A stretch of DNA of 64,000 nucleotides from a virus: positions 1 through 64,000 of the IMG/VR virus record IMGVR_UViG_3300005663_000044, one strand, 5' to 3'. Positions 1 to 64,000 of the stretch are shown piece by piece; position 1 is the first letter of the stretch, and the number at the start of each line of letters is the position of its first letter. The notes beneath the pieces were generated by a model. It was not told the DNA's origin. It worked only from the letters and a program-made list of their open reading frames with translations, and ran no database searches. Position numbers and translations under genes: made by a program.

Positions 1-581
1 ACAAGCTGGTCGTAACCGAACAGTGCCCGAGACGCTTGACTACCAGGAGGCATCAGCACCTTTTTCTTCTCCTCGGGGAGCCAACTACGGGCAACGAATG
101 TACGGAGCTTACCTTGTGTGATCACAGGAATAATGATTCGACAAGCATACGGGCCTACCATACAAAACCCAGCGCGTAATTCCTGAACCCAGGACGGCCT
201 GAGACCCCTACTCTGAAAATAACTAGCCGCCAGTCCAGTACCTGGGTCGATAAAAAATCCAGCCGGTAATTCCACAGTAGAGGGCGGCGTCGGCCGAGTG
301 ACAGTCAGCGCAAGAGGCTTTGAATCCCCCTGATGAATCAGCCGTTCGAGAGTATAAGATTCATTGATCGTGAGCTCGCATACATCCCGGAGGAGGCGGG
401 TGAGATGCCCTCGCGCGTCACAGTGAAAGCATGTCCAAAGACCAGTCGCTGCTGAAATATAAAGTCTTGGCTTTTCGTCGTAGCATAAGGGACAGGCAAT
501 GACGAGCTCAGTGCCGCCCTCAGCCAAGCCGACTTCGAAGTTGGCGTCCTCCAGTGTGCGAATGAGCATGTCCATGTTCAC
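1..581 (-). CDS. DNA primase, N-terminal part (cut by window edge)
   Basis: Reading leftward off the edge, this frame encodes a CHC2-type zinc-binding domain (CPLC near residues 29-32, then CFHC about 20 residues later) followed by the start of a TOPRIM-like region (PYACRIIIPVIT). That pattern is typical of DnaG or T7 gp4-type primases, which make RNA primers on the lagging strand. The GTG start at 579-581 overlaps the stop of the preceding 48-aa gene as GTGA and has an AGGGGG ribosome site 10 nt upstream; an ATG two codons later is the alternative. The helicase lies two genes upstream, giving a helicase-primase operon. The C-terminus is outside the window. Confidence 0.85.
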   Translation of the reverse strand, partial: MNMDMLIRTLEDANFEVGLAEGGTELVIACPLCYDEKPRLYISAATGLWTCFHCDARGHLTRLLRDVCELTINESYTLERLIHQGDSKPLALTVTRPTPPSTVELPAGFFIDPGTGLAASYFQSRGLRPSWVQELRAGFCMVGPYACRIIIPVITQGKLRTFVARSWLPEEKKKVLMPPGSQASRALFGYDQL

Positions 582-724
582 CGAGGGTATTCCCCCTGCA
601 CTAGGGCACAATAGTGTGCTTCTACCTTTGCCCAATCCCACGTATAGGCAGTACCCCAAGCAAAGAAGCGAAGACCCCGTTTGCCTAGATACTCAACGAC
701 TTCGACAGCTTCAGCATAAGTCAT
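578..724 (-). CDS. 48-aa protein coupled between helicase and primase
   Basis: This short frame (begins MTYAEAVEVVEYLGKRG, ends VQGEYPR) starts with an ATG overlapping the helicase stop as ATGA and ends in a TGA overlapping the primase GTG start. Such double coupling implies translation in a fixed ratio with both neighbours. It is rich in aromatic residues in the middle (FFAWGTAYTWDW). I do not recognise the family; a replisome accessory role is inferred only from position. Confidence 0.7.
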   Translation of the reverse strand: MTYAEAVEVVEYLGKRGLRFFAWGTAYTWDWAKVEAHYCALVQGEYPR

Positions 725-2010
725 TCAAGGTCACCTCTCTCTGGGTAATAATTATAGGCAGGCCATCCTTTGGCGCCACGTCCATAGCTGGTTAGGTACC
801 GCCACCACTGACCCTGTGCCCCATGTTGCGAGTCCTTCAGCACCACGAGCTTGACTAAGGGGCCCAGGTAGAAGTCTGCTTCCTCCCGGGCCTGGGAGAG
901 GCCCACACATAGGGTTGCCCTTTGCACCTTCTTGAAGGAGTCACCAATGTGCTTCAGACTAATCCGGGCCTTCTCAACAGCCTCTCTATTTAGTTGCACC
1001 GATGTCCAAACCGGTAAATTCATACTGTGGCAGATGTCCAACAGAATGTCCGAGTAGACTTCACCTTGGGATAGGTACAAATTAGGGTAGGTCTGCCGGG
1101 CCGTAATATCGTCGGCACTGTCCAGTAGTACAAGGTCAACGTCGGCCTCTTCCAGGTGCCGGCGGAGGTCAGCAACTGTACGTATACCCTCCTCAATAAC
1201 GACACTGCCTCTGTCTGTCACACCCCACTGTGTACGCTTAGCAATTAAATCATCAGCCAGGGTGTCCGGGTTGAGGTCTTGCTTAGGCTTCTCGAAGAGA
1301 GCCATGAGAATCCTTTCCCCTATCTGTACCCGACTCAGTTCATAGGTGAGATATAAAACGCGTCGGTTTGCTTTGTAGGCCGACGCCGCGAGGTAGCACA
1401 GAAGCATACTTTTACCCAGATTAGTGGGGCCGGCGACAATAGCTAGGTCACCCGGGTGGATGCCTCCCTCTAGGGCCTCGTCAAACAATTCCAAGCCAAG
1501 AGGAATAGCCTCACGAAAATTATTGGAGTGTCGAAGGATGTCCCCGAGAGTAGCACTGGGTACGAGCTCAAGGGGTTCTTCCTGAACCTCACCGGTTACC
1601 TCTCGTACACCCAGTAATTCGGAGAAGGCAGTTCCCCTGTCTCCTGCCACAAGCGCAGCACGGGCCCGGTCAAGGGCCATGCCGACATGGTAGTTCTGTA
1701 CCCATTCTTCGGCCGCAGCCCAGGCGATAGGGCGGCTAGAATCTGTAACAGGATATGCCGCCTGGATGTCCAAGAATATTTGTCTGTATTCCTCATGCAA
1801 ATCCTCATCTTCAATCGCACCGTCGACCCAGTACAAGAATGCTGCCCAGTCCATCAGTTGGTGGTGGGCATCCCAATGTTCTAGTGCGGCGCCCAGTAGA
1901 AATCGTGTTGGCCCCTTGGGAAGGGACTCAGGTACCAAGGTGTGTCTCCACTTCTCAAGGAAAGCAGAGTCCACCAGTACCAGACTCATGGCCCAAAATA
2001 AACCTTGCAT
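721..2010 (-). CDS. Replicative DNA helicase, DnaB/gp4 (RecA-fold) family
   Basis: The 429-aa protein has an all-alpha N-terminal half and a C-terminal RecA-like ATPase: Walker A GPTNLGKS at about residues 194-201, Walker B VDLVLLD at about 285-291, and a VQLNREA segment after a hydrophobic strand, matching motif H3 of hexameric replicative helicases. It would unwind DNA ahead of the phage polymerase and act with the primase downstream. ATG 2010 has no clear ribosome site; a second in-frame ATG seven codons later (MSLVLVD) has AAGG upstream and is also possible. It lies 21 nt after a small membrane-protein gene. Confidence 0.88.
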   Translation of the reverse strand: MQGLFWAMSLVLVDSAFLEKWRHTLVPESLPKGPTRFLLGAALEHWDAHHQLMDWAAFLYWVDGAIEDEDLHEEYRQIFLDIQAAYPVTDSSRPIAWAAAEEWVQNYHVGMALDRARAALVAGDRGTAFSELLGVREVTGEVQEEPLELVPSATLGDILRHSNNFREAIPLGLELFDEALEGGIHPGDLAIVAGPTNLGKSMLLCYLAASAYKANRRVLYLTYELSRVQIGERILMALFEKPKQDLNPDTLADDLIAKRTQWGVTDRGSVVIEEGIRTVADLRRHLEEADVDLVLLDSADDITARQTYPNLYLSQGEVYSDILLDICHSMNLPVWTSVQLNREAVEKARISLKHIGDSFKKVQRATLCVGLSQAREEADFYLGPLVKLVVLKDSQHGAQGQWWRYLTSYGRGAKGWPAYNYYPERGDLE

Positions 2011-2031
2011 AACTAGATTTTTCTGGACTGA

Positions 2032-2127
2032 CTAAAGCAATAATGTGATGAGGATAGCAGTTATGGCTGCACCATAAATTATACCAGCAACAAAGAACAG
2101 GGCGTTTTCAAGTAAGTATTCATCCAC
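2032..2127 (-). CDS. 31-aa single-pass membrane peptide
   Basis: A GTG start with GGAG seven nt upstream opens a 31-codon frame, overlapping the end of the preceding gene by 8 nt. The product (begins VDEYLLENALFFVAG) is one hydrophobic helix with an acidic N-terminus. Function unknown; it could sit in the inner membrane. Confidence 0.55.
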   Translation of the reverse strand: MDEYLLENALFFVAGIIYGAAITAILITLLL

Positions 2128-2470
2128 GTTTCAGCTCCTTTTGCATGGTCGGCACAAGCGAAGCAAAAATTGAAAAGTGCCTTGGGTCAGAGCGTAGCCG
2201 GTCTCCGTGGTCGAGAAGGAAGTGTGTGCCCAGCTCCTGCAGGTCAGACAGGCTGTGCTTCTTAAGTAGGGACTGGACGATGCGGATACCCTGAGGCTCA
2301 GCCACCCGGTAGACGTAAGGAATGTCCATCTTCTGGCACTCACTCCTCCACCAGTTAATGAATTTCATGTGTGGTAGTATCTCTTGCCGGGGTAGGGCCG
2401 GCAGACTCGCATCTTCTTTCACCATTAGAAGGTAGCGGTGCCCGCCATCTGAGATTGAGAGGGTCTTCAA
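2120..2470 (-). CDS. Hypothetical protein upstream of helicase
   Basis: About 116 aa, charged, with a helical C-terminal half (IVQSLLKKHSLSDLQELG ... FASLVPTMQKELKRG). I prefer the TTG start at 2468-2470, which has the strong GGAGGAGAGG site just upstream and overlaps the previous stop; an ATG at 2497 is also in frame. Position next to helicase and primase would fit a helicase loader or replication adaptor, but no motif shows this. Confidence 0.7.
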   Translation of the reverse strand: MKTLSISDGGHRYLLMVKEDASLPALPRQEILPHMKFINWWRSECQKMDIPYVYRVAEPQGIRIVQSLLKKHSLSDLQELGTHFLLDHGDRLRSDPRHFSIFASLVPTMQKELKRG

Positions 2471-2694
2471 ACGTCCTCTCCTCCACAGGTTTCGCACACC
2501 CCATCCATTATTCTAGTGTCACAACATGCACTACCTCGCAGGTGGTCGCTAGGTATGTGGGTAAAGCCTGCAATTTCATTCATGGCACAATCATCGCAGA
2601 TAAATGCCTTGCAGCCGTAACAGAAGAGTTCTTTGTCTATTGTTGCACCGCAGTCACCAATACAAGGGCCTTCATTTGGTACATCGTTACTCAT
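2467..2694 (-). CDS. Cys-rich putative zinc-binding protein
   Basis: 75 aa with about five cysteine pairs: CIGDC, CYGC, CDDC, CC and CETC near the C-terminus, plus a His-Ile-Pro-Ser-Asp-His stretch. The spacing resembles B-box or RING-like treble-clef zinc folds. One of many such small proteins in this region. Its stop overlaps the TTG start of the next gene. No enzymatic motif is visible. Confidence 0.75.
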   Translation of the reverse strand: MSNDVPNEGPCIGDCGATIDKELFCYGCKAFICDDCAMNEIAGFTHIPSDHLRGSACCDTRIMDGVCETCGGEDV

Positions 2695-2696
2695 GA

Positions 2697-2912
2697 TTAC
2701 TCTACTTTCTTGAGAAAGGCAATTGCCACTTCAAGATACTTTCGGGTCTTGATAGGAATTACATCAAGACGGTTGCGAATGTTTGCCTCCAACCAACCCG
2801 CCGCGAACCGCGCAGCATCACGCCCACTCGGGTCTTCCCCGAGATGCCGCTCGGCATCTGCTATTTCCCTCTTTTTCCGAGCTGAGTCTTCAGTAGCTTG
2901 TTGAGCTGCCAC
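2697..2912 (-). CDS. Hypothetical helical protein, 71 aa
   Basis: GTG start. Strongly charged N-terminal helix (ARKKREIADAERHLGEDP) followed by ARFAAGWLEANIRNRL and a C-terminal helix. No recognised family; packed 2 nt from the next gene in the same operon. Confidence 0.6.
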   Translation of the reverse strand: MAAQQATEDSARKKREIADAERHLGEDPSGRDAARFAAGWLEANIRNRLDVIPIKTRKYLEVAIAFLKKVE

Positions 2913-2915
2913 TAC

Positions 2916-3443
2916 TTAACTCTTCTTCTCTTCGCGCCGGCAGGCAGCACAACTCTTTTGATCAGGGTTGGATAGCTCACCACAGTCATTACAGTAGAGA
3001 GAGGCATGTTCATCTAGGCTTATGGGGCACATATCTTCGCCAGAGGCTGCGTCAACCTGTTGGAACCAACCATCACCAAGGTTAAGATGGAGCTTGTCAA
3101 GTAGGTCACCATCGTCAGTCTTGAGGTTAATTACCAGAGGCACCACTGGTTGACAGCTCATACAGAAGTAGGTTGTGGTAACGACCGGTGCATCCTGACC
3201 AGAGGAGGAGATTTCAATTTGGAAAACTGAAGTCAGCTTCTCTTCTCGAAAGATACCACCACATTTATGACAAGCCTGTGTAGGTGGCGCGATAGTAACT
3301 CGCGTGTCCTGGGGTGAGGACAGGTCATGACGAATTGCCTTGACCGTCTCCTCTCGCTGTGCCATCGTATCATAACTTGGTGTGAAGACAGGACGCCTCC
3401 ACGGGGGAACGAACCTTTTTATTAGTGCAGGTAGAATTTTCAT
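2916..3443 (-). CDS. Zinc-ribbon protein, first gene after an early promoter
   Basis: 175 aa. A CHKCGG ... CMSC ribbon brackets a beta-rich segment near residues 58-100, and a second ribbon (CNDCGELS ... CAAC) ends the protein. It is the first gene after the promoter at 3,464-3,493, with a GGAGG site and only about 14 nt of leader, so it should be made early and strongly. Function unknown; nucleic-acid or protein binding is inferred from the ribbons. Confidence 0.75.
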   Translation of the reverse strand: MKILPALIKRFVPPWRRPVFTPSYDTMAQREETVKAIRHDLSSPQDTRVTIAPPTQACHKCGGIFREEKLTSVFQIEISSSGQDAPVVTTTYFCMSCQPVVPLVINLKTDDGDLLDKLHLNLGDGWFQQVDAASGEDMCPISLDEHASLYCNDCGELSNPDQKSCAACRREEKKS

Positions 3444-3463
3444 TGTTGCACCTCCTCTATTCC

Positions 3464-3493
3464 TTTATACCATGTCGACCAGCGATGTGTCAA
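3464..3493 (-). promoter_or_regulatory. Sigma70-like leftward promoter
   Basis: On the minus strand TTGACA (3,488-3,493) and TATAAA (3,464-3,469) are separated by 18 nt. It overlaps the stop codon of the upstream gene and directs transcription into the zinc-ribbon gene at 3,443. Confidence 0.8.
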
Positions 3494-3744
3494 GGGCTTT
3501 TGCCAATTTTCTTGAGCCCTTTTTTCGTTAGTTCATCGACGAACTGGTAGGCACCGAAGTTGTTTTGGGCCATTACTATGCCATCAAACTCTCTATATGC
3601 GTCCAGATAACCATGTCTCCTAGCGTGCCGAATGGTCACATCATCAATACGTGCGGGCCACGGATGAAACCTAGTAATACGCTTACTAGGGAGACGGTAC
3701 ACAAAACGTAAGGCTTTTAACACATCCTTGGTTGTGACACTCAT
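3490..3744 (-). CDS. Hypothetical protein, 84 aa
   Basis: Basic protein (RFVYRLPSKRITRFHPWP early, ELTKKGLKKIGKSP at the end). The helical middle and C-terminal basic tail would suit a winged-helix or other DNA-binding fold, but I cannot assign a family. The start overlaps the HNH stop as ATGA. Confidence 0.65.
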   Translation of the reverse strand: MSVTTKDVLKALRFVYRLPSKRITRFHPWPARIDDVTIRHARRHGYLDAYREFDGIVMAQNNFGAYQFVDELTKKGLKKIGKSP

Positions 3745-4256
3745 GGTTCCTGCCTTTCTTTGAACTCGGTAATATGGTTGAGGCCCTGTGCTGCTTGTCG
3801 TGTACGTCGCTGAGCTTCAATCTCCTGCAGTAGGGGTTCTCCGAACAGATGCCCGGGAGCAACTAGCCGGCCGTGCCAGTACAGGCGCTCATGGTTCATA
3901 GTGAAGCCAACCTCCCGTCCTTTACGTGCATTGCACCGATGACAAGACCATACCAAGTTCTCAAACGCACTTTCACTTCCTTTGTTACTGCGGGGCATCA
4001 CATGGTCTATTTCCCCACCAGTGCCACCACAGTAGCGACAGCGGCCGCTATCCCTCAACCTAATGAAGTCCCGCACTAAGGCCCGACGCTTGGGCCACGG
4101 GCGCTTACGTCCACGCTGAGCCCACATCCGATTCTTTGGAGGTGTAGGCTGGCCCGGCGCCTGGGCTAAGGCACAACACGGGTTGAATGGGTCATAGTCA
4201 AAGATGTGTCCGCGGGGACAATAGCGTCTAGTCTTTGCTACCATTACGCTTCTCAC
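3741..4256 (-). CDS. HNH endonuclease
   Basis: 171 aa. The HNH core is clear: CRYCGG, then EIDHVMPRSNKGSES, ENLVWSCHRCNARKG, giving two zinc-coordinating CxxC pairs and the catalytic His in IDHV. An N-terminal CPRGH ... CC motif precedes it. The family cuts DNA, often as free-standing homing enzymes; here it is inside the early operon. GTG 4256 overlaps the previous stop (GTGA); an ATG four codons later with AGGAG upstream is equally plausible. Confidence 0.85.
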   Translation of the reverse strand: MRSVMVAKTRRYCPRGHIFDYDPFNPCCALAQAPGQPTPPKNRMWAQRGRKRPWPKRRALVRDFIRLRDSGRCRYCGGTGGEIDHVMPRSNKGSESAFENLVWSCHRCNARKGREVGFTMNHERLYWHGRLVAPGHLFGEPLLQEIEAQRRTRQAAQGLNHITEFKERQEP

Positions 4257-4357
4257 TCCTGTCTCTTCGCGGCAGGTATATCTAAGCCAACCCCGTATCG
4301 ACTTTTGATGTGCCCTCGCAGCTCAGCCATCTGCTCCTCAGCACTAGACCTCGTCAT
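4253..4357 (-). CDS. 34-aa hypothetical protein
   Basis: ATG with GGAGG 6 nt upstream; product begins MTRSSAEEQMAELRG and ends AAKRQE. Its TGA overlaps the HNH GTG start. No recognised family; the strong ribosome site and coupling argue it is translated. Confidence 0.55.
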   Translation of the reverse strand: MTRSSAEEQMAELRGHIKSRYGVGLDIPAAKRQE

Positions 4358-4373
4358 CGTGCGCCTCCAGCGT

Positions 4374-4454
4374 CTAGATGTTGTCAGTTGGAGCGATGGG
4401 GGAGCGTTCCTGAACCACTTCCTTTGTTAGTTGGTCTAATGTTTCGTCACTCAT
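4374..4454 (-). CDS. 26-aa hypothetical protein
   Basis: Begins MSDETLDQLTKEVVQ behind a very strong GGAGGAGG site. It is the first frame downstream of the 4,520-4,647 repeat array, so it may be a leader peptide as much as a functional protein. Confidence 0.5.
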   Translation of the reverse strand: MSDETLDQLTKEVVQERSPIAPTDNI

Positions 4455-4519
4455 GACTTTCTTCCTCCTCCTTTAGTCTTAGTACCTCTAAACCCTTAAC
4501 CTATCCTCTACTGTCTTAG

Positions 4520-4647
4520 GTGACTCACAACCCATTGTGAGTCACACTATATTCTTTTGCCCTTCTGAGCTATAAGTAATGTGTAGTGAGGCACAACCCA
4601 TTGTGAGGCACAACCCATTGTGAGGCACACTATATTATGTGAGTCAC
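4520..4647. repeat. Left GTGAG(K)CAC iteron array
   Basis: Six 9-bp sites of the form GTGA(G/C)(T/G)CAC lie at 4,520, 4,537, 4,586, 4,603, 4,620 and 4,639. Three consecutive units repeat every 17 bp (GTGAGGCACAACCCATT). The first pair forms a perfect palindrome: arms GTGACTCACAA and TTGTGAGTCAC around CCCA. The stretch lies between two genes and has no coding frame. A 30-bp block (4,577-4,606) is identical to 18,585-18,614. Operator or replication iterons are the likely roles. Confidence 0.85.
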
Positions 4648-4655
4648 CTAGGGTT

Positions 4656-4943
4656 TTATAGGTTAGGGATGGGCTCGACCTCTTCTTCTTCCTCTGTTTG
4701 CTCAGGCTTCCCTGGGACATCAACTTCGTCGTCCTCCCGAGCCGGTGCCCATATATCAATAGACACTAGGTTCTCCCCGGGGGCTTCAGCTTTGATGTAC
4801 ACCACGCCAGCCTCTTGTATGACGCCTCCTTTTTCTAGGGCCTCAATGACAGCATTGGTAAGTCCGGCCGGCCCTAGTGTTCCGCCAAACCCTATCTCAA
4901 GTTGTAATATCTGGCTGATTGCTTGGATGTGGTTGTACTTCAT
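4656..4943 (-). CDS. Hypothetical acidic-tailed protein
   Basis: 95 aa; helical N-terminus, then a strongly acidic C-terminal tail (REDDEVDVPGKPEQTEEEEE). GAGGAGAAG ribosome site. It is the last gene before the left iteron array. No family recognised. Confidence 0.65.
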   Translation of the reverse strand: MKYNHIQAISQILQLEIGFGGTLGPAGLTNAVIEALEKGGVIQEAGVVYIKAEAPGENLVSIDIWAPAREDDEVDVPGKPEQTEEEEEVEPIPNL

Positions 4944-5136
4944 GTTTCTTCTCCTCTTGGCAACGGATACAGTATACTCGACTACCTAGGGTGTGTCCTT
5001 CACAAACAGGGTTCCCTGCGGGGCACGGAATGATGTTGTTGAACACTAACCATTGACTACCGGAGTCGGGTTGTTCGTCCCAAGGTATGCCACAACCTGT
5101 ACAAACAACCATGTGGTCGTGATATTCTGGGCTCAT
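4897..5136 (-). CDS. Small zinc-binding-like protein
   Basis: 79 aa with CTGCG, CPAGNPVCEGH and CIRC motifs, consistent with one zinc-ribbon. Its C-terminus overlaps the next gene by 47 nt. Function unknown. Confidence 0.65.
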   Translation of the reverse strand: MSPEYHDHMVVCTGCGIPWDEQPDSGSQWLVFNNIIPCPAGNPVCEGHTLGSRVYCIRCQEEKKHEVQPHPSNQPDITT

Positions 5137-5139
5137 TCC

Positions 5140-5349
5140 TTATAGCTCCAGACTGTCTTGTTTGGCTGCTTGGCAATCTGTCCAACAGTCGTCACACAAA
5201 TCGGGCGCCTCGTCTGCACATCCAAACCCAGCACAGACAACACGTTTACATCCTTCACAAATCCAGAGCTCTCCGTAGCAATTACGCACTCCTTCAGGGT
5301 CGGGTTTCGTCTTATGCGCCTGACAGTATCCATCGGTGATTTTTAACAT
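5140..5349 (-). CDS. Small Cys-rich zinc-binding-like protein
   Basis: 69 aa; CEGCKRVVCAGFGC ... CDDCW gives two metal-binding pairs. The ATG overlaps the stop of the preceding gene as TAATG. A competing frame in the same stretch lacks the cysteine pattern and was set aside. Confidence 0.7.
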   Translation of the reverse strand: MLKITDGYCQAHKTKPDPEGVRNCYGELWICEGCKRVVCAGFGCADEAPDLCDDCWTDCQAAKQDSLEL

Positions 5350-5501
5350 TACTCCACCTCAAAGCCGGGGCATCCACAATAGTGAACACCACTCCATGCC
5401 CAGTTGTCGGCAGTACACCCGCGGTTACGACCCGGGGTGTACCCATAATCATAGTGCATTGTCTCACTGTGCTTGCAGTGGACACAGAGCTTAGTCAACA
5501 T
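5349..5501 (-). CDS. 50-aa Cys-rich protein
   Basis: Begins MLTKLCVHCKHSETMHYD and ends YCGCPGFEVE: two cysteine pairs around an aromatic core, zinc-ribbon-like. TAATG overlap with the following gene. Upstream, a 12-codon frame (5,491-5,529) overlaps the helicase stop as ATGA and may merely couple translation. Confidence 0.6.
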   Translation of the reverse strand: MLTKLCVHCKHSETMHYDYGYTPGRNRGCTADNWAWSGVHYCGCPGFEVE

Positions 5502-5525
5502 CGGGTTTCTCGCAGTCACACTCAC

Positions 5526-6935
5526 TCATAATGCTACCTCCAACTCTTGGAAATTTGTTTCGACTACCTCGTAAGCCGGCTGGTCGGCGTATGTTTGGCG
5601 CCGCTTACGGGCGTGAGTCCCTAAGTATGTACCGGTATCCAAAAAATCAAATACAAAAAGTCTGTCCTTACCGTCTGCTACCCTCATGCCTCTCCCAACA
5701 CGTTGAATTGTAACATGCGGCGCCTTACCTCCGCCCGCTAAGATGAGGCACTTAATCTGTGGTATATCCAAACCCTCGTCTGCTATTTTTGAGGTTATCA
5801 GAATGTCCTGTTTCCCTTGACGTATAGCCTCCCAGGCCCTCTTTCGCGTACCCGTAGGTGAGTTACCAGCTATGAACGCAGTACCAAGAGCTCGCGCGAG
5901 TTTCTCCCCGTGCTGCAGCCGCTCTACTAGTATGACGACAGGCTTGGGTAGGGACTGGGCGAGCTCCACTATCATTCGGTTGCGTATCGAATTGTCTACA
6001 ATACCCTTAGCTACAGCCTCTTGCCAGGTCTGATACCGGGCTGGCTTCCCGGGTATCTTGATAAGGAACACATCAGTTGGGGCTAGGTAACCCTCATCTG
6101 TCAGCTCCTTGGCGAATACCCGGTGGATTGTTGGGCCCAACCAGGAGCTCACCTTAAAGAAGGTCTCTACATCTCCTTCTTTGTCAGGAGTGGCGCTGTA
6201 GCCGAGGCGCCAGCGAGCAGCCCACAACTGAGCCATCACCTTCTCGAAGCTCTTGGCGGGCAAATGGTGCGCTTCATCTACCGCTACGTGTCCGATGTCC
6301 TCGCGCAGCCAGCGCAGCACCTCTGGTATTTTCTCCTTCACCCGTAGGTACAGGGTCTGGAATGTGGCAACCGTGATGACCCGTGGCTCCCACATGCCAT
6401 CGCCAATGATACCAACAACATCGGAGTCAACACCCAAAACCTGGCGAAATCGCTCGACTGTTTGGTGCATCAAATCCTTCCGATGGACAAGTATCAGGGC
6501 CGGCCGTCCGATACTCTTGGTCAGTTCTATCATCACCTCTGTCTTGCCTGCGCCGGTGGGTTGATGCACCAAACCTCGCTGCTTTTCAAGCCCTGCGTTA
6601 CAGGCATCCCACTGATATGAGCGTAGCTTACTATTGTCTGTTGCTGGTAGCCCCGCTAAGAGAGGGGACACAGGCAAGGGCTCTGGTCTCTGGTCAATGA
6701 CCTCGATGCTAATGCCTTCCTTCTCCAACCGTTCAACAAGCCAAGGCACCAGGCCGGCCGCAAACTGCCCCTTCGCATTGATAATTCTAGTCCAGCCATC
6801 CCAGACCCCAAGTTTGAAGGCGCGGCTGAAATTGTAGCCCTTTGCTCGATACTTCAACACCTCTTTGGCCGTCCACAGAGCAGGGCCCTGGAGCTCAGCC
6901 CAGGTGTTGGTCATGAGGATGGTGTTGTTGCTCAT
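5526..6935 (-). CDS. SF2 DNA helicase, UvsW/XPB-like
   Basis: 469 aa. Motif I QPTGAGKTE (about residue 126), motif II DEAHH (about 218), motif III YSATP (about 245) and motif VI QRVGRGMR (about 412) are all present, so both RecA lobes are intact. The N-terminal 100 residues resemble the small N-domain of phage UvsW-type helicases, which process recombination and fork intermediates. TAA of the preceding DUF4177-like gene lies 2 nt upstream of its ATG. Likely acts with the RuvC-like and SbcCD-like proteins on the right side of the window. Confidence 0.9.
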   Translation of the reverse strand: MSNNTILMTNTWAELQGPALWTAKEVLKYRAKGYNFSRAFKLGVWDGWTRIINAKGQFAAGLVPWLVERLEKEGISIEVIDQRPEPLPVSPLLAGLPATDNSKLRSYQWDACNAGLEKQRGLVHQPTGAGKTEVMIELTKSIGRPALILVHRKDLMHQTVERFRQVLGVDSDVVGIIGDGMWEPRVITVATFQTLYLRVKEKIPEVLRWLREDIGHVAVDEAHHLPAKSFEKVMAQLWAARWRLGYSATPDKEGDVETFFKVSSWLGPTIHRVFAKELTDEGYLAPTDVFLIKIPGKPARYQTWQEAVAKGIVDNSIRNRMIVELAQSLPKPVVILVERLQHGEKLARALGTAFIAGNSPTGTRKRAWEAIRQGKQDILITSKIADEGLDIPQIKCLILAGGGKAPHVTIQRVGRGMRVADGKDRLFVFDFLDTGTYLGTHARKRRQTYADQPAYEVVETNFQELEVAL

Positions 6936-6936
6936 T

Positions 6937-7086
6937 TTACCCCCTCTTTATTCGCCGGAAGAGGATAACGTAGCGGTCTGCGGCCCCTCCTAGAGCCACA
7001 AACTCCCAGCCCTGTTCATCTTTCTGATTGCAGACCTTCTCGATGTCCTGCACCTTCTTCGAGTCAAACGTGATGTATTCAAACAT
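6937..7086 (-). CDS. DUF4177-like small protein
   Basis: 49 aa, behind GGAGG. It begins MFEYITFDSKKVQD and has the GWEFVALGG ... VILFRRIK pattern seen in the DUF4177 family (short beta-alpha-beta proteins of unknown function). Directly precedes the SF2 helicase gene. Confidence 0.65.
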   Translation of the reverse strand: MFEYITFDSKKVQDIEKVCNQKDEQGWEFVALGGAADRYVILFRRIKRG

Positions 7087-7151
7087 AAGTAGTACCTCCT
7101 TCCTCCTCTCTCTTGTTGGGGGGCATCCCTGCCCCGTACCTTTGGGTATCC

Positions 7152-7565
7152 CTAATCAATTAACAGCGGGAGACACTCATTGAGCGCGATGCTTTGGCCT
7201 ACTTGCTCTGCCTCGGCGTCGCTGAGGGCCACAACCTCATCGACCGTCATCCGCAACATGGTAGCATCCGCTGCACAAGCTGCTACGTCATCGCCCAACC
7301 CGCTGTCGAGGAATGCCTCGTAGGCAATACTCCACGTTTCCGCTGTCCAGCCGTTCTGGAACGGACAGGTGCCCGTGAGAAAACAGCCTTCGGCCTCAAC
7401 CGGCTCCGGCACGGCTGCCGTCTGCCCCTGTTCCTCAAGTGCTTCGAGGTAGGCGATCTCGTCGGCGGTAAACTCCGTCGCCTCCTCTATGGGCGTGCAG
7501 GCCACCGCGAACCCTGCGATGAGTAGGCCGACAACGCCCAGTATGATCTTCGTGTGTGTCTTCAT
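7152..7565 (-). CDS. Putative phage lipoprotein
   Basis: 137 aa from ATG 7565, which has GGAGAAACC upstream. Residues 5-23 form a classic type II signal: KTHTK, hydrophobic IILGVVGLLIAGF, then AVAC as lipobox, so the mature protein would start at that Cys and be lipid-anchored outside the cytoplasm. The mature part is acidic with further cysteines (CFLTGTC, CAAD, NECL). Early-expressed phage lipoproteins are known in other phages as superinfection-exclusion factors; that role here is inference. Confidence 0.75.
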   Translation of the reverse strand: MKTHTKIILGVVGLLIAGFAVACTPIEEATEFTADEIAYLEALEEQGQTAAVPEPVEAEGCFLTGTCPFQNGWTAETWSIAYEAFLDSGLGDDVAACAADATMLRMTVDEVVALSDAEAEQVGQSIALNECLPLLID

Positions 7566-7620
7566 GATGGTTTCTCCTCTCAATGGGGGCCGTCCCGCCG
7601 CTCGCTGGTGTATGCCGTCC

Positions 7621-7659
7621 TTAGGCTCGGAAGACCCTCCGGTCTACCGTCCCACTCAT
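7621..7659 (-). CDS. 12-aa leader peptide upstream of lipoprotein
   Basis: A strong AGGAGG site is followed by a 12-codon frame (begins MSGTVDRRV). Too short for a family; may be a leader or a chance frame in the 90-nt gap. Confidence 0.25.
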   Translation of the reverse strand: MSGTVDRRVFRA

Positions 7660-7675
7660 CTTATGCCTCCTGTTC

Positions 7676-7912
7676 TCAGCCTGCGTGAAAATCTATTAGA
7701 ACAATCTCTTCAGTGCCGTCTGATGGTAGTAAGGAGCAAGAACTGGATGTAGGACTAAGCCAGAAGGCCGCTCCTTCGTCCCCACAGTCAGCAGCCGCCA
7801 TTTTTCGAGCTCGTGCGGCCGTGGCTGCTCGTATTACGAATCCGTGGACACAATCATACTCATAATTCGGGCTGTCCCGCTCCGGGATAAGATACCATAA
7901 TTGATTCTTCAA
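7676..7912 (-). CDS. Hypothetical protein, 78 aa
   Basis: TTG start with GGAGG 7 nt upstream. Sequence pattern HGFVIRAATAARARKMA, then CGDEGAAFWLSPTSSSC, occurs in a widespread family of small phage proteins of unknown function, as far as I can recall. Overlaps nothing; 2-nt gap to the wHTH gene. Confidence 0.65.
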   Translation of the reverse strand: MKNQLWYLIPERDSPNYEYDCVHGFVIRAATAARARKMAAADCGDEGAAFWLSPTSSSCSLLPSDGTEEIVLIDFHAG

Positions 7913-7914
7913 AT

Positions 7915-8085
7915 CTATGCCTCCTGTGTGTATGTCAAGAGTCCGTCGATAGACAGTTCTTCAAACGCCGCCCGAATCGCAGTCTTGGATGTACTAAGCA
8001 CGCGCGTGAGCTCCTCCATCACCAAGTTCTGCCCCTCGGGTTGCCCCATCAGATATGTATACAACTTGTAAGCGATAGGACTCAT
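7915..8085 (-). CDS. Small winged-helix DNA-binding protein
   Basis: 56 aa. MSPIAYKLYTYLMG, then LVMEELTRVLSTSKTAIRAAFEELSIDGLL is a textbook helix-turn-helix with recognition helix and wing, as in GntR/MarR-type regulators reduced to one domain. GGAGG site 10 nt upstream. Could regulate early genes, for instance at the iteron loci; that link is only inference. Confidence 0.65.
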   Translation of the reverse strand: MSPIAYKLYTYLMGQPEGQNLVMEELTRVLSTSKTAIRAAFEELSIDGLLTYTQEA

Positions 8086-8100
8086 TCGTCTCGTCCCTCC

Positions 8101-8286
8101 TTAGGACACTAGGCTACGCATCGCCGCCTGGAGCACCAGCCCCAGAGCTACCACCGGCAGCACGAGTGCGTAGAACGCAATGACTCTTGCCCACAGACTC
8201 CGGTACGTTTGGCAGATTCCCCGGACGATAAGCTTCACGCAGAGACCCACGAGCAGGAACCATACGACAACGTAGGCGACTATCAT
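8101..8286 (-). CDS. Small two-helix membrane protein
   Basis: 61 aa with two hydrophobic segments (IVAYVVVWFLLVGLCVKLIV and VIAFYALVLPVVALGLVL) around a short basic loop. ATG overlaps the preceding frame as TAATG. Function unknown. Confidence 0.65.
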   Translation of the reverse strand: MIVAYVVVWFLLVGLCVKLIVRGICQTYRSLWARVIAFYALVLPVVALGLVLQAAMRSLVS

Positions 8287-8387
8287 TACGCGGCCACTTC
8301 CTCAGGCAGAGCAGACAGGTCACATCCCGCTATCGCACCGACGTGCGCCGCGCGGGCCCCAGGGAGGGAGAGCGCGTCGTAGCTCAT
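8286..8387 (-). CDS. Possible 33-aa overlapping gene
   Basis: ATG behind GAGGATGAGG; begins MSYDALSLPGARAAHV. It overlaps the end of the preceding gene out of frame by 68 nt and ends TAATG into the membrane-protein gene. The start and stop signals are good but the overlap makes it uncertain. Confidence 0.4.
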   Translation of the reverse strand: MSYDALSLPGARAAHVGAIAGCDLSALPEEVAA

Positions 8388-8571
8388 CCTCATCCTCTAC
8401 TTCGGTTGCAACCCACTGGTCTTCGTCGTCGTCGGCTGCGGATTCCGTATCTTTGTCGACTACCTCCCCATCACCCGCCTGCACGGCTTCAAAGGCGTCC
8501 TCCTCATCTTCGGCCTCGACACGATAGGTGGTGATTAGTATCTCACGGTGAATGACATCATAAACTTTCAA
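8320..8571 (-). CDS. Acidic small protein, DpnD/PcfM-like
   Basis: 83 aa from TTG 8571 with GGAGG 6 nt upstream. The pattern HREILITTYRVEAEDEEDAF ... GEVVDKD resembles the DpnD/PcfM-like fold (one beta-strand pair and helix). The last 19 residues are unlike the rest and lie where a second frame begins. Confidence 0.55.
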   Translation of the reverse strand: MKVYDVIHREILITTYRVEAEDEEDAFEAVQAGDGEVVDKDTESAADDDEDQWVATEVEDEDELRRALPPWGPRGARRCDSGM

Positions 8572-8614
8572 TTGGTGCCTCCTCCTCTAGTATAACGCTT
8601 CCCCGTAGTGGTCG

Positions 8615-8764
8615 TTACTTCCTGATGGTGATGACTGCTCGCCGGCGCCAGCATTTCCCGGGCCCCTTGGTGCAGAGCCACAAGCCACGCTTGGGGTAAT
8701 AGCGACACACACGTTCAGTGAAGCAGCCCTCACATCGGTGGAACTCTTCTTCACTGTCGTTCAT
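8615..8764 (-). CDS. 49-aa Cys-rich protein
   Basis: Starts inside the previous stop (ATGA). Cysteines at CEGC, then VCRYY, WLCTKG and KCW, with a basic tail. Probable small zinc protein of unknown role. Confidence 0.6.
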   Translation of the reverse strand: MNDSEEEFHRCEGCFTERVCRYYPKRGLWLCTKGPGKCWRRRAVITIRK

Positions 8765-8940
8765 TTGGTATTGGCCCCCTCCTCCTCAGCACTAGGTACC
8801 CATACCCATGCTTGAACGTAGGCCCCGGGATTGATATCGGGGTGGTCACCGCGAACGACATCGGCGTTGTCGTCAATCTCGACTTCGCCATCCTCTTGCC
8901 AGAGCTCTATTGCCTTTGCTTTGTATTCTTCATTAGTCAT
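8761..8940 (-). CDS. 59-aa acidic hypothetical protein
   Basis: Begins MTNEEYKAKAIELWQ, continues EIDDNADVVRGDHPD and GAYVQAWVWVP. This DNA-damage-unrelated small family appears in many phages, as I recall, without known function. ATGA overlap at both ends shows it is part of the operon; GGAGG upstream. Confidence 0.7.
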   Translation of the reverse strand: MTNEEYKAKAIELWQEDGEVEIDDNADVVRGDHPDINPGAYVQAWVWVPSAEEEGANTK

Positions 8941-9392
8941 TGGATTCCTCCTTCATAGGCCGTACACAATGAGCATGGCTTATTAAATGGGGGCTGATTC
9001 AACCCCGACTGGTTGTGGCAGGGGTAGATACTTGTCCAGGTACAGGCTACTACACCCTGTCTCTGTTTTGCACACCGCTCACAGTATGCCTTCTTCTCCT
9101 CCCTGTTCATAAACTCAGCCTCGCCCGGGCATTCACGCATCGAGCATCCACCATGCCCTGCCTTCGACTTCGCTACAAAGGCAAGACGGTCGAAGACGAC
9201 CACCTGTATTACTCGGCGTGGGGGGTCACTATGCCCGTGACAGCGGAACAGATGATATGTCGGCGCCGTCTGACAGAAGCCCCCATATCTTACAATTGGG
9301 GGCCCATTGTGGTTATGAATGATATCCAGCGGCCGGTTATTGGTATGAGTCCAACCCCCTCGCTGTCGGGGGTTCTTAGTAGGCCAAGGCAT
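8937..9392 (-). CDS. Hypothetical Cys/His-rich protein
   Basis: 151 aa. The C-terminal half contains CSMRECPG, CERC, CTW, CHN and CSLC, so likely binds zinc; the N-terminal half is His- and Pro-rich. GAGGAA ribosome site. Its stop overlaps the next ATG. Family not recognised. Confidence 0.55.
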   Translation of the reverse strand: MPWPTKNPRQRGGWTHTNNRPLDIIHNHNGPPIVRYGGFCQTAPTYHLFRCHGHSDPPRRVIQVVVFDRLAFVAKSKAGHGGCSMRECPGEAEFMNREEKKAYCERCAKQRQGVVACTWTSIYPCHNQSGLNQPPFNKPCSLCTAYEGGIQ

Positions 9393-9455
9393 AGACTATT
9401 CCTCTTCCTTCTTTTCAATTTCCAGGACTTGTTCCCATCTTAGGGGTCTCCTGGG

Positions 9456-9671
9456 TTACGCTGGCAGTTCTAGGCGAGTGATACGTGCTCGTATTGCCTC
9501 TCGGTTGTGCCTCGCATCTATAAAGCCGTCTTCGGCCTGAGCTCGCACCTTGGCTATGTCCTTAGCCAATGCCGATACCTCCTGCTCCATCTTGCGGCGG
9601 TCGCGGTCGTGCTCGTAGCGTAGGTTCTCTATTTCGGTGTCGATGTGGGTCTGACAATTAGTGCATTGCAT
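9456..9671 (-). CDS. CxxC plus coiled-coil protein
   Basis: 71 aa. MQCTNCQTH gives one metal half-site, followed by a long charged helix (residues 12-65) with heptad-like spacing. Could dimerise and share one zinc. GGAGG upstream. Confidence 0.65.
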   Translation of the reverse strand: MQCTNCQTHIDTEIENLRYEHDRDRRKMEQEVSALAKDIAKVRAQAEDGFIDARHNREAIRARITRLELPA

Positions 9672-9695
9672 AGTATTTCCTCCTTACCCGCCGGG

Positions 9696-9890
9696 CTAGG
9701 CCATAATAATTTTGACCCTCTCCTCTGGTGTTATCTTCTCACTACTGCAGACGACATCAGTGATTAGTTGTGTAGCGGTCGTCAGCTTCTCGATGAATGT
9801 GTGTTGTCTACCATGTTTGAGTGCTGACGCCGCGGATTGGAGTGCTTCTGCTGCTCGCTGCATCCGGTCAATGGTTCCTCCGGTCTTCAT
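9696..9890 (-). CDS. Hypothetical helical protein, 64 aa
   Basis: Alanine-rich helix (RMQRAAEALQSAASALK) followed by a second helix. No family recognised; third gene in a run of similar-sized frames. Confidence 0.6.
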   Translation of the reverse strand: MKTGGTIDRMQRAAEALQSAASALKHGRQHTFIEKLTTATQLITDVVCSSEKITPEERVKIIMA

Positions 9891-9892
9891 GG

Positions 9893-10135
9893 TTACCCCT
9901 CCCCTGCGATTTCAATCTGATGAATGAAATCCTCGATATCAGCGCGAATGGTTTCAAGAGAGCGGATTATTTCGTCGCTTGATGTTGCACTAACCACCAC
10001 AACCACATCGACACCGGCACCTTCGAGAGCTTCTGTGATGATAGCCTTGGTCAAGGGGTCAGCCCCAGACCCCGCTGGTAGGGCGGTGGCCCTGACCCAA
10101 AGGTTGTCTAGTTCTGCTCGTGTGAAATTCCTCAT
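9893..10135 (-). CDS. Hypothetical protein, 80 aa
   Basis: Begins MRNFTRAELDNLWVRA, with VDVVVVVSATSSDEI in the middle and an acidic helix at the end. Two nt from the next gene. No family recognised. Confidence 0.6.
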   Translation of the reverse strand: MRNFTRAELDNLWVRATALPAGSGADPLTKAIITEALEGAGVDVVVVVSATSSDEIIRSLETIRADIEDFIHQIEIAGEG

Positions 10136-10149
10136 GATTCTCGCTCCTT

Positions 10150-10506
10150 CTAGTACGCCCTAATAAAGTACGGTTCTCCGTTGAACGTCACTTCTGTGTA
10201 GTCGTGCTTTAGGTCATCGGCCCACCCATCCCAGTCAATGTAGTCGTCCAGCGGATTGTGACTATCCCGAGTTGTATAGCCCTTCTCGCCAGCGAGCTCC
10301 TGGGCGTAGTCTGTGAAACGATACTCGGGAAGCATTGTTGACTCGTTTTCCGCGTACTCGCTCAGTGTCTCGGTGGGAAGCTGGCCCTGTAGGTCAAGTA
10401 GCATTTCCAACCGCGCCGCGTCTTCTTCGCTCAGCGCGTCGGTATTTTTCATGTCCACCAGGTCGTATAGCTCTTGGGCCAGGTCTCTCAAGTCTAGGTA
10501 GTCCAT
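10150..10506 (-). CDS. ArdA-like / acidic DNA-mimic candidate
   Basis: 118 aa from ATG 10506 (AGGAGG 8 nt upstream). Very acidic. The C-terminal FTDYAQELAGEKG ... YIDWDGWADDLKHDYTEV block resembles the conserved part of ArdA-type antirestriction proteins, which mimic DNA to inhibit type I restriction enzymes. The protein is shorter than ArdA (about 165-180 aa), so only that segment can be compared. Confidence 0.5.
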   Translation of the reverse strand: MDYLDLRDLAQELYDLVDMKNTDALSEEDAARLEMLLDLQGQLPTETLSEYAENESTMLPEYRFTDYAQELAGEKGYTTRDSHNPLDDYIDWDGWADDLKHDYTEVTFNGEPYFIRAY

Positions 10507-10521
10507 AATTAACACCTCCTT

Positions 10522-10692
10522 CTAGTTCACATAGTCCAAAATGATATGTCCCGTCAATATGATTAACGTTGCCGCTGTCCAGGCCAGGTCTTTCGGGTGT
10601 CGTGCTGTGAGCGCAACCGCGCGTACATCCATGATGAGATGAGCAGCGAGGAACACACCGGCCAGCACGACGAGTCCACTAGCCCACGACAT
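10522..10692 (-). CDS. Small two-helix membrane protein
   Basis: 56 aa from ATG 10692 (GGAGG 8 nt upstream); the frame is open further but overlaps the gene before. Two hydrophobic segments (SGLVVLAGVFLAAHLIM and TAATLIILTGHIILDYV). Unknown function. Confidence 0.6.
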   Translation of the reverse strand: MSWASGLVVLAGVFLAAHLIMDVRAVALTARHPKDLAWTAATLIILTGHIILDYVN

Positions 10693-10888
10693 TAGTAGAT
10701 GCCTCCGTCGATTGGCAACATACACAGGTCTGACAAGGACAACACGGGCCGGCCAAACGAGACCGACTACCCGGGATATGTCCACAGTAGAAGCAACGCC
10801 CCGTCGATGGTGAGACCGAGAGTTGCTGGTAGCTGTCCGGTGGCTCCATGTGGATGCCTGTCACTTTGTTCTCGACAAAGTGCATCAT
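10679..10888 (-). CDS. Cys-rich zinc-binding-like protein
   Basis: 69 aa; CFYCGH, then CCPCQTCVCC is an unusually dense cysteine cluster, compatible with a two-zinc fold. Starts ATGATG inside the stop of the gene before. Confidence 0.65.
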   Translation of the reverse strand: MMHFVENKVTGIHMEPPDSYQQLSVSPSTGRCFYCGHIPGSRSRLAGPCCPCQTCVCCQSTEASTNVVG

Positions 10889-11085
10889 AGGGGTCTCATT
10901 CGCTCAAGAACAGCCGTACCGTTGCCAAAATCTGAGAGTGTTTCGAGAGCGTTCTCAAACTCCTCATCAGTAAAGTTCTCCACTTCCCTGTAAATCTTGT
11001 ACACTTCTCGTCCGGAGAAGTCGGCTAATACACGGGTGATAAACCGTGCTGCCTCCTCCACCTCTCGTATCTGGTCACTCATCAT
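10885..11085 (-). CDS. Hypothetical helical protein, 66 aa
   Basis: Charged helices throughout (IREVEEAARFITRVLADF, NFTDEEFENALETLSDF). No family recognised. Stop overlaps the next start. Confidence 0.6.
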   Translation of the reverse strand: MMSDQIREVEEAARFITRVLADFSGREVYKIYREVENFTDEEFENALETLSDFGNGTAVLERMRPL

Positions 11086-11098
11086 GGCTTACACCTTT

Positions 11099-11413
11099 CT
11101 ACTTGACGCCGAAGGCAGTCAGAATGTGCTCTCGTTCGAGTTCTCTGACGGCCTTATGGTATGTCTCTTTTCCTATCTGGCGGTTTCTGCAGCGGAGGTA
11201 TAGAACCTTCCACTCCTCATCGAACCGCTCGATTGTTCCAGTAACGCTCCCTATAAACCAGTCCAAATCGAGCTTGGCCCGTTGTGCCTTTATCACATTG
11301 GCCCGCGTCACTTCGGCCCCATTGGGGAAGACCCGAGTGAATTGCTCAACCTCCTCTTCGCAAGCCTTCTTGTTCCTTAGGTATTGAGCAGTGATTTTCT
11401 TTGGTAGTCGCAT
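11099..11413 (-). CDS. Hypothetical protein, 104 aa
   Basis: Start chosen at ATG 11413 after AGGAG. Pattern LPKKITAQYLRNKKACEEE, FPNGAEVTRANVIKAQ, LDLDWFI resembles a small phage protein family of unknown function. Confidence 0.65.
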   Translation of the reverse strand: MRLPKKITAQYLRNKKACEEEVEQFTRVFPNGAEVTRANVIKAQRAKLDLDWFIGSVTGTIERFDEEWKVLYLRCRNRQIGKETYHKAVRELEREHILTAFGVK

Positions 11414-11472
11414 GTGCTTCTCCTTTCTAGGCTGCACCTCAATGCACCCCAATGGTACTGTTTTTGTAGTTT

Positions 11473-11763
11473 TTATTCCTCCATTAGAAACGATTCAAGG
11501 AAGGCGTCCAAGTGCCATTCCTGTACACAGGCCCACACTGGCGCCCACGACCCGCCCTTGTAGAGCATCCCTTCTGGTAGGGTGATGGCGTCGTCCCATC
11601 CCCACTCTCCTTGAGTCTCAATGATGTGCTTGGCTATCGGTAATACCTCATTGGGGAGGGGTGGGTAATGGTTGGTCTGCAAGTGGTAGGAGAGAGCGCG
11701 GTCTAGTGAGACGCTGCCATCCGCTACCGCTTCAGCCATGCCTACTGCTTGTGTGTTACCCAT
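11473..11763 (-). CDS. Hypothetical protein, MGNTQ start (copy 1)
   Basis: 96 aa from ATG 11763 after GGAGG. C-terminal half is rich in Trp. Its ribosome site and first five codons are nearly identical to those of the next gene upstream (11,914), a short local duplication. Confidence 0.6.
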   Translation of the reverse strand: MGNTQAVGMAEAVADGSVSLDRALSYHLQTNHYPPLPNEVLPIAKHIIETQGEWGWDDAITLPEGMLYKGGSWAPVWACVQEWHLDAFLESFLMEE

Positions 11764-11914
11764 TGTCGGATTCCTCCCGTACCTTCCGCGCATACAGATA
11801 CTCCGCTACACGAGCGGTCTCGTCTGCATCGAGGAGTGAAGCAAAGTCACTAATCCGCCATGAAATCCGCTCTAGGATGTTCGCGGCGAGCCGCCTTGTT
11901 TGTGTGTTACCCAT
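11756..11914 (-). CDS. Hypothetical protein, MGNTQ start (copy 2)
   Basis: 52 aa from ATG 11914 after GGAGG. Helical, basic N-terminus (TRRLAANILERI). Overlaps the downstream gene start by 8 nt. Confidence 0.55.
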   Translation of the reverse strand: MGNTQTRRLAANILERISWRISDFASLLDADETARVAEYLYARKVREESDNG

Positions 11915-12170
11915 CCTTGTATTCCTCCAGTCCGAGCTCTGCGGGTGTACAGCCGACAAGGAAATGCAGACCTCTATTATCACATTTGGCCCATGTCCCT
12001 TTCAATCCAAAGCGGTGGGCTGTCTCTTCGTCGTCGCCACCCATATCCATTTGGTCGCACCGTTCGACAAACCGCGCCCCTTTCGGTAGTACCAATCCAT
12101 CGAAACACGACGGCTGTGCTGGGTCGTGAATACCCCGACAGGGGTGGTCTGCTGCTTCGTTCTGGTTCAT
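11907..12170 (-). CDS. Hypothetical protein, 87 aa
   Basis: Contains CFDGLVLPKGARFVERCDQM and a C-terminal HFLVGCTPAELG. The FDGLVLP..ARFVERCD pattern occurs in a phage family of unknown function, as far as I recall. Probably metal-binding. Confidence 0.6.
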   Translation of the reverse strand: MNQNEAADHPCRGIHDPAQPSCFDGLVLPKGARFVERCDQMDMGGDDEETAHRFGLKGTWAKCDNRGLHFLVGCTPAELGLEEYKDG

Positions 12171-12180
12171 TTCACTCCTC

Positions 12181-12492
12181 CTAGGGCTCGTAATCTTCGA
12201 GCAAGGACTTGGCTATCTCGTACCAGTTCACAGAGCCGAGTGCGGTCATAAGCAGGTCGCCGGCAAATCCCTCAAGGTCTGGTACAGCCTCTTCGTGCTC
12301 ATCCTTGAGCGCAGTGGCCAGATTGTGGACGGCCATACGTTCGCTTGTGGTGTACTGGTCTCCTTTGGCGTCCTTGGCTATCTCCTCCGTGCGTTCTTTC
12401 CAGTAGTTGTAAGACGGTTCCTCGTTGTCCATCCAGAGCTTCACTGCCCAGGTTTCGTAGTTTGTCCAACCTTCGTATTTTACCTCTGCCAT
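12181..12492 (-). CDS. WTNYETW-family phage protein (DUF7249-like)
   Basis: 103 aa; the N-terminal YEGWTNYETWAVKLWMDNEE is the signature of a common phage family of unknown function. Acidic and helical. GGAGGAGAC upstream. Confidence 0.7.
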   Translation of the reverse strand: MAEVKYEGWTNYETWAVKLWMDNEEPSYNYWKERTEEIAKDAKGDQYTTSERMAVHNLATALKDEHEEAVPDLEGFAGDLLMTALGSVNWYEIAKSLLEDYEP

Positions 12493-12503
12493 TGTGTCTC
12501 CTC

Positions 12504-12698
12504 CTAGCTGCGACGGTAAGCGTTCAGCCCAATCGTCAGCCCGTCAACACCAGGCACTTGCAGGTTGCCCCGTGTGGTTGCTACGATGGTGCTCTTACCG
12601 GATGTTGAACGTCCGTGCTCCTCGCTGGTGTCTATGGTCAGTACCAGCTTCTTGTCCTTGACTGTCACTTCGATGTTTGTTCCAAGTAGCGTTGCCAT
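12504..12698 (-). CDS. Hypothetical beta-rich protein, 64 aa
   Basis: ATG 12698 with GGAGG upstream. Short beta strands (NIEVTVKDKKLVLTIDTS, LQVPGVDGLTIGLNAY) with a GRSTSGKSTI loop that looks like, but is too short to be, a P-loop ATPase. Reminiscent of small phage proteins of unknown role. Confidence 0.6.
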   Translation of the reverse strand: MATLLGTNIEVTVKDKKLVLTIDTSEEHGRSTSGKSTIVATTRGNLQVPGVDGLTIGLNAYRRS

Positions 12699-12712
12699 TT
12701 GTCTCACCTCCT

Positions 12713-12732
12713 CTCTACTAGTAGTATCGACC
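12713..12732. repeat. 20-bp dispersed repeat, copy 1
   Basis: CTCTACTAGTAGTATCGACC just upstream of the gene at 12,698; an identical copy lies at 16,426-16,445 upstream of the gene at 16,394. Contains the palindrome ACTAGT. On the minus strand it holds a GATACT that could be a -10 element. Confidence 0.7.
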
Positions 12733-12753
12733 TATTCCGTAGAATCTGAACCT

Positions 12754-12999
12754 CTAGCCCTCGCGTTCCTCGCTGTTGAGTTTGGCCTCTACCTCTAGCT
12801 CTTTCTCCTCCCCCGCCCGTTCCGCCCGATGACGGACTCGCAGGCGTAGTGTACAATGGCCGTAGTCACACTGTCGGCCGGCCCGCATGTTATGAATGGC
12901 GGCACCGTGCCGGTCGCAGAATACCCCCTCTTTCTCAGAGTAGGTAGCTACATCCGTACATACGGTTTTACCTAGGCTACATTCTCGTTTTGGGGTCAT
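12754..12999 (-). CDS. Cys/His-containing small protein
   Basis: 81 aa; ECSLGKTVC, FCDRHGAAIH, QCDYGHC form a plausible zinc site, followed by a charged helical tail. Unknown function. Confidence 0.6.
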   Translation of the reverse strand: MTPKRECSLGKTVCTDVATYSEKEGVFCDRHGAAIHNMRAGRQCDYGHCTLRLRVRHRAERAGEEKELEVEAKLNSEEREG

Positions 13000-13001
13000 T
13001 C

Positions 13002-13136
13002 CTATTCCTCCTTTGGTCGTAGCACCAGTGACACTGCCCAGAGACTAATGACTGTGAACAGCATGATGCCTGCGGGTGCATCGAGCACTGCAAAGACGAT
13101 GGCTACGAAAAACACTGCGTGTAACAGAATCGGCAT
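13002..13136 (-). CDS. 44-aa two-helix membrane protein
   Basis: Begins MPILLHAVFFVAIVFAVL, second segment IMLFTVISLWAVSLVL; ribosome site GGAGGAG lies inside the preceding 14-codon frame. Unknown function. Confidence 0.6.
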   Translation of the reverse strand: MPILLHAVFFVAIVFAVLDAPAGIMLFTVISLWAVSLVLRPKEE

Positions 13137-13139
13137 GGT

Positions 13140-13184
13140 CTACTCCTCCGTCACTAGCGGGCTGGGCTTAGGGTAAGGGGTCAT
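13140..13184 (-). CDS. 14-aa coupling frame
   Basis: AAGGAGA site, then 14 codons (begins MTPYPKPSPLVTEE); start overlaps the stop of the gene before as ATGA. Possibly only couples translation of the membrane protein. Confidence 0.3.
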   Translation of the reverse strand: MTPYPKPSPLVTEE

Positions 13185-13291
13185 GGAAACATCTCCTTAT
13201 CCCCATTAAGTGCAACAAAGCCACATTGATGACATTGAATCTTGTCGTGCCGAATACGAATGAAGTCGCTTTTTCTACAGGGATGCTTCAC
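13181..13291 (-). CDS. 36-aa CxxC protein
   Basis: GTG start with GAGGAA upstream; contains IQCHQCGFVAL after a basic N-terminus (MKHPCRKSDF). Single-ribbon-like zinc candidate. Confidence 0.5.
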   Translation of the reverse strand: MKHPCRKSDFIRIRHDKIQCHQCGFVALNGDKEMFP

Positions 13292-13325
13292 GGCTCTGTT
13301 CCTCTAAGCGTTCGTTTTCCATCAT
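13275..13325 (-). CDS. 16-aa coupling frame
   Basis: Begins MMENERLEEQ, overlapping the previous stop as ATGA. Overlaps the next gene's start. Very short and uncertain. Confidence 0.25.
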   Translation of the reverse strand: MMENERLEEQSREASL

Positions 13326-13516
13326 TTGGCGTCCTCCTCAGAGTCTACTGCCCTAAAGAGGTCAATATCCTCCAACTGGCCCGGGCAGATAGGGCCTTGC
13401 TCTATCCTGGCGCTATCCGTCCTAGCTACTAAGAATAGGACGTGCTTGAATTCTGGTTCCCAACAGAGGGCACATATGAGATTTCTGTGAAGAGTGTGAC
13501 AGACACGTTCGTGCAT
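13322..13516 (-). CDS. 64-aa CxxC protein
   Basis: ATG 13516 with AGGAA upstream; LICALCWEPEFKHVLFLV gives one cysteine pair. The frame is open upstream, but there it runs through the tRNA-like element, so the internal ATG is the likely start. Acidic C-terminus. Confidence 0.55.
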   Translation of the reverse strand: MHERVCHTLHRNLICALCWEPEFKHVLFLVARTDSARIEQGPICPGQLEDIDLFRAVDSEEDAK

Positions 13517-13537
13517 GTTCCTTTCCTTTCTAGTATG

Positions 13538-13610
13538 TGGTGGAGGCGGTCGGAGTCGAACCGACGTGAGTAGCCCGCTGGATACCACGGCTACCCTGAA
13601 CGGCGCCCCC
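13538..13610 (-). tRNA. tRNA-like element, non-canonical fold
   Basis: On the minus strand a 7-bp acceptor stem (GGGGGCG with CGCCTCC, one G-U pair), a perfect T-arm (GTCGG, loop TTCGACT, CCGAC), discriminator A and an encoded CCA are present. The 36 nt between them do not make a standard D-arm plus anticodon arm: instead GGGTAGCC pairs with GGGCTACTC as one long hairpin, and position 8 is C rather than U. No confident anticodon can be named. Degenerate tRNA or a structural mimic. Confidence 0.45.
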
Positions 13611-13615
13611 ATTCT

Positions 13616-14299
13616 CTACTTTTCTCTTAGAGCCGTGTGTGGCTCAACATGGCCGCGTTGGGCATCCCATAGGCACCATTGAACGGCGAACGGCGGCGCG
13701 TCGAACCCCTTAGCCAACGCTAGCAATTCATTCTCGCACCGTTCATAGTCTACTCGTTTGATATCCTTCGGTGCAAAGCCCAGCAGCAGCCGTGCCATAT
13801 GCCGGTCGATGCACAGTACCTCACTCTCCAACGGATTAGCGAGACATACAGCGAATGATGCTTTTGTCCTAGCCAATCCGCGGATGGTCATAAGCCTATC
13901 CCGCCAGCCAATGGAGCCATCCCCGTTAGGCATAAATGGGTAGGCATCACGCTTCCAATCCGTTTGGAAGTCCAACAGAAAGCGGGCCTTTTGGCCGGCG
14001 AATTGTACCACACTGCCACCGGCCTTTACCCGAGCGAGCCAATCGGTCAACGTTCGCCAGCGTACGGGCAAGCGCCCGTTGTTGTGTAGCCGTTGGTAGG
14101 CTAACTCATTCGCCTCAAAAGCGGTATGCACACTGAGGATAGCGAATACGATGCGCCAGAACACCACATCCTCTGTAATAGGGTTCGCCATATCCTCAAC
14201 ATACCCCCGATACTTAGCAAGTGTTCGGTCGAGGGCTTCCGGTATTGAATCGCGTCCTTGCAGTTTGACGGCGCCCTCAAATCCTAGTTGTAGGGCCAT
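13616..14299 (-). CDS. HhH-GPD DNA glycosylase-like protein
   Basis: 227 aa. The segment LMTIRGLARTKASFAVCLAN matches the helix-hairpin-helix of EndoIII/AGOG-type base-excision glycosylases with a Lys in the expected catalytic zone, followed by LCIDRHMARLLLG, matching the conserved Asp motif (VDTHVxR in EndoIII). No C-terminal iron-sulfur cysteine cluster is seen. It would remove damaged or modified bases. AAGGAG ribosome site. The glycosylase assignment rests on these two motifs. Confidence 0.6.
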   Translation of the reverse strand: MALQLGFEGAVKLQGRDSIPEALDRTLAKYRGYVEDMANPITEDVVFWRIVFAILSVHTAFEANELAYQRLHNNGRLPVRWRTLTDWLARVKAGGSVVQFAGQKARFLLDFQTDWKRDAYPFMPNGDGSIGWRDRLMTIRGLARTKASFAVCLANPLESEVLCIDRHMARLLLGFAPKDIKRVDYERCENELLALAKGFDAPPFAVQWCLWDAQRGHVEPHTALREK

Positions 14300-14309
14300 A
14301 TGTCACTCC

Positions 14310-14663
14310 TTACTGTATTGGCTGTCCCTCTAGTTTTGTCACGCTAAGGTATACGGCCCGCTGGCCTAGCCGTCGTGCAACCTCTTGGCGCAATAGGTAC
14401 GGGTGAAAATCGGCTTTGGTGCTATCTATGGCTATTGTGTACACCCTCACCGATTCAAACTCTACATGAGTACCGCTATCCCAAGCGCCGCGCCCTTCAG
14501 TGACGGTGAAGCCACCGAACGCTTTGACCAAATTTACCTCTAGCGCCCGCAGTTGTGCCTGATATTCTTTTTCGGTGATGTACTGAAGTTGGCCCTTCCC
14601 TTTGAACGGGCTGTACTGGTCTGGATGTGTGGGTATGACAAGTCGTGCTTCTACCCATCCCAT
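14310..14663 (-). CDS. DUF3574-like hypothetical protein
   Basis: 117 aa. The segment FGGFTVTEGRGAWDSG followed by FESVRVYTIAI resembles the GGxTxxxGxGxW pattern of DUF3574 proteins, a family without known function. Ten nt from the glycosylase gene. Confidence 0.5.
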   Translation of the reverse strand: MGWVEARLVIPTHPDQYSPFKGKGQLQYITEKEYQAQLRALEVNLVKAFGGFTVTEGRGAWDSGTHVEFESVRVYTIAIDSTKADFHPYLLRQEVARRLGQRAVYLSVTKLEGQPIQ

Positions 14664-14686
14664 GTGCTATTCCTCCTTGCAGTATT

Positions 14687-15085
14687 CTAGTCAAACTCTG
14701 GTAGTGTGTCCCCGTTGTTACCTACCATACATTCGGAGCATACCCAGAGCCCGTCAAATGGACTACCAGAATCGTCTACAAATACCCCATCTGGTAGACA
14801 ATCCAACGATTTACCGTCATCGTCGTACTCTGCCACGGTCTGACAACGTGAGCATATTATCGTGTGTGTGTAGTACATTTTGTCAATACTCCTCCCGAGG
14901 GCAAAGGGGACTATATCACCGCCTCTTAGTAGGCGTCCATTTCCTAGTAGGTGGTGGTGTTCATCTGTAAGTGTCGTGTTGATAAACAGCGCCGCACCTT
15001 CCGCACTAGCAAAGTGCGTCAACACCCAATAACATGAATACCCCTTTGGCTTGCGAAATCTATCGTAAATCCTGCGAAGTTGCAT
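14687..15085 (-). CDS. Zinc-ribbon hypothetical protein
   Basis: 132 aa; a CSRC ... CSEC ribbon in the C-terminal half (residues 77-120), with an aromatic basic N-terminal segment. Unknown function. Confidence 0.65.
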   Translation of the reverse strand: MQLRRIYDRFRKPKGYSCYWVLTHFASAEGAALFINTTLTDEHHHLLGNGRLLRGGDIVPFALGRSIDKMYYTHTIICSRCQTVAEYDDDGKSLDCLPDGVFVDDSGSPFDGLWVCSECMVGNNGDTLPEFD

Positions 15086-15099
15086 TGTTTGTTACCTTC

Positions 15100-15198
15100 T
15101 CACATTACAGGTTCATCGTTTAGGACGGCTTGTAGTATCTGTTCATCGGTAGCGAACGGTGCCCGTATTGTTACGCCCCCTGTAATCGTCTCGCTCAA
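15100..15198 (-). CDS. Possible 32-aa overlapping gene
   Basis: TTG start, no strong ribosome site; product begins SETITGGVTIRAPFATDEQI. It overlaps the end of the preceding gene by 56 nt in another frame but its sequence looks protein-like. Confidence 0.4.
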   Translation of the reverse strand: MSETITGGVTIRAPFATDEQILQAVLNDEPVM

Positions 15199-15436
15199 AT
15201 TGTCCAGGACTCAGCACTAGTTCGTCGTCCCATACTTCGCACTCATATCCGTTGGCGAAGCGGATGCGATACATAGTAGGCGTCGGCCCGTCATGGTGAC
15301 CGTGTTGCGTCCTGGCTAGTACCTCTATTGACTGGTGTGTGTGGTGCCACAATTCGGCGTCGGCAGAATCTTCACCCTCGTAACAGTGGTACTCAAATAG
15401 CCTTCGGCCTCTTGCTAGTCTACCGTCATCTTTCAT
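15143..15436 (-). CDS. Hypothetical protein, 97 aa
   Basis: ATG 15436 with GGGAGG upstream. His-rich middle (ELWHHTHQ, RTQHGHHDG) and MYRIRFANGYECEVWDDEL, a beta-hairpin-like stretch. Family not recognised. Confidence 0.6.
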   Translation of the reverse strand: MKDDGRLARGRRLFEYHCYEGEDSADAELWHHTHQSIEVLARTQHGHHDGPTPTMYRIRFANGYECEVWDDELVLSPGQFERDDYRGRNNTGTVRYR

Positions 15437-15513
15437 GGGTTGCCTCCCCGTTAGGCTCCTAGATTGCAAAATGGTGCGTGGGCTACCTCTCGCGTAGGCT
15501 AGGCAATTATCTC

Positions 15514-15732
15514 CTATTCGTAGGTACTCCTATTCTCGACACGATGTCGGTCAATGATTAGGTCAAAGAGAGGGCTTAGGACGCCCGCCTCAGATAGCAG
15601 CGTCTCGACACTCCCTATATTGCCCGTCTCAAAAGCCCAGCGTAGACCCTTGACGGTATCCGCGCGAAGCTCGGCCAATTCCCGGGCTTCCGCCCGTTCA
15701 TTCTCGGCCTTTAGTTCCTCTAGTCCTTGCAT
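15514..15732 (-). CDS. Hypothetical helical protein, 72 aa
   Basis: ATG 15732 with AGGGGG upstream. Strong charged helix (LEELKAENERAEARELAELR) then a second helical part. Coiled-coil candidate. Confidence 0.6.
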   Translation of the reverse strand: MQGLEELKAENERAEARELAELRADTVKGLRWAFETGNIGSVETLLSEAGVLSPLFDLIIDRHRVENRSTYE

Positions 15733-15890
15733 GTTCAACCCCCTTTAGGATTGCTTCCCTTTCAACTATTTACATGCTACTGTGTGATACTGACAGTGCC
15801 CGCAGTCGGGACAACAGTGACAGTATTGTGTTACTTCACGTTTTCGTATTAGACAGATGATTTGTTATAGCCTAAGCATATTGTTACCCC

Positions 15891-16040
15891 CTACTTCACA
15901 CGGGTTATCAGCCCGGTAGTGACGGTCACTGTAGCGTACCATCGCCGGTCATACGGCTCTGGGCCGACTACAGTATACTCACCGTCGCCCTTGAATTCGG
16001 CCCCGAACATCGACGTTTCCTCAAAGTCGGGGGGGTTCAC
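15891..16040 (-). CDS. 49-aa hypothetical protein
   Basis: GTG start overlapping the end of the 26-aa frame before it; begins NPPDFEETSMFGAEF and ends TGLITRVK, beta-rich. Unknown. Confidence 0.5.
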   Translation of the reverse strand: MNPPDFEETSMFGAEFKGDGEYTVVGPEPYDRRWYATVTVTTGLITRVK

Positions 16041-16101
16041 CTATTGCGCCCTTCAGCGCCTTTTTCGTGGCGAATCGTCGGCTTGCGCTTGCTCCCATCA
16101 T
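16021..16101 (-). CDS. 26-aa basic peptide
   Basis: ATG with AAAGGAG upstream; begins MMGASASRRFATKKALKG. Coupled to the next frame. Uncertain. Confidence 0.4.
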   Translation of the reverse strand: MMGASASRRFATKKALKGAIGEPPRL

Positions 16102-16136
16102 GGTAGATACTCCTTTCGTTGTCTGTCAGATGATGA

Positions 16137-16394
16137 TTACGGTAGCAGATGGCCGTTCTTACCGTAGGCGTAGGCAACGAATTTGTAATCGCGCTCGCCT
16201 TCCGGTAAGAATTCGATCCCTGTAACGAACCCTGTTACGGTACGGCCCGACACCTTGACGCTACCAGGCAGCGAGAAGAAGGTATCAGGCTCTTGTGTTA
16301 TCTTCACGTAGCGCCTACGGCCATCTGAGCATAGGGCGTTCTGGCAAGCCGTGGCAATCAGCCACGGGCCGAAGCGAACTATTGTTGCTTGCAT
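16137..16394 (-). CDS. Hypothetical beta-rich protein, 85 aa
   Basis: Contains FGPWLIATACQNALCSDG, then alternating short strands. Lies just downstream of a long hairpin and the second copy of the 20-bp dispersed repeat. Unknown function. Confidence 0.6.
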   Translation of the reverse strand: MQATIVRFGPWLIATACQNALCSDGRRRYVKITQEPDTFFSLPGSVKVSGRTVTGFVTGIEFLPEGERDYKFVAYAYGKNGHLLP

Positions 16395-16425
16395 GAATTT
16401 GTGCCCCTTTCCTTTGTTCTCTACC

Positions 16426-16445
16426 CTCTACTAGTAGTATCGACC
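16426..16445. repeat. 20-bp dispersed repeat, copy 2
   Basis: Identical to 12,713-12,732, again 30-60 nt upstream of a gene start on the minus strand. Confidence 0.7.
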
Positions 16446-16459
16446 CTTTGCCAAAAGTC

Positions 16460-16495
16460 GGAACCCCCCAACTGCATGTACAGTTGGGGGGTTCC
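16460..16495 (-). terminator. Perfect 15-bp GC-rich hairpin, terminator-like
   Basis: Arms GGAACCCCCCAACTG and CAGTTGGGGGGTTCC around a 6-nt loop. On the minus strand it is followed by CGACTTTTGG, a short T run, so it could be an intrinsic terminator or attenuator before the gene at 16,394. Confidence 0.6.
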
Positions 16496-16528
16496 GCGTG
16501 ACGGAGCGACTATCGGCCCTCTAGCTAT

Positions 16529-16594
16529 CTTCAGGTTAGCACACCCTCAACGTCTTATCAAGGGTACGCCGTGCTTAGTACCGAAAACCTGAAG
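16529..16594 (-). ncRNA. Structured RNA segment (leader or small RNA)
   Basis: Three nested stems: CTTCAGGTT (16,529-16,537) with AACCTGAAG (16,586-16,594), AGCAC with GTGCT, and ACCCT with AGGGT, all with internal asymmetry on one side only. It lies about 35 nt before the terminator-like hairpin at 16,460-16,495 on the minus strand, in a 260-nt gap with no gene. It may be a leader controlling that hairpin, or an independent RNA; no promoter is obvious. Confidence 0.45.
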
Positions 16595-16654
16595 GGGTAG
16601 GCGTTAGCTATTCACTTCCCTCTACTGATACTAACGTTGTGGATGGGCTGGATG

Positions 16655-17128
16655 TTACACGTTCGGTAGAACGCTATCCGGTATCGGCCCTGTTACTAGG
16701 GTATTCTCGGGCTCGCCTGCGCCGGTATTCCGGCGGGCTGGCGCCATAACCCTCATTGGCAGGGTTTCGCCCCCATCGTGGCTGAAGGGGTGCGAGAGAT
16801 ACCGAGAGCCGTTAGGGCGCTTAGTGGTGCCGCCCCGTAGTACAACTGTTTTCAGGTTCCCGCGTGTACAACGGGCCGTGTACAGCTCACCGTCAACACC
16901 CGTGTCTTTAATATCATCGACTAGGCGACGGGTCTGTACAACTGGCTCGACCCTTACGCGGTGGTGGCGGCGTTGTAGGAGCCTATCGCCCCATGTGTTA
17001 GGCTTCCGTGCCGCGCCGCCCGTATCGTTGCCTACGGGCCGCTGGCCGGTAGTGGGCGGGCAATCGGTGACAACGCGCGGGTGAATTGGTGGTAGCCCAT
17101 TGATAGAGCCTTGTGTGAGGGTTCGCAT
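16655..17128 (-). CDS. Basic hypothetical protein, 157 aa
   Basis: ATG 17128 with AGGGGAGC upstream. Arg/Pro-rich with no cysteine pairs and low hydrophobicity (QRRHHRVRVEPVVQTRR). No family recognised; composition suggests nucleic-acid binding or disorder. Confidence 0.5.
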   Translation of the reverse strand: MRTLTQGSINGLPPIHPRVVTDCPPTTGQRPVGNDTGGAARKPNTWGDRLLQRRHHRVRVEPVVQTRRLVDDIKDTGVDGELYTARCTRGNLKTVVLRGGTTKRPNGSRYLSHPFSHDGGETLPMRVMAPARRNTGAGEPENTLVTGPIPDSVLPNV

Positions 17129-17129
17129 C

Positions 17130-17285
17130 TTAGCTCCCCTCATCCTCTAATTCATTGACTTCTAACTCGGCAAAGTCAATGTATGGGCGCATCGGCGTAG
17201 CGTCGAGCGCCGTTTGGATAATGAGGAGAATATCGGTCTCATCTGTCAACTCTGATTCGACCTCACAAGTGAATGTAAATCTCAT
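17130..17285 (-). CDS. 51-aa acidic hypothetical protein
   Basis: Begins MRFTFTCEVESELTDETD and ends EVNELEDEGS. Two nt from the next gene. Preceded by a small hairpin at 17,300-17,317. Unknown. Confidence 0.6.
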   Translation of the reverse strand: MRFTFTCEVESELTDETDILLIIQTALDATPMRPYIDFAELEVNELEDEGS

Positions 17286-17299
17286 TAGTTAAACCCTTA

Positions 17300-17317
17300 C
17301 TACTGGCGTACCAGTAG
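17300..17317 (-). other. 7-bp hairpin with tetraloop
   Basis: CTACTGG, loop of 4, CCAGTAG, followed on the minus strand by TAAGGGTTT. Too weak to call a terminator; may protect the mRNA end in this 87-nt gap. Confidence 0.35.
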
Positions 17318-17372
17318 AGGGGAGTGATTAGCTAACGTATGGAACGGGGAGAGCGGAGGGTTAGCTGCCCTG

Positions 17373-17534
17373 TTACTTGTTGACTCTCTCACCCTCATGC
17401 AATCTGCCGTAGCACCGGCAGTCCATTTTCTCCTGGTGCCCGCATCGAATGTAACGTCCGTCTTTAACCCATGCCTGACGCTCATAGTCGAATGTGGGGG
17501 TGTTGGCACTAGTTATGGCACCTGATATGTTCAT
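17373..17534 (-). CDS. 53-aa Cys-containing phage protein
   Basis: AGGAG site; contains YERQAWVKDGRYIRCGHQ and MDCRCYGRLHEGE, a pattern I associate with a small phage zinc protein family of unknown role. A longer open frame over the same bases has no such pattern. Confidence 0.65.
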   Translation of the reverse strand: MNISGAITSANTPTFDYERQAWVKDGRYIRCGHQEKMDCRCYGRLHEGERVNK

Positions 17535-17549
17535 AAGGTTAGCTCCTAT

Positions 17550-17801
17550 TTATATCATATCGGTAGGGCGGACTATCTCTGCTTTTATATAGTCCGAATC
17601 GTTTGTACAAGCTAGCGAGACGTTGTAGCCCTCCTTGCCATACTCTTTAGTCCTGCGGATTGCTACATCTAGCCCTAACTTATGAGCTTTTGCTAAGGCA
17701 GCCTCGCGGGCCTCATGCCGGGTTTTGTAACGTTGCAGATTCTTGCTCCTATCTGGCGAGTCTAACCCCCGCTCTCCCCGTTCCATGTTGGAGTCACACA
17801 C
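17550..17801 (-). CDS. Hypothetical protein, 83 aa
   Basis: Core YKTRHEAREAALAKAHKLG plus ECxN-like end (VSLACTNDSDYI). Start uncertain: GTG 17801 or ATG five codons later, neither with a clear ribosome site. Its 5' part shares a 19-bp stretch (17,752-17,770) with 18,161-18,179, a local duplication. Confidence 0.6.
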   Translation of the reverse strand: MCDSNMERGERGLDSPDRSKNLQRYKTRHEAREAALAKAHKLGLDVAIRRTKEYGKEGYNVSLACTNDSDYIKAEIVRPTDMI

Positions 17802-17832
17802 AGAGCGGAAGGCTAGGCGCTCACCTACTTAA

Positions 17833-18144
17833 TTAGCTATCGAGATTGACTCGGACATTGAAACTGCCGATACTACCTTCACCAGTGTAGGCGTCCACCA
17901 GCTTGCCCGTCTTCCCATTGTAGGAGAACGGAAAGCAGGTAGTGCAGAACAGTTCTGCCTGATACATTGTCCCTGGGCGAGAGTTTGGGTGATAGCCACG
18001 TTCAAAAGGCCAGTCTTTGGCAGGCTTGCCGCACTTGCCACAATCACTGTGCTCAATATCGCTGGTGCCCTGCACTAGTATCGTCTTTGGAAAGTCATCG
18101 CTATCGAATGGGGCTTTAATATGACCCTGTAGTGGTTCAGTCAT
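17833..18144 (-). CDS. Zinc-ribbon hypothetical protein
   Basis: 103 aa; CGKCGKPAKDW ... CTTCF forms a ribbon, followed by beta-strands to the end (GSFNVRVNLDS). GGAG 9 nt upstream of ATG. Unknown function. Confidence 0.65.
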   Translation of the reverse strand: MTEPLQGHIKAPFDSDDFPKTILVQGTSDIEHSDCGKCGKPAKDWPFERGYHPNSRPGTMYQAELFCTTCFPFSYNGKTGKLVDAYTGEGSIGSFNVRVNLDS

Positions 18145-18205
18145 GGGAGGTTAGCTCCAGTCTGGCGAGTCTAACCCCCCGTTCTGTGTGTGACTCCGTA
18201 TTCAT
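18137..18205 (-). CDS. 22-aa coupling frame
   Basis: Begins MNTESHTERGVRLARL; overlaps the previous stop as ATGA and the next start by 8 nt. Weak ribosome site. Confidence 0.25.
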   Translation of the reverse strand: MNTESHTERGVRLARLELTSHD

Positions 18206-18408
18206 TTTTCCGATGGCCTCGACTCAAGCTGAATGGGGTTCTCGGCCAAGTGACCGGCTGGCCCCTCTGAATCTCCGGCTATTCGACCGGCCAAGATGCC
18301 GGTGCTTATTCTCCTCGGCAATTTCACGTCCCTGTGGCCGTATTGCCTCGCTATCAGTGTCGGTATCATCTCACACATCTGAAGGGCTGTCAAGGGGGTA
18401 GAGGGCAT
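18202..18408 (-). CDS. Possible 68-aa protein next to the right iteron locus
   Basis: Begins MPSTPLTALQMCEMI; the middle (LPRRISTGILAG ... GHLAENPIQLE) vaguely resembles excisionase/MerR-type HTH proteins but I cannot confirm it. A TTGACA-17-GATGAT promoter-like pair lies inside it (18,365-18,393), which argues that transcription may start within and the frame be spurious. Confidence 0.3.
   Translation of the reverse strand: MPSTPLTALQMCEMIPTLIARQYGHRDVKLPRRISTGILAGRIAGDSEGPAGHLAENPIQLESRPSEK
18365..18393 (-). promoter_or_regulatory. Possible leftward early promoter
   Basis: Minus-strand TTGACA (18,388-18,393), 17 nt, GATGAT (18,365-18,370). The -35 is perfect, the -10 matches 4 of 6. It sits just downstream of the right iteron array, so that array could act as its operator. 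Confidence 0.4.
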
Positions 18409-18436
18409 TTATTCGTCTACCCTAACCTATGCCCCA

Positions 18437-18619
18437 GAAACCTATAGTGAGGCACAATGGGTTGTGAGTCACAATAGGTTTCCCTGTAAATGGGTTGTGA
18501 GGCACAGGGGTTATTCAGACTAATGTATAGTGAGTCACCTTAGGTTAATCTTTTCATAAGGTGACTCACTATACATATTCGTGGTAATGTGTAGTGAGGC
18601 ACAACCCATTGTGACTCAC
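18437..18619. repeat. Right GTGAG(K)CAC iteron array
   Basis: Seven copies of GTGA(G/C)(T/G)CAC at 18,447, 18,464, 18,497, 18,530, 18,561, 18,594 and 18,611; two pairs are 17 bp apart as at the left locus. The first pair lies inside an imperfect palindrome of about 48 bp (GAAACCTAT at one end, ATAGGTTTC at the other). Block 18,585-18,614 is identical to 4,577-4,606. No gene. Confidence 0.85.
18523..18576. repeat. Perfect 20-bp inverted repeat
   Basis: Arms 18,523-18,542 and 18,557-18,576 are exact reverse complements (ATGTATAGTGAGTCACCTTA), with a 14-nt spacer. Each arm contains one iteron core. As RNA it would be a very stable hairpin on either strand; as DNA it offers a symmetric protein site. 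Confidence 0.85.
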
Positions 18620-18639
18620 AACGGGTTTCCTGCTCCCCC

Positions 18640-18978
18640 TCACGCCCATCACCCGCACCGGCCCGCCGGTCATGCGCCCCAGATGCACGGCCCGAACCTC
18701 GACGGCTCTCTGTAATCCCATCACGTATCGTAGTCTACTAACGTAGCTTAAGCATAGTGGTATCTACGTAGCTACGATGGTAGTAGTTATGTCATCTGCT
18801 ATCGAGGTGTACGATTGTAGCTAGCATCCTGCTAGCTTAGTAGATGAGAATGTCTCGGCGTCGTGCCTCGCTAGTCTCGTTGGGGTGCGGGTACAGTATA
18901 GGATGGGATAGGATAGGACGGTGACGTTGGATTATGGTGGTGTGGATGTGATAGTTAGACGTTACACTCAGTACGGGC
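18640..18978. other. Gene-free stretch with palindromes (origin candidate)
   Basis: No convincing gene. Holds GCTTAAGC (18,746), CGTAGCTACG (18,767), an 8-bp hairpin with a 3-nt loop (18,819-18,837, arms AGCTAGCA and TGCTAGCT) and short GGATA-type repeats near 18,900-18,925. With the adjacent iterons this is the most origin-like part of the window. No direct proof. Confidence 0.4.
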
Positions 18979-19033
18979 AAAAATTAAGAAAATAGAGAGA
19001 AAAGCGGCCGTAGACAGACTCTGCGACCGCTTT
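18979..19033 (-). terminator. Intrinsic terminator of the phosphatase unit
   Basis: Minus strand: AAAGCGGTCG pairs with CGGCCGCTTT (one G-U) over 10 bp, followed by TTTTCTCTCTATTTTC and a further T run. Ends leftward transcription from the promoter at 19,983. Confidence 0.75.
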
Positions 19034-19091
19034 AGGTGCCACAGGTGGACACAAGTGCCGCCTAATAAAGGGATTTTACGCTCCGCGGGTC

Positions 19092-19328
19092 TTAATTAAA
19101 GGAATTAACCCTCACCTTTTTAGCGGGAAGCCGCCTTTCAGCGTCTAGGAACTTGAGAAGCTCCTTTACCTGCTTTTGGGACAGGAGAACCACCTCTATA
19201 CTAGGTTCTGACTCCAGACGGGGTTCGGTGTGGGACTGCTCAAGGCGTAAATAGCCACCATTAAGCTCAAATCTGACGGGCCAGTGGTAGTTTCCCTCGG
19301 TTCCCTGGATATATTCACTCTGTTTCAT
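19092..19328 (-). CDS. Hypothetical protein, 78 aa
   Basis: Beta-rich N-terminal half (YHWPVRFELNGGYLRLEQS), then VVLLSQKQVKELLKFLDAERR. Start overlaps the phosphatase stop. Last gene before the terminator. No family recognised. Confidence 0.6.
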   Translation of the reverse strand: MKQSEYIQGTEGNYHWPVRFELNGGYLRLEQSHTEPRLESEPSIEVVLLSQKQVKELLKFLDAERRLPAKKVRVNSFN

Positions 19329-19768
19329 TGTTCTACTCCTCCTAAGGTCTCTAAATAGTCTGTAAAGGACGGGTTAAAAAGCGCGGTTGAGCCGCGGCAG
19401 ACCCGAACGTGCGAAATTGCTTGGGTACCCGTCATACCTGTAATTTCCATCACCACAAGGGCTGTGACAAGCCCAGACCGGTTGAGGCCGGCGTCACAGT
19501 GGATGAGGACGCGCCGGCCCTCTCTGATCTTCTGTGTGGCCCAGTACACTACCAACCCGAGCTCGTCTAGGTTGGGAAGGGGCCCATCGTCTATAGGCCA
19601 GTGAAGATAGTCTTTGGCATACTCTATTGTCTCATCAGGGTCATCGTAATGGGAAAGGTTGACAATAGCATGAATCCGTCCCTCTAGGATAAGTCTCGGA
19701 CTCGATTCCAATTCCCCCGACATCCAGAGTCGATTTAAGAGGATGTTCGAAAATGTGGTGTGATTCAT
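19325..19768 (-). CDS. Dual-specificity protein phosphatase
   Basis: 147 aa. IHCDAGLNRSG at about residues 92-102 is the Cys-based phosphatase P-loop (HCxxGxxRS), with a general-acid Asp candidate upstream (WPIDDGPLP). Length matches a minimal DSP/PTP domain. It would dephosphorylate Ser/Thr/Tyr-phosphorylated proteins, or nucleotide/lipid substrates as in some relatives. It sits in a three-gene unit with its own promoter and terminator, so expression is probably early. Phage-encoded phosphatases of this kind are uncommon; target unknown. Confidence 0.85.
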   Translation of the reverse strand: MNHTTFSNILLNRLWMSGELESSPRLILEGRIHAIVNLSHYDDPDETIEYAKDYLHWPIDDGPLPNLDELGLVVYWATQKIREGRRVLIHCDAGLNRSGLVTALVVMEITGMTGTQAISHVRVCRGSTALFNPSFTDYLETLGGVEQ

Positions 19769-19776
19769 AGTATCTC

Positions 19777-19962
19777 CTATCTGGTGTGTGAGCTCTTGCC
19801 GGCGCCGGTGCCGCCTTCAACGTGGATATACGCGGGTAGGGAAGGAACCCAATCCACCTTCTTATGACAGATAGGACAAGGGTGAGTTTTAGGGACGTTT
19901 GTTAAAGGAAACGTCCTTTCGAACTTGCCATGTTTGGGGCATTTATAGACTTGAATGGGCAT
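19777..19962 (-). CDS. FmdB-like zinc-ribbon protein
   Basis: 61 aa; starts MPIQVYKCPKHGKFE and has CPIC in the middle, matching the FmdB/CxxC-CxxC ribbon family often found next to phage structural genes. The C-terminal GGTGAGKSSHTR resembles glycine-rich FmdB tails, not a true P-loop domain. First gene after the promoter; GGAGG upstream. Possibly a small transcription cofactor. Confidence 0.7.
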   Translation of the reverse strand: MPIQVYKCPKHGKFERTFPLTNVPKTHPCPICHKKVDWVPSLPAYIHVEGGTGAGKSSHTR

Positions 19963-19982
19963 GATGCACCTCCTGACACCTT

Positions 19983-20011
19983 ATAATACCAGGATGTTCA
20001 ATCTTTGTCAA
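19983..20011 (-). promoter_or_regulatory. Leftward promoter of the phosphatase unit
   Basis: TTGACA (20,006-20,011), 17 nt, TATTAT (19,983-19,988) on the minus strand. Its -35 is back-to-back with that of the rightward promoter at 20,018, and together they form TTGTCAA/TTGACAA inverted repeats. Confidence 0.85.
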
Positions 20012-20017
20012 ATGCCC

Positions 20018-20047
20018 TTGACAACCGGTTCTTACTAGTGGTATAGT
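20018..20047 (+). promoter_or_regulatory. Rightward promoter of the candidate small RNA
   Basis: TTGACA (20,018-20,023), 18 nt, TATAGT (20,042-20,047). Predicted start near 20,054, at the foot of the RNA closing helix. Confidence 0.8.
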
Positions 20048-20053
20048 GCAGGA

Positions 20054-20223
20054 GCGTTGGGATGGTCTGTCGAGTTGGTGAGGTGCCCGGGTTACAGCCA
20101 CGAACCCCGGGCAGAGAGTGGTGGGTACGTGGAGAGTAAGCAGACCCACCAACGCCACAAGCCCCCCCGCCGTGGCTTACGCGACGGTGGGTGAACAGGA
20201 GCCTACGGGCTCTTGTTCTTTTT
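20054..20223 (+). ncRNA. Candidate ~170-nt phage small RNA / attenuated leader
   Basis: Bounded by a promoter and an intrinsic terminator with no coding frame between. Helix: GCGTTGG (20,054-20,060) with CCAACGC (20,149-20,155) continued by GGTCTG (20,064-20,069) with CAGACC (20,141-20,146). Inside is a hairpin GCCCGGGTT/AACCCCGGGC (20,085-20,112); 3' of it lies CCGCCGT/ACGGTGG (20,167-20,190) before the terminator. Could be a regulatory RNA, or a leader controlling late transcription by antitermination. Confidence 0.6.
20193..20223 (+). terminator. Intrinsic terminator after the small RNA
   Basis: GAACAGGAGCC, short loop, GGGCTCTTGTTC, then TTTTTC. Strong hairpin and T run. Confidence 0.85.
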
Positions 20224-20242
20224 CTAGTCATTTCGACTTGAC

Positions 20243-20272
20243 TTGCGTCCGCGGCCGGGCGGGAGGTATAGT
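20243..20272 (+). promoter_or_regulatory. Possible late-operon promoter
   Basis: TTGCGT, 18 nt, TATAGT (20,267-20,272), only 20 nt before the first late gene. The GGTATAGTG stretch repeats that of the promoter at 20,042. The -35 is weak, so an activator may be needed. Confidence 0.4.
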
Positions 20273-20293
20273 GTAGGTAGGAGGATTTGACTA

Positions 20294-20620
20294 ATGACTA
20301 TCAAACCAAGACCAGTATTCACGTTTCCCTTTGCGGACACAGCCACGCCTTTTGATGTGACGCTGACAACGCCGGCTACGGCTGAAGACCTTGTGCTTGT
20401 GCCCAGCACCAAGAAGGGGCGGGTACTCTCACTGGTCAATGAGGGGCCGGGGGCTGTAGCCCTCGCCTTCGACGCGACGGCGGTTGTTACCGACCTTTTA
20501 CTGGAGGAAGGCGATGCTTACGATGAACAGAACTTGGAAATCAGTACCAATGTCTCGTTTATCAATGTGACGGCCAGCCAAAGCCCACGTATCCGCGGTA
20601 TACTGTGGAGCGGTGATTAA
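20294..20620 (+). CDS. Virion-associated hypothetical protein, 108 aa
   Basis: Beta-rich, small hydrophobic residues (ARTPFDVTLTT-type repeats, VVTDLLLEEGDAY). First gene of the late operon, AGGAGG upstream. Resembles small head-decoration or fiber-associated proteins but no family is recognised. Confidence 0.55.
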   Translation: MTIKPRPVFTFPFADTATPFDVTLTTPATAEDLVLVPSTKKGRVLSLVNEGPGAVALAFDATAVVTDLLLEEGDAYDEQNLEISTNVSFINVTASQSPRIRGILWSGD

Positions 20621-20621
20621 G

Positions 20622-20771
20622 ATGCCGATTGTTCCTGCTCTGAAGCCTTCTCGGAAAGTTCTAGCGGCGCTTCTTCTGCCGTCTTATTTGCAGATGCAGA
20701 CGAGTCCCACTGGAAGTCTTGACTCTCTGAGGGCTAGTATGGAGGAGCTGGAGAGAATGTTGGAGAAATAG
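20622..20771 (+). CDS. 49-aa hypothetical protein
   Basis: Begins MPIVPALKPSRKVLAALL and ends SMEELERMLEK. GGAG 11 nt upstream. Unknown. Confidence 0.55.
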   Translation: MPIVPALKPSRKVLAALLLPSYLQMQTSPTGSLDSLRASMEELERMLEK

Positions 20772-20773
20772 AG

Positions 20774-20998
20774 ATGGACTTTTGGGATATGCACCAAACA
20801 CTAGATGCTACTTGTGACTGTCCTCCGGTACAGTGTGACGCTTGCGTTATTGACCCGGTAATCTGTGATGAGTGCGGCCGGGGCTTCATACATACTCACT
20901 TCGACGAAGACCTTGAGGCCTTAGAGGGGCGTTGTGATTACTGTTCCTGTCTGGGCGTACCAATAGATGAGGACGAGATAGAATTGGGAGTGACCTAA
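20774..20998 (+). CDS. Small Cys-rich acidic protein
   Basis: 74 aa; CDCPPVQCDAC, CDECG and CDYCSC. Probable zinc protein in the late operon. Stop and next start overlap (TAATG). Confidence 0.65.
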   Translation: MDFWDMHQTLDATCDCPPVQCDACVIDPVICDECGRGFIHTHFDEDLEALEGRCDYCSCLGVPIDEDEIELGVT

Positions 20999-21696
20999 TG
21001 GCTTTTATCCACGGATTCCGATCATTCTCATTTGCCCGCTGTTTTAGAACCGGGTTACCAGTTCTGGCCGGCGCTGCGGGACAACACCTCCACCAAACGC
21101 TTCAAGTTGAAGCTGTGTGTCGTGGTATCTCTGCGGCTAGGTGGATGACTGAAACCGCTAAGGAGAGTCTACAGGCAGTGGCTAAGGGAGGCCCCTCTGT
21201 CCCACATGACGGGCCGGCGCCAGATTGGGACTGTACGTGTGGGGCCTACTTCTACAGGACTTGGGAAGATGTTTGGATGGGTGGGGCTAGTGCTTATGCT
21301 CATGTCACTTGTTTAGGGCGTACAATGTTACATAGTAGTGGAGGTCGCGCGACTACGTATTCTGTTGACTACCTCGTAGCACCGAAACGGCCGGATGATA
21401 AGGTCTATCTTCCTGTGGAGAACGCGGATGAAGCTCGGGCCCAGGGCCTGAAGATTGTTCACTACCCTTACAATCCCTACGACTTTCTCTTAATTGCTAG
21501 TCGGTGGACGTTTGCTGAGGAATGTGTACAGTCTGAACTACTAGACAGACTTGCTTTGAGTCTTGGAGTACCTGTACTAGAAAAGACTGACCTAAAAGGT
21601 TGCCCAAGCTGCCTTATTGCTAACAAATGGAGAGAACCTAGGGAAGTAACACCGCGGATGTACAAAGATTGGTTTGGGGAGTCCTACCATGTATAG
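20998..21696 (+). CDS. Hypothetical protein, 232 aa
   Basis: Pattern WDCTCGAYFYRTW ... HVTCLGRTMLHSSGGRATTYSVDYLV in the middle and a CPSC near the C-terminus. Similar short regions occur in bacterial and phage proteins of unknown function. Starts MAFIHGFRSFSF. Confidence 0.55.
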   Translation: MAFIHGFRSFSFARCFRTGLPVLAGAAGQHLHQTLQVEAVCRGISAARWMTETAKESLQAVAKGGPSVPHDGPAPDWDCTCGAYFYRTWEDVWMGGASAYAHVTCLGRTMLHSSGGRATTYSVDYLVAPKRPDDKVYLPVENADEARAQGLKIVHYPYNPYDFLLIASRWTFAEECVQSELLDRLALSLGVPVLEKTDLKGCPSCLIANKWREPREVTPRMYKDWFGESYHV

Positions 21697-21886
21697 CCCA
21701 CGTCTCGGAGAGAAAATTGGTCGGCCACTCACTGAGGAGGTAGGCCAACCGCGCATTCTACCCGCGGTCAAACGTATTCCTTTACCAGAGGTACAACCAA
21801 TACCTGTAAAAACTCCTGTGCCTGAAGAAGTTACTGTACCTGCTTCATACGGTGCCCTTGACAGGCGGTGTGTACAAGCCCTATAA
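21689..21886 (+). CDS. Pro/Val-rich hypothetical protein, 65 aa
   Basis: ATG 21689 with GGGGAG upstream. Low-complexity (LPEVQPIPVKTPVPEEV). Its stop lies inside the -10 of the next promoter. Confidence 0.5.
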   Translation: MYSPRLGEKIGRPLTEEVGQPRILPAVKRIPLPEVQPIPVKTPVPEEVTVPASYGALDRRCVQAL

Positions 21887-21887
21887 T
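21858..21887 (+). promoter_or_regulatory. Consensus promoter inside the late operon
   Basis: TTGACA (21,858-21,863), 18 nt, TATAAT (21,882-21,887): both hexamers perfect. Confidence 0.85.
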
Positions 21888-21895
21888 GAACCTAG

Positions 21896-21914
21896 TGGAT
21901 GGCGCCGCCATCCA
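21896..21914 (+). other. 5' mRNA hairpin after the promoter
   Basis: TGGATGGC, loop GCC, GCCATCCA, starting about two nt after the predicted start of the 21,858 transcript. Such terminal hairpins usually stabilise mRNA. Confidence 0.55.
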
Positions 21915-21942
21915 GAAAACTCTTTCAAGGAGAAAATAACCT

Positions 21943-22644
21943 ATGCCTTACGAACGTGATGTAAATGTATTCGCCGAATCCCAGCATGGTGATGCTATTA
22001 AACCCGATGGCACTAAGCAGCCGGTGAAGGCCACAAGAGACGGTGCAATCTTTACCGCAGATTGGTACCTCAAGCAGCTCTTACGTGGCCGTATTCACCA
22101 AGTCGCTGGTGGAGCCACTAATCAGGGAATTACCGACCCGGGTACATTTGGTGCCGGTGCGTTGGACACTACTGAGTTCGACTTACTAGTCGAGGTGCCC
22201 ACAGGTACAGTCATCATCCCTCTTGGGTGGACAGTAGTTCTGGAGAAATTCGGTGCTACTGGTCTCCTTGAGATACTACTGGCGTGGGGTACTGGTGCCG
22301 TTAGTGGAGGTACCGATCTGACATTGGTTCCAGTGAACCAAAATCTCAGTTCAAGCAAGAAGAGTGCTCTGACGAACAACATTGTTGCACTCGCTGCTGC
22401 CAGTGGTACTGCTCTTACGCAGGAGGGTGAAATCTGGCGTGATGGCCTTCAGCTTGTTGAAGACATTGCTGCCAATGACAACGCTGCATGGCCGAGCCGC
22501 TTCCAGTTCAAGGCTCAAGCCCCTGATGAACTGTTCGTTATCGAAGGCCCCCGGTTCATTGCCGGTTGGGTTTCGTCTGTGGGAGCCACGGGCTTCCAGA
22601 AGTTCACTTGGGCAGAGTTCGAGACGGGCGAAGACATTGGTTAA
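21943..22644 (+). CDS. Hypothetical virion protein, 233 aa
   Basis: Beta-rich with many Thr/Gly (GVITDPGTFGAGALDTTEFD-like segments). AAGGAG site, next to a consensus promoter and hairpin leader, so probably abundant: a head decoration or other abundant structural protein is likely. No family recognised. Confidence 0.55.
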   Translation: MPYERDVNVFAESQHGDAIKPDGTKQPVKATRDGAIFTADWYLKQLLRGRIHQVAGGATNQGITDPGTFGAGALDTTEFDLLVEVPTGTVIIPLGWTVVLEKFGATGLLEILLAWGTGAVSGGTDLTLVPVNQNLSSSKKSALTNNIVALAAASGTALTQEGEIWRDGLQLVEDIAANDNAAWPSRFQFKAQAPDELFVIEGPRFIAGWVSSVGATGFQKFTWAEFETGEDIG

Positions 22645-22671
22645 TCGCTCTCATCCTAAAGGAGGTTAACC

Positions 22672-23121
22672 ATGCCTTGTAGTTACAATCACCAGGGAGC
22701 AGCGATTGTTACCCCGGCTCAGGACTTGAATGTTCAGACGCCGGCCGCGCAGTCGACAGGGACGGCGAATCCGCCTATTCCTGCTGATCATGAGCAACAG
22801 ACCCCCGAGTTCCTACAGAAGCTGATTCAAGAGTTGCACCAGCTCCGCCAGGAGCAGAGTGAGCTCTTCGCTAAAATGTACCCTCCGCACAGTCCTGTGA
22901 CACACGAAGCACCGCATGTACTACCGGCTTATGAGGAGCAGGAGGAGTACAGACGACAGGACTTAGAGTACGACCGAAAGATTGCGGCTCTGAAAATGCA
23001 ACTCCAGGAGCTCAAGGTACTAATTGCGCGGAAAGCGCAGCCGGAACTGGAGACTGAGAAAGTTATGGGCCCTGCCTCACCACCGTCTCCCGAGCCACCT
23101 GCAGCTCCTATGATTGGTTAG
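22672..23121 (+). CDS. Coiled-coil hypothetical protein, 149 aa
   Basis: Pro-rich ends around a charged coiled coil (residues 45-130: IQELHQLRQEQSELF, ALKMQLQELKVLIARK). AGGAGG upstream. Unknown. Confidence 0.55.
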   Translation: MPCSYNHQGAAIVTPAQDLNVQTPAAQSTGTANPPIPADHEQQTPEFLQKLIQELHQLRQEQSELFAKMYPPHSPVTHEAPHVLPAYEEQEEYRRQDLEYDRKIAALKMQLQELKVLIARKAQPELETEKVMGPASPPSPEPPAAPMIG

Positions 23122-23344
23122 TACCTTGCCAGGTACAACCGATACCCTTGGTAGCTCGTCCTCAATACCGGATGGTAGAAAGAAGCGATCTGTGGCTGGA
23201 CACAAAGAGCAACGACGTAAACTCCATAAATCTAAGATGACTGTCGGCGATAAGATTAGTCTTTTGCGGAAAGAAGGGCGCCCACAGAAACAGGCTGTTG
23301 CTATTGCTATGAGTATGAAGCGCCGGGGGGAACTAGGGAAGTAA
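23114..23344 (+). CDS. Small basic protein
   Basis: 76 aa from TTG 23114 (start uncertain). C-terminal SLLRKEGRPQKQAVAIAMSM resembles short KxGxPQxQAVAIA motifs common in phage head-gene clusters; unknown function. Confidence 0.5.
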   Translation: MVSTLPGTTDTLGSSSSIPDGRKKRSVAGHKEQRRKLHKSKMTVGDKISLLRKEGRPQKQAVAIAMSMKRRGELGK

Positions 23345-23347
23345 CTT

Positions 23348-23731
23348 ATGCCTTCTCATACTGCAATTGAACGCCAAAAGCTGAATCAACGCCGGCGTGG
23401 GTTGAAACTACCCTCTGAAGTCAGTCGGTTGCAAGGTCTTTTTGGTAAGATTGATCCTACGACTGGTAAGAATGTAAACATTGGCACGATTGCTAAGACT
23501 GTTTTGAGTTTAGGGCAACCGCGGACTATTCCTTCCCCCGGTGAGTTAAGAGGCCAGCCAATTGGTGCTCCTGTCCCTAGACGGTCAATACTGCCCCAAC
23601 CTGTTTTGTCTCTACCAGTACAGAGGCCCGGGCCGGTAGTTCCCCCGGAACGGCGGTCTATTTTAGGAACTCCGGGGAGGGGGGCTAGTCGAAATAGATT
23701 GAACGCTGTCGTGCGTAGTGGGAACTTCTAA
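23348..23731 (+). CDS. Pro/Arg-rich hypothetical protein, 127 aa
   Basis: Disordered look (PVPRRSILPQPVLSLPVQRP). Unknown function; in the pre-terminase gene block. Confidence 0.5.
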   Translation: MPSHTAIERQKLNQRRRGLKLPSEVSRLQGLFGKIDPTTGKNVNIGTIAKTVLSLGQPRTIPSPGELRGQPIGAPVPRRSILPQPVLSLPVQRPGPVVPPERRSILGTPGRGASRNRLNAVVRSGNF

Positions 23732-23753
23732 ATGTTAATTAAGGAGAAGTCTG

Positions 23754-23900
23754 ATGGGCCCGTGCCAGAACCCAAAGCATCTAGATGGATGGTCGCCTCG
23801 TTGGGTTATACTAAATACTTTGGCGACGGTGGCCGGGGCCTTTTCTGGAGTGGTGGCTCTCATCGTTGCGGTAATAGCTCTTCTTAGGTCGGGGGTCTAA
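23754..23900 (+). CDS. 48-aa single-pass membrane protein
   Basis: AAGGAG 8 nt upstream. After MGPCQNPKHLDGW comes one long hydrophobic helix (LATVAGAFSGVVALIVAVIA). Holin-like size, but location is before the terminase rather than the lysis genes. Confidence 0.6.
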   Translation: MGPCQNPKHLDGWSPRWVILNTLATVAGAFSGVVALIVAVIALLRSGV

Positions 23901-23901
23901 C

Positions 23902-25695
23902 ATGAGTACCCCCTCAACTACTAGACGCCTGGAAACTAATGAGTTCGAAGACCCTGAGGTGAGCCGGCTCTTTTTTGGTACAGAACCCCAGGATACTATT
24001 GACTGGATGGAGACTCTCCTAACGATTGATTCTGAGGCGGGGAAAGTCGTTGATTTCAAACTCTATCCTCAGCAGATCGCAATGTCTCAGAGTCAAACTG
24101 GTCGTGATTTAACAATTAAAGGGCGCCAGACACGCGCATCTTCCTTTATTCTTGCACGAAACCTTAGGCGAATGATAACGAACTGGGGCCTCAATGCCTT
24201 GGTAATGACCCAGGATGACCAGACTACTTCCACCTTTCGTGCTCGTATCAAGCATCATCTCAAAGACTTAGCACAGAAGGGTTTTGAGATTGAGCTTGGT
24301 CTTGACAACGACAGCGTACTCGAAATTAAAGAGACAGGAAGCCGCTACATCTTTGGTTCTGGTCAGGAAAGCACCGCCGGTCGCGCATACAGTGCCCATA
24401 TTACTCACCTTAGTGAATTCGCTCACTGGCCTATAGACAAGGCGCGGACATTGATTGGAGGAATTCAGCCGTCTGTCCCGGGCCCGCCCGCGGGTCAGAT
24501 TGACATTGAATCAACTCCTAACGGGGCTGAGGGTCAATTCTTTGATATGGTGGAGGATTCAAAGACGTATAATCCTATGTCCCGTTGGTCTACCCACTTC
24601 TATCCTTGGTGGATGGAGCCTCGGTATCGTGCTGGTACTACTCCAGGTTGTGATGTGCCCTACTCTGAGCAGGAGTGGGAAAGTTTACTTCAGACCTTCC
24701 ACCCGACTGAGGAAGAAGAAAAACTTGCCGAGGAGTATGGATTGGATATAGGTCAAATTATCTGGCGCCGAATTCGAAAGTCGGAACAGGATAAGACTGA
24801 TGCCCCTTTCCTACAAGAATATGTAGAGACTCTGACTGGTTGTTTCTTAACCTCGGGTGGAAACTATTTTGCTACTCTTGAAGGGGTCAGCCATTTGGAG
24901 CAATATCGCCATACTACCAAGCCCCCAAAGGAAATTGTTGAGAACGTTCCGGGTAGTTCCGTTGGCTTCTCGGGTGGGGGTCTGCATATCTGGCAGCGCC
25001 CGCAACTTGGGCGCCCTTACGCTGTGTGGGTTGACTGTGCTGGAGGGGGTCTTGATGAGAAGGCAGATTATTCTGTTGTTTGTGTGTTAGACTGTATAGA
25101 TATGTTCATTGCCGCACGGTTAGCTGCAAAGGTTGCCCCACAGGAGATTGCTCCTATGGCTGTTGCTATCTCTAAGTATTACAACAACGCCTTACTGGGG
25201 GGAGAACGCGACGCCTTCGGTTCGGTGTGTATTGCTAAGATTCAGGACATTGGCTACCGAAACTTGTGGTTTTTCCTTGAACCCGGGGAAGCTATGAGCA
25301 TTAAGAAAGTCATTCAGAAACCGTGGGGCCATCCAACACAAATACGCCAACATATTCTAGGTGCCTTGAGGGAAAGGGTATTCTCTGGTCTCTTCCACAC
25401 CTCAGATGAGTGGATGGTACGGCAGATGGGTGCGTTTACCTGGCAGAAAGTTGCTCAGAAGCGTCATGGTCTGAAGGAAGCAGGTAAAGGGCAGAAAGAT
25501 GATTTGGTAATGGCCGCGGCCGGCCTGTGTTACATTGCACCGCAGGCTGCGGCTCGATCTCAGAGTCGAATGTCCCAGGTAGCCTCATTGCCTGGTCAGC
25601 CCTTGAAAGAACATGAGGTAGTCATTGTAGGGAAACACGGGCTTGTTCTTGACCGTCATTCGGAGATGAACCGGCCAAAGCCGTGGTTAAAATAA
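23902..25695 (+). CDS. Terminase large subunit
   Basis: 597 aa. ATPase: Walker A-like IKGRQTRASS (about 72-81, without the usual GKT), Walker B region THLSEFAHW (about 168-176), coupling motif ESTPNG (203-208). Nuclease: AVWVDCAGGG (about 374-383) and KGQKDDLVMAAA (about 530-541) supply the acidic metal ligands. It translocates DNA into the prohead and cuts the concatemer. The portal follows after one nt. The R-Q-T-R-A-S Walker A variant is known in a subset of phage terminases. Confidence 0.93.
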   Translation: MSTPSTTRRLETNEFEDPEVSRLFFGTEPQDTIDWMETLLTIDSEAGKVVDFKLYPQQIAMSQSQTGRDLTIKGRQTRASSFILARNLRRMITNWGLNALVMTQDDQTTSTFRARIKHHLKDLAQKGFEIELGLDNDSVLEIKETGSRYIFGSGQESTAGRAYSAHITHLSEFAHWPIDKARTLIGGIQPSVPGPPAGQIDIESTPNGAEGQFFDMVEDSKTYNPMSRWSTHFYPWWMEPRYRAGTTPGCDVPYSEQEWESLLQTFHPTEEEEKLAEEYGLDIGQIIWRRIRKSEQDKTDAPFLQEYVETLTGCFLTSGGNYFATLEGVSHLEQYRHTTKPPKEIVENVPGSSVGFSGGGLHIWQRPQLGRPYAVWVDCAGGGLDEKADYSVVCVLDCIDMFIAARLAAKVAPQEIAPMAVAISKYYNNALLGGERDAFGSVCIAKIQDIGYRNLWFFLEPGEAMSIKKVIQKPWGHPTQIRQHILGALRERVFSGLFHTSDEWMVRQMGAFTWQKVAQKRHGLKEAGKGQKDDLVMAAAGLCYIAPQAAARSQSRMSQVASLPGQPLKEHEVVIVGKHGLVLDRHSEMNRPKPWLK

Positions 25696-25696
25696 T

Positions 25697-27682
25697 ATGG
25701 CTATACCTATAACTGCAGTTATTAGTGACAGTCGCCAACTCGACCAGATGAAGGATGACCTTCTCACGAGGCAGAGGCAACTCAAGAATTTCTGGCGCCC
25801 CCTTTCACTTAGACAGGATTACTGGTTGTCCATGTACCGTCTACTTGATGTCCTTCAGCAGTCTAAACCACTGGGCGTTGCGAGAAGGTTCATTTCTAAT
25901 GAGCCACGGACTGGTGTGGACGCTGCGAAGGCTATCCTCACTCGTAATCCTACTATCTGGCGTATTCCTCTTAAGGGTGCAGAAGATGAGAATCAGGAAA
26001 CCCGGCGCCGCGCCGGGCGTATTGAGCGTACATTAGAAGGCTTAGTCTACGATATGGATGAGTTGTTCAGTATGCGCCTTCAGGCACCCTTCTGGAAGCA
26101 GATTGCAGACCAAGCTCTACTCCGCGGTATGATCTGGGGTAAGTTTCATATTACTACTGAGGCTCTCAAATACAGACGGTCTCCTGTTGTTGCGGAGATT
26201 TATGACTCTCGATTGGTCTTCCCCCATGTTGATTCCTGGGGCTTGAATCATGTCATGATTGAGAAGCCTACTAATTTTGGTGACCTTATGGCAAGCTACC
26301 CTGAAGCCTATCGAGAGTTTGAGAATAAGAAAGGTGTCGATCCGCACACGCCGGCCGTGAAGTTAGAGTTTTGGAGTAATGACCGCGGTGAACGCAAAGG
26401 GATTTCTGCAGTTCTAGGTATGGTTGGTTCTGCTGTGTCGACAGGGAACGTTACCGGTCTGGCTGTTGGCTCAACAAACACTGATGCTAGATGGCTCGTT
26501 CCTCCCTACTTTCATGGTTACACGTATGATGAGCTTCCTGTGATGGGTGTACCGGTAAATGGAGTTCATGTCACCCATATGGCCCCGCTATCCTCGCCGC
26601 TTGAGCAATCCCTTACAGAGCGGGCTGATCTATTAGCGATGAATTCCCTTGCCTGGTCTGGTGCAGATGCCTGGGTAGCAGAAATTGGACGCTCTATTCT
26701 GAGTGCTGTCGAGGAGCAGGTTCCTCAATACAATGAACTGGTTGCTACCATCTTCCAACACTTGAGTATCGGTACTTATGGTACCTGGGTTTTCAAAACT
26801 CCTACGGGGGAACTGCCAAATTGGAAGCCGGGAATTGAATCAATTATTCCGTTGACTCCTCAAGAATCGGTAGAACGTCTGACAATGGAGCCGATGACAC
26901 CGGACGCTTACCGACTGATGCAAGTCCTCCAGGAGGAGAGACAGAAGGGTATTCTTTCCAATGTTCTGCAGGCGGTTACCCCCAACCTAGCTAGTGGTGT
27001 GCTCCTGCAACAGATCACAAATGCCGCTCTAAGCTCCCTAGAGCCTTATATGACAGGGATGCAGCAGTTTGGGGTACGGATGGGTACCTCTATACTAGCA
27101 CAGCTCCAGAAGGCAGCTCCTGTGATTGGTGCCTTCGAGCTCCAGGCTGCGACGCCTAAGAAGACCTTCTTCAATATCGAGTTCGACCCATCGGCTGAGT
27201 TGGATGCTGGGCGGCACTATCGGCCAGTACCGGTGATGAAGCCGGCCCTGCCTGATGACCTGACGGTGCGGATGACGGCTGCGCGAATGGCGCTCGACCC
27301 GAGACGGCCTATGCTATCACTGATGACTGTCCTTGAGGATATTATCATGATCGACGACCCGGCCGCGGAAAGTGACCGAATCTGGGAGGACTTAGCACAG
27401 CAAGACCCTGTTATTATCTTAGAGAATATGGCATTGGCACTAGAACGCCATGGTGAACAAGAGATGGCAGCGCGTATTCGCCAAACAGAGTTTGCTACGA
27501 AGTTTGTAGAAGAAGCAAAGATTCGACAGATCACAGGTAGCGTACCTGGACAGGGGGGCTTTGTAGTACCCGGGCCAGAATCAGGCCCCTTATCCCTTAA
27601 CACAGCAAGAACCGGAACGGAACAGAACCTGCCTCCGGGTGCCGAAGCTGCTGGGGTTGCGGGACAGCGTGTGACAGTGTAA
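25697..27682 (+). CDS. Portal protein
   Basis: 661 aa, directly after the large terminase. Mixed helical protein with an internal hydrophobic loop region and a C-terminal QPVIILENMALALERHGEQ-like helical tail; no enzyme motifs. Position, length and the absence of another portal candidate make this the dodecameric ring through which DNA passes. Larger than siphovirus portals (about 400-500 aa), more like podovirus portals. Start ATG 25697 follows the terminase stop. Confidence 0.8.
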   Translation: MAIPITAVISDSRQLDQMKDDLLTRQRQLKNFWRPLSLRQDYWLSMYRLLDVLQQSKPLGVARRFISNEPRTGVDAAKAILTRNPTIWRIPLKGAEDENQETRRRAGRIERTLEGLVYDMDELFSMRLQAPFWKQIADQALLRGMIWGKFHITTEALKYRRSPVVAEIYDSRLVFPHVDSWGLNHVMIEKPTNFGDLMASYPEAYREFENKKGVDPHTPAVKLEFWSNDRGERKGISAVLGMVGSAVSTGNVTGLAVGSTNTDARWLVPPYFHGYTYDELPVMGVPVNGVHVTHMAPLSSPLEQSLTERADLLAMNSLAWSGADAWVAEIGRSILSAVEEQVPQYNELVATIFQHLSIGTYGTWVFKTPTGELPNWKPGIESIIPLTPQESVERLTMEPMTPDAYRLMQVLQEERQKGILSNVLQAVTPNLASGVLLQQITNAALSSLEPYMTGMQQFGVRMGTSILAQLQKAAPVIGAFELQAATPKKTFFNIEFDPSAELDAGRHYRPVPVMKPALPDDLTVRMTAARMALDPRRPMLSLMTVLEDIIMIDDPAAESDRIWEDLAQQDPVIILENMALALERHGEQEMAARIRQTEFATKFVEEAKIRQITGSVPGQGGFVVPGPESGPLSLNTARTGTEQNLPPGAEAAGVAGQRVTV

Positions 27683-27700
27683 TATGAAGGAGGTACTTCT

Positions 27701-27847
27701 TTGTTGAGATTACTACACTTTTTGTTCGGTTGCGGCGATCTTCCTGTTTTCACCGCACGAGATATGACCACAGGTAACTACATACTGTGCGGGAACTGCC
27801 CGTGTGGAATAAAAGAATGGCAGGAGTGTCTTGACTGTTCCGAGTAA
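27701..27847 (+). CDS. 48-aa Cys-rich protein
   Basis: TTG start with AGGAGG upstream. Contains FGCGD, CGNCPCG and CLDC after a hydrophobic N-terminus. Probable zinc protein. Confidence 0.5.
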   Translation: MLRLLHFLFGCGDLPVFTARDMTTGNYILCGNCPCGIKEWQECLDCSE

Positions 27848-28007
27848 ACTAGCTGACCAGTTAGTGGAGAGATTATTTAAGCTTCCACAGACTGATCAGG
27901 AAGAATCTGGGGAAGAGAAAACAGGCGTATTCAAGCGTGGTATCGGTACACGCCTGGCCACGCTGCGTAGGCAAGCCAGAGCCGATCTAAAGAGGTACTT
28001 ACCTTAA
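27831..28007 (+). CDS. 58-aa hypothetical protein
   Basis: TTG start within the previous gene; basic C-terminal half (RGIGTRLATLRRQARADLK). Ends TAATG into the next gene. Unknown. Confidence 0.5.
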   Translation: MTVPSKLADQLVERLFKLPQTDQEESGEEKTGVFKRGIGTRLATLRRQARADLKRYLP

Positions 28008-28888
28008 TGGCTTTTCGTGTTGGTAACCGCTGCTATAATCGTATCCGGGGAGAATTTGTGGAAGTACCTTGCCCGGACGCGCCTACAAGGGGCGATGACC
28101 CCTTGGATTTGCTCAACCCCCCGGATGATGATACTGGGGGCCCCTCCCCAGATACTGGGGGCCCCTCCCCAGATACTGGGGGCCCCTCCTCAGCTACTGG
28201 TGAATCAAGAGTTAGTCTAACTGGTTCATTTGAGACTACCCGAGATGAGGTTGTTGATAGGGTAGTTAGCCGCTACATCAACTTGCCTACACCTGAGGAA
28301 GTATTAGACGATTTTGAGATCAGTTTGAATGCCTATATTGGCGATCTGGTAGCGGCAGGTACTTTAGGGTCGAGAGATGCGAGTCTCGCCATAGGTCAGA
28401 TGATGCCCGTATTTTTGAACGACTACCTTGCTGAAATAGGGCAACGTGCTGCCCGCGGTGAAGATATTTTCCGAGTGGTAGGTTTGGAAGGCGAGCCTGA
28501 GTTCCTAGGTACCCGGCCCGGAGAGCAAGTAACTAGCAAGACCTCCACTGAAGAGCGGCGACGTGGAGGTACGACCGAACAGGCCGTCCGTACTAGGGCA
28601 GAAACTGAAGCAGGAGAGCGCGTAACAGCACAAGAAACGACTACTACACGCCAGGACACAAACGTGACAGAACGGGAAAAAACTACCCAGCGCCTCTCTG
28701 AGGAAGAACAAATCTTTGGGCGCCCCAACTTAGCTGCTATTCGGGCTTTCTCACCAACAGACTTCCTGAAGCAACGGTATGGTACCCCTGGTCAGCTCGC
28801 TACGGCGATTAGAAGTCGCAAGGGAGAACGGGCACGACAGCAACAGACAGCTACAGGCGGGCCTGTGGCTCAACCCAGAAGAACTTAG
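28007..28888 (+). CDS. Virion-associated protein with tandem repeat, 293 aa
   Basis: Residues 42-62 hold three copies of a seven-residue unit (DTGGPSP) from an exact 21-bp tandem repeat at 28,130-28,192. The middle is helical and the C-terminal half Thr/Glu-rich and probably disordered. Located between portal and the giant protein; possibly a scaffold or internal head protein. Confidence 0.55.
   Translation: MAFRVGNRCYNRIRGEFVEVPCPDAPTRGDDPLDLLNPPDDDTGGPSPDTGGPSPDTGGPSSATGESRVSLTGSFETTRDEVVDRVVSRYINLPTPEEVLDDFEISLNAYIGDLVAAGTLGSRDASLAIGQMMPVFLNDYLAEIGQRAARGEDIFRVVGLEGEPEFLGTRPGEQVTSKTSTEERRRGGTTEQAVRTRAETEAGERVTAQETTTTRQDTNVTEREKTTQRLSEEEQIFGRPNLAAIRAFSPTDFLKQRYGTPGQLATAIRSRKGERARQQQTATGGPVAQPRRT
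28130..28192 (+). repeat. 21-bp tandem repeat, three units
   Basis: GATACTGGGGGCCCCTCCCC-type unit repeated at 28,130, 28,151 and 28,172; the third differs by one base near its end. Confidence 0.85.
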
Positions 28889-28903
28889 TAAAGGAGTCAA
28901 GAC

Positions 28904-29311
28904 TTGCCTCAGGTCGGTAGTTCCAGCTTTCTATCTAATATGGCTACTCGTCGTGCTCAGTTGAATAAGACGAGAGCAGCCTTATTAGATCAGCCGGGCA
29001 TCCAGCGTACAGGGGGCCCACCGCCGCCTGTCGTGCCGGCTCAGAGGCCAAACCCACAACAGCAGGCTATCGAGCCGGTTTCAGGGGGAGAACAAGAGAC
29101 GCCTGAGAGTAATGGCCCAGAGCTAAATACGAGGGAGGCTCGTTTAGACGCTGTGGGTCAGAGACTAGATGCTGTTAGGGCTATGAAAATTGCTCAGGCA
29201 AAGACAGAGCGCCGACTCGTTCCAAGTACAGAGACGAAGGAAGGGCGCCTATTTCAACTCAAGGGTTTCTTACACTTACTAATACCTGCTGCAAAAGTGA
29301 GGCACCCTTAG
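28904..29311 (+). CDS. Hypothetical protein, 135 aa
   Basis: TTG start with AAAGGAG upstream. Pro-rich first half, then a helical stretch (LNTREARLDAVGQRLDAVRA). Abuts the giant gene. Confidence 0.5.
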   Translation: MPQVGSSSFLSNMATRRAQLNKTRAALLDQPGIQRTGGPPPPVVPAQRPNPQQQAIEPVSGGEQETPESNGPELNTREARLDAVGQRLDAVRAMKIAQAKTERRLVPSTETKEGRLFQLKGFLHLLIPAAKVRHP

Positions 29312-32300
29312 ATGCCTTTTCGTAGGGGTGGTGAAACAGAGGGAGAAGCACGGGAGCGAGCCCGCGTCCGTCGTGGTCGGCGTCCGCCTCCTCTACCTCC
29401 CTCACGACAACAGGAGGAACCTCCTGCTACGCAGCCACGAACATCGGGAGGAGAGCCGCCTGTTCCTACCCCTAGTCCTACCCCTAGTCCCACACCTACC
29501 CCCAGTCCAACACCTGGGGCTACTCCGACACCACCTCAGGAGACTCCCACTCCTACTGCCACACCAACGCCACCTCAGGAGACGCCCACTCCAGAGCCCG
29601 TCCCTGAGGAACCCGCTCAGGCGGAGGCCCGGCGCAAACGTGTAGAGTTTGAAGCAGTATCAAATGCTATACCAAAGCTAGTAGGTACGGCTTTGGATTT
29701 TGTTCGGTCTGCTAGCGATACAGTGAAAACGAGGAAGAGGGAGGCTTGGGCACGAGCTACGAATGACGTATTTGATGAGTTAAACGTCATGCTCACCCCA
29801 CCCATGCGGGCTAACGCGCAATCTCAGGGTTGGGATATAGTCAATCCCGAGTTCGACCTTGAAACGACAGACGCCCCATACTTTCTGGATGAGCAGGGGC
29901 AACTTCGATTTAAGTTTGGAGTGAATACTACCACCCTACAGGGCATGGGAATTGAAGACGAGCATCCGCTTGTGGGAGCTGTTTTTAGTGGGTTCCGCAA
30001 ACAGTCTGTAAACGGGGTTATTGATCCTTTTTTGTTTGTTCTCGACATGAAGCGTTCCTTAGGGTTTTACGATTACAAAATGACGGAGCCTGTGCCTGCG
30101 CGAACAGCAACCGCAGACCAAAAAGGTCAGATCGCAATTCCCGCAAAAGTAGCTACTAACGAGTTTGGATATCCCATTCCCGATCCTGACACTTTTAACC
30201 AGAATCTTAATATCGAAGACATGCCTTGGGGGGAGTGGACTGACTACCAGTTGAGGGGGCAAGGTTTGAGAGGATTATTGTCCCCAATAGATGAGCATCC
30301 TCTCGCCGGTGGCGTCTTGACGGCTCTTACCCTTTGGAATCCTACGGTATTTGGCCCGATCATAGCCGCCGAACAAATCACTGCTTCGGCTGCGGGGGTA
30401 CCAAGTTCCACTAAGACTGCTCTAGGGGCTATGCGTGAAGCAGAGCACCGGTATATTGGTGACCCTATTATGAACAAGGCCGAACAATTTGATGTTCCTG
30501 TAATAGATGTGCCTGATATTGTCAAAGGTGCTGCTGAAGCTATGCTAATGCCCTCTAACATCGCCACAGCCTATCGATTAACGATGCTCACCCCAGGTAC
30601 AGCTATGACGGCAGGTAGCCTATTCCGGGCTGCTGGTGCTGGGCCTGCGACAAGTCGCATAGGAGGCCAAGCCCTGCGGTTTGGTCTTGAGGGGGCTATC
30701 CTAGGCCCAACTGATGTGACACTTGAAGCCTGGGCTAGGGGGGAAGACCCAAACGCCAAAGACCTCCTACTGGCCTCGGGGATAGGTCTTGCGGGTGGAG
30801 CCACCTTTGGCGCCGGCGGTGCCATCACTGGTATGGCCTTGCCTTACCTTGCCAGAGCTCTTGGTGCTACTCTCTTACGTTTGCCTGGTAAGCACTATTT
30901 GCTTAAGGTGAATGCCAAACAGCTTCACGACGCAACTCCTATGTCCCGGGAAGCTGCTCACAGATATAACCAATTTACTCGTAGTGGGGCTAAGCATGCT
31001 GCCACGGTGGGGTTAGACGACCTACCCTTCGCTGGAGACGATTTACTCTCGTTGGGACGGGATTATGAACTGCTGGCCCATGTTACACCTAACGAAAATG
31101 TTCTTCCCATTATTGAAGGTGGGCCTAAGATTAGCGCGGCTAAGCCGGGACAGGAGAGTGATCTTCTTCAAGTGTTTCATACCTTCGATGTCAAAAGTAG
31201 CTTGGATGTGGGAATGGATGCTTATCAGAAGGTCGCAAGAATTGGCTCAACTGAAGGCGGTGGTGTAACAACTATTCTATTTGCTGCCAAAAAGGGTCTA
31301 CGAGCACTTGACGCCAACGACCCTAAATATATTGAAATACTGAAACAATTCCGCGATCCTAAAACAGGAACAATCGACCATGCAGGTTTTCGACAGGCAC
31401 TCCTACCGGATTATGATGTGATCACTTTCGATGCTGTCGGGCCTGGTGGGGTTCAATTCAAAACTAGGGGCTTTCTAAATCCTGAAGACCTGACATATGT
31501 GGGACAGGTGGTTGACGACCTGGGCCGTCTTGCTAGTGGGGAGGAGCCTTCCCAAATACTAGGCCGTAAAGTTGTGACTACACAACACATTAGGAACGAC
31601 ATGCCTTTTGATGAGCTCCTGGCCGAATTTGAGACTGCTAGAGGGGACTGGGCACCCCAATCCTTACGGGATGCGTTAGGAGATAGCGCAAAGAGCCGGC
31701 TGGGTATTAAGACCGATCCTCGGGTCACTTTTGAAGGGCCTGGGGGACAAGGCGGTCTTACGCGTGTTCGTAATACAATGGATGAACTACTGACCGATCC
31801 TCGGATAGCTCGCATAGTGTCGGGGATTAGAGATAAGGTAGATCAGGAAAACTTTCTGTGGGCTTTAGCTAGTGATGACCTAATGGCTCCTCTGCCCGGA
31901 GTCTCCCTTTCTTCCCGGGCTTCTCGTGCCTTAAAATGGGGACAGAGTGTTGTTGCCCGCGCTCCAGGTGTACGTCGTATTACCAACACTATCGAGGTGG
32001 GAGTAGGGCGCTTCTGGGACGCAGGTAATGTATCGGCTAACCGTAAGGGGCACCTTTACATGGCACTACTCCGTAGGACATTCCCAGAGGAGAACCTTCG
32101 GAATCCTAAACTCCTCGTGGAGGGAGTTACCTATGTGGGCCCCAAACGAAACGCAATTCAAAATGAGGTAACTGGTACCATTGCCGACATTCTTGATAAT
32201 CCAAAGAATTACAAAGGACTGACTACCGAAATGCAGAAGTTCGCTGACCGCTCAACTAGAGTATATGATGCGGATGCAAACTGGATGGGTACAATGGGAG

Positions 32301-35167
32301 TTACCCAGGACTTGATTGACGGTTACTACTTACCCCACCGTCTTGTGGATGGGCAACGCTCCAATGTTCGGGCCACACAATCGGCTTTATTCCAACATAA
32401 GGGGCTCCCCACAGCTCGTCGTCGCTATCGCTCCCTAGCTGAGTACAACGAGATATTAAAACAGCATGGTTTAGAACCGGAGCTTGATGCGTTATCTCTG
32501 TTTGTTGGCCGTATGGCTCGTAGCAATCAGGCCCGATCCCAGGCCCTCTATGTGAACCAACTCGCTGAGCAGCCCTACAGCCGTGTCTTGAAGCCGGGGG
32601 AGCGAGCCCGTTTTGGTGAGCGGATACTTCCTGAGGAACTTGTCCAAGGGCAGCGGCGGATCGCTGTCCCTCAAGAGATTGCTGATGAGGTGGCGGAAGC
32701 TGGTATCTCTAGTATCATTACTCCTGATGTGCAGGCTCTAGAGAAAACAATTGACTTCTTCCGTGGGTTACTACTGTCTGCTGACCTTTCTTTCTTCGGC
32801 ATCCAGGGTTTTGCGTTGGCTTCAGTCGATCCAGCCGCGTACTTACAGAACTTTGGTACTATGACGGCTGCTGTTACCAGTCGTGAGGGTTTTATGCTTT
32901 GGTCTACTACCCACGCGAGGGAGATGGCTATGTGGTCTCGGGCCGGCCTCAAATTCTACAATTCTGTGCTTGATCTGCCAACACGCCCGAACGCGGTGAC
33001 CCGGTTGAAGAACCGAGAGTTTGGTCAAATCGTTCGTGATGTACTGGATAGTCCCGTGCAGCACCTTCCTGTTGCAGGTCAACTCAATGAGATTTTTTAT
33101 AATCGAGCTTTGCCTGTTGGTAAGCTATATTCGGCTCGAAGTGCCTATGAGATACTACGGAACATTCGTGAGGAGGGTGTTTTAGGGCGCCTCTCTCAGG
33201 TACCCTTGGCTGGAAAGCCCTTACGGGGCATTCGCTCATTAGGAAAGGGACAAGGGCCCATTGAGAAAATGTTCCGTGACCTGCCAGTTATTGACGCGGC
33301 CTTCAGAAAACTAGGCGGCGTGACTGGAAAGTCAGACTTTGAACTCATGCAGGCAGCCTCAGATGTGGTCAACAACCTGGGTGGGGGTATTGACTGGTTT
33401 GCCGTGGGCTCCCGGCCGAAGGCTTTGGAAAAACTTCTTATCTTGACCCCCGGTTGGCTCCGAGCAAATCTGGGACGGGTTATTCTCACCGGTAAAGTAT
33501 TTGATCCCCGCGGCGTCTTAGCGCGACGGGCCCTTTTCCAGCAACTAGCTTTTGTTTCAACAATGTCCACGGCTATTTCATTGGCCTCTTCTGGAAAAAT
33601 GCCTTCGTATGACCCCCGTGCTACCGATTGGCTGGATATAAAGACTGAACAAGGCTCTATTGCCTGGATGCCCGGTAAGACCTACTTACGGACGTTATCC
33701 CGGATAGCTGGGGGAGTGCCTTGGCGTGAGGAGAAGCCTTGGGAGTTGACTCCAGACCAGATTCGGGCCCGTTTGGAGACCGCTAGGCGCTTTGGGGAAG
33801 GCCGCGTCGGGCAGATTCCGCGGCTTATAGATGATTTATACACAGGGCGAGACTTCTTGGGGCGTAAGATTGATAGCCGCCTTACCTATATAGCACAATC
33901 TGTGGCCCCCATTGTCTTAGGAGAGTTTATGGAGGGGTATCAGGAGGGAGCCCGGGGATTGGAGCTGGCAAATCGTCTATGGCCCGAAATGCTTGGTCTC
34001 AATGTGATACCTATACGACCATCAGACAGGCGGAATAAATTCGTAGCAGAAGCTAATAAGTGGCGAACGAGTGGTGAAGCCTTTACTAGCCGCGATATTG
34101 ATACTGGAGAAGTGCTCTACCTGACTGAGTACAACCAACTCAGCCGGGCGCAAAAGGACGAGTTCAATAAATGGGACGCCAGCACTAAGGGCCCTCATGT
34201 AAACGACCAGATAGACGAAGAGCTCAATCGTCGCGCTAGTCCTTTTGTCGTACCGGACGAAATCCGCACCCGAGAGTCGGCCGATATCATCCGATTAGGG
34301 GAGCAGTACCTCCAAAACTATCCTACCCCCGGCTCCGGGCGTCTCTATAGAGATGGGTATGCGGAGCTCCGTGCCGCAAGTCGCGCCCAGATTGAATTCT
34401 TCTTTCAACAGCAAGGGGATTCAACCGCAGAACCAAAAACTCAGCGCCAGAAGACCTACTTTGGTTATTTTGAGGAAGTCATTGACCGTGCGGTCGACCC
34501 TGTGAACCGACAGATGGATACCTTAACGTTTGAATCCTTGGAGAATGCTTATTTCCAGTTTGTGAAGGACGAGTATGGGGAGGACGCTCTAACGGCTCTA
34601 CAGGCCGATCTCAACATCCACCCCACGGATGATCGAGTCGCAACGCAGTGGCGTAAAGATCGAAAGGTGCTAGAGGAGGGTGTTTGGCGCCTGATGGATT
34701 CTACTTTCAAACCTGATTTATTGGCAGAGTTCGGTGGTTTTACGGAGACCCAGGCAGCTAGTATTGTCCGTGATGCTAACTCTTGGGAAGAGTTTACTCG
34801 AAATTGGACTTCTATTCTGCTCGACTCGTTGATTGGAGAACCTCTTCCATCCTCCCTCGGGGAGCTAACGTCCAGAGTGGACATAGGGGATGGTAAAGGT
34901 ACTACCGAGCATACTTGGTATGAGATTTTTCAGGTAGCTCCCGACGAGCCCCTTACCCCCGCCGTAGCGAACGAAGTCGCACAAGACGCAGCCACCAAGG
35001 TCTTTAAGGACTTCACAGCCTTTCGTTCTGAAGTCCGTACAGGGTACTTAGAAGAGAACCCAGGACAAATTTGTCTATTAGGTTTTTGGGAGTATTGGGA
35101 GAGTTTTAATGCCCGTCTCTCACAATACCTTCAAACTTGTCCGACAGGGCCTTTACCAAGAAACTAG
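29312..35167 (+). CDS. Giant 1,951-aa virion protein (ejection-protein candidate)
   Basis: Residues about 50-110 are a Pro/Thr repeat (PTPSPTPSPTPTPSPTP, then two ATPTPPQETPTP units). Two Gly/Ala-rich hydrophobic stretches follow near residues 420-530. Residues 580-740 (HVTPNENVLPIIEGG, VTTILFAAKKG, GFLNPEDLTYVG) look like an ADP-ribosyltransferase-type fold, but key residues cannot be confirmed. The rest is helical. No tape-measure heptads. Size and place between portal and scaffold fit an internal virion protein injected with DNA; the name is inference. Confidence 0.55.
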   Translation: MPFRRGGETEGEARERARVRRGRRPPPLPPSRQQEEPPATQPRTSGGEPPVPTPSPTPSPTPTPSPTPGATPTPPQETPTPTATPTPPQETPTPEPVPEEPAQAEARRKRVEFEAVSNAIPKLVGTALDFVRSASDTVKTRKREAWARATNDVFDELNVMLTPPMRANAQSQGWDIVNPEFDLETTDAPYFLDEQGQLRFKFGVNTTTLQGMGIEDEHPLVGAVFSGFRKQSVNGVIDPFLFVLDMKRSLGFYDYKMTEPVPARTATADQKGQIAIPAKVATNEFGYPIPDPDTFNQNLNIEDMPWGEWTDYQLRGQGLRGLLSPIDEHPLAGGVLTALTLWNPTVFGPIIAAEQITASAAGVPSSTKTALGAMREAEHRYIGDPIMNKAEQFDVPVIDVPDIVKGAAEAMLMPSNIATAYRLTMLTPGTAMTAGSLFRAAGAGPATSRIGGQALRFGLEGAILGPTDVTLEAWARGEDPNAKDLLLASGIGLAGGATFGAGGAITGMALPYLARALGATLLRLPGKHYLLKVNAKQLHDATPMSREAAHRYNQFTRSGAKHAATVGLDDLPFAGDDLLSLGRDYELLAHVTPNENVLPIIEGGPKISAAKPGQESDLLQVFHTFDVKSSLDVGMDAYQKVARIGSTEGGGVTTILFAAKKGLRALDANDPKYIEILKQFRDPKTGTIDHAGFRQALLPDYDVITFDAVGPGGVQFKTRGFLNPEDLTYVGQVVDDLGRLASGEEPSQILGRKVVTTQHIRNDMPFDELLAEFETARGDWAPQSLRDALGDSAKSRLGIKTDPRVTFEGPGGQGGLTRVRNTMDELLTDPRIARIVSGIRDKVDQENFLWALASDDLMAPLPGVSLSSRASRALKWGQSVVARAPGVRRITNTIEVGVGRFWDAGNVSANRKGHLYMALLRRTFPEENLRNPKLLVEGVTYVGPKRNAIQNEVTGTIADILDNPKNYKGLTTEMQKFADRSTRVYDADANWMGTMGVTQDLIDGYYLPHRLVDGQRSNVRATQSALFQHKGLPTARRRYRSLAEYNEILKQHGLEPELDALSLFVGRMARSNQARSQALYVNQLAEQPYSRVLKPGERARFGERILPEELVQGQRRIAVPQEIADEVAEAGISSIITPDVQALEKTIDFFRGLLLSADLSFFGIQGFALASVDPAAYLQNFGTMTAAVTSREGFMLWSTTHAREMAMWSRAGLKFYNSVLDLPTRPNAVTRLKNREFGQIVRDVLDSPVQHLPVAGQLNEIFYNRALPVGKLYSARSAYEILRNIREEGVLGRLSQVPLAGKPLRGIRSLGKGQGPIEKMFRDLPVIDAAFRKLGGVTGKSDFELMQAASDVVNNLGGGIDWFAVGSRPKALEKLLILTPGWLRANLGRVILTGKVFDPRGVLARRALFQQLAFVSTMSTAISLASSGKMPSYDPRATDWLDIKTEQGSIAWMPGKTYLRTLSRIAGGVPWREEKPWELTPDQIRARLETARRFGEGRVGQIPRLIDDLYTGRDFLGRKIDSRLTYIAQSVAPIVLGEFMEGYQEGARGLELANRLWPEMLGLNVIPIRPSDRRNKFVAEANKWRTSGEAFTSRDIDTGEVLYLTEYNQLSRAQKDEFNKWDASTKGPHVNDQIDEELNRRASPFVVPDEIRTRESADIIRLGEQYLQNYPTPGSGRLYRDGYAELRAASRAQIEFFFQQQGDSTAEPKTQRQKTYFGYFEEVIDRAVDPVNRQMDTLTFESLENAYFQFVKDEYGEDALTALQADLNIHPTDDRVATQWRKDRKVLEEGVWRLMDSTFKPDLLAEFGGFTETQAASIVRDANSWEEFTRNWTSILLDSLIGEPLPSSLGELTSRVDIGDGKGTTEHTWYEIFQVAPDEPLTPAVANEVAQDAATKVFKDFTAFRSEVRTGYLEENPGQICLLGFWEYWESFNARLSQYLQTCPTGPLPRN

Positions 35168-35190
35168 TATAGCAGTATCAATATACCCCC

Positions 35191-35220
35191 TTGACAAGTT
35201 AGTCACTAATGCCCTATACT
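35191..35220 (+). promoter_or_regulatory. Promoter of the capsid genes
   Basis: TTGACA (35,191-35,196), 18 nt, TATACT (35,215-35,220), 33 nt before the scaffold-like gene and outside any gene. Confidence 0.85.
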
Positions 35221-35252
35221 ACATTTAGAGGTATATATAAGGAGGTAACTAA

Positions 35253-36332
35253 ATGGAAGGTCAATCAAGTGCTTCACCTGCAATGGTGAACGATCTAAAC
35301 AAGCTCGAAGAGTTTGAGATGACAACTGAGGGAGTACGTCCTTTGAGTCTGCAGAATCAAGCCGATCCTTCGCAGCCTGCTTCTTCCCCTGAAGGAGCAC
35401 CTGCTCAGCCGGCCGGTTCGCAGCCAGAGACACCGCCTCAGACGCCTGCTCAGCCTCAGACAGCTCAGGCAGGACAGCCCCAGGCGCCGGTACTTAACCC
35501 GTCGCCACAGCCTGTTGTAGAGGTAGTAGCTCCACAACCGGCCCCAGCCCCAGCAGCCACGGAACCCGAGCCGGTCGTAGCTGCACCGGAGGCACCGTCT
35601 GAGGAAGAGACGGCTGCTCTTGAGAGGTTAAATACTTTCATCACGCAGACTAGTGAAACGGTTACTGAAACGGCTCGAAGAGAGGCACAGTCACAGTACG
35701 ACAAACAGGCTGTGCAGATCAACCGTCAGCTCGCAGAATCAAAAACCCAGTCTGAGGAATTGACCAAACAGATTAGGGATTTGCAGTCTCGTGACCTGAC
35801 AGACGAAGATCGTGCCAAGGTAAATGAAAATTGGGCACAGCAAGACGAACGAGCCGAGCTCGACAAGTACCGGGGGGAGTTGCAGGGGTTCCAAAAGACT
35901 ATCTTCATTGATAGTCTGCTCCTAGACTACAACCCGTATGGTGTAGAGCGAACGGCGCTAGAACAGATAGAGACGACCGAAGAAATGGAGCTCTACTGTG
36001 AACAACAGAAGTCAGGTTCATTAGAGAAACGCCTAGCTGAAGGACAGAATTCAGCCACAGTTCCTTCTGAGGCGGTAGTAACAGTACCGGAAGCAACCCC
36101 TGCCCAGGCCCAACAGCCTGGCGCACCGGCCGCTACTCCGTCTGTGCCGGTTACCGCGCCGGTACCGAACGCGCCGGGAGTCCCGGCGGGGGCTCAGGCC
36201 CCGAGTGATGTTGGTACTGGTGGTACCGCTCCTCAGGAGGGTACTAAGTTCTCTGAGGAACAGAACCCTGACGCTTTTAGGGAAAACCTAAACAACATGG
36301 ACTGGTCTAGAGTCCGTGTGCGACAGGCGTAA
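35253..36332 (+). CDS. Scaffold-like protein
   Basis: 359 aa, directly before the capsid gene. Pro/Gln/Ala-rich flanks (PQTPAQPQTAQAG) around a coiled coil at residues 125-210 (SKTQSEELTKQIRDLQSR). Acidic. Position, composition and length are typical of phage scaffolding proteins, which direct prohead assembly and are later removed. AAGGAGG upstream. Confidence 0.7.
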   Translation: MEGQSSASPAMVNDLNKLEEFEMTTEGVRPLSLQNQADPSQPASSPEGAPAQPAGSQPETPPQTPAQPQTAQAGQPQAPVLNPSPQPVVEVVAPQPAPAPAATEPEPVVAAPEAPSEEETAALERLNTFITQTSETVTETARREAQSQYDKQAVQINRQLAESKTQSEELTKQIRDLQSRDLTDEDRAKVNENWAQQDERAELDKYRGELQGFQKTIFIDSLLLDYNPYGVERTALEQIETTEEMELYCEQQKSGSLEKRLAEGQNSATVPSEAVVTVPEATPAQAQQPGAPAATPSVPVTAPVPNAPGVPAGAQAPSDVGTGGTAPQEGTKFSEEQNPDAFRENLNNMDWSRVRVRQA

Positions 36333-36357
36333 AATTTAAGATAGGAGAAAATAGGAA

Positions 36358-37578
36358 ATGCCAGGAACAATTGAAACTTTAGGCTTTGCTGGTATGCCCG
36401 ACAGTGGTTATCCTGCAGAATTCTTGCTTGACGGTAGTACGTCACTGCGAGTCCGCTGGGTTGCACCATTGCTCACAAATATGTCAGAACGCTCAACCGA
36501 CCTGCTTAAGTACACTGGTGGTGTAGAGCAGTTCCAGTACACTCACTCCCGAATTGAGTGGGTAGAGGATGACCCCTGGAACCGGCGCCCGACAATTGGT
36601 TCGCTAAGTGCAGCCAGTGTTGCTAATGAAGTCCAGAGTCTAACCGTTACTGGAGCGGCTCATCGCTTCCCGGTAGGAACTGTTATGTTCAACCGGAACA
36701 ACGACGAGTTTGTGCGGGTAACGGGGCACGTAGATGTTAATACTCTCTCTATTATGAGAGATATTACCGCGCGTGTGGATGAGACCTCTGTCACATGGGC
36801 AGCTACGGACGAAGTGTTCGTTGCCGGGTTCTCCATGCACGAGAATGATAACTGGGTGTTCAGGCCCACCAGCCTGACCAGTATGCCCTTCAACTACTCA
36901 CAGGTACACTCAGTTGGTGTACAAGCTACCTTCCGCTCTATGGAGACGCAACAGTATGGTCTCCAGGGGAATAGCTTGGACAAACATGCTGCCGACACAG
37001 TAGCGGAGCAGTTTGTTACTATGGAGCAGGAATTCGTTCACGGTGACCGGTTCGCCGGCACCTCGGCAATTCCGGCCCTGCAGGGGGGTATCTTCGACTT
37101 CATTACGGCCGCGAACGGTGCTCAGGTCACTGACCTATCGAGTGCTGCTCTTGTCCGTTCTGACATTGATGACATCCTTCAGAGCCTCTTCTATGAGGTA
37201 GGTGGGGACAAGATGGCTCAGACCCTTGTCGTCTCTGCCTGGGCGAAGCGGAAGATTTCCAGCTTCTTCAGTGGCGCCGAGCGATTGGGCCCGGGTACCG
37301 GTCAACAGGCTGGTGTCGTGGTCGACCGCTTGAACACTGACTTTGGTGTACTCGACATTCTACTGCACACCGCTGTGCGTCAGGATGAACTGTACTTCCT
37401 AAGGCAGGAGAACCACAAGATGGGTCACCACGGAACGCTAGGCCGACCTCAGCTTCGGCAGCTTCCTCCGTCTTCGGCTGGCCCTCGTGTCCAACAGGCT
37501 TTCTATGCAGACGTGAGCTCTATTCACATGGGCCCGCGGGCTGAAGCCCGTATTTTAGGTATGAGTACCACCACCTAG
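36358..37578 (+). CDS. Major capsid protein (SU10/DUF5309-like)
   Basis: 406 aa. The segment FNYSQVHSVGVQATFRSMETQQYGL, followed by HAADTVAEQFVTMEQEFVHGDRF, matches the SU10-type HK97-fold capsid family, where the chain runs from N-arm to a long spine helix. It follows the scaffold gene and the 35,191 promoter, as expected for the most abundant virion protein. Confidence 0.85.
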   Translation: MPGTIETLGFAGMPDSGYPAEFLLDGSTSLRVRWVAPLLTNMSERSTDLLKYTGGVEQFQYTHSRIEWVEDDPWNRRPTIGSLSAASVANEVQSLTVTGAAHRFPVGTVMFNRNNDEFVRVTGHVDVNTLSIMRDITARVDETSVTWAATDEVFVAGFSMHENDNWVFRPTSLTSMPFNYSQVHSVGVQATFRSMETQQYGLQGNSLDKHAADTVAEQFVTMEQEFVHGDRFAGTSAIPALQGGIFDFITAANGAQVTDLSSAALVRSDIDDILQSLFYEVGGDKMAQTLVVSAWAKRKISSFFSGAERLGPGTGQQAGVVVDRLNTDFGVLDILLHTAVRQDELYFLRQENHKMGHHGTLGRPQLRQLPPSSAGPRVQQAFYADVSSIHMGPRAEARILGMSTTT

Positions 37579-37593
37579 AAGTAGGAGTAAGCA

Positions 37594-38085
37594 GTGAGTC
37601 AGTCTTCAATAAGGGGAGTGGAGGAGTCTCAAGCAGCGGCAAATCCTGCAAATGACTGGATAATTGGTCGAGTCAAAGTCGCCAAGTACACCATCAACGC
37701 AGGAAAGTTAGTGAATGGGAACAATCTGTTCCTTGCTGACACGACCGTCACTCTTGATGGGCCCCCACTCCGTCCCGGTGATCTGATTATGCAGGTCATC
37801 ACGGACTGCCTGGAGGTGTTTGGTGACGCCGATAGTGGCGACAACACCACCCTCCAGATTAGGTTCAATGATGGATCGACCCAAACGAATATCCAGGGAG
37901 CGACTTCGATTGGGGGTGCTCCATTTAGTACGGTGAGTCGAGTCCTGATGGTACAGGATTGGGCCACCGCCGGCGACTGGCTTAAATTAACATTGAACAC
38001 TCGGATAGAAGTCCTAGTGTCCAACGACCAAAACATCGACGACGGTTTGATGGACATCTACGTTTTCTACGTGAGTGGGGACTAG
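37594..38085 (+). CDS. Head decoration or minor capsid protein
   Basis: 163 aa from GTG 37594 (GTAGGAG upstream). Beta-rich with Thr and Asp (TVTLDGPPLRPGDLIMQV, LQIRFNDGSTQTNIQ). Right after the capsid gene, which is the usual place for a decoration protein. Family unknown. Confidence 0.55.
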   Translation: MSQSSIRGVEESQAAANPANDWIIGRVKVAKYTINAGKLVNGNNLFLADTTVTLDGPPLRPGDLIMQVITDCLEVFGDADSGDNTTLQIRFNDGSTQTNIQGATSIGGAPFSTVSRVLMVQDWATAGDWLKLTLNTRIEVLVSNDQNIDDGLMDIYVFYVSGD

Positions 38086-38095
38086 GAGAAAATTT

Positions 38096-39886
38096 ATGAC
38101 CGCAGAACTAATCGCTAGGTTACGGGAACACGACATTCTACACCGTCTCCTGCAGAAGAACGCACCGAGTCAGCCGTCTATTGGGCCTGTCTTCGGGGAC
38201 AGTGTAAACCTACCTGACTTCTACTACGTGGATTCTGGTAATGGGAACGATGGTAATGATGGTCGTGATCCTGCATTCCCGTTGGCAACTATTGATGCTG
38301 CCATCAACAAGTGTACGGCTAGCCAGGGGGACATTATCCTGGTACAGCCTGGGCACTCCGAGACCCTAACAGCGGCTATTGAGCTAGATGTTATTGGCGT
38401 ACAGGTTATCGGTGTCGGTGAGGGTAATCTCCGACCGCAGATCACCCTGGCCGCGGACGATAACGGTATCGAGATTTCGGCAGCTAACTGCCGTGTCGAG
38501 AACATCTACTTCAATGAGCGCACGACCACCCCAACCGGCAACAACGGTTACATTGACGTGAGCGCGGCCAATGCTAAGATTCTCAACTGCCACTTTGATT
38601 GTGGCGCCGAAGACCTTGATTCGATTACCCTAGCCTTAAACGCCGACTCTTGTGAGATCGGGGGCAATCGTTGGGTAACTACGGCCGATGGCCCTGACTC
38701 TGCGATTCGCATCGAAGCAATCATTGACCTACTGCATGTCCACCACAATATCATTGATGGTGGTACAGCGGCTAATGGCTTCGACGAAGGTAGTATTGTC
38801 TCGGGTTCGGTTCACACGAACTGCATCGTTGAGTACAATACCTTCCATGCCCTTGTCTCTGGCTTTGGACTCACGTTCACTGCTGCAGCGACTGGTGTGA
38901 TTCAGTACAACGTGTTTGCACTTGGTACTCTCGGTTCGATGCTCGACCCGGGCTCGTGCATGTGTATCCAGAACTTTGAGCAGGATGCAGTTGACGAGAG
39001 CGGTATCCTTGTCCCGTCCGTAAACCCTGCTGGTACAGTCGGTGGGGGCGCCCACGGCGCTATCAACGACATCACAACCGATGGGATGCACGGGAAGCTC
39101 GGTACCGATACCGAGATGTCCGACCGGTCTATCTGGGATATGTTGGAGGGCGATGGATTCAACTCCTGGCCGGCAGGTGCCGCCTATGCGAATGACGTGT
39201 CCATTGCGGAAGTCCTAGCCTACATACAGGACGGTGTTCGCCGGGGTACTGGTACTGTCAACCCAGCAGACGTTTCGCTGTATGACCTTATTGGCGGAAC
39301 AAAGGGACATCCAGCTTGGCCCACAGCGGCCGCATATACCAACGATGTATCGTTGATGGAGGTTGTGGGGTACATTCAAGACCAGATACGTCCCCCTGCT
39401 GGTGACCACATCCCTGGTTACGGCATTCGGGTGTCTAAGACCGATGTCAATGTGCAGGCGACTACGGACGACATCTTCACGATTACCGGTCTGGTGATGG
39501 TTACCTTGATGATTGGGGAAGTGACCGCGGCCTTCGACGGCACCATTGGAAACTTCTCGTTGCGTATCAAGACTTCCAACGAGCCCCTCTGTGCTGCCAC
39601 GTCAGTGACTAGTGACCTTGTAGACACTCTCTACATGCTGACGGGTCAGCCGAATGCGCCCCTTAATGGGGGTATCGCCCCCACACCGCATGTGGCGGGC
39701 CCCTCGGCAGAACACGATTCTACCGTCGACCGCAGCCCTGCACAGTCTCCCATGCTTCTCGGGAATGCAAGTGGGTCAGAAATTGTCGAGATGCTGCTGT
39801 CCGCAGCCGATGCTGCGACCGGTGCTTTGACCCTTACCTGCTACTACATCCCACTAGAAGCAAGTGCTAGTGTGGTGGCTGCTTAA
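38096..39886 (+). CDS. Beta-helix virion protein
   Basis: 596 aa from ATG 38096 (AGGAG upstream). Residues 45-290 show the short repeating strands of a right-handed parallel beta-helix (GVQVIGVGEG, CRVENIYFNE, NAKILNCHFDC, CEIGGNRWV, CIVEYNTFHA). C-terminal part is a separate beta domain. Such folds make trimeric spikes or decoration fibers; being in the head-gene block, it may be a head fiber. Confidence 0.65.
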   Translation: MTAELIARLREHDILHRLLQKNAPSQPSIGPVFGDSVNLPDFYYVDSGNGNDGNDGRDPAFPLATIDAAINKCTASQGDIILVQPGHSETLTAAIELDVIGVQVIGVGEGNLRPQITLAADDNGIEISAANCRVENIYFNERTTTPTGNNGYIDVSAANAKILNCHFDCGAEDLDSITLALNADSCEIGGNRWVTTADGPDSAIRIEAIIDLLHVHHNIIDGGTAANGFDEGSIVSGSVHTNCIVEYNTFHALVSGFGLTFTAAATGVIQYNVFALGTLGSMLDPGSCMCIQNFEQDAVDESGILVPSVNPAGTVGGGAHGAINDITTDGMHGKLGTDTEMSDRSIWDMLEGDGFNSWPAGAAYANDVSIAEVLAYIQDGVRRGTGTVNPADVSLYDLIGGTKGHPAWPTAAAYTNDVSLMEVVGYIQDQIRPPAGDHIPGYGIRVSKTDVNVQATTDDIFTITGLVMVTLMIGEVTAAFDGTIGNFSLRIKTSNEPLCAATSVTSDLVDTLYMLTGQPNAPLNGGIAPTPHVAGPSAEHDSTVDRSPAQSPMLLGNASGSEIVEMLLSAADAATGALTLTCYYIPLEASASVVAA

Positions 39887-39953
39887 GAGAAAGTGATTAG
39901 GCGCCCCGGGGGGTGGCGCAGGAAGTACCCCCAGTAGTAAAAGGAGAAAAATC

Positions 39954-40382
39954 ATGCCTGGATTCGAACCACAGACTGACATAGGTATCGTAGTCGTCCC
40001 CTTAGATGCTGCATTGGAAACGACTCCTACCGTTGTTGAGGTTGCTCTGCTTGGTTGCCCTGTTGGGGCAAATATGCAGATAGAACTTTTGAGTGTAGGA
40101 TTCCGTACCAACACCTTACCTGTTGATAGTGCTGGTACTGGTACTATCCTTGTCGACATCGAGTTCATTGATAGTTCGGGCTCGCCTGATGTCTCTAACC
40201 TGTTGGCGAATTATGACGTAGAGGCTGCGACTGTTCTAATCTACAACTCGGTTTGGCGGGGGAGTCAGATTATGGAGGCGGGGGATGTTATCAATGCAGA
40301 GGTCGCTTCTGATGGTACGCACAATACCGCCTCAGAGGGTGCAGCTCTCATAGTCGAATACAGAGTGCTCAGGCACTCATAG
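39954..40382 (+). CDS. Duplicated small virion protein, copy A
   Basis: 142 aa; shares with copy B (40,394-40,813) PTVVEVxLLxCP, NMQIELLSVG, VWRGSQI, AGDVIN and VEYRVLR at the C-terminus. Beta-rich. Probable decoration or fiber-associated protein. Preceded by a GC-rich hairpin near 39,900. Confidence 0.65.
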   Translation: MPGFEPQTDIGIVVVPLDAALETTPTVVEVALLGCPVGANMQIELLSVGFRTNTLPVDSAGTGTILVDIEFIDSSGSPDVSNLLANYDVEAATVLIYNSVWRGSQIMEAGDVINAEVASDGTHNTASEGAALIVEYRVLRHS

Positions 40383-40393
40383 GAGGGGCTTTT

Positions 40394-40813
40394 ATGTCTT
40401 TTGAACCACAGACAGCAGTCCGACTCAGTGTGATTCCTGTCGACGCGGCCTTTGAACAGAGCCCTACCATTGTAGAAGTCGGTCTGCTTGCTTGTCCAGA
40501 CGATGTAAACATGCAGATCGAGCTGTTAAGTGTTGGCTACCGTGCTAACACACTACCGGTTGATGCAGGTGACAACATCCAGGGTGACCTTCAGTTCATC
40601 GACGACACGGACGATAGCGTCACTACTCTGGTATCAAACTACACGTTTGATGATAACCGGACAGCTCTTATTGTAAATTCGGTTTGGCGCGGGAGCCAAA
40701 TACTTGACGCGGGGGATGTTATCAACTTCAAGATTGATGACGTATCCACCCCGGACACGGCCTCTGAGGGCGCCGCATTCATAGTTGAGTATCGCGTTCT
40801 ACGAAGGTCATAA
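40394..40813 (+). CDS. Duplicated small virion protein, copy B
   Basis: 139 aa, clear tandem paralogue of the preceding gene (about half the residues shared), 11 nt apart. Function unknown. Confidence 0.65.
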   Translation: MSFEPQTAVRLSVIPVDAAFEQSPTIVEVGLLACPDDVNMQIELLSVGYRANTLPVDAGDNIQGDLQFIDDTDDSVTTLVSNYTFDDNRTALIVNSVWRGSQILDAGDVINFKIDDVSTPDTASEGAAFIVEYRVLRRS

Positions 40814-40830
40814 TTAAGATGCGCCTAACG

Positions 40831-40875
40831 AGTGGTGGAGGGTCACCTCAGGATGCACCTCCGCTCTCCACCACT
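40831..40875 (+). other. Inverted repeat between virion genes
   Basis: AGTGGTGGAG (40,831-40,840) and CTCCACCACT (40,866-40,875), a perfect 10-bp pair with a 25-nt loop, no T run. Probably an mRNA processing or stability hairpin. Confidence 0.5.
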
Positions 40876-40909
40876 TGTAGGTGAAGGTGTAAGGAGGAGG
40901 AAAAGAGTA

Positions 40910-41533
40910 ATGAACGACTACGACCAATACGGAAACAGTGGCGCCCCTACTGGTGGGGAAGTCTCAAGTGAGCAGCGTCAGGAGGCGACAAAAGACGCCC
41001 CTGGAGCAAAAGCTGCCCATCAGCAGTTCGAACAAGAAGAAGTGGTAGCTCCTACTGAAGAAAGTCTTGTAGCCTATGTTGCGGCAGGCGAACACGCCAA
41101 TAGTAAGTTCCTTGTCAAGGCAGGTGTGGTTATTAAGGCTCCGATGACTGCAAATACTCCTCTAGGCATGACTCCCCTCTCTAGTCGTGAGGGAGATGTC
41201 TGGGCTAAGTTCGTGAACGGTGTTATGGTTACAGATGACCCCTTGGTGATTAAATGGTGTTCCGAGAGGCCGGCCATTTGCCGGCGTTCCGACGATCCTC
41301 TCACTAAGAGCTGGGCTACGATTAAAGATTTGCAGACTAAGAAAGCAAACCGTGAGCTCCTTATTGACCCTAGTGCAATGGATGCTGACGAGGATTTCCC
41401 GGCCGGCACCTTTGACCACTCGCGCGGGCAAGGTGCAAAAGAGGACAGTCCTGGTGGAAAGGCAGTCGCTGCCGCAGAGCTCAGCCGGCTAAGTGCGGAG
41501 CAGGAGCGGGCGAAGAGCTCTAGCGTAGCGTAG
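40910..41533 (+). CDS. Hypothetical virion protein, 207 aa
   Basis: ATG 40910 with AAGGAGGAGG upstream. Acidic ends with a folded centre (LGMTPLSSREGDVWAKFVNG, VIKWCSERPAICRR). Part of the head-to-tail block. Not recognised. Confidence 0.55.
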   Translation: MNDYDQYGNSGAPTGGEVSSEQRQEATKDAPGAKAAHQQFEQEEVVAPTEESLVAYVAAGEHANSKFLVKAGVVIKAPMTANTPLGMTPLSSREGDVWAKFVNGVMVTDDPLVIKWCSERPAICRRSDDPLTKSWATIKDLQTKKANRELLIDPSAMDADEDFPAGTFDHSRGQGAKEDSPGGKAVAAAELSRLSAEQERAKSSSVA

Positions 41534-41544
41534 GAGGTGGGCAA

Positions 41545-41931
41545 ATGCCTATTAGAATCAACCACCTCATAGACGTTACTCTTGACGACGTGCCTACGTC
41601 CCAAGCAGCCACACACGACTTTCAGGGAGTCACCCCCCGTCGGGTGACTCTCTACTTGCAAATCGTCAAGACTAACGCGCCCACTAATGTTATCCTCACA
41701 GTTGAGTTCTCTCCTGATGACGGTCAAACTCTTATAGACTACGATAAGCTCTTAACTGAAGCAGGAACGGATGGCCCCGTAGCTAGTGTTACTTATACGG
41801 TTACTGGCGATGATGTGGTCTCGATGGCTCCTGAGGACGTTTTAGACTATATTAAGGTCACCATGACTGGTACAGGTACGACTCCTTCAGCAACCTTTGC
41901 AGTAGATGTTTGGCTTTTGTACTCCTACTAA
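41545..41931 (+). CDS. Small beta-rich virion protein
   Basis: 128 aa; alternating strands (VTLYLQIVKT, VILTVEFSPD) of a jellyroll-like protein. Between head and adaptor genes; probably a head completion or fiber protein. Confidence 0.5.
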   Translation: MPIRINHLIDVTLDDVPTSQAATHDFQGVTPRRVTLYLQIVKTNAPTNVILTVEFSPDDGQTLIDYDKLLTEAGTDGPVASVTYTVTGDDVVSMAPEDVLDYIKVTMTGTGTTPSATFAVDVWLLYSY

Positions 41932-41947
41932 AGCAGGATGATGTACT

Positions 41948-42568
41948 ATGCCACTTACCGTAGACGAACTCCGCAACGAGATTGCACACCATCTTCAAGA
42001 CCCGGCCAAGCGACTGGTAAACCAAGCCCAACTTCTTGAGTTCATTGACTCTGCAGCCTGGGATGCAGCCGCGGAAGGATGGCTCCTTAGCACTCAAGAC
42101 GAGAGCCTGTCCTTAGGCTCTAGCGACTTTGAGTATGACGTACCCTCTGGTCTAGCCTATATCCACGAAATCTGGCAGGAAACCACGGCCGCGACTGGTA
42201 TCTACGATGACTTCATTCCCTGGCATCAGTGGGAGATTGTTCTCGATGCTTCGGGTACACCGGCGATACACTTCAGTCGAGAGACCTTCACCGTCGTCAG
42301 TGGCGTTGACCTGAGGCTCAAGGGTCAGACCCGTCCCACGTCGGAATACAGTTCTGGGAGTTCGAGTATCGACGCAGGTATGGAGAGCTTCATTCGGGAA
42401 CGGGCTATCGCTTACGCTGCCAGAAATCTGTCCCGGCATGGCGGCGCCCATGCTCAACAGTATGCTCAGCTCGCTCAGGAGGCTCAAACAATCAGCGAAT
42501 CCCTTCTACAGCAACAGGCTGAGTTTTTTAGGCCCAAGAGGTACTCGCGCGCGGTTCCAGGGCGCTAA
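41948..42568 (+). CDS. Head-tail adaptor-like protein, copy A
   Basis: 206 aa. N-terminal helices (LTVDELRNEIAHHLQDP, LLEFIDSAAWDAAAEGWLL), a beta insertion, then MESFIRERAIAYAARNLSRHG, a layout typical of connector-type adaptors that stack under the portal. Paralogue of the next gene. Confidence 0.6.
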   Translation: MPLTVDELRNEIAHHLQDPAKRLVNQAQLLEFIDSAAWDAAAEGWLLSTQDESLSLGSSDFEYDVPSGLAYIHEIWQETTAATGIYDDFIPWHQWEIVLDASGTPAIHFSRETFTVVSGVDLRLKGQTRPTSEYSSGSSSIDAGMESFIRERAIAYAARNLSRHGGAHAQQYAQLAQEAQTISESLLQQQAEFFRPKRYSRAVPGR

Positions 42569-42592
42569 CGCGCTGAGTGTGCTCTCAGCGCG
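42569..42592 (+). other. Hairpin between adaptor paralogues
   Basis: CGCGCTGAG, 6-nt loop, CTCAGCGCG: perfect 9-bp stem, no T run. Likely affects mRNA stability or separates the two genes' expression. Confidence 0.55.
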
Positions 42593-42617
42593 GGAGATAA
42601 GGATATAGAGGTATAAA

Positions 42618-43502
42618 GTGTCCACAGTCAATGAACTTTTGTTGGATATCGCGCTAAACGTTGGCGACCCCATGTTGGAGCGTATTAAAGAGTCGCACGT
42701 CCTAGGCTTTATCAACCGCGCGGCCCGTGACCTAATTAACGCTGGTTGGCTACTTCCTCAGGCACATGCTGAAAACATCGAGCTCCGATCTGATGAGTGG
42801 GAGTACGACGTGCCGGCTCTGTTTGCTTATATTGAGGAGATAAGGCTTGGAGACAAGACGGTAGGCACTGCGGCGACAATAGCTACAGGGGTACTCCTTG
42901 ATGGGGCGATAGCTGACACCACTACCACGCTCGCTACTGTAGACGATTCCTCTATCTTTGCCGTCAACGACCTTATTCAGATTGATACTGAAATCATGTT
43001 GGTGACGGCCGTCCCTACTGCTACAACTCTGACGATTACACGCGGTTACTATAGCACCACAGCTGCCTCACATTTGGACGATGCTAGTGTGTTGCGCCCT
43101 CACGCGGACACCATCTTTGACTACGTGATCCCCCGTCCCTACTGGCGCATCAAGACCCAAACCGGTGGGGCGAATACAACTACGGCAGCACTGGCTTCAC
43201 GACCTCAGTTCGTATTCCACTCCAGGTTCTTTAGCTTTACTGCTGGTACTCCCCTCCAGATTGTAGGTCAGCGCCGGCCGAACACCTATACATCCGGGTT
43301 GACTACTATTGACGCTCATATGGAGAGTTTCATTGTGGAGAGGGCTACGGCCTATGCAGCTAGGTTCCTCTTCGCGGCTGGAGATCATCAGCACCTGGAT
43401 ATTGTATACCGGGAATCAATGGCTACAAGTGATGCATTCTTTGGGTACCACCCGGCAGAATTCCGTGTAAAGCCCAGTAGTACAAGAGTCCCAGGCCGAT
43501 AG
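42618..43502 (+). CDS. Head-tail adaptor-like protein, copy B with inserted domain
   Basis: 294 aa from GTG 42618. Shares with copy A the N-terminal helices, the EYDVPALFAYIEEIR-type motif and C-terminal THMESFIxERATAYAAR block. Residues 80-165 are an extra beta domain (TTTLATVDDSSIFAVNDLIQ, VTAVPTATTLTITRGYY), absent from copy A and similar to carbohydrate-binding or Ig-like phage modules. The insertion is visible by alignment of the two copies. Confidence 0.65.
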   Translation: MSTVNELLLDIALNVGDPMLERIKESHVLGFINRAARDLINAGWLLPQAHAENIELRSDEWEYDVPALFAYIEEIRLGDKTVGTAATIATGVLLDGAIADTTTTLATVDDSSIFAVNDLIQIDTEIMLVTAVPTATTLTITRGYYSTTAASHLDDASVLRPHADTIFDYVIPRPYWRIKTQTGGANTTTAALASRPQFVFHSRFFSFTAGTPLQIVGQRRPNTYTSGLTTIDAHMESFIVERATAYAARFLFAAGDHQHLDIVYRESMATSDAFFGYHPAEFRVKPSSTRVPGR

Positions 43503-43521
43503 TTGGTATACTAGGATAGCA

Positions 43522-44019
43522 ATGGTAGCACCACGAAGATTCTGTATTCATGGACATGACACATGGGAAACAGGACGCTATCGCCCTGGTGGTCAATGTC
43601 GTGTGTGTGCTCTTCAACGTAGCCGGGAAGCAAGGCTCCGAGACCCGGTTCGTCAGAACGAGTTAAAACGCCGCTGGCGAAAACTAAACCCTGATAAACA
43701 AAAGGCGGCTGAGGCAAAATGGCGGCGCGACAATCGTCTCTATGACTCTCTGCGAGGAGCCCGACGACGAAGCATTCAAGGTAATACCCGCATTAGTCAG
43801 GTCTTGGCCCAGACAATAGCGGATTATTACGGGCCTTGGTGTGTTTATTGTGGCGCCCCTTTTTCAGGATTTGACCATCTTCAGCCTCTTAGTCGTGGGG
43901 GGTTGCATGTAGCTGAAAATCTCGCACCCTGTTGTCAGTCCTGCAACAGTGTGAAGGGAGACCGTCCTATTTGGGTAATGCTTGGGCAGGAGGAGGTGAT
44001 GAAGCGTGTCACCACATAG
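43522..44019 (+). CDS. HNH endonuclease inside the late operon
   Basis: 165 aa. CIHGH ... CRVC N-terminal motif, basic middle, then VYCGAPFSGFDHLQPLSRGG ... CCQSCNSVKGDR, a full HNH site. Its stop overlaps the start of the propeller protein by 14 nt. A free-standing homing-type gene is likely. Confidence 0.8.
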   Translation: MVAPRRFCIHGHDTWETGRYRPGGQCRVCALQRSREARLRDPVRQNELKRRWRKLNPDKQKAAEAKWRRDNRLYDSLRGARRRSIQGNTRISQVLAQTIADYYGPWCVYCGAPFSGFDHLQPLSRGGLHVAENLAPCCQSCNSVKGDRPIWVMLGQEEVMKRVTT

Positions 44020-46018
44020 TAGTGACGCTGTTGTAGACAACGGTGAATACCAGGACGATACTATCAAACTGAACGGCGTCGAACTAGCCGTTGATAGTCC
44101 CATTCGTGGGGGAATGGTGAGTGAGTTCTCGACTGGTCTAAAGGTGGGGAAGGCCACCTATGACGAGAGGGAACATGCCTTTTGGATGGTCTTCGATGAC
44201 TTTTCTGCCGGCTTTGGCTTCCGCCAGGCCGAAGTAAGAGAGGCCGGGGGAACACACTGGGACAACGTAGGTGGAGTAGACCTGCGGCGCCCACGGCATA
44301 TTACTTTACCTCCCCTGCGAACGACTGTTGACCCAAGTGTTGATCCCGGGACAACTGGGCTATTTAAGTCTCCTTCTTACTCAGTCTTCCACACCGATTT
44401 GGGCCCCGATGCTGCTGGTAATATTTATGTCGCTATCCTTGATTCCGTTTATACACTAGATAGTACCCGTGCCACCTTAACCCGCAGACATCAGCAGGCC
44501 GGCATTCGTTACGAGTCTGTGATGGAAGGTGTCACATCAGCAGGGATACGATTTCTCCTTGCAATTGGTCGTATCGGCACCGGTGCCTTGGAATACTCAC
44601 GTTCGACTGATGGGGTGACCTGGATAGATTCCTCAAACCTACCCGCCACACCTAATGCTTCGGTACAATTGTCTGCTGCTATTTGGTGGGATGGGTTAGT
44701 AATTGCTCATGGTGAAGGAGACGCCATTATTGGTTCCTCCGATGGAATTGCTTGGAACGTGGATTCTGCAGGAGCACTCGACCCTCATTGGCATACTGGT
44801 GATGTATCCGTCGTATTCCTGGGTACAGCAATGGCGCCTTGGGGAGCCAGTGCTGTCTACTTCCTTAGCCAAGGTAAACTCTGGATTCTTGACTGGTATG
44901 TGTACAATGCCGTTGAGGTAAAAGATGTTGGGGACGGCAACGGACTCACAACCGGTACGGTATGGAATGGATCGGTATTCGTTACAGATGGAGTGAATGT
45001 TTGGGAATACAACCCGGGTAATGCTCAAACAGTACGTCGTGTAGGTCTGTTTGGAAAAGACGGGTCTCCCCCAAGCGCCCATGAGAACTCCAATAGTTAC
45101 CATATCCAGTTCTTTATCCCGGGTTCATCAGACTTGTTAGCGGTCTGTCGTAGTCTAACTTCTCCTCGTAGTTGGCGCCTTGTAGTTTACAACGGGGTCG
45201 GCTGGAGTTGGCTAGGGCCAGAGGTAGCAAGTTCCCAGCCCTACGGGGGACTTGTAGATTTTTTCCCTACTAGCGTCTCTCTCACTGCTGTATCCCATGC
45301 TATAGACATTGCAGCTCTAGATGATCAAAGTGGGACTGATTTTACTCTACATACCTTTGAACTACCCACATTAGGGGATATTCCAATCTATGGGGCAGGT
45401 CAAGCATTTGAGAATGGCCCCTTATCCTTCGAAACCGGGTGGTTTGGTGGAGGCTTCATCGAATTAGAAGGTATTCTTATTAGAATGTCTATTGATGGTT
45501 ACCGCCTCAGTGCAGATGAAACAGTTCGTGTAGAATACCGCCTCAATAACAATGAGGAGGCAAGCTACGAGGACTTAGGAACCTACACACAAAACCAGCA
45601 GGAAATTTGGTTTAACCCAGACCACCGCGGCCTTGCCTTTCGTTCAGTACAATTTCGTATATCTCTTGACCGTGGATCGACTACTGATCGAACACCAATA
45701 CTTCATGCGCTTGTTCTTCTCTTTGACAAGGTGCCACATATTAGGACATCCTGGACAGTACGTATTGACTTGAGTCGGACAGTGGAGCGGGCCTTCGTTC
45801 TAGAACATGAGGAGCCGGCCACAGTTGAGGGTATTTGGCAGTTTCTGAAATCCTTAGTGAACACCCCCCGCCTCATCAAAATGGAGATACCTTCGTTAGA
45901 GAGTGGAGGAGTAAATGTTCGAATTACTGACCTCCCAGCTACTATCAGCGAGTTTAGAAGTGCTGCGGGTGGGCGTGGATTTATTGAATTGCAGCTCATC
46001 GAAACGGCAGGCCCATAG
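44006..46018 (+). CDS. Beta-propeller-like tail protein
   Basis: 670 aa from GTG 44006. Residues 120-420 contain several repeated blade-like segments (WIDSSNLPATPNASV, VWNGSVFVTDGVNVWEYNPG); the C-terminal 200 residues are a beta-sandwich-like region. Large all-beta proteins after the adaptors form the tail tube or hub in short-tailed phages. Function by position. Confidence 0.6.
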   Translation: MSPHSSDAVVDNGEYQDDTIKLNGVELAVDSPIRGGMVSEFSTGLKVGKATYDEREHAFWMVFDDFSAGFGFRQAEVREAGGTHWDNVGGVDLRRPRHITLPPLRTTVDPSVDPGTTGLFKSPSYSVFHTDLGPDAAGNIYVAILDSVYTLDSTRATLTRRHQQAGIRYESVMEGVTSAGIRFLLAIGRIGTGALEYSRSTDGVTWIDSSNLPATPNASVQLSAAIWWDGLVIAHGEGDAIIGSSDGIAWNVDSAGALDPHWHTGDVSVVFLGTAMAPWGASAVYFLSQGKLWILDWYVYNAVEVKDVGDGNGLTTGTVWNGSVFVTDGVNVWEYNPGNAQTVRRVGLFGKDGSPPSAHENSNSYHIQFFIPGSSDLLAVCRSLTSPRSWRLVVYNGVGWSWLGPEVASSQPYGGLVDFFPTSVSLTAVSHAIDIAALDDQSGTDFTLHTFELPTLGDIPIYGAGQAFENGPLSFETGWFGGGFIELEGILIRMSIDGYRLSADETVRVEYRLNNNEEASYEDLGTYTQNQQEIWFNPDHRGLAFRSVQFRISLDRGSTTDRTPILHALVLLFDKVPHIRTSWTVRIDLSRTVERAFVLEHEEPATVEGIWQFLKSLVNTPRLIKMEIPSLESGGVNVRITDLPATISEFRSAAGGRGFIELQLIETAGP

Positions 46019-46027
46019 GAGAATAAC

Positions 46028-46381
46028 GTGGCTTTTGCAGACCCAGAAAAGTATCGTAGTTACCACCGAGAGTACCAGCGGAAATGGAGAGCTGCCCATC
46101 CTGAACAGTCACGAGCTTTATTAAGGAAATCTCGACGACGCCTTCGGCAGCAAACTCTTGAACAATATGGGGGCTCTTGTGCTTGTTGTGGAGAAGACAA
46201 AGAGCCTTTTCTCGCACTAGATCATATTAATGGGATCAAGCCAAAGGGAGCTCCTCGCAGTAGTCCCGGTCTCTATAGATGGTTGCGGGAGAATAATTGG
46301 CCTGGAGGATTCCAGGTTCTATGCCATAATTGTAATATGGCGACAAGTCGGGGCAATATCTGCCCCCACCAGGAGGTGTAG
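46028..46381 (+). CDS. Endonuclease VII-like (HNH) protein
   Basis: 117 aa from GTG 46028 (AGGAG upstream). SCACCGEDKEPFLALDHINGI ... FQVLCHNCNMATSRGNICPH: cysteine pairs and DH motif of the endonuclease VII/His-Me finger group (note CAYCGE-like start). Second nuclease gene inserted between structural genes. Confidence 0.75.
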   Translation: MAFADPEKYRSYHREYQRKWRAAHPEQSRALLRKSRRRLRQQTLEQYGGSCACCGEDKEPFLALDHINGIKPKGAPRSSPGLYRWLRENNWPGGFQVLCHNCNMATSRGNICPHQEV

Positions 46382-46383
46382 TC

Positions 46384-46950
46384 ATGGCTCGCCGGCCTGG
46401 AGAATTAAGTGTCCGTCCTCTACTTGTAAGTCCCCGGCGCCCCCGTACACCCGGCCAAGCAGAAGCCGCTGAGCGTGAAGGACGCGAGCTCAGACCTCTG
46501 TCCGGCTCGGGGTTCCCTATTCCTCCCGAGCAGGAGGAAGCCCTCTTACAGAGATTTGAGGTATGGAAGGCGAAGTGGAATGGTTCACTTCCTGAATTCA
46601 TTGTTTGGGAATTCCTAACTATAGATAAGAAACAGATACCAGATGTGGACTTCCTTTTTCAGCATGGTATCTTTGGAGGGCGCACTCGTTTTGGTGGCTA
46701 CATCCTCGACTATTTTCTGGAACGTAGGCTTGAGGGTTGGAGGGTTATGGGGGAACGGTTCCACCTTGAACAGCCAGAGGATCGTGCCCGGGACTTTATT
46801 ATGAAGACCCAACTTATGAGCCAAGGAATCAAGGTTATTGATCTGTGGGAGACAGACCTCCTAACGAGGAGAGACTTCGTGCTCTCGCTTGCTTGGGAGC
46901 GAAGTGCCAGCGTGAAGTCTAGGGCGCCATTCGGGAGTACAGGAGGTTAG
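46384..46950 (+). CDS. PD-(D/E)XK-like (DUF559/Vsr-type) protein
   Basis: 188 aa. Motif PDVDFLFQHGIFGGRTRFGG, then ILDYFLERRLEG ... VMGERFHLEQPEDRARDFI: an Asp then Glu-x-Phe-His pattern like Vsr/DUF559 nucleases. Found among tail genes of several phages with unknown role. ATG right after the previous stop. Confidence 0.6.
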   Translation: MARRPGELSVRPLLVSPRRPRTPGQAEAAEREGRELRPLSGSGFPIPPEQEEALLQRFEVWKAKWNGSLPEFIVWEFLTIDKKQIPDVDFLFQHGIFGGRTRFGGYILDYFLERRLEGWRVMGERFHLEQPEDRARDFIMKTQLMSQGIKVIDLWETDLLTRRDFVLSLAWERSASVKSRAPFGSTGG

Positions 46951-46952
46951 CA

Positions 46953-49775
46953 ATGGCATGGTTCAGAGTAGTTGCGGTTAATGAGGATGCGAGGCCGCTC
47001 GCAGGGGTCGACGTAGAGGCTATTGACCTAACAGATCGCACGACAAGTTCAGTAGAAACTACAAACCGTGCCGGCGAGGTTCTCTTTACCGATCTTACAG
47101 GCCCTCACTTTTTCCGGGCTAGGGCCCGGCGTACCTCAGGACAGGTAGGTGGACGCTCGTTTACTGGACGAGTGGAAATACAAGTTGTTGGTTTTGACAC
47201 CAACTGTATGGACTTCACTGTTGACTCAGATGGTGGTGGTACCCACACCACACTAGCTGCGGCGGTTGCGGATGCGATCACCGCGGCTGGAGCCTCGGGT
47301 GCTCGAACTATCTGGCTCTGTGGTAGTGTAACAGAAGGAAGTATTGACATTGGAGGCATGGGGGCTAGTGCCACGATTATCATCACTTCCCCCGACCGCT
47401 TACGTGTCACAATTACCGCACCGACCAGTGAGGATATCTTTATTCAAGGTTCTACTGGAGGAAACACAAATGGTGTCCTCCTCTTTAGGAACATAGGACT
47501 GGCCCCAGACTCTGCTAATGCTCTAGCTATCTATGATGTGAATACAGGCAATGAAGTAAGAAATATTAGTTTTGAGAACTGTAACTTTGCAACGGCTGGA
47601 TATATTCTCCGACAGGACGGTAGTGACTCTCTCGGTAATGTTGACTTAAGAGTAGAGAATTGTACTGGTACCCTTGCCGGCTTTTTCTTAGTGGCAGGCA
47701 CTAGTGCAACTTTCGCCCCCGATACACTAGTAGCTCTGAATAATGTTCTTACTATTACACGGTGGTGGCACTTTACCGGAGGGACGGCCCCGTCCCCTGA
47801 CCGGTTACGAGTTATTAGTGGGGTGTACACTGTTGCAAACGGATTAGCTCTTGCTAATGGGAGCAACGAATACCATTGGAAGAACCTTGTTATCTTCTAC
47901 ACTGGATCAGGTGTAGCCTTCAGTACCGCGGCCGGTTCTGCTAGCATAGACGATATCACATTCGATAACATTGTCATCCGTTTTGACAATAGCGCCGGTA
48001 CGTTCGGAGACTTCGGTAGTGCCGCCATCAACAATAATGACGGTCTTTACATTAAAAACATCTATGGCTACCCGCTGACCTCAATGGATGGCGGTACAAC
48101 GTTCATTACAGTAGATACGGACTATCTAAATGTGCATGTAGGCAACTCCTTTGGTAACGGATTTGCCACCCAATATTCAGGACTAACCGGTGTCGGTGAT
48201 GACCACGGTCTGCTGACGGGACTAAGCGATGATGACCATACTCAGTATGTACTGTTGGCCGGCCGTTCGGGGGGACAGACTATTCGAGGGGGTACTGCCG
48301 CCCGGGAGCGTCTTCTACTTCGGAGTACGGCGTCGGGAGTAGAAGTCGGACGTATCGAATTTGAAGACCCTACCTTCCACGCCGGGTTTGGCGGGCATTA
48401 CTACTTCCGTATCATTGACGATACTCCTGGAGGCTTCTGGCGTCTTGGTGACGCATCGGGTGATCTGGCCGACAGCAGTGGAAATGGTAATACTGGCTCA
48501 CCAAATGGCGGGATTACCTATGGTGTTACAGGTACCATCACGGGTGATAGTGACGATGCTATTACACTGAATGGTACTACAGGGTACATCTCAGCTACGG
48601 ACAAGGCTAGTCTCGACTTAGGTGATGGCCCATTCACCCTAGAGGCATGGATTAAGAAGGCCGCTGATGGCTCTTTCATGACCATTATTGCAAAGGGTTC
48701 CGGCGCCTACCAGCTTAGAATGTCTGATGCGAACACACTCCAACTCCTACGTGAGAACACTTCTATACTGGTGAGTTCCACCTCTACTACCACGGGTACG
48801 GGTTGGCATCATGTAGTGGCTACGAAGACTGGGGCCACTGTTCTTCTATACATTGATGGGGTGGATGTGACAGGTGCGGTTACTAATGATACGATGGTCG
48901 ACACGAATGACGACTTCCATATTGGACGAAGAGTAGCAGCCTCTGATGAATTCTTTAATGGGTCTCTAGATGAGGTGGCTGTCTACCCAACCGTACTCAC
49001 GGCCACTCAGGTCTTAGAGCACTATAACGCCGGTGTAGGCGACCCTCTGGGGATTGTTTCCCGGGTTAACTTTGATACTGGCGACTTCCTCGATTACAGC
49101 CGGACAAACAACTTCTTCTCCTGGGCCATTGGGCAGACAGAGCAGGCCCGCCTCGATAGCAGTGGTCAGCTCCAGCTCCCAATCACTGGATCGGGCGCCG
49201 GAATTGTTATTGGAGGGGATGCTCAGTGGTACCGATCAGCCGCAGATACCCTCCGTACACCAGATGCTGTCGTAATTGATGGTGCGCTTACGGGGGTGTC
49301 AGCAGACCTCAGTGGTAATATCAACCTCGTAGGTGACCTGACGTTTGATGGCGAGGGAGGCGTAGGGGCCCCTGCCTCACTGACTACTGAGATCAAGCAG
49401 AGCATTACAGGCACCACTCCCAATCGAGCCGTAACTGTTTACTTTGATGCTACAAGTGAAGGAGGAACAGACAACATAATATTTCGCTTCGGACGGCTAT
49501 CAGCAGCAGGTGCTAGTGTCCTCACACAGTTCCTTGATGGAGCGGCAGAAGCTGTGCGGATAGACCATACCGCTAAGAAGTTGACTGTGTTCGGTGAAGT
49601 GGAGATTGACGGGGCATTGAATCATGATGGCTCTACTGTAGGATTCTACGGCACTGCCCCCATAGCCAAGCCTGCTGTGACCGGAGCGAGGGATAATCCT
49701 GAAGGCGCTCTGGCTGATCTACTGACCGAACTAGCAAATTTGGGACTCATCACAGATAGCAGCACCGCTAGCTAA
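46953..49775 (+). CDS. Tail fiber / receptor-binding protein
   Basis: 940 aa. N-terminal Ig-like anchor (residues 1-75), a beta-helix or beta-strand repeat region (about 85-400), a DDDHTQYVLLAGRSGGQT fiber repeat (about 430), then a LamG/concanavalin-type lectin domain (about 500-690: FTLEAWIKKAADGSF, WHHVVATKTG, LYIDGVDVTG, GSLDEVAVY), and a C-terminal tail ending in the GALADLLTELANLGLI motif common at fiber ends. It likely binds the host surface. Largest gene before lysis. Confidence 0.8.
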   Translation: MAWFRVVAVNEDARPLAGVDVEAIDLTDRTTSSVETTNRAGEVLFTDLTGPHFFRARARRTSGQVGGRSFTGRVEIQVVGFDTNCMDFTVDSDGGGTHTTLAAAVADAITAAGASGARTIWLCGSVTEGSIDIGGMGASATIIITSPDRLRVTITAPTSEDIFIQGSTGGNTNGVLLFRNIGLAPDSANALAIYDVNTGNEVRNISFENCNFATAGYILRQDGSDSLGNVDLRVENCTGTLAGFFLVAGTSATFAPDTLVALNNVLTITRWWHFTGGTAPSPDRLRVISGVYTVANGLALANGSNEYHWKNLVIFYTGSGVAFSTAAGSASIDDITFDNIVIRFDNSAGTFGDFGSAAINNNDGLYIKNIYGYPLTSMDGGTTFITVDTDYLNVHVGNSFGNGFATQYSGLTGVGDDHGLLTGLSDDDHTQYVLLAGRSGGQTIRGGTAARERLLLRSTASGVEVGRIEFEDPTFHAGFGGHYYFRIIDDTPGGFWRLGDASGDLADSSGNGNTGSPNGGITYGVTGTITGDSDDAITLNGTTGYISATDKASLDLGDGPFTLEAWIKKAADGSFMTIIAKGSGAYQLRMSDANTLQLLRENTSILVSSTSTTTGTGWHHVVATKTGATVLLYIDGVDVTGAVTNDTMVDTNDDFHIGRRVAASDEFFNGSLDEVAVYPTVLTATQVLEHYNAGVGDPLGIVSRVNFDTGDFLDYSRTNNFFSWAIGQTEQARLDSSGQLQLPITGSGAGIVIGGDAQWYRSAADTLRTPDAVVIDGALTGVSADLSGNINLVGDLTFDGEGGVGAPASLTTEIKQSITGTTPNRAVTVYFDATSEGGTDNIIFRFGRLSAAGASVLTQFLDGAAEAVRIDHTAKKLTVFGEVEIDGALNHDGSTVGFYGTAPIAKPAVTGARDNPEGALADLLTELANLGLITDSSTAS

Positions 49776-49796
49776 ATATGGTAGAATGGAATTGAT

Positions 49797-50003
49797 ATGA
49801 AAGAAGCAGTTATCCGCGGTTCATTTTCCGCTCTGGCCGGCCTAGTGTTTGCAGCTACCTCATCAGAGTGGACGCTATGGGCTATTGAACAGCGTCGGTA
49901 CTGGAAACTTATTCCGGCCGTGTTCCTGGCCTGCCTCACGGTGTTCGAGAGTGCTCAGGTTTGGAAGCGGGTCGACCATCTTATAGAGGAGGCCACTTCA
50001 TGA
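49797..50003 (+). CDS. Putative holin, class II/III-like
   Basis: 68 aa; two hydrophobic stretches (FSALAGLVFAATS and LIPAVFLACLTVFESA) with short basic links. It precedes a coiled-coil/TM gene at the late operon end and faces the endolysin across the convergent boundary. Holin role is by context. Confidence 0.5.
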   Translation: MKEAVIRGSFSALAGLVFAATSSEWTLWAIEQRRYWKLIPAVFLACLTVFESAQVWKRVDHLIEEATS

Positions 50004-50254
50004 CGGCCGATGTCGACCACCAACTAGAGGATATTGCAGCGGATGTGCGGGAGCTCAAAGAGTGGACTGTTCGGCATGAGAAGCTCCACACGTCAGATCA
50101 AGACCTGTTGGCTGCAATTATCAATACCCTAGCAGAGCACCAAACTAATCACCACGGCAGGCTAACCTTCATCAAGCAGAGTGGGGTCATCACCGCTCTT
50201 CTCGCCACCATTGGGGGAATTGCCGAGCTCCTCCGTCGGCTGTTCCTCTCCTGA
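50000..50254 (+). CDS. XhlA-like membrane protein
   Basis: 84 aa from ATG 50000, overlapping the previous stop (ATGA), AGGAGG upstream. Charged coiled coil (LEDIAADVRELKEWTVRHEKL) then a C-terminal membrane helix (SGVITALLATIGGIAELL), as in XhlA/hemolysin-type holin partners. Confidence 0.55.
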   Translation: MTADVDHQLEDIAADVRELKEWTVRHEKLHTSDQDLLAAIINTLAEHQTNHHGRLTFIKQSGVITALLATIGGIAELLRRLFLS

Positions 50255-50359
50255 GACTTCCTTGGGTTCTATCCCCTTTAGGGACATAACATTCAAGGCG
50301 GACTGCAACGTCTCTACCTTCCTAAACAATAAGTTCCGCTCAAAGGTCACCCGGCCCAC
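50162..50359 (-). CDS. Possible antisense 65-aa gene
   Basis: GTG start; begins MGRVTFERNLLFRKVETL with an acidic tail. It overlaps the 3' end of the XhlA-like gene by 93 nt on the other strand. Composition is protein-like, but the overlap and weak start make it doubtful. Confidence 0.3.
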   Translation of the reverse strand: MGRVTFERNLLFRKVETLQSALNVMSLKGIEPKEVSGEEQPTEELGNSPNGGEKSGDDPTLLDEG

Positions 50360-50413
50360 ACCTCGTCTATATGGATAGGGACGCTTGAGGATAGGGCCTT
50401 CCTGTTAGCTACA

Positions 50414-50746
50414 TTACTCATCGGTCGTCTTCTCCTTCGCAATAGTTATAAGTTCCCATCGTGTTTCTTCATATAAGATGAGGCTGATGATAGCATAGAC
50501 AGCAAGATCACGGAAGCTGTCCTCTACTGCCTCGTTTGCAAGTTTACCTACCCGGGCAAACTTCTGAAGCCGGTGCATCTTATCTGTGGCGCGTAGGAGG
50601 CCCCCAATCCAGGGCTGTATACCCCAGTCAAGGCTCCCACGCACATTAGCAAACGGGTCAGAGTCGGTACCATAATCCTGCTGTTTTTTGTCGTGCATTT
50701 CCCCTAGTTCCCTAAGAATAGTATGAAATCTCTCGCTCCCACTCAT
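50414..50746 (-). CDS. DUF1599 / nucleotide modification-associated protein
   Basis: 110 aa. Pattern HDKKQQDYGTDSDPFANVRGS, GLLRATDKMHRLQKF and DSFRDLAVYAIISLILYEE matches DUF1599 (Nmad1-type), helical proteins found near phage DNA-modification and nucleotide genes and distantly MazG-like. May process or sense nucleotides. Confidence 0.75.
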   Translation of the reverse strand: MSGSERFHTILRELGEMHDKKQQDYGTDSDPFANVRGSLDWGIQPWIGGLLRATDKMHRLQKFARVGKLANEAVEDSFRDLAVYAIISLILYEETRWELITIAKEKTTDE

Positions 50747-50952
50747 GTGGTATTCTCCTGCTCATCAATACGGGACTGACGATAGACGTTGAATCCACCT
50801 AGGCCGGCCATGGCAATCACGGCCGTTAGTATAATATACTCGGTCAGAGGTAGAGGGTAGAGAACAGCAAGGCCAAGAAGAAGGCCAACTATCCCTCCTA
50901 TAGCCCCCAACACCGCAGCTAGCTTCCTACTCGAAAGTCTCTGCAAGCTCAT
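50743..50952 (-). CDS. Small two-helix membrane protein
   Basis: 69 aa; LAAVLGAIGGIVGLLLGLAV and YIILTAVIAMAGLGGFNV are hydrophobic helices. It follows the endolysin on the same strand and overlaps its end, so it is a second holin candidate. Confidence 0.6.
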   Translation of the reverse strand: MSLQRLSSRKLAAVLGAIGGIVGLLLGLAVLYPLPLTEYIILTAVIAMAGLGGFNVYRQSRIDEQENTT

Positions 50953-51796
50953 CTATGTCATCTCCCATCTGTCCCAATAAAGCAGCGAGTTTTGCTACGA
51001 ACTCCCCTGTACTCCGATCAATAACACCCCCCGAGCTGTTGTGTACCGCGAGGTGTTCTGCAATGGCATCATTAGCTGCTTGTAGTCCGTCCCGGTTCGT
51101 CACTGCAATCTTCGCCACTTGTAAAATTTGCTTATATGTAGCGAACCCCTGGTGCTCAGTAGGCGAGCCATGATAAGCGTAGTGTAGGAGCTGGCTGAGC
51201 GTCACGGGCCCTGTTGCTCCCCAGATAGGAACGTTTAGGGTTAGCATCTGCTTCAGCATTTCCTGGGGTGTCATATCGTCCTCCTCTAGGTCTACTACTC
51301 CTTGTTGAATTTTCTGGTGGGGGATACGGTGGGATGGGCAGGCAGTGGGTATAATCTCATTATGCTCCCACCGTCCCCGGTTGTCACCCGTGCGCCGCAG
51401 GTTAGGTAAGTGGCCCTGCTCAAGGAGCCACGCAGTCAGTTTGATAGCCGCCGCGACTTGCGCCTCGGTTAGTGGTTCCGACTCGTTACCTATAGGCCCA
51501 CCCTCGAACTCTATACCGTCCAGATCACGGTTGTTACTTATCTCTCCTGCGGGGTCATCACGGTCGCCACAGTGCCAGGCCCAGGCTGTAACCTCGTAAT
51601 GCTGTAGGGTTTCTCCACTCTTTAGGATACTGAACTGCCACGAACTTTCCTCAGAACCATTCAGCACAGCGACTGCGGAGGCCCATGATCCCACCATTGA
51701 GTGGTAAACGGTACCCTTCTTAGGGTGGGGCTGTCCTGACACCTTCCATGCAGGCCCGGGGTCGCGCCTAGCCCCTGGGAACCAGAGTTCATTCAT
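50927..51796 (-). CDS. Endolysin: N-acetylmuramoyl-L-alanine amidase (Amidase_2)
   Basis: 289 aa from ATG 51796 (AGGAGG upstream). VYHSMVG supplies the first zinc His, ACPSHRI carries the Cys/His near the end of the catalytic domain (residues about 155-165), with EHNEI between them. The C-terminal 110 residues are a helical region probably for wall binding or oligomerisation. Cuts peptidoglycan between MurNAc and L-Ala at lysis. Unusual in being on the minus strand, opposite the late operon. Confidence 0.85.
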   Translation of the reverse strand: MNELWFPGARRDPGPAWKVSGQPHPKKGTVYHSMVGSWASAVAVLNGSEESSWQFSILKSGETLQHYEVTAWAWHCGDRDDPAGEISNNRDLDGIEFEGGPIGNESEPLTEAQVAAAIKLTAWLLEQGHLPNLRRTGDNRGRWEHNEIIPTACPSHRIPHQKIQQGVVDLEEDDMTPQEMLKQMLTLNVPIWGATGPVTLSQLLHYAYHGSPTEHQGFATYKQILQVAKIAVTNRDGLQAANDAIAEHLAVHNSSGGVIDRSTGEFVAKLAALLGQMGDDIDELAETFE

Positions 51797-52191
51797 AGAG
51801 AGTCCTCCTTCATGTCCTTCCAAAACGAAACTAGCAGGTCGAATTCCAGGTACTCAAAGTAAGGGATTGGTAATAATCGCGCCTGTTTCAATTCTAATAC
51901 AGCCCCCTTTGAGTTCTCCCACCCGGGAATGAGAAGTAGCGCGGACGCCTGTTTAAGGAAGAGCATATCCATGTCATACCAGAACTCAGGTGGTGTGCTG
52001 GGGGATAGAACCTCCATATGGGCAGAGTTCATATGGGGACAGAAGAAGGGGATACCTTCTGTTACCAGTCGGGTGGCCCAGAGACGGGCCTCATTGATAT
52101 GCTTGTCTATTTCGTAAAATGAGCGCCAATCGTGACCACCCCCCGCGGCCATGTAAGACCCGGCAATGTAAATGTAAGTCTTGTTTTTCAG
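51793..52191 (-). CDS. DUF4406 / deoxyribosyltransferase-like protein, CTG start
   Basis: 132 aa. The N-terminal YIYIAGSYMA is the conserved first strand of this family (AGPY/AGS motif), so translation must begin upstream of the ATG at 52,152; the only start with a ribosome site (GGAG, 7 nt) is CTG at 52,189-52,191. Other motifs: FFCPHMNSAHMEV and LLLIPGWENSKGAVLELKQA. Related to nucleoside 2-deoxyribosyltransferases, which exchange bases on deoxyribose. Next to a second relative at 52,634. Confidence 0.7.
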   Translation of the reverse strand: MKNKTYIYIAGSYMAAGGGHDWRSFYEIDKHINEARLWATRLVTEGIPFFCPHMNSAHMEVLSPSTPPEFWYDMDMLFLKQASALLLIPGWENSKGAVLELKQARLLPIPYFEYLEFDLLVSFWKDMKEDSL

Positions 52192-52193
52192 GG

Positions 52194-52292
52194 CTAGGCT
52201 CCTGTCGCCAATTTGTAAATGAAAATCGCAATAGAGGCCCCAAAGGAGCCTATTACTCCAAGAATGACCGTCTCTCGAAGTAAGTCTAACAC
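52194..52292 (-). CDS. 32-aa membrane peptide
   Basis: GTG with AAGG 8 nt upstream; after LDLLRETVIL comes a hydrophobic helix (GVIGSFGASIAIFIYKL). Ends 2 nt before the CTG start of the next gene. Confidence 0.5.
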   Translation of the reverse strand: MLDLLRETVILGVIGSFGASIAIFIYKLATGA

Positions 52293-52332
52293 TAAATGCA
52301 CCTTCTTATTCAAGCTAGTCTACTACAACAAA

Positions 52333-52644
52333 TCAACAACGCTTACCACCATGCCTGTAAGGTCGGGTTTTATTGTAGTTCATCTTCCAACGAATGAGGC
52401 TATCAGCATCGAGGGAATAAGCAGCACAAAGGTCGAGAATGCGAATAATGCAGTCCATCAATTCAATCCCCCATCCCTCTGGCTTCTTAGTGCTCGCGGC
52501 CGGCGTCCCTACACGCCAGGCTTCTAACGCCTCAGAGAGTTCCGAATGGGCGAGGGCAATACTCTCCCCAAAATTACGTTCTTTCTCCCACCAACCCTTA
52601 TCCCGGGCAGTCTGGTGTATTTCCCGTGCTAAGTCATTCAGCAT
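52333..52644 (-). CDS. MazG-like NTP pyrophosphohydrolase
   Basis: 103 aa. IALAHSELSEALEAWR then GWGIELMDCIIRILDLCA gives the ExxE ... ExxD metal-binding pattern of MazG-type proteins, which hydrolyse (d)NTPs to NMPs. Start overlaps the next gene end. Adjacent to deoxyribosyltransferase-like genes. Confidence 0.8.
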   Translation of the reverse strand: MLNDLAREIHQTARDKGWWEKERNFGESIALAHSELSEALEAWRVGTPAASTKKPEGWGIELMDCIIRILDLCAAYSLDADSLIRWKMNYNKTRPYRHGGKRC

Positions 52645-53068
52645 GAAAGACCCCCTTCAGCTCTGTGAGTAAGTCGTCTAGGTGCAAGAAAACCTTGGAC
52701 GCAAAACGATACATTACATCAAATCTCTCAGGTTCGCCCTCGAAGAGGACGTAACATGGTATTCCACGTCCAATAAGGTATCCCATTTCAATATGTCCAG
52801 ACTTCCCCGCTGGTAGTACCAACACACCGAGGTCGGAGGTGTTGAGGTGGTGTAGGTCGAACTCAAAAATATGTTTGGCATAGCGGTCACCTAGAGCCTC
52901 CGCGTAGGAGCGCCCTTTTGTCTGCTCGTATTTCTGCCACCAGTCATCCGCCTCATAACCCCCGGCCCACCAATCGTCGAACACGTCGAACCCAAGGTCA
53001 CGGATATGATTACCTATAACGGGTAGCTGTGGGTTTCTCAACGAGCCAATGAGATAAACTTTCTTCAT
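52634..53068 (-). CDS. Nucleoside 2-deoxyribosyltransferase-like protein
   Basis: 144 aa. VYLIGSLRNPQ N-terminal strand, FDVFDDWW, VLPAGKSGHIEMGYLIG: the family's nucleoside-binding loop with Glu in the expected nucleophile position (SGHIEMG). It would exchange bases on deoxynucleosides or cleave the glycosidic bond. Second member of the family in this cluster. Confidence 0.8.
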   Translation of the reverse strand: MKKVYLIGSLRNPQLPVIGNHIRDLGFDVFDDWWAGGYEADDWWQKYEQTKGRSYAEALGDRYAKHIFEFDLHHLNTSDLGVLVLPAGKSGHIEMGYLIGRGIPCYVLFEGEPERFDVMYRFASKVFLHLDDLLTELKGVFHAE

Positions 53069-53250
53069 CCGGTCTTCACCAAAGGCCCATGGACTTCCAG
53101 GGTGATATCCCCAACACGGAGACGAAATGACTTATGGTAGAAGCCTTCTACAGAAGTATGGGCTGTTTCTAATTTCTGGTATTGTAGGAGTTGTTCTTCG
53201 AAGATTTTGTACTCTTCGTGAGTCAACCGAGCGTATAAATCTGTAGCCAT
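53065..53250 (-). CDS. Hypothetical protein, 61 aa
   Basis: Helix-then-beta look (HEEYKIFEEQLLQYQK, DITLEVHGPLV). Stop overlaps the next start. Unknown. Confidence 0.55.
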   Translation of the reverse strand: MATDLYARLTHEEYKIFEEQLLQYQKLETAHTSVEGFYHKSFRLRVGDITLEVHGPLVKTG

Positions 53251-53278
53251 GTTGCACCTCCTGCTTAAGTGTAACGTA

Positions 53279-54541
53279 TTACTGTCGGGATTGTTTCACG
53301 TCCCACACCTCTCCCGGTGTGGGAAGATTTATATCCGCGTAGAGGGGACGGAAGGCAGTGGCGCCGTGCTTCCGATGGAACTCTACGAGCCACTGCTGTG
53401 GCCGGCGGAGTGTCTTATACCTGGACTGGACAAAGCGACTGGTCGCTGGTAGGGAACCATTGCCAATCACATGACCTCGCTGCCCGAGAGGGAGGTGATA
53501 GGGGGTATGCTGGTGGCCGAACCACACAATATCTACACCACCCAGCATAGACTCGTACTGTCTCGCTGCGTTGATGATGGGATAGAAGGGAATACCCCCA
53601 TAACTCCCACCACTTGTTCGGATGCTGGCACCATGTTCAAAGACGTGGCGCAGTCCACCAAACTCGCGCGTACCAAACCAAGTCTCCCAGTTGGTAACCT
53701 GAACCCGAGGCTCGTCTTCGAACGACCGCTGCAACATAGCTCCAATAAGCCAGGCGAATGTATCACAAAAGTCGCTCTCGCCCAGGCCAGCATTACCCGG
53801 CTTCTGGGTAGTGCGGTCATGGTTACCCCCCACTACATCAACCACAAGCTCTTCTAAGCCCGGGAGCTGCAGCAGAGAGCGCAGGAAGTAGGCCAGTAAG
53901 TCAAACCCCTCAACTGTCTGCTTCACCACCGGTATCTGGATTTCCCTAAGCTGGGCCGGCCGCATGGAATCTCCCTCTACAATGTCTCCCAGGATGGGCA
54001 CCCAGAGGCGTTTCACATGCTTACCCTTGGACTCATAGAAGATACCAGACAATGCTTCAAGTAGCTTGTCTACCTGGGCCCGGGTGACTTCGAGGTTCTG
54101 TTCGTATATTCCACCGGTATGCTCCAGGTCTGTCTTCTGCCCTATGTGCCAGTCACTAAGCTGAACAGCCCAGTCGACAGTGGTTTGAGCATCGTGCTCC
54201 GGGAAGGGACGAACGATACTTGGTTCGAAGGGACGCAACACTGATTGGATAGCTGCCACATACTCCTGACGCTTTGCGGCGCCGCGGGTGAGCTCCTGTA
54301 GAGTACGAGTCATCTCATTCTGGTGGAGACGCTCCTTCTCTTTCTCAATGCGCTGGTCAAGAGTACGAGGCTCCTGGTCTCGCCCGTTACTTTCGCCCTT
54401 CTTGTAGCGACTACGCGCGACCCGGTTTTTACACACAGGGCTGCAGTATTTAGCACCATTCTTCCGTCGCTCGGCCGGAACAAATAAGTCACAGCCGTGT
54501 CGGGCACATAATACATGAACCATATCTGAAGGTGGGGTCAT
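53279..54541 (-). CDS. Zinc-finger plus SbcD-like metallophosphoesterase
   Basis: 420 aa from ATG 54541 (AAAGGAA upstream). Residues 5-45 are a C-x4-C ... C-x3-C finger (LCARHGC, YCSPVCKN). The phosphoesterase motifs follow: SDWHIGQ (about 127), LGDIVEGD (about 180), GGNHDR (about 238), EHGAS (about 312), GHQHTP (about 340). Family: Mre11/SbcD nucleases, which pair with SbcC/Rad50 ATPases; such an ATPase fragment is at 63,092. The fused finger is unusual and may direct it to DNA. Confidence 0.8.
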   Translation of the reverse strand: MTPPSDMVHVLCARHGCDLFVPAERRKNGAKYCSPVCKNRVARSRYKKGESNGRDQEPRTLDQRIEKEKERLHQNEMTRTLQELTRGAAKRQEYVAAIQSVLRPFEPSIVRPFPEHDAQTTVDWAVQLSDWHIGQKTDLEHTGGIYEQNLEVTRAQVDKLLEALSGIFYESKGKHVKRLWVPILGDIVEGDSMRPAQLREIQIPVVKQTVEGFDLLAYFLRSLLQLPGLEELVVDVVGGNHDRTTQKPGNAGLGESDFCDTFAWLIGAMLQRSFEDEPRVQVTNWETWFGTREFGGLRHVFEHGASIRTSGGSYGGIPFYPIINAARQYESMLGGVDIVWFGHQHTPYHLPLGQRGHVIGNGSLPATSRFVQSRYKTLRRPQQWLVEFHRKHGATAFRPLYADINLPTPGEVWDVKQSRQ

Positions 54542-54542
54542 A

Positions 54543-54983
54543 TCAGTTCCTTTCATTGTATCGGGGATCGTTGGGTAAAAGCAAGGGAGATTTTTCTCCC
54601 TTATTTGGAACGACTAGGCCGCTCTCTGTCTTTTGATCGCCTACTAAGGCTTCGTATCGAGGTACCAAATGTATCTCAATAGCTTGAGGGTCGTCGGGCG
54701 CCGGCCGTATGTCCAAACCGAGACCCTGTGCAATAGCGGCAATGAGAGTTCGGCGTATATTAGAAGGGAGAGCGTTAAGAGCATCCGCCCAATACCCCAC
54801 CATCAAACGTTGGTTACTATGTGTTAATGCCACCAGCATATCCCGCATAGTGTACGCCCACGCTTCGAATTCTGTCTTACCTTTGACTTGAAAGGTCTTA
54901 TCTGTATGGGGGTGCCAGGAAGTGGCGGGAACGTGCATACTTACCCGGAAGGTCGGTTGGCGCTGTTCACACTTTTTAGTCAT
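54543..54983 (-). CDS. Hypothetical protein, 146 aa
   Basis: Begins MTKKCEQRQPTFRVSM; contains EFEAWAYTMRDMLVALTHS and a helical centre. Overlaps the end of the preceding 58-aa gene by 8 nt. Not recognised. Confidence 0.55.
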   Translation of the reverse strand: MTKKCEQRQPTFRVSMHVPATSWHPHTDKTFQVKGKTEFEAWAYTMRDMLVALTHSNQRLMVGYWADALNALPSNIRRTLIAAIAQGLGLDIRPAPDDPQAIEIHLVPRYEALVGDQKTESGLVVPNKGEKSPLLLPNDPRYNERN

Positions 54984-55152
54984 CTAATACCTCCACTTCA
55001 TCTGGGTAAAGTGTCCAGAGAGTGCCATCCTTAAACCGTACCTTCAGTACCTCATGCGGAAGACTTAGAAACTTACGTCCTACCACTTCCCCAATAATAC
55101 CAGGCTTAACCGCGTTGTAAGGAGACCCTTTGACTCGAACTTTCACGAGCAT
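54976..55152 (-). CDS. 58-aa KOW/SH3-like protein
   Basis: Begins MLVKVRVKGSPYNAVKPG; the strands VLKVRFKDGTLWTLYPDEVEVLDD look like a small SH3-type barrel. Start couples to the previous gene (TGATATG). Unknown role. Confidence 0.5.
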   Translation of the reverse strand: MLVKVRVKGSPYNAVKPGIIGEVVGRKFLSLPHEVLKVRFKDGTLWTLYPDEVEVLDD

Positions 55153-55153
55153 A

Positions 55154-55441
55154 TCAATTCATGTATAAGATGTCCTGGAAGAGGGCTTGATTTGTTCCAG
55201 GTATTCCCCATAGAAGTCCATAGATATTTGCTGGTGTATCGTCTAGACCTTCTTCGCGGCCAGGGTGAATTGTCCCTTCGACCACGCCGCGTAATTCACA
55301 AGGTAGGAACCTCATCTCCACAGACCCTTCCTCTCGGGTATATGTTGTCCGTATTGTAGGGATGCGACTGTGTTCCAATTTACATGTCGGACAAGGGTGA
55401 TTATATTGTTCCTGATACCAAGATTTAAGTTCATCCGCCAT
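55154..55441 (-). CDS. Zinc-binding-like protein, 95 aa
   Basis: CPTCKLEHSRIPT early and one more Cys; rest beta-rich. Starts in the tail of the previous gene. Confidence 0.55.
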   Translation of the reverse strand: MADELKSWYQEQYNHPCPTCKLEHSRIPTIRTTYTREEGSVEMRFLPCELRGVVEGTIHPGREEGLDDTPANIYGLLWGIPGTNQALFQDILYMN

Positions 55442-55916
55442 GACCTAACCCCCTAGGAAGGAATTCTTCCAACCACTGTGATTTCGCTTTGCACTGAGGG
55501 CAACACAGAATAACCACCTTCATCTCCTGCAGCTCCTTCTTCCGAGCTTCGGTCATGCTTTCTAAATTAACCACTTCCACTCCGGGTTGGGTGTACACTT
55601 CCCACATGGTTTTCTCTCCGCAAATGGTAGTCATCGTCCCACACTGTTCGCAAGGTAAACCAGAAGGGGGGCCACCATGTAGCTGGTCACGCTGGTCAGG
55701 TTCTGCATCATACTCCAACTCTATACGCACATAGCGCCAGCCGCTGTCGGGTTCGGCGAAGTCGGGCTCATGGCCTGGCTTGAATCGGTGTTGCCGGCGG
55801 ATGGCTCGGGAGTCAACTCGGTCTTCCCTCTTGAAGTCCCGCCAGTTCTTCTCAATCTCCTCCTCGGTCTTACCCGGGAGGGGGCCAGATTCGAAGTGGG
55901 TCGGGTGACACGACAT
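55431..55916 (-). CDS. Zinc-ribbon hypothetical protein, 161 aa
   Basis: ATG 55916 with GGGGG upstream. C-terminal CEQCG ... CCPQC ribbon, acidic N-terminal part (EEEIEKNWRDFKRED). Unknown. Confidence 0.55.
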   Translation of the reverse strand: MSCHPTHFESGPLPGKTEEEIEKNWRDFKREDRVDSRAIRRQHRFKPGHEPDFAEPDSGWRYVRIELEYDAEPDQRDQLHGGPPSGLPCEQCGTMTTICGEKTMWEVYTQPGVEVVNLESMTEARKKELQEMKVVILCCPQCKAKSQWLEEFLPRGLGHGG

Positions 55917-55921
55917 GACTG

Positions 55922-56167
55922 TTACCCCCACTCCTCTACCCAAGAGATAAGACATGGAGCACACACATAGAAGCGTCCCCATTTATTGTCGAGGATGGCC
56001 TCTTCAACTCGTGCTCGATGCCCTATGGGAATGTTATGGGGCTTGCTGAATCTGCACGTCTGAGGCTTCCGTGTCGTAACCATTCTGGACGACCTCATTC
56101 TAACACCAGCATCGTCCTTGTCCTCACCAAACAAGTCAATGTCTAACAACGTGGCTTCGCTTATCAT
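55922..56167 (-). CDS. Zinc-binding-like protein, 81 aa
   Basis: TCRFSKPHNIPIGH ... RFYVCAPC: a His/Cys site resembling small treble-clef proteins. Acidic N-terminus. Confidence 0.55.
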   Translation of the reverse strand: MISEATLLDIDLFGEDKDDAGVRMRSSRMVTTRKPQTCRFSKPHNIPIGHRARVEEAILDNKWGRFYVCAPCLISWVEEWG

Positions 56168-56310
56168 TCAGATTCCTCTGGGTAATCATGAGTGTCTACA
56201 TCGTGTGCACCCCAACACTCGACAGTACAGAAAGAAAGGCCACAGCTACATCTAATAGGTGATTTCAATATTATGAGTTTACATCTGCCACAGTAGTCTT
56301 TTAAATTCAT
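56164..56310 (-). CDS. MYND/HIT-like zinc finger, 48 aa
   Basis: ATG 56310 overlaps the stop of the polymerase-like gene (ATGA). CGRC, CSC, CTVEC and a terminal His-Asp-Val-Asp-Thr-His pattern give a cross-brace typical of MYND or zf-HIT fingers, which bind proteins. Confidence 0.6.
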   Translation of the reverse strand: MNLKDYCGRCKLIILKSPIRCSCGLSFCTVECWGAHDVDTHDYPEESE

Positions 56311-57986
56311 TCGACAGCTACTTTCGGTTCCAGTGAAATATCTCCTAAAGGATTGTTCAATCCGCCTATTTGCTCCAATTGCTGTTGCCATTTCATAGGC
56401 TCTTCTTTAGTGTAACCCATCACTGTAGCACGTAGCCAGTGGTTATAACGTGTGTTCTTCTCTGGTACTAACCAGTGTTGTTCAGAACCCATGTTGATAA
56501 TTGAAGCCACAGCTACATCTAATAGGTCATTGACCGAACCCATAATTGAGAAGTGGAGGAGCTCTGCAGGCCGCAAGCCCCAAGGGGACTGGCGCCCGTA
56601 CAATGTTGTCGTCTTTCGTGTTGAAACAGATTGATCAGTCAAACGGAGGAGACCGAGGCGGAAGTTAGGAAGAGTCTTGTCTACCCGGGAGGCTTTTATT
56701 AGTTGGGGAGTCTCAGGCATGTTAGCAGCCCAGTCCGGGTAGTACCGGCTGACTAGCTCCTCCTCCTCGCCACAGACCATCCATAAGAGGAAGGTTACTG
56801 CTTCCTTAGAGTCCAATTCAACTGCCTGACTGAACATCTCTAACGGATTTTGTCCATCCTGGAACCATCGCTTGAAGGTAGGATCGTGAGTGTAGTAAGC
56901 GAGCACCCGGAATAGGAGCCAGTCGTAGGTCAATGTCCAGCGAGACAGGCCCTCTGAGGGAGGCCCCTCTTCTAGATCAAACCTAAGTCGTTTGGCGTTG
57001 TGTTGTATTAAAGGTAGACCCACCTGCTGATAAAAACGAGGTGCTTCGAGAGCCATCGCCGGCCCGACAACAGCACAGTCGAGAGCATCCTTGAGGGGGG
57101 TGATATCACGGGCGATGGGACGACCGGTTGTGTACTCTAAGGCCAACATATCGTGTTTGACACTGGAGAGGAGTGCATCCCTGTCGTAGGTGCCCAGCCA
57201 TTGTTGTAGGATCATCACCAAAGCTCCTGTATCCCGGGTGACTAAGGCCGGCGCTCCCCGTTCAGTAGTGAGTAGCTTCTTCATTACATCACGAGCGTAG
57301 CTAAACGGTGTATTGACTCCACTATGATTGATACGGAGTAACCACCCCTGAGAATTCGTGGCAAAAGCCAGCTCCTCACTATTCGCAGCTATCCCAACAG
57401 GAGTCTTCTCTTCCTCGGCGCCTAGCTTTTGAAGCCATTCAGCCAGCGCAATGAGATCGTCTGGAGTCTGGACTAGTCGGTAGGGCCAGTCCCCTAATCT
57501 CTGCTCCGCCGGCTCCGAAAAAACCTCTGTAGAGGACTTCTGTTGCTTCAGGGAGTGTTTCCGATTCGCGTCCCGGCCACAGGTTCTACAGTGCCTCTTC
57601 CCATCGGGGCGTATATACGTATTACCTTTATCAAAGAGATGACCGTGAATGCAGGATTCCTGTCGTGCTTGTTGCGCTGGAGGAGCCTCCCCACGGAGCA
57701 CATTCTCTTGGTGAGTAACCGCTTCCATGTGAGTCACCTCCACGCATAACCTATTGCGACAGAGGTGGTCGAGTTCCAGTCCTTCTGGAACAGGGCCTTT
57801 TCCTTGTTCGTAGGCCCAGCGGTGGGCCTCAATTGTCTTCCCTTGGTGCCCCCCTAGACTGATACTACCGTAACCTTGTGTAGTTTTCGCTCCTGTCCAA
57901 ATTAGACAGCCATCCTCATTGGCAGCAGCCACCTTCGGCCAGAAACGTTCTTCAATTGGACGGCGACGAGGGCCTCGTTTACTCAT
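56307..57986 (-). CDS. HNH domain fused to degenerate family A polymerase-like protein
   Basis: 559 aa from ATG 57986. Residues 15-145: an HNH/AP2-type homing domain (CLIWTGAKTTQGYGSI, LELDHLCRNRLCVEVTHMEA, CIHGHLF ... CRTCG). The remainder follows the order of a DNA polymerase I: exonuclease-like part (190-300, no DTE motif), then TYDWLLFRVLAYYTHD (motif A position; usually DYSxxELRVLA, catalytic Asp and Glu absent), DGQNPLEMFSQAVELDS, TTTLYGRQ, and HFSIMGSVNDLLDVAVASI (like NxPIQGSAADLxKLA). No motif C HDE. A dead polymerase-like partner or a captured fragment. Confidence 0.6.
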   Translation of the reverse strand: MSKRGPRRRPIEERFWPKVAAANEDGCLIWTGAKTTQGYGSISLGGHQGKTIEAHRWAYEQGKGPVPEGLELDHLCRNRLCVEVTHMEAVTHQENVLRGEAPPAQQARQESCIHGHLFDKGNTYIRPDGKRHCRTCGRDANRKHSLKQQKSSTEVFSEPAEQRLGDWPYRLVQTPDDLIALAEWLQKLGAEEEKTPVGIAANSEELAFATNSQGWLLRINHSGVNTPFSYARDVMKKLLTTERGAPALVTRDTGALVMILQQWLGTYDRDALLSSVKHDMLALEYTTGRPIARDITPLKDALDCAVVGPAMALEAPRFYQQVGLPLIQHNAKRLRFDLEEGPPSEGLSRWTLTYDWLLFRVLAYYTHDPTFKRWFQDGQNPLEMFSQAVELDSKEAVTFLLWMVCGEEEELVSRYYPDWAANMPETPQLIKASRVDKTLPNFRLGLLRLTDQSVSTRKTTTLYGRQSPWGLRPAELLHFSIMGSVNDLLDVAVASIINMGSEQHWLVPEKNTRYNHWLRATVMGYTKEEPMKWQQQLEQIGGLNNPLGDISLEPKVAVE

Positions 57987-58260
57987 TGTTTCGCGGTCTC
58001 CCTGCCTGCTGCGTCGGCCTAAAAGTCTCATACATTTCGATCCACTGTTTCCTCTGTTTGGGGGACACTAGAGCCTCCCCGCCCTCCTCCTCCAGTTGGT
58101 CGTTCAGAGCTATCATGTTCATTAACAGGATCAGGAACCGCTGCAGTTTCCACTGGAGGCTGTGATTCTGATAATTGTTTCGGGCCCAGTTTAGGCGTGT
58201 GCTTGCGGTGGGCCACTTTCTTGGAGGATTGTCGCTTTCTTCGTTTTCCCATGATTCCAT
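57979..58260 (-). CDS. Hypothetical protein, 93 aa
   Basis: ATG 58260 behind GGGGGAG. Basic/aromatic helices (LQWKLQRFLILLMNMIAL, KQRKQWIEMYETF). Stop overlaps the next start. Another frame over the same bases looks low-complexity and was set aside. Confidence 0.55.
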   Translation of the reverse strand: MESWENEESDNPPRKWPTASTRLNWARNNYQNHSLQWKLQRFLILLMNMIALNDQLEEEGGEALVSPKQRKQWIEMYETFRPTQQAGRPRNNE

Positions 58261-58273
58261 ATCTCCCCCTTGG

Positions 58274-58507
58274 CTAGGCAGAGGCTTGGTCGGCCGTAAT
58301 ACGTCTGTAGTTGAATCCCCCCTTCTTCACCAGAGTATTGAAGGTTGAACCAATCGACTCTGAGAAGATTACTGTGGCCGCAACATCGGCCGGTACATTA
58401 TCGTACTCATAAAACTGGTCACCAAACTGTGCAATCAGCTTGAGCGTCTCCGGGTTCCACCCTAGAGCCACCACCATACTAGAAACTACAGGTACTATTT
58501 TAGGCAT
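58274..58507 (-). CDS. KTSC-domain protein
   Basis: 77 aa; VVSSMVVALGWNPETLKLIAQFG, FYEYDNVPADVAATVIFSESIGSTFN and KKGGFNYRR follow the KTSC pattern. The domain often lies near lysyl-tRNA-synthetase-like or virus genes; its role is unknown. Confidence 0.75.
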   Translation of the reverse strand: MPKIVPVVSSMVVALGWNPETLKLIAQFGDQFYEYDNVPADVAATVIFSESIGSTFNTLVKKGGFNYRRITADQASA

Positions 58508-58508
58508 T

Positions 58509-58712
58509 TTACACCTTTCCTACTAACTCGAATCCGTTATGGGTAGGGCGCAAGCGGCGCCGACTAATCGTGGCGTGTCTCCCTGATATTAGGCTATGGA
58601 CGCGGACATAATGGGGGTCAACGTAATCAATGACAACTTTACGTCCAACCATCCTCTTGTCCAGGTCTGCCCATATCTGACCCACCTCGGGTCTATCCGT
58701 ATTCGTCACCAT
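58509..58712 (-). CDS. Small SH3-like phage protein
   Basis: 67 aa; VGQIWADLDKRMVGRKVVIDYVD, VRVHSLISGRHATISRRRL, a compact basic beta-barrel pattern seen in small phage proteins of unknown role. Confidence 0.6.
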   Translation of the reverse strand: MVTNTDRPEVGQIWADLDKRMVGRKVVIDYVDPHYVRVHSLISGRHATISRRRLRPTHNGFELVGKV

Positions 58713-58722
58713 AGTACACCTC

Positions 58723-58923
58723 CTATTTTAGTCCTTGTAATAGCGCAGTGAAGGCCAGAAAAGCCAGGACAAGACCTATGCTCCAAACAAGAATTCGACC
58801 GTACCAAGCCTCTCTCGACCACGTATCATTAAGACTGGTGCCCCACCACCCCTCATGCAGGAAGGCCCCCGAGCCTGCACCCAAGAAAGCAGCAAACGTA
58901 AACAGAAGGGCGTCAAGTAACAT
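58723..58923 (-). CDS. Small two-helix membrane protein
   Basis: 66 aa; hydrophobic segments at residues 2-20 (LDALLFTFAAFLGAG) and 45-62 (LVWSIGLVLAFLAFTAL). Unknown role. Confidence 0.6.
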   Translation of the reverse strand: MLLDALLFTFAAFLGAGSGAFLHEGWWGTSLNDTWSREAWYGRILVWSIGLVLAFLAFTALLQGLK

Positions 58924-58950
58924 TATGTACCTCCTCTATCCATAACGCAG

Positions 58951-58980
58951 GGAAACCTATTGTATTGCACAACCTATTAA
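58951..58980. repeat. Third copy of the iteron-associated block
   Basis: On the minus strand this gap holds ACAATAGGTTTCCCTG, identical to 18,471-18,486, preceded by GGTTGTGCAAT in place of a full 9-bp iteron. It lies between the small-terminase candidate and a membrane-protein gene. Confidence 0.6.
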
Positions 58981-59525
58981 ATAGTCTCGTCAATGAGGCC
59001 CATCCCTATCAGCTCTATCCGAGACTGGGCTGAAATATCCTTCCCATCTTTCCAGAGGGCTAGAGCGATGCGCTGCCCCATCGTCATCTCAATCACCCCC
59101 ACCTCCCCCTCGATACGACGCACATCTTTGAGATGTCCTTGAGACTTCATTAGCATCTCTACCATCTTAGCCCGCACCCCGGGATGGTCAACCGTGATGG
59201 TGAAGGTGTGTGTTTTATCAAAAGGACAGGTAATCTTCATGGGCTTCGTAGCGGCCATGAGTGCTCGGATGGCTTCTGGTACCTCTTCCTCGATGGCCTT
59301 AAGACGGAGGCGGACGAGCTCGTGGGTACCAGTGACGACTTCCTCGTAGGCTCTCTGGAAGGCTTCATCTTCTCGAAGCCAACGTGTTACTCTGCGGTTC
59401 TGAAGATTCAGCTCCTTACGTGCCTCTTTCTCTGAACCTAGCTCTGCGTACTTCTGTATGTACTCACGCTGAGCGGGCATCAACCCATCTGGGCCCCGGA
59501 CGATAAGTTCTTTACCCTTTGTCAT
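58977..59525 (-). CDS. Likely terminase small subunit
   Basis: 182 aa from ATG 59525 (AGGA upstream). N-terminal helix-turn-helix (LMPAQREYIQKYAELGSEKEARKELNL, VTRWLREDEAFQRAYEE), central helices, then a charged C-terminal tail, as in phBC6A51-type small terminases that recognise the packaging site. A Cys-Pro-Phe-Asp-Lys-Thr-His insertion sits in the middle. Oddly it is on the opposite strand, 35 kb from the large subunit. Confidence 0.55.
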   Translation of the reverse strand: MTKGKELIVRGPDGLMPAQREYIQKYAELGSEKEARKELNLQNRRVTRWLREDEAFQRAYEEVVTGTHELVRLRLKAIEEEVPEAIRALMAATKPMKITCPFDKTHTFTITVDHPGVRAKMVEMLMKSQGHLKDVRRIEGEVGVIEMTMGQRIALALWKDGKDISAQSRIELIGMGLIDETI

Positions 59526-59742
59526 GACCGTTCCTATGTGGGGTGATCCAACTTGCAAGGGTGGAGAGCTTAGACCAAATCCTCTTGCGAATACTATCGT
59601 GTGGGAAAGGGTTCTTGTCCACCCAACTCCACGATTCCAACGAGTTCCCCTGACGCAGCCATTTTCTCAGGGAGCGATAGACTTCAGACATCTCCTCTTC
59701 ATCTGAAAGGATGTCTCGACGAGTCTCTTCTTGTTTAGTCAT
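59512..59742 (-). CDS. Hypothetical protein, 76 aa
   Basis: First gene after the 59,755 promoter; charged helices (ETRRDILSDEEEMSEVYRSLRKWLR). Overlaps the start of the next gene. Confidence 0.55.
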   Translation of the reverse strand: MTKQEETRRDILSDEEEMSEVYRSLRKWLRQGNSLESWSWVDKNPFPHDSIRKRIWSKLSTLASWITPHRNGHDKG

Positions 59743-59754
59743 AACAGGCTCCTC

Positions 59755-59784
59755 ATTTTATTCTGCACCTTCCTGGAGTGTCAA
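59755..59784 (-). promoter_or_regulatory. Leftward promoter at the end of the polymerase gene
   Basis: Minus-strand TTGACA (59,779-59,784), 18 nt, TAAAAT (59,755-59,760). The polymerase stop codon lies inside the -10. Drives genes from 59,742 leftward. Confidence 0.75.
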
Positions 59785-62418
59785 GTCCCCAAATGAGCGA
59801 CCCATCTGCACATCAACAGGGATATCCCAGTCAAGTCGCTTGCCTGAGGGAAGGATCGTATCATGTGCCACCCGCACCCAGAGCTCTTTAACTGCGGCGC
59901 CGGCCTCTTCTAAGCGGTCGAGAGGCGCTTCCATCAAGAGGGAGTCGTGCATCTCCAAGACTGGGAAGACAAAGGAGGACAACTCGCGCTCTGTAGCAAT
60001 ATGAGCTAGAGAATGGAGGTCATGAGCGCCCCCCTGTACAGGAAGGTTGTACCCCTGACGGATGGCGCTCTCTAAGTCCCCCTTATAGCGTAGAGCGGCT
60101 AGGGCAGGTATCTCTGCGAAGTGCCGGCCCCGGCCGAAGATATCACGGACGACCCCGTACTTAAACAGCTCTTCTCGTATGCGTATAAAGTAGGCGCCCA
60201 TCGAAGGGAAGATATACTGCGTATAGTGCGACAGTAGTGGGGCTGCTTCTTCCTTACTACAGCCAAGACGTTGCCCTGCCCCCTCTTCGGTCAACCCATA
60301 GTTCATCCCAAAGACGAAGACCTTACCCCTACTACGGATAGAAGGATACTTCTCGTTCCAGTCAGCAAGTGACAGCTCTTCATCAACGCTATCCTTAGGA
60401 AAGCGGGAGGAGATACCTAACTTACAGAGCTCCCGGGCAACATAGGCGTGAATGTCCTGACCCGAGCGCAACAATCCGAGTAGTTGCTCGTCCCCCGTCT
60501 CATAAGCCATGACCCAGACCTCGGCCTGACTCCAGTCAGCGTTAAGCACACCATAACCAGGGGGGGCAATGAACATCGAGCGGATCGCATCCTCAGAGTG
60601 AATATTGTATTCATCCGAGTCAATCTTTACTTCCTTCGGCGGGTTCATTAGGTTGGGATTCTCACAGGAGAAACGGCCTGTGGAGGCCCGGGCTGCATTC
60701 CAGCGAGCATGGATACGCCCATCGGTACGGATATGCGAACGGAATCCACCACCGGCACCTCCTTCTAAGTAGGTACCATAAAACTTCTCGATGTGGCGGA
60801 TGTCAATGAGAAGAGGGAGAACAGGATGGTCTACTCGCTCATTCAATTCACTCAGCGCGTCGGCAGATGTCGACGCATGATTAGGGGAACAGGGTGTATC
60901 TCTCTTACAGTTTTTACATTCTTTCAAGGCCCCCTTTGTAACCCAGTTGGTCAATGGTAGATCGAGTTCTTTGAAGACCAGATTCTGCACGTTCTGGTAG
61001 TAGGTAGGACTCTCTATGCGGCGTCCCATTGTCTCATCTAGTGTCTCCTTCGACACTTGAAGACGATTTTTATAATATCGACAGAGGTTATCAAAGTATT
61101 CCTGGTCAATGTAGACGCCACGCTCTTCTAACTTCGTAGCGCAGCGAATGAGGGGAATGCTAATGTTTTTGTATAGCCAATCCGAACCTTCCTCCTGTAC
61201 CTTAGGGTAGAGGGTAGGAACTAGAGTCTTCACAACGTCCACGTCGGCGCCGCCGTACTCCCATAATTTCTCGTCTTCGACTTCCCACATCCGGGACTTC
61301 ATGTGAGCAAGTTCAGCCTCATAATATGGTATATCCGTCCAGTAAGCAGTCAGTACAGTCAGGTTGGCCGGGCTAACTTCCGATAGTAGGGACGAGAGCA
61401 AGCGCGTGTCGTGGGCGACATTGTTGACCTGGAAACCAAAAGCAGTCTGAGCTGTTACAGCCTCTTCATCCGGCCGGCGCTCCAACATCCTCAAATCAAA
61501 TCCTATATTCTGCCCTGACTTTGGCTTGTCAGAACGGAGTATTTCATCAAGGATGCTGATAGCTTCGGGCATCTCGGTGTCTAAATCCCAGTAGGGGACT
61601 GGGTACCACTCCTGCTCAGGAACGTCCTTGCGGGTCTTCCCCCGTCCCTTCATCTTCGTAACAGTATGCTCGCCACGATGGAGGATAGGTACACTAAAGC
61701 CAGTTCCTTCTTCACCTGAGAAGCTGACACAAAGTAGTTCGTCGTCAAGCCAGGAGAGACCACAAGTTTCCGTGTCGACCGAAATTTCATCTACAGTCGG
61801 GCCCAGCAGATAGTCTCGGAGTGCCCGAAGATCGGCCAAAGTCGTAATCCCTACATAGGAACCTAGCTTCTCCTCAATGCCCCCAGCGTCAGCTATTCGT
61901 TTAGCCTTGCGGAAGTGTGCGAGGACAAGAGCCACTTCATCCCAGTGCTTTCTCATTATGTAGCTAGGGTGGTAGGTAGGGATAATAGGTATGCCTGGGA
62001 GTTCTTCATTGTAGAGCGTGAACCCCATGACAGAGCCCACCGTCACCCCACGACGATAGAGCGAGCGGATAGCAGCGCCCCCCAGTGCGACAATTACTGT
62101 TGGATTCAGCTCCTTCAACTCTTCGATGAGGTAGTCATGACAATTGTCTACCTCAGCCCCAGTAGGGTTACGTCCCCCAAAACAACGGGTGGCATTAGTA
62201 TGAAAGACTTTGTACTGGTCGATCCCTGCCAACCATTCAATCACCTTTAGTACCCGGCCGGCTTTCCCTACGAAGGGGCGCCGCTTTTTGTCCTCCCACT
62301 GGCCTGGCCCCTCGCCCACGAAAGCGATTTTCGCGTTGTTAATGCCAGCACCGTTGACGACGCAGTTGCGCCCTTTTACCAGGGCGGGGCAGCGAGTACA
62401 GTCTTTGTTAGATAGCAA
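59758..62418 (-). CDS. Uracil-DNA glycosylase (family 4) fused to DNA polymerase I
   Basis: 886 aa from TTG 62418 (AGGTGG upstream). Residues 1-175: UDG with four likely iron-sulfur cysteines (CTRC, about 79 and 93), GEGPG ... RPFVGKAG and TYHPSY. Then 3'-5' exonuclease: SVDTETCGL (about 213), NIGFDLRML (304), YGGADVDV (388). Polymerase: motif A NADWSQAEVW (626-635), KVFVFGMNYG (699-708), motif C EMHDS (822-826). A CKNC ... C insertion near residue 501-510 interrupts the thumb. Replicates the phage genome; similar fusions occur in SPO1-type phages. Confidence 0.9.
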   Translation of the reverse strand: MLSNKDCTRCPALVKGRNCVVNGAGINNAKIAFVGEGPGQWEDKKRRPFVGKAGRVLKVIEWLAGIDQYKVFHTNATRCFGGRNPTGAEVDNCHDYLIEELKELNPTVIVALGGAAIRSLYRRGVTVGSVMGFTLYNEELPGIPIIPTYHPSYIMRKHWDEVALVLAHFRKAKRIADAGGIEEKLGSYVGITTLADLRALRDYLLGPTVDEISVDTETCGLSWLDDELLCVSFSGEEGTGFSVPILHRGEHTVTKMKGRGKTRKDVPEQEWYPVPYWDLDTEMPEAISILDEILRSDKPKSGQNIGFDLRMLERRPDEEAVTAQTAFGFQVNNVAHDTRLLSSLLSEVSPANLTVLTAYWTDIPYYEAELAHMKSRMWEVEDEKLWEYGGADVDVVKTLVPTLYPKVQEEGSDWLYKNISIPLIRCATKLEERGVYIDQEYFDNLCRYYKNRLQVSKETLDETMGRRIESPTYYQNVQNLVFKELDLPLTNWVTKGALKECKNCKRDTPCSPNHASTSADALSELNERVDHPVLPLLIDIRHIEKFYGTYLEGGAGGGFRSHIRTDGRIHARWNAARASTGRFSCENPNLMNPPKEVKIDSDEYNIHSEDAIRSMFIAPPGYGVLNADWSQAEVWVMAYETGDEQLLGLLRSGQDIHAYVARELCKLGISSRFPKDSVDEELSLADWNEKYPSIRSRGKVFVFGMNYGLTEEGAGQRLGCSKEEAAPLLSHYTQYIFPSMGAYFIRIREELFKYGVVRDIFGRGRHFAEIPALAALRYKGDLESAIRQGYNLPVQGGAHDLHSLAHIATERELSSFVFPVLEMHDSLLMEAPLDRLEEAGAAVKELWVRVAHDTILPSGKRLDWDIPVDVQMGRSFGDLTLQEGAE

Positions 62419-62622
62419 TTACCACCTCATACTGCCATCAAGGAATTCACGGGGCCAGAGGCAGGTGGATGCAAGGGCGCCAGCCTTAAACTCCGAACGA
62501 GTGAACTTCCGTTCATATAGGTGACGGTCTTTACGGTCAAAACCATCTGGGTCTAATATCTTAATACCGATTAGCTGCTCCCATTCTTCAATAGATCGTT
62601 TTCGTCTAAAAGGATTCTGCAT
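62419..62622 (-). CDS. Hypothetical protein, 67 aa
   Basis: Starts RRKRSIEEWEQLIGIK; basic N-terminus, ends GSMRW next to the polymerase TTG start (TAATTG). Unknown; resolvase is upstream. Confidence 0.55.
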   Translation of the reverse strand: MQNPFRRKRSIEEWEQLIGIKILDPDGFDRKDRHLYERKFTRSEFKAGALASTCLWPREFLDGSMRW

Positions 62623-63095
62623 CAGTCTTCTCCTCTCCTCCGCCGGCCGAGCCCGAACTCGGCAATACAGGCGGCGTCGTATACGTCCTGGGGTTGACCG
62701 GGCTCTAGCTCCAGTACCTGTTGGGCATAGGCTGTGATCTCCTCCTTAGAGGCGTGACCATTACCCAAAATCGCCTTCTTCCAGGTACCATTATTCACGA
62801 GTGAGTGAGGCATGTCATGATACCAGAGCCAGTACCGAATCATCCCAATGACCTGGGCCTGATAGCTGAGAGCCTTTGCATTCACCCCCATGACAGGGGA
62901 CTCTATGTATACCCAATCAAGATGTTCCCGGGGTGAACACTGAAACAGTTCCTTGTAGAGGCCCTCAATTCGGTCTTCTGCCAGGCGCCCCTTAGCTTCT
63001 AAACGAGTAATGATCGGGCTAATAGATTTGCTGTCACCGTCAAGGATGACACTCGTGATTGCCTTTGTGTCTGGGTCAATTCCCATTACTCTCAT
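62622..63095 (-). CDS. RuvC-like Holliday junction resolvase
   Basis: 157 aa. MGIDPDTKAITSVIL gives the first catalytic Asp in an RNase H-fold strand, VYIESPVMG the Glu, and QDVYDAACIA the pair near the C-terminus. Cleaves four-way junctions formed in replication and recombination. Its stop overlaps the next start. Confidence 0.8.
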   Translation of the reverse strand: MRVMGIDPDTKAITSVILDGDSKSISPIITRLEAKGRLAEDRIEGLYKELFQCSPREHLDWVYIESPVMGVNAKALSYQAQVIGMIRYWLWYHDMPHSLVNNGTWKKAILGNGHASKEEITAYAQQVLELEPGQPQDVYDAACIAEFGLGRRRRGED

Positions 63096-63745
63096 GCTCG
63101 TTCCTCCTGACTTGACTTCAGTCGCTCCACTACACCGCCCGGTCGGACGAGGTAGGCTACATCTGCGGCGTCCAACAATTCGTCTTCATGCGATGAGAAC
63201 AGTAGTTGGAAGTCGAGACGTTGTGTAATCTCCTGTACCATCGAGCAGAGGGCCGGCCGTTGTTCCGCGGCGACCATACTAAAAGGCTCGTCCAGGGCCT
63301 CAAGGCGCCTCAGGGCAGGATGGTGCGAAGTAGTCATTAGGTGACGCAAGAGATACGAGAGCACCTGTACCACAGAGCCACCCGAACCTCCTTTGATACG
63401 AACACGCTCTCCATTCTTGACCAGTATGATGTCTAGATTGGAGACTCCCCGACGCATGGTAGATTCTAGCAGGAGCTCGTACTCATCTTCGATGAACACA
63501 GCATTCAAACCCTGACTACCTATAGCCGCTAAAGCCGTTTCATAACGGCCGCGCCAGGTCTCTTCCAGTAACTGGAGCACCTGCTGGGCCTGTGTCAACA
63601 GGTCTACCTGTGCTTGTGCTGTACCCTGTTGCTCTAGTAGCTTGGTCTGCTGGGTCTGTAGGAGCTCTGCCTGTCCGCGCCATTCGGCGCAGCGTTGCTT
63701 CATTTGATTCACAGACTGTTGAAGGGATTGTGCTGTCAATTGCAT
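63092..63745 (-). CDS. SbcC/Rad50-like C-terminal ATPase segment
   Basis: 217 aa: a coiled coil (residues 1-65), signature loop KGGSGGSVVQVLSYLLR (about 118-134), Walker B LEALDEPFS (about 148-156) and H-loop LFSSHEDE (about 178). No Walker A in this frame, so it is the C-terminal half of an ABC-type ATPase; the N-terminal half is probably the gene cut by the right edge. Pairs with SbcD-like 53,279. Confidence 0.7.
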   Translation of the reverse strand: MQLTAQSLQQSVNQMKQRCAEWRGQAELLQTQQTKLLEQQGTAQAQVDLLTQAQQVLQLLEETWRGRYETALAAIGSQGLNAVFIEDEYELLLESTMRRGVSNLDIILVKNGERVRIKGGSGGSVVQVLSYLLRHLMTTSHHPALRRLEALDEPFSMVAAEQRPALCSMVQEITQRLDFQLLFSSHEDELLDAADVAYLVRPGGVVERLKSSQEERA

Positions 63746-63936
63746 AGCTCATGAATCCTAACGCGCCGGCAGCGTGGGGTCTTACAGAGTGTCGAGGGTT
63801 GCATACGAAGTATCCACACCCACCGCCTCTTGACGATGAGGAAATGTAGGTGATGATCGCCAGACAGGTCAGGCTCCCTCGCTCCCTGATATTCTCCGAT
63901 GAATGTAGTAGCAGCACCCAATTCAGTCTCTTCCAT
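63736..63936 (-). CDS. Hypothetical protein, 66 aa
   Basis: ATG 63936 with AGGAG upstream; contains LCKTPRCRR near the C-terminus. Lies between the two halves of the putative ATPase. Unknown. Confidence 0.5.
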   Translation of the reverse strand: MEETELGAATTFIGEYQGAREPDLSGDHHLHFLIVKRRWVWILRMQPSTLCKTPRCRRVRIHELCN

Positions 63937-64000
63937 CGACGGTCTCCTGTAGGGTGCCAACACTCTCCATCACGCCAGCCAGAGCTTCCTCAACATCCTT
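63923..64000 (-). CDS. C-terminal end of a coiled-coil protein (cut by edge)
   Basis: 26 codons from the right edge, ending in TGA: DVEEALAGVMESVG, charged helix, as the end of a long coiled coil. It overlaps the next gene start by 14 nt. May be the N-terminal half of a split SbcC/Rad50-type ATPase. Confidence 0.45.
   Translation of the reverse strand, partial: KDVEEALAGVMESVGTLQETVDGRD

What the first reader, a model, noticed from the sequence alone, without database searches (positions are those of the whole stretch)
56307..57986. HNH domain fused to a catalytically dead polymerase A-like protein
After the HNH domain the protein tracks the order of a DNA polymerase I, but motif A lacks the Asp and Glu, the exonuclease acids are absent and motif C is missing. 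A full polymerase with all motifs is encoded at 59,758. Either the phage keeps a non-catalytic polymerase partner, or a homing nuclease interrupted and ruined a duplicate.
Basis: partly seen in the sequence, partly recalled or inferred. Interest (0 to 1): 0.82.

Follow-up and report, generated by a model that had tools for sequence, protein, structure and literature searches.

The report
Catalytically dead phage DNA polymerase relative
A group of uncultured phages carries, just downstream of its working DNA polymerase, a second polymerase-like protein that has lost the residues needed for DNA synthesis yet is kept intact by selection, and in this one phage a mobile HNH nuclease has landed at its start and become fused to it.

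Summary
The ORF at 56,307-57,986 (-) is as described: an HNH_3 nuclease (residues 4-154) fused to about 405 residues that no family library recognises. Eight relatives of the C-terminal part (57-91% identical) were found in three viral metagenomes. All eight lack the HNH and all have the same dead catalytic motifs. The HNH is therefore a late insertion and did not ruin the polymerase. Two independent tests make the C-terminal part a family A polymerase derivative. A profile comparison with 23 PolAs scores 49.0 over 148 columns (150 shuffles, maximum 29.1; seven unrelated families, maximum 27.4). A structure model built without any polymerase in its alignment matches phage exonuclease/polymerases (E 1.7e-4) and has a confident DEDD-exonuclease-like domain. 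In all nine sequences the motif A Asp is Thr/Asn and its Glu is Leu/Ile, the O-helix Arg, Lys and Tyr are replaced, and ExoI and ExoII acids are gone. The motif C strand has Val/Ile at the probable Asp position, and the thumb is missing. dN/dS is about 0.10-0.16, and the gene order UDG-PolA...dead-pol is fixed in 9 of 9. Most likely it is a non-catalytic accessory protein of the phage replisome; that function is inferred. It differs from divPolA1/2, which keep their palm catalytic residues.

The parts
56307..57986 (-). HNH / dead-PolA fusion ORF, 559 aa (574 aa from the in-frame ATG at 58031)
57525..57977 (-). HNH nuclease domain (residues 4-154), an inserted homing-type endonuclease
   Evidence: PHROG 826 4.5e-55, Pfam HNH_3 3.2e-13; absent from all 8 relatives
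57030..57488 (-). vestigial 3'-5' (DEDD-type) exonuclease-like domain, core residues 13-165, ExoI and ExoII acids lost
   Evidence: AF2 pLDDT mostly 80-92 with a DEDD-exonuclease topology; Foldseek Exd1 prob 0.96; motif columns
56490..56948 (-). palm/fingers remnant of the PolA polymerase domain (core residues 193-345)
   Evidence: hhalign score 49.0 against 23 PolAs; controls maximum 29.1
56898..56939 (-). motif A remnant WTL[TN]YDWLLFRVLA: catalytic Asp to Thr/Asn, Glu to Leu/Ile
   Evidence: alignment
56766..56813 (-). motif B / O-helix remnant SKEAVTFLLWMVCG: Arg, Lys, Tyr replaced
56406..56441 (-). probable motif C strand HWLRA(T)V(M)GYTK: Asp replaced by Val/Ile
   Evidence: placement by inference from spacing
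57979..58260 (-). upstream gene (93 aa; 95-99 aa in most relatives) whose 3' end received the HNH insertion; its stop overlaps the HNH start (ATGAGTAA)
58028..58252 (-). remnant of the dead-pol reading frame upstream of the insertion, now closed by TGA with an overlapping ATG (ATGA)
59758..62418 (-). active UDG-exonuclease-PolA, the presumed partner
   Evidence: Pfam DNA_pol_A 2.2e-52, UDG 1.5e-25, exo 1.7e-7

Best explanation
The C-terminal 405 residues belong to a family of catalytically dead derivatives of family A DNA polymerase, so far seen only in one lineage of uncultured tailed phages. The family keeps a degenerate exonuclease-like domain and a thumbless palm/fingers scaffold, and has lost both active sites. 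It is encoded in the replication module, always on the same strand downstream of an active UDG-PolA. Most likely it works as a non-catalytic accessory subunit that binds DNA and/or the active polymerase, as inactivated B-family polymerases are thought to do. In this phage only, a free-standing HNH homing endonuclease inserted at the overlapping junction with the upstream gene and is now translated as an N-terminal fusion. Shown here by computation: the homology, the loss of the motifs, purifying selection, fixed linkage and the secondary HNH insertion. Inferred: lack of activity, binding to the polymerase, and the accessory role.
For: Homology: hhalign of 9 members against 23 PolAs gives score 49.0 over 148 colinear columns; 150 shuffles reach at most 29.1 and seven unrelated neighbour families at most 27.4. 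Published divPolA2 scores 44.7 in the same test. Fold: the AF2 model from dead-pol sequences only matches a phage 'Bifunctional 3'-5' exonuclease/DNA polymerase' (E 1.7e-4) and other phage polymerases, and Exd1, Aquifex Pol I and Pol theta in PDB. Dead motifs in 9 of 9. Selection: dN/dS 0.10-0.16 where it could be estimated. Linkage: every dead-pol genome has the active PolA (for window and L003-L009; L002), and the gene order UDG-PolA, 193 aa, KTSC, 98 aa, dead-pol is the same in all nine. HNH absent in 8 of 8 relatives; no RNA family, so no known intron, at the junction.
Against: No direct evidence of an interaction or a role. The palm half of the model is low-confidence (pLDDT about 30-60), and the PDB matches have E above 0.001 with low TM scores. 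The exonuclease-half match is weak by sequence alone (21-24, about the level of shuffles). The family is small (9 sequences, 3 metagenomes) and absent from cultured phages and cellular genomes at the sensitivity used. An invariant Asp two residues after the motif A position, and one at the ExoIII position, leave a small chance of residual metal binding.
Confidence: 0.6

Rival explanations
1. The dead polymerase was exapted for a job outside replication, for example as a decoy or inhibitor of a host polymerase or defence protein, or as a structural or regulatory protein, as with poxvirus F12.
For: All recognisable catalytic residues of the polymerase site are gone and the thumb is missing; an inactivated viral polymerase implicated in virion morphogenesis exists (F12, PMC4304020, title and abstract). 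No cellular relative was found.
Against: Fixed position in the replication module next to the active polymerase in 9 of 9 genomes; genes for counter-defence or moron functions usually vary in presence and place (general knowledge).
Confidence: 0.25
2. It is a divergent but active polymerase or nuclease using shifted acidic residues (D201 of motif A, D149/D146 of LKDALDC).
For: Asp at motif A position +2 and the Asp residues of LKDALDC are invariant in all nine.
Against: No acid in the motif C strand, no O-helix Lys or Arg at the expected positions, no ExoI or ExoII acid in any member; no thumb.
Confidence: 0.08
3. A homing nuclease interrupted and ruined a duplicate of the neighbouring polymerase; the remainder is a decaying pseudogene.
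For: An HNH is indeed inserted in the window copy, and the original start region of the dead-pol frame now has a stop.
Against: Eight HNH-free relatives are equally dead and full length. dN/dS is 0.13 between the window and L002. It is no closer to the neighbouring polymerase than to distant PolAs.
Confidence: 0.04
4. The C-terminal part is not a polymerase relative at all and the resemblance is chance.
For: No family-library hit and no BLAST match to the active polymerase.
Against: The profile score far exceeds controls, and an independent fold search returns phage DNA polymerases and DEDD exonucleases near the top.
Confidence: 0.03

Closest known systems
divPolA1 and divPolA2 of Caudoviricetes (PMC11348598, 2024)
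   Same: A divergent second PolA beside a regular polymerase in phages; thumb truncated or absent; exonuclease inactivated or absent; similar size (422-441 aa).
   Different: Both keep the palm catalytic residues and are thought active; ours has lost motifs A, B and C. hhalign finds no direct similarity (21.5 and 14.5, noise level). Hosts and genomes are unrelated as far as known.
[quoted passage not shown]
   Different: Family B, cellular, widespread; ours is family A, phage, thumbless and restricted.
Non-catalytic C-terminal module of DNA Pol epsilon; ImuB (inactive Y family)
   Same: A dead polymerase module used in a replication or mutagenesis complex (PMC7308368 and PMC2669801 abstracts; PMC12926913).
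   Different: Other polymerase families; in Pol epsilon it is fused to the active module.
PolA2/APEX of Actinobacteria (PMC12926913)
   Same: Family A with a dead exonuclease domain.
   Different: Described as a working low-fidelity polymerase.
Free-standing phage HNH_3 homing endonucleases (PHROG 826 and relatives)
   Same: The N-terminal 150 residues are a typical member.
   Different: Fused in frame to a downstream gene instead of ending at its own stop; L003 has a free-standing relative of 152 aa (44% identical).

Membership tests
Family A DNA polymerase (by descent) | Sequence-profile similarity across motif A to beyond motif B | tested here: met
   hhalign 49.0 over 148 columns against control maximum 29.1
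Family A DNA polymerase (by descent) | PolA fold: DEDD exonuclease domain followed by palm/fingers | tested here: met
   Polymerase-free AF2 model; phage exonuclease/polymerase hit E 1.7e-4; PDB DEDD-exonuclease-like and Pol I hits, weaker; palm half low confidence
Family A DNA polymerase (active enzyme) | Motif A Asp and Glu, O-helix Arg/Lys/Tyr, motif C Asp | tested here: not met
   Replaced in 9 of 9; the motif C placement is inferred
Family A DNA polymerase (active enzyme) | Thumb subdomain | tested here: not met
   About 40 residues between the exonuclease-like domain and motif A, against about 220 in the active neighbour
DEDD proofreading exonuclease (active) | ExoI Asp/Glu, ExoII Asp, ExoIII Asp | tested here: not met
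   ExoI is IAA-like and ExoII has no conserved acid in 9 of 9; an Asp near ExoIII is retained
divPolA1 | Intact palm catalytic Asp residues and direct sequence similarity | tested here: not met
   No catalytic acids; hhalign 14.5 against one representative
divPolA2 | Active palm, unrelated N-terminal globular domain, direct sequence similarity | tested here: not met
   Dead palm; exonuclease-like N-terminal domain; hhalign 21.5 against five representatives
HNH_3 homing endonuclease | HNH_3 domain above the curated cut-off | tested here: met
   49.5 bits against a 24.8 cut-off
HNH_3 homing endonuclease | Presence/absence polymorphism at one site (empty allele) | tested here: met
   L002 (91% identical) has the empty junction; 8 of 8 relatives lack it
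HNH_3 homing endonuclease | Cleavage of the empty allele | not testable with these tools
   needs an assay
Group I intron or intein carrying an HNH | Intron RNA or splicing domains around the HNH | tested here: not met
   No Rfam match; the roughly 490-nt insert is nearly all HNH ORF; no Hint domain in Pfam

The most novel reading that the evidence does not exclude
This is the first conserved, fully inactivated family A polymerase in a virus: a thumbless pseudo-polymerase that forms an obligate heteromeric replicase with an active UDG-PolA in its phage lineage, a family A counterpart of the dead half of Pol epsilon.
Probability: 0.35. Interest if true: 0.78.

Novelty: new variant of a known kind. 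Interest (0 to 1): 0.6.

Why it matters
Dead polymerases used as scaffolds or adaptors are known in families B and Y, but in the library searched here I found no fully inactivated family A polymerase. The published divergent phage PolAs keep their palm catalytic residues. A conserved pseudo-PolA beside an active UDG-PolA would show that phage replicases can be multi-subunit in an unexpected way, and it is testable with two purified proteins. The HNH fusion shows how a homing nuclease can land on a gene overlap and take over translation of the downstream gene without destroying it.

Tried and rejected
BLASTP of the C-terminal part against the active polymerase gave nothing, and hhalign with four close sequences on each side gave nothing; both failed for lack of diversity. 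AF2 with four sequences failed (pLDDT 37); nine sequences gave a usable N-domain. An AF2 run with active polymerases mixed in was considered and dropped, because the MAFFT alignment misplaced motifs B and C and the result would have been circular. Scans for wider relatives with whole-length and C-terminal profiles returned only the same eight loci; cellular genomes gave none. A scan for UDG-PolA relatives in cellular genomes returned only matches to the UDG part, so the host stays unknown. Group I intron and intein were considered and rejected. Membership in divPolA1 and divPolA2 was tested and rejected.

Full report
Observation. The frame at 56,307-57,986 on the minus strand is a single ORF of 559 codons. 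Residues 4-154 are an HNH nuclease (Pfam HNH_3 3.2e-13, PHROG 826 4.5e-55). The rest, here numbered as a 405-residue core (window 57,524-56,310), has no match in Pfam, PHROGs or PDB sequences. In the phage collection tblastn gives only sub-significant matches, but six of seven of these are Gordonia phage DNA polymerase I genes.

Relatives. Profile scans of IMG/VR found eight further genes with 57-91% identity (L002-L009). They come from metagenomes 3300037247, 3300043220 and 3300005253. None has an HNH domain. Repeated scans with other patterns returned the same eight. Species-representative cellular genomes gave none.

Descent from family A polymerase. I aligned the nine members and compared them with 23 phage PolAs, from the relatives, other IMG/VR loci and cultured phages. 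The hhalign score is 49.0 (single-pair E 3.2e-5) over 148 columns running from motif A through motif B to the helix after the GR loop, 'ELLHFSIMGSVNDLLDV' against 'rqaiNspiQ...sDl'. Thirty shuffles or reversals reached at most 21.9, and 120 further shuffles at most 29.1. Seven unrelated families from the same genomes reached at most 27.4. The score is 40.8 when the phages' own polymerases are left out, and only 23.7 against those alone, so this is not a recent copy of the neighbour. As a yardstick, the published divPolA2 family scores 44.7 against the same PolA set.

Independent fold test. AlphaFold2 with the nine dead-pol sequences only, no polymerase in the alignment, gave core residues 13-165 mostly at pLDDT 80-92 and the rest at about 30-60. 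Foldseek against viral models ranks an unnamed 556-aa protein first (1.2e-4), then a 'Bifunctional 3'-5' exonuclease/DNA polymerase' (1.7e-4, probability 0.99), a DNA polymerase at rank 4 (2.8e-3) and a 'DNA polymerase A domain-containing protein' at rank 6 (0.033). Against PDB it ranks the exonuclease-domain protein Exd1 first (7e-3, probability 0.96), with Egalitarian, Aquifex Pol I (0.068), NrnC and Pol theta (0.17) next. The earlier, poorer model already ranked Rrp6 first.

State of the active sites (aligned through). Motif A reads WTL[TN]YDWL[LI]F[RK]VLA: the catalytic Asp is Thr/Asn and the Glu is Leu/Ile. The O-helix reads SKEAVAFLLWMVCG: Arg, Lys and Tyr are replaced. The probable motif C strand reads LRAxVxGY with Val/Ile for the Asp; its placement rests on spacing and on the C-terminal strand, and is inference. 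ExoI reads GIAA-like, and ExoII has no conserved acid. An invariant Asp in LKDALDC lies at the expected ExoIII place. The thumb is missing: about 40 residues stand where the active neighbour has about 220.

Selection and linkage. dN/dS is 0.13 (window-L002), 0.16 (L005-L006), 0.16 (L003-L005) and 0.10 (window-L003, with dS near saturation). The active polymerase gives 0.06, 0.11 and 0.135 for the first three pairs. All nine genomes have an active UDG-PolA, and the order UDG-PolA, 193-aa gene, KTSC gene, 98-aa gene, dead-pol is the same in all nine. Two further UDG-PolA contigs (L014, L018) have no dead-pol match, but both end within about 2.2 kb of the polymerase gene, before the place would be reached.

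The HNH insertion. Against L002 (91% identical) the junction carries about 490 extra nucleotides, almost all HNH ORF. The HNH ATG overlaps the stop of the upstream gene (ATGAGTAA), whose last nine residues are replaced. The dead-pol frame before the insertion now has a TGA at 58,028, overlapping an in-frame ATG. I see no ATG, GTG or TTG between the HNH and the core in that frame, so in this phage the protein is probably made only as a fusion. No Rfam family and no splicing domain is present. The HNH relative in L003 also begins at an ATG overlapping the stop of its upstream gene, so the two look alike in mode of insertion.

Mechanism. I consider most likely a non-catalytic accessory subunit of the phage replicase. 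The parts retained (exonuclease-like domain, palm/fingers scaffold) can bind DNA or protein, while the parts lost are those for catalysis and the thumb. It sits in the replication module, and dead paralogues in families B and Y work or are proposed to work in this way (PMC2527604, PMC7308368, PMC12926913). The interaction is not shown here. The main rival is exaptation for a non-replicative role.

Comparison with what is known. divPolA1 and divPolA2 (PMC11348598) are the closest published kind: divergent second PolAs in phages with truncated or missing thumb and no working exonuclease. They keep their palm catalytic residues, and direct profile comparison with our family is at noise level, so I do not file ours with them. 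Paper searches here found no fully inactivated family A polymerase; the library holds open-access papers only.

Noticed in passing
L002 5209-5460, L003 7758-8000, L004 7755-8000, L005-L008 equivalents: The dead-pol frame stays open, with an ATG 5-8 nt after the upstream gene's ATG where mapped, across the whole 98-aa upstream gene in seven of eight HNH-free relatives; possible dual-coding N-terminal extension (basic, MGKRKRK...). A conserved in-frame GTG/ATG with an SD-like sequence near the end is the alternative start.
   Followed up: partly
window 59758-62418: The active polymerase is a fusion of a uracil-DNA-glycosylase-like domain, 3'-5' exonuclease and PolA; its ten close relatives (67-89%) were found only in metagenomic viral contigs.
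   Followed up: partly
L003 1349-1807: A free-standing HNH of the same kind (44% identical) whose ATG overlaps the stop of an upstream metallophosphoesterase-like gene.
   Followed up: partly
window 53279-54556 and equivalents: The metallophosphoesterase at this place comes in two very different alleles (60-74% identity to the window in L008/L009, 23-24% in L003-L007) at the same locus, suggesting gene replacement.
   Followed up: no
L018 4340-6959: The UDG-PolA of this contig is split between two frames (648 and 300 aa open frames), a frameshift or sequencing error.
   Followed up: no
window 62622-63095; L003 3151-3495; L004 2658-3137: The gene just before UDG-PolA is RuvC-like in the window, but an unrelated-looking ORF, possibly another nuclease, in L003; possible displacement of one resolvase by another.
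   Followed up: no
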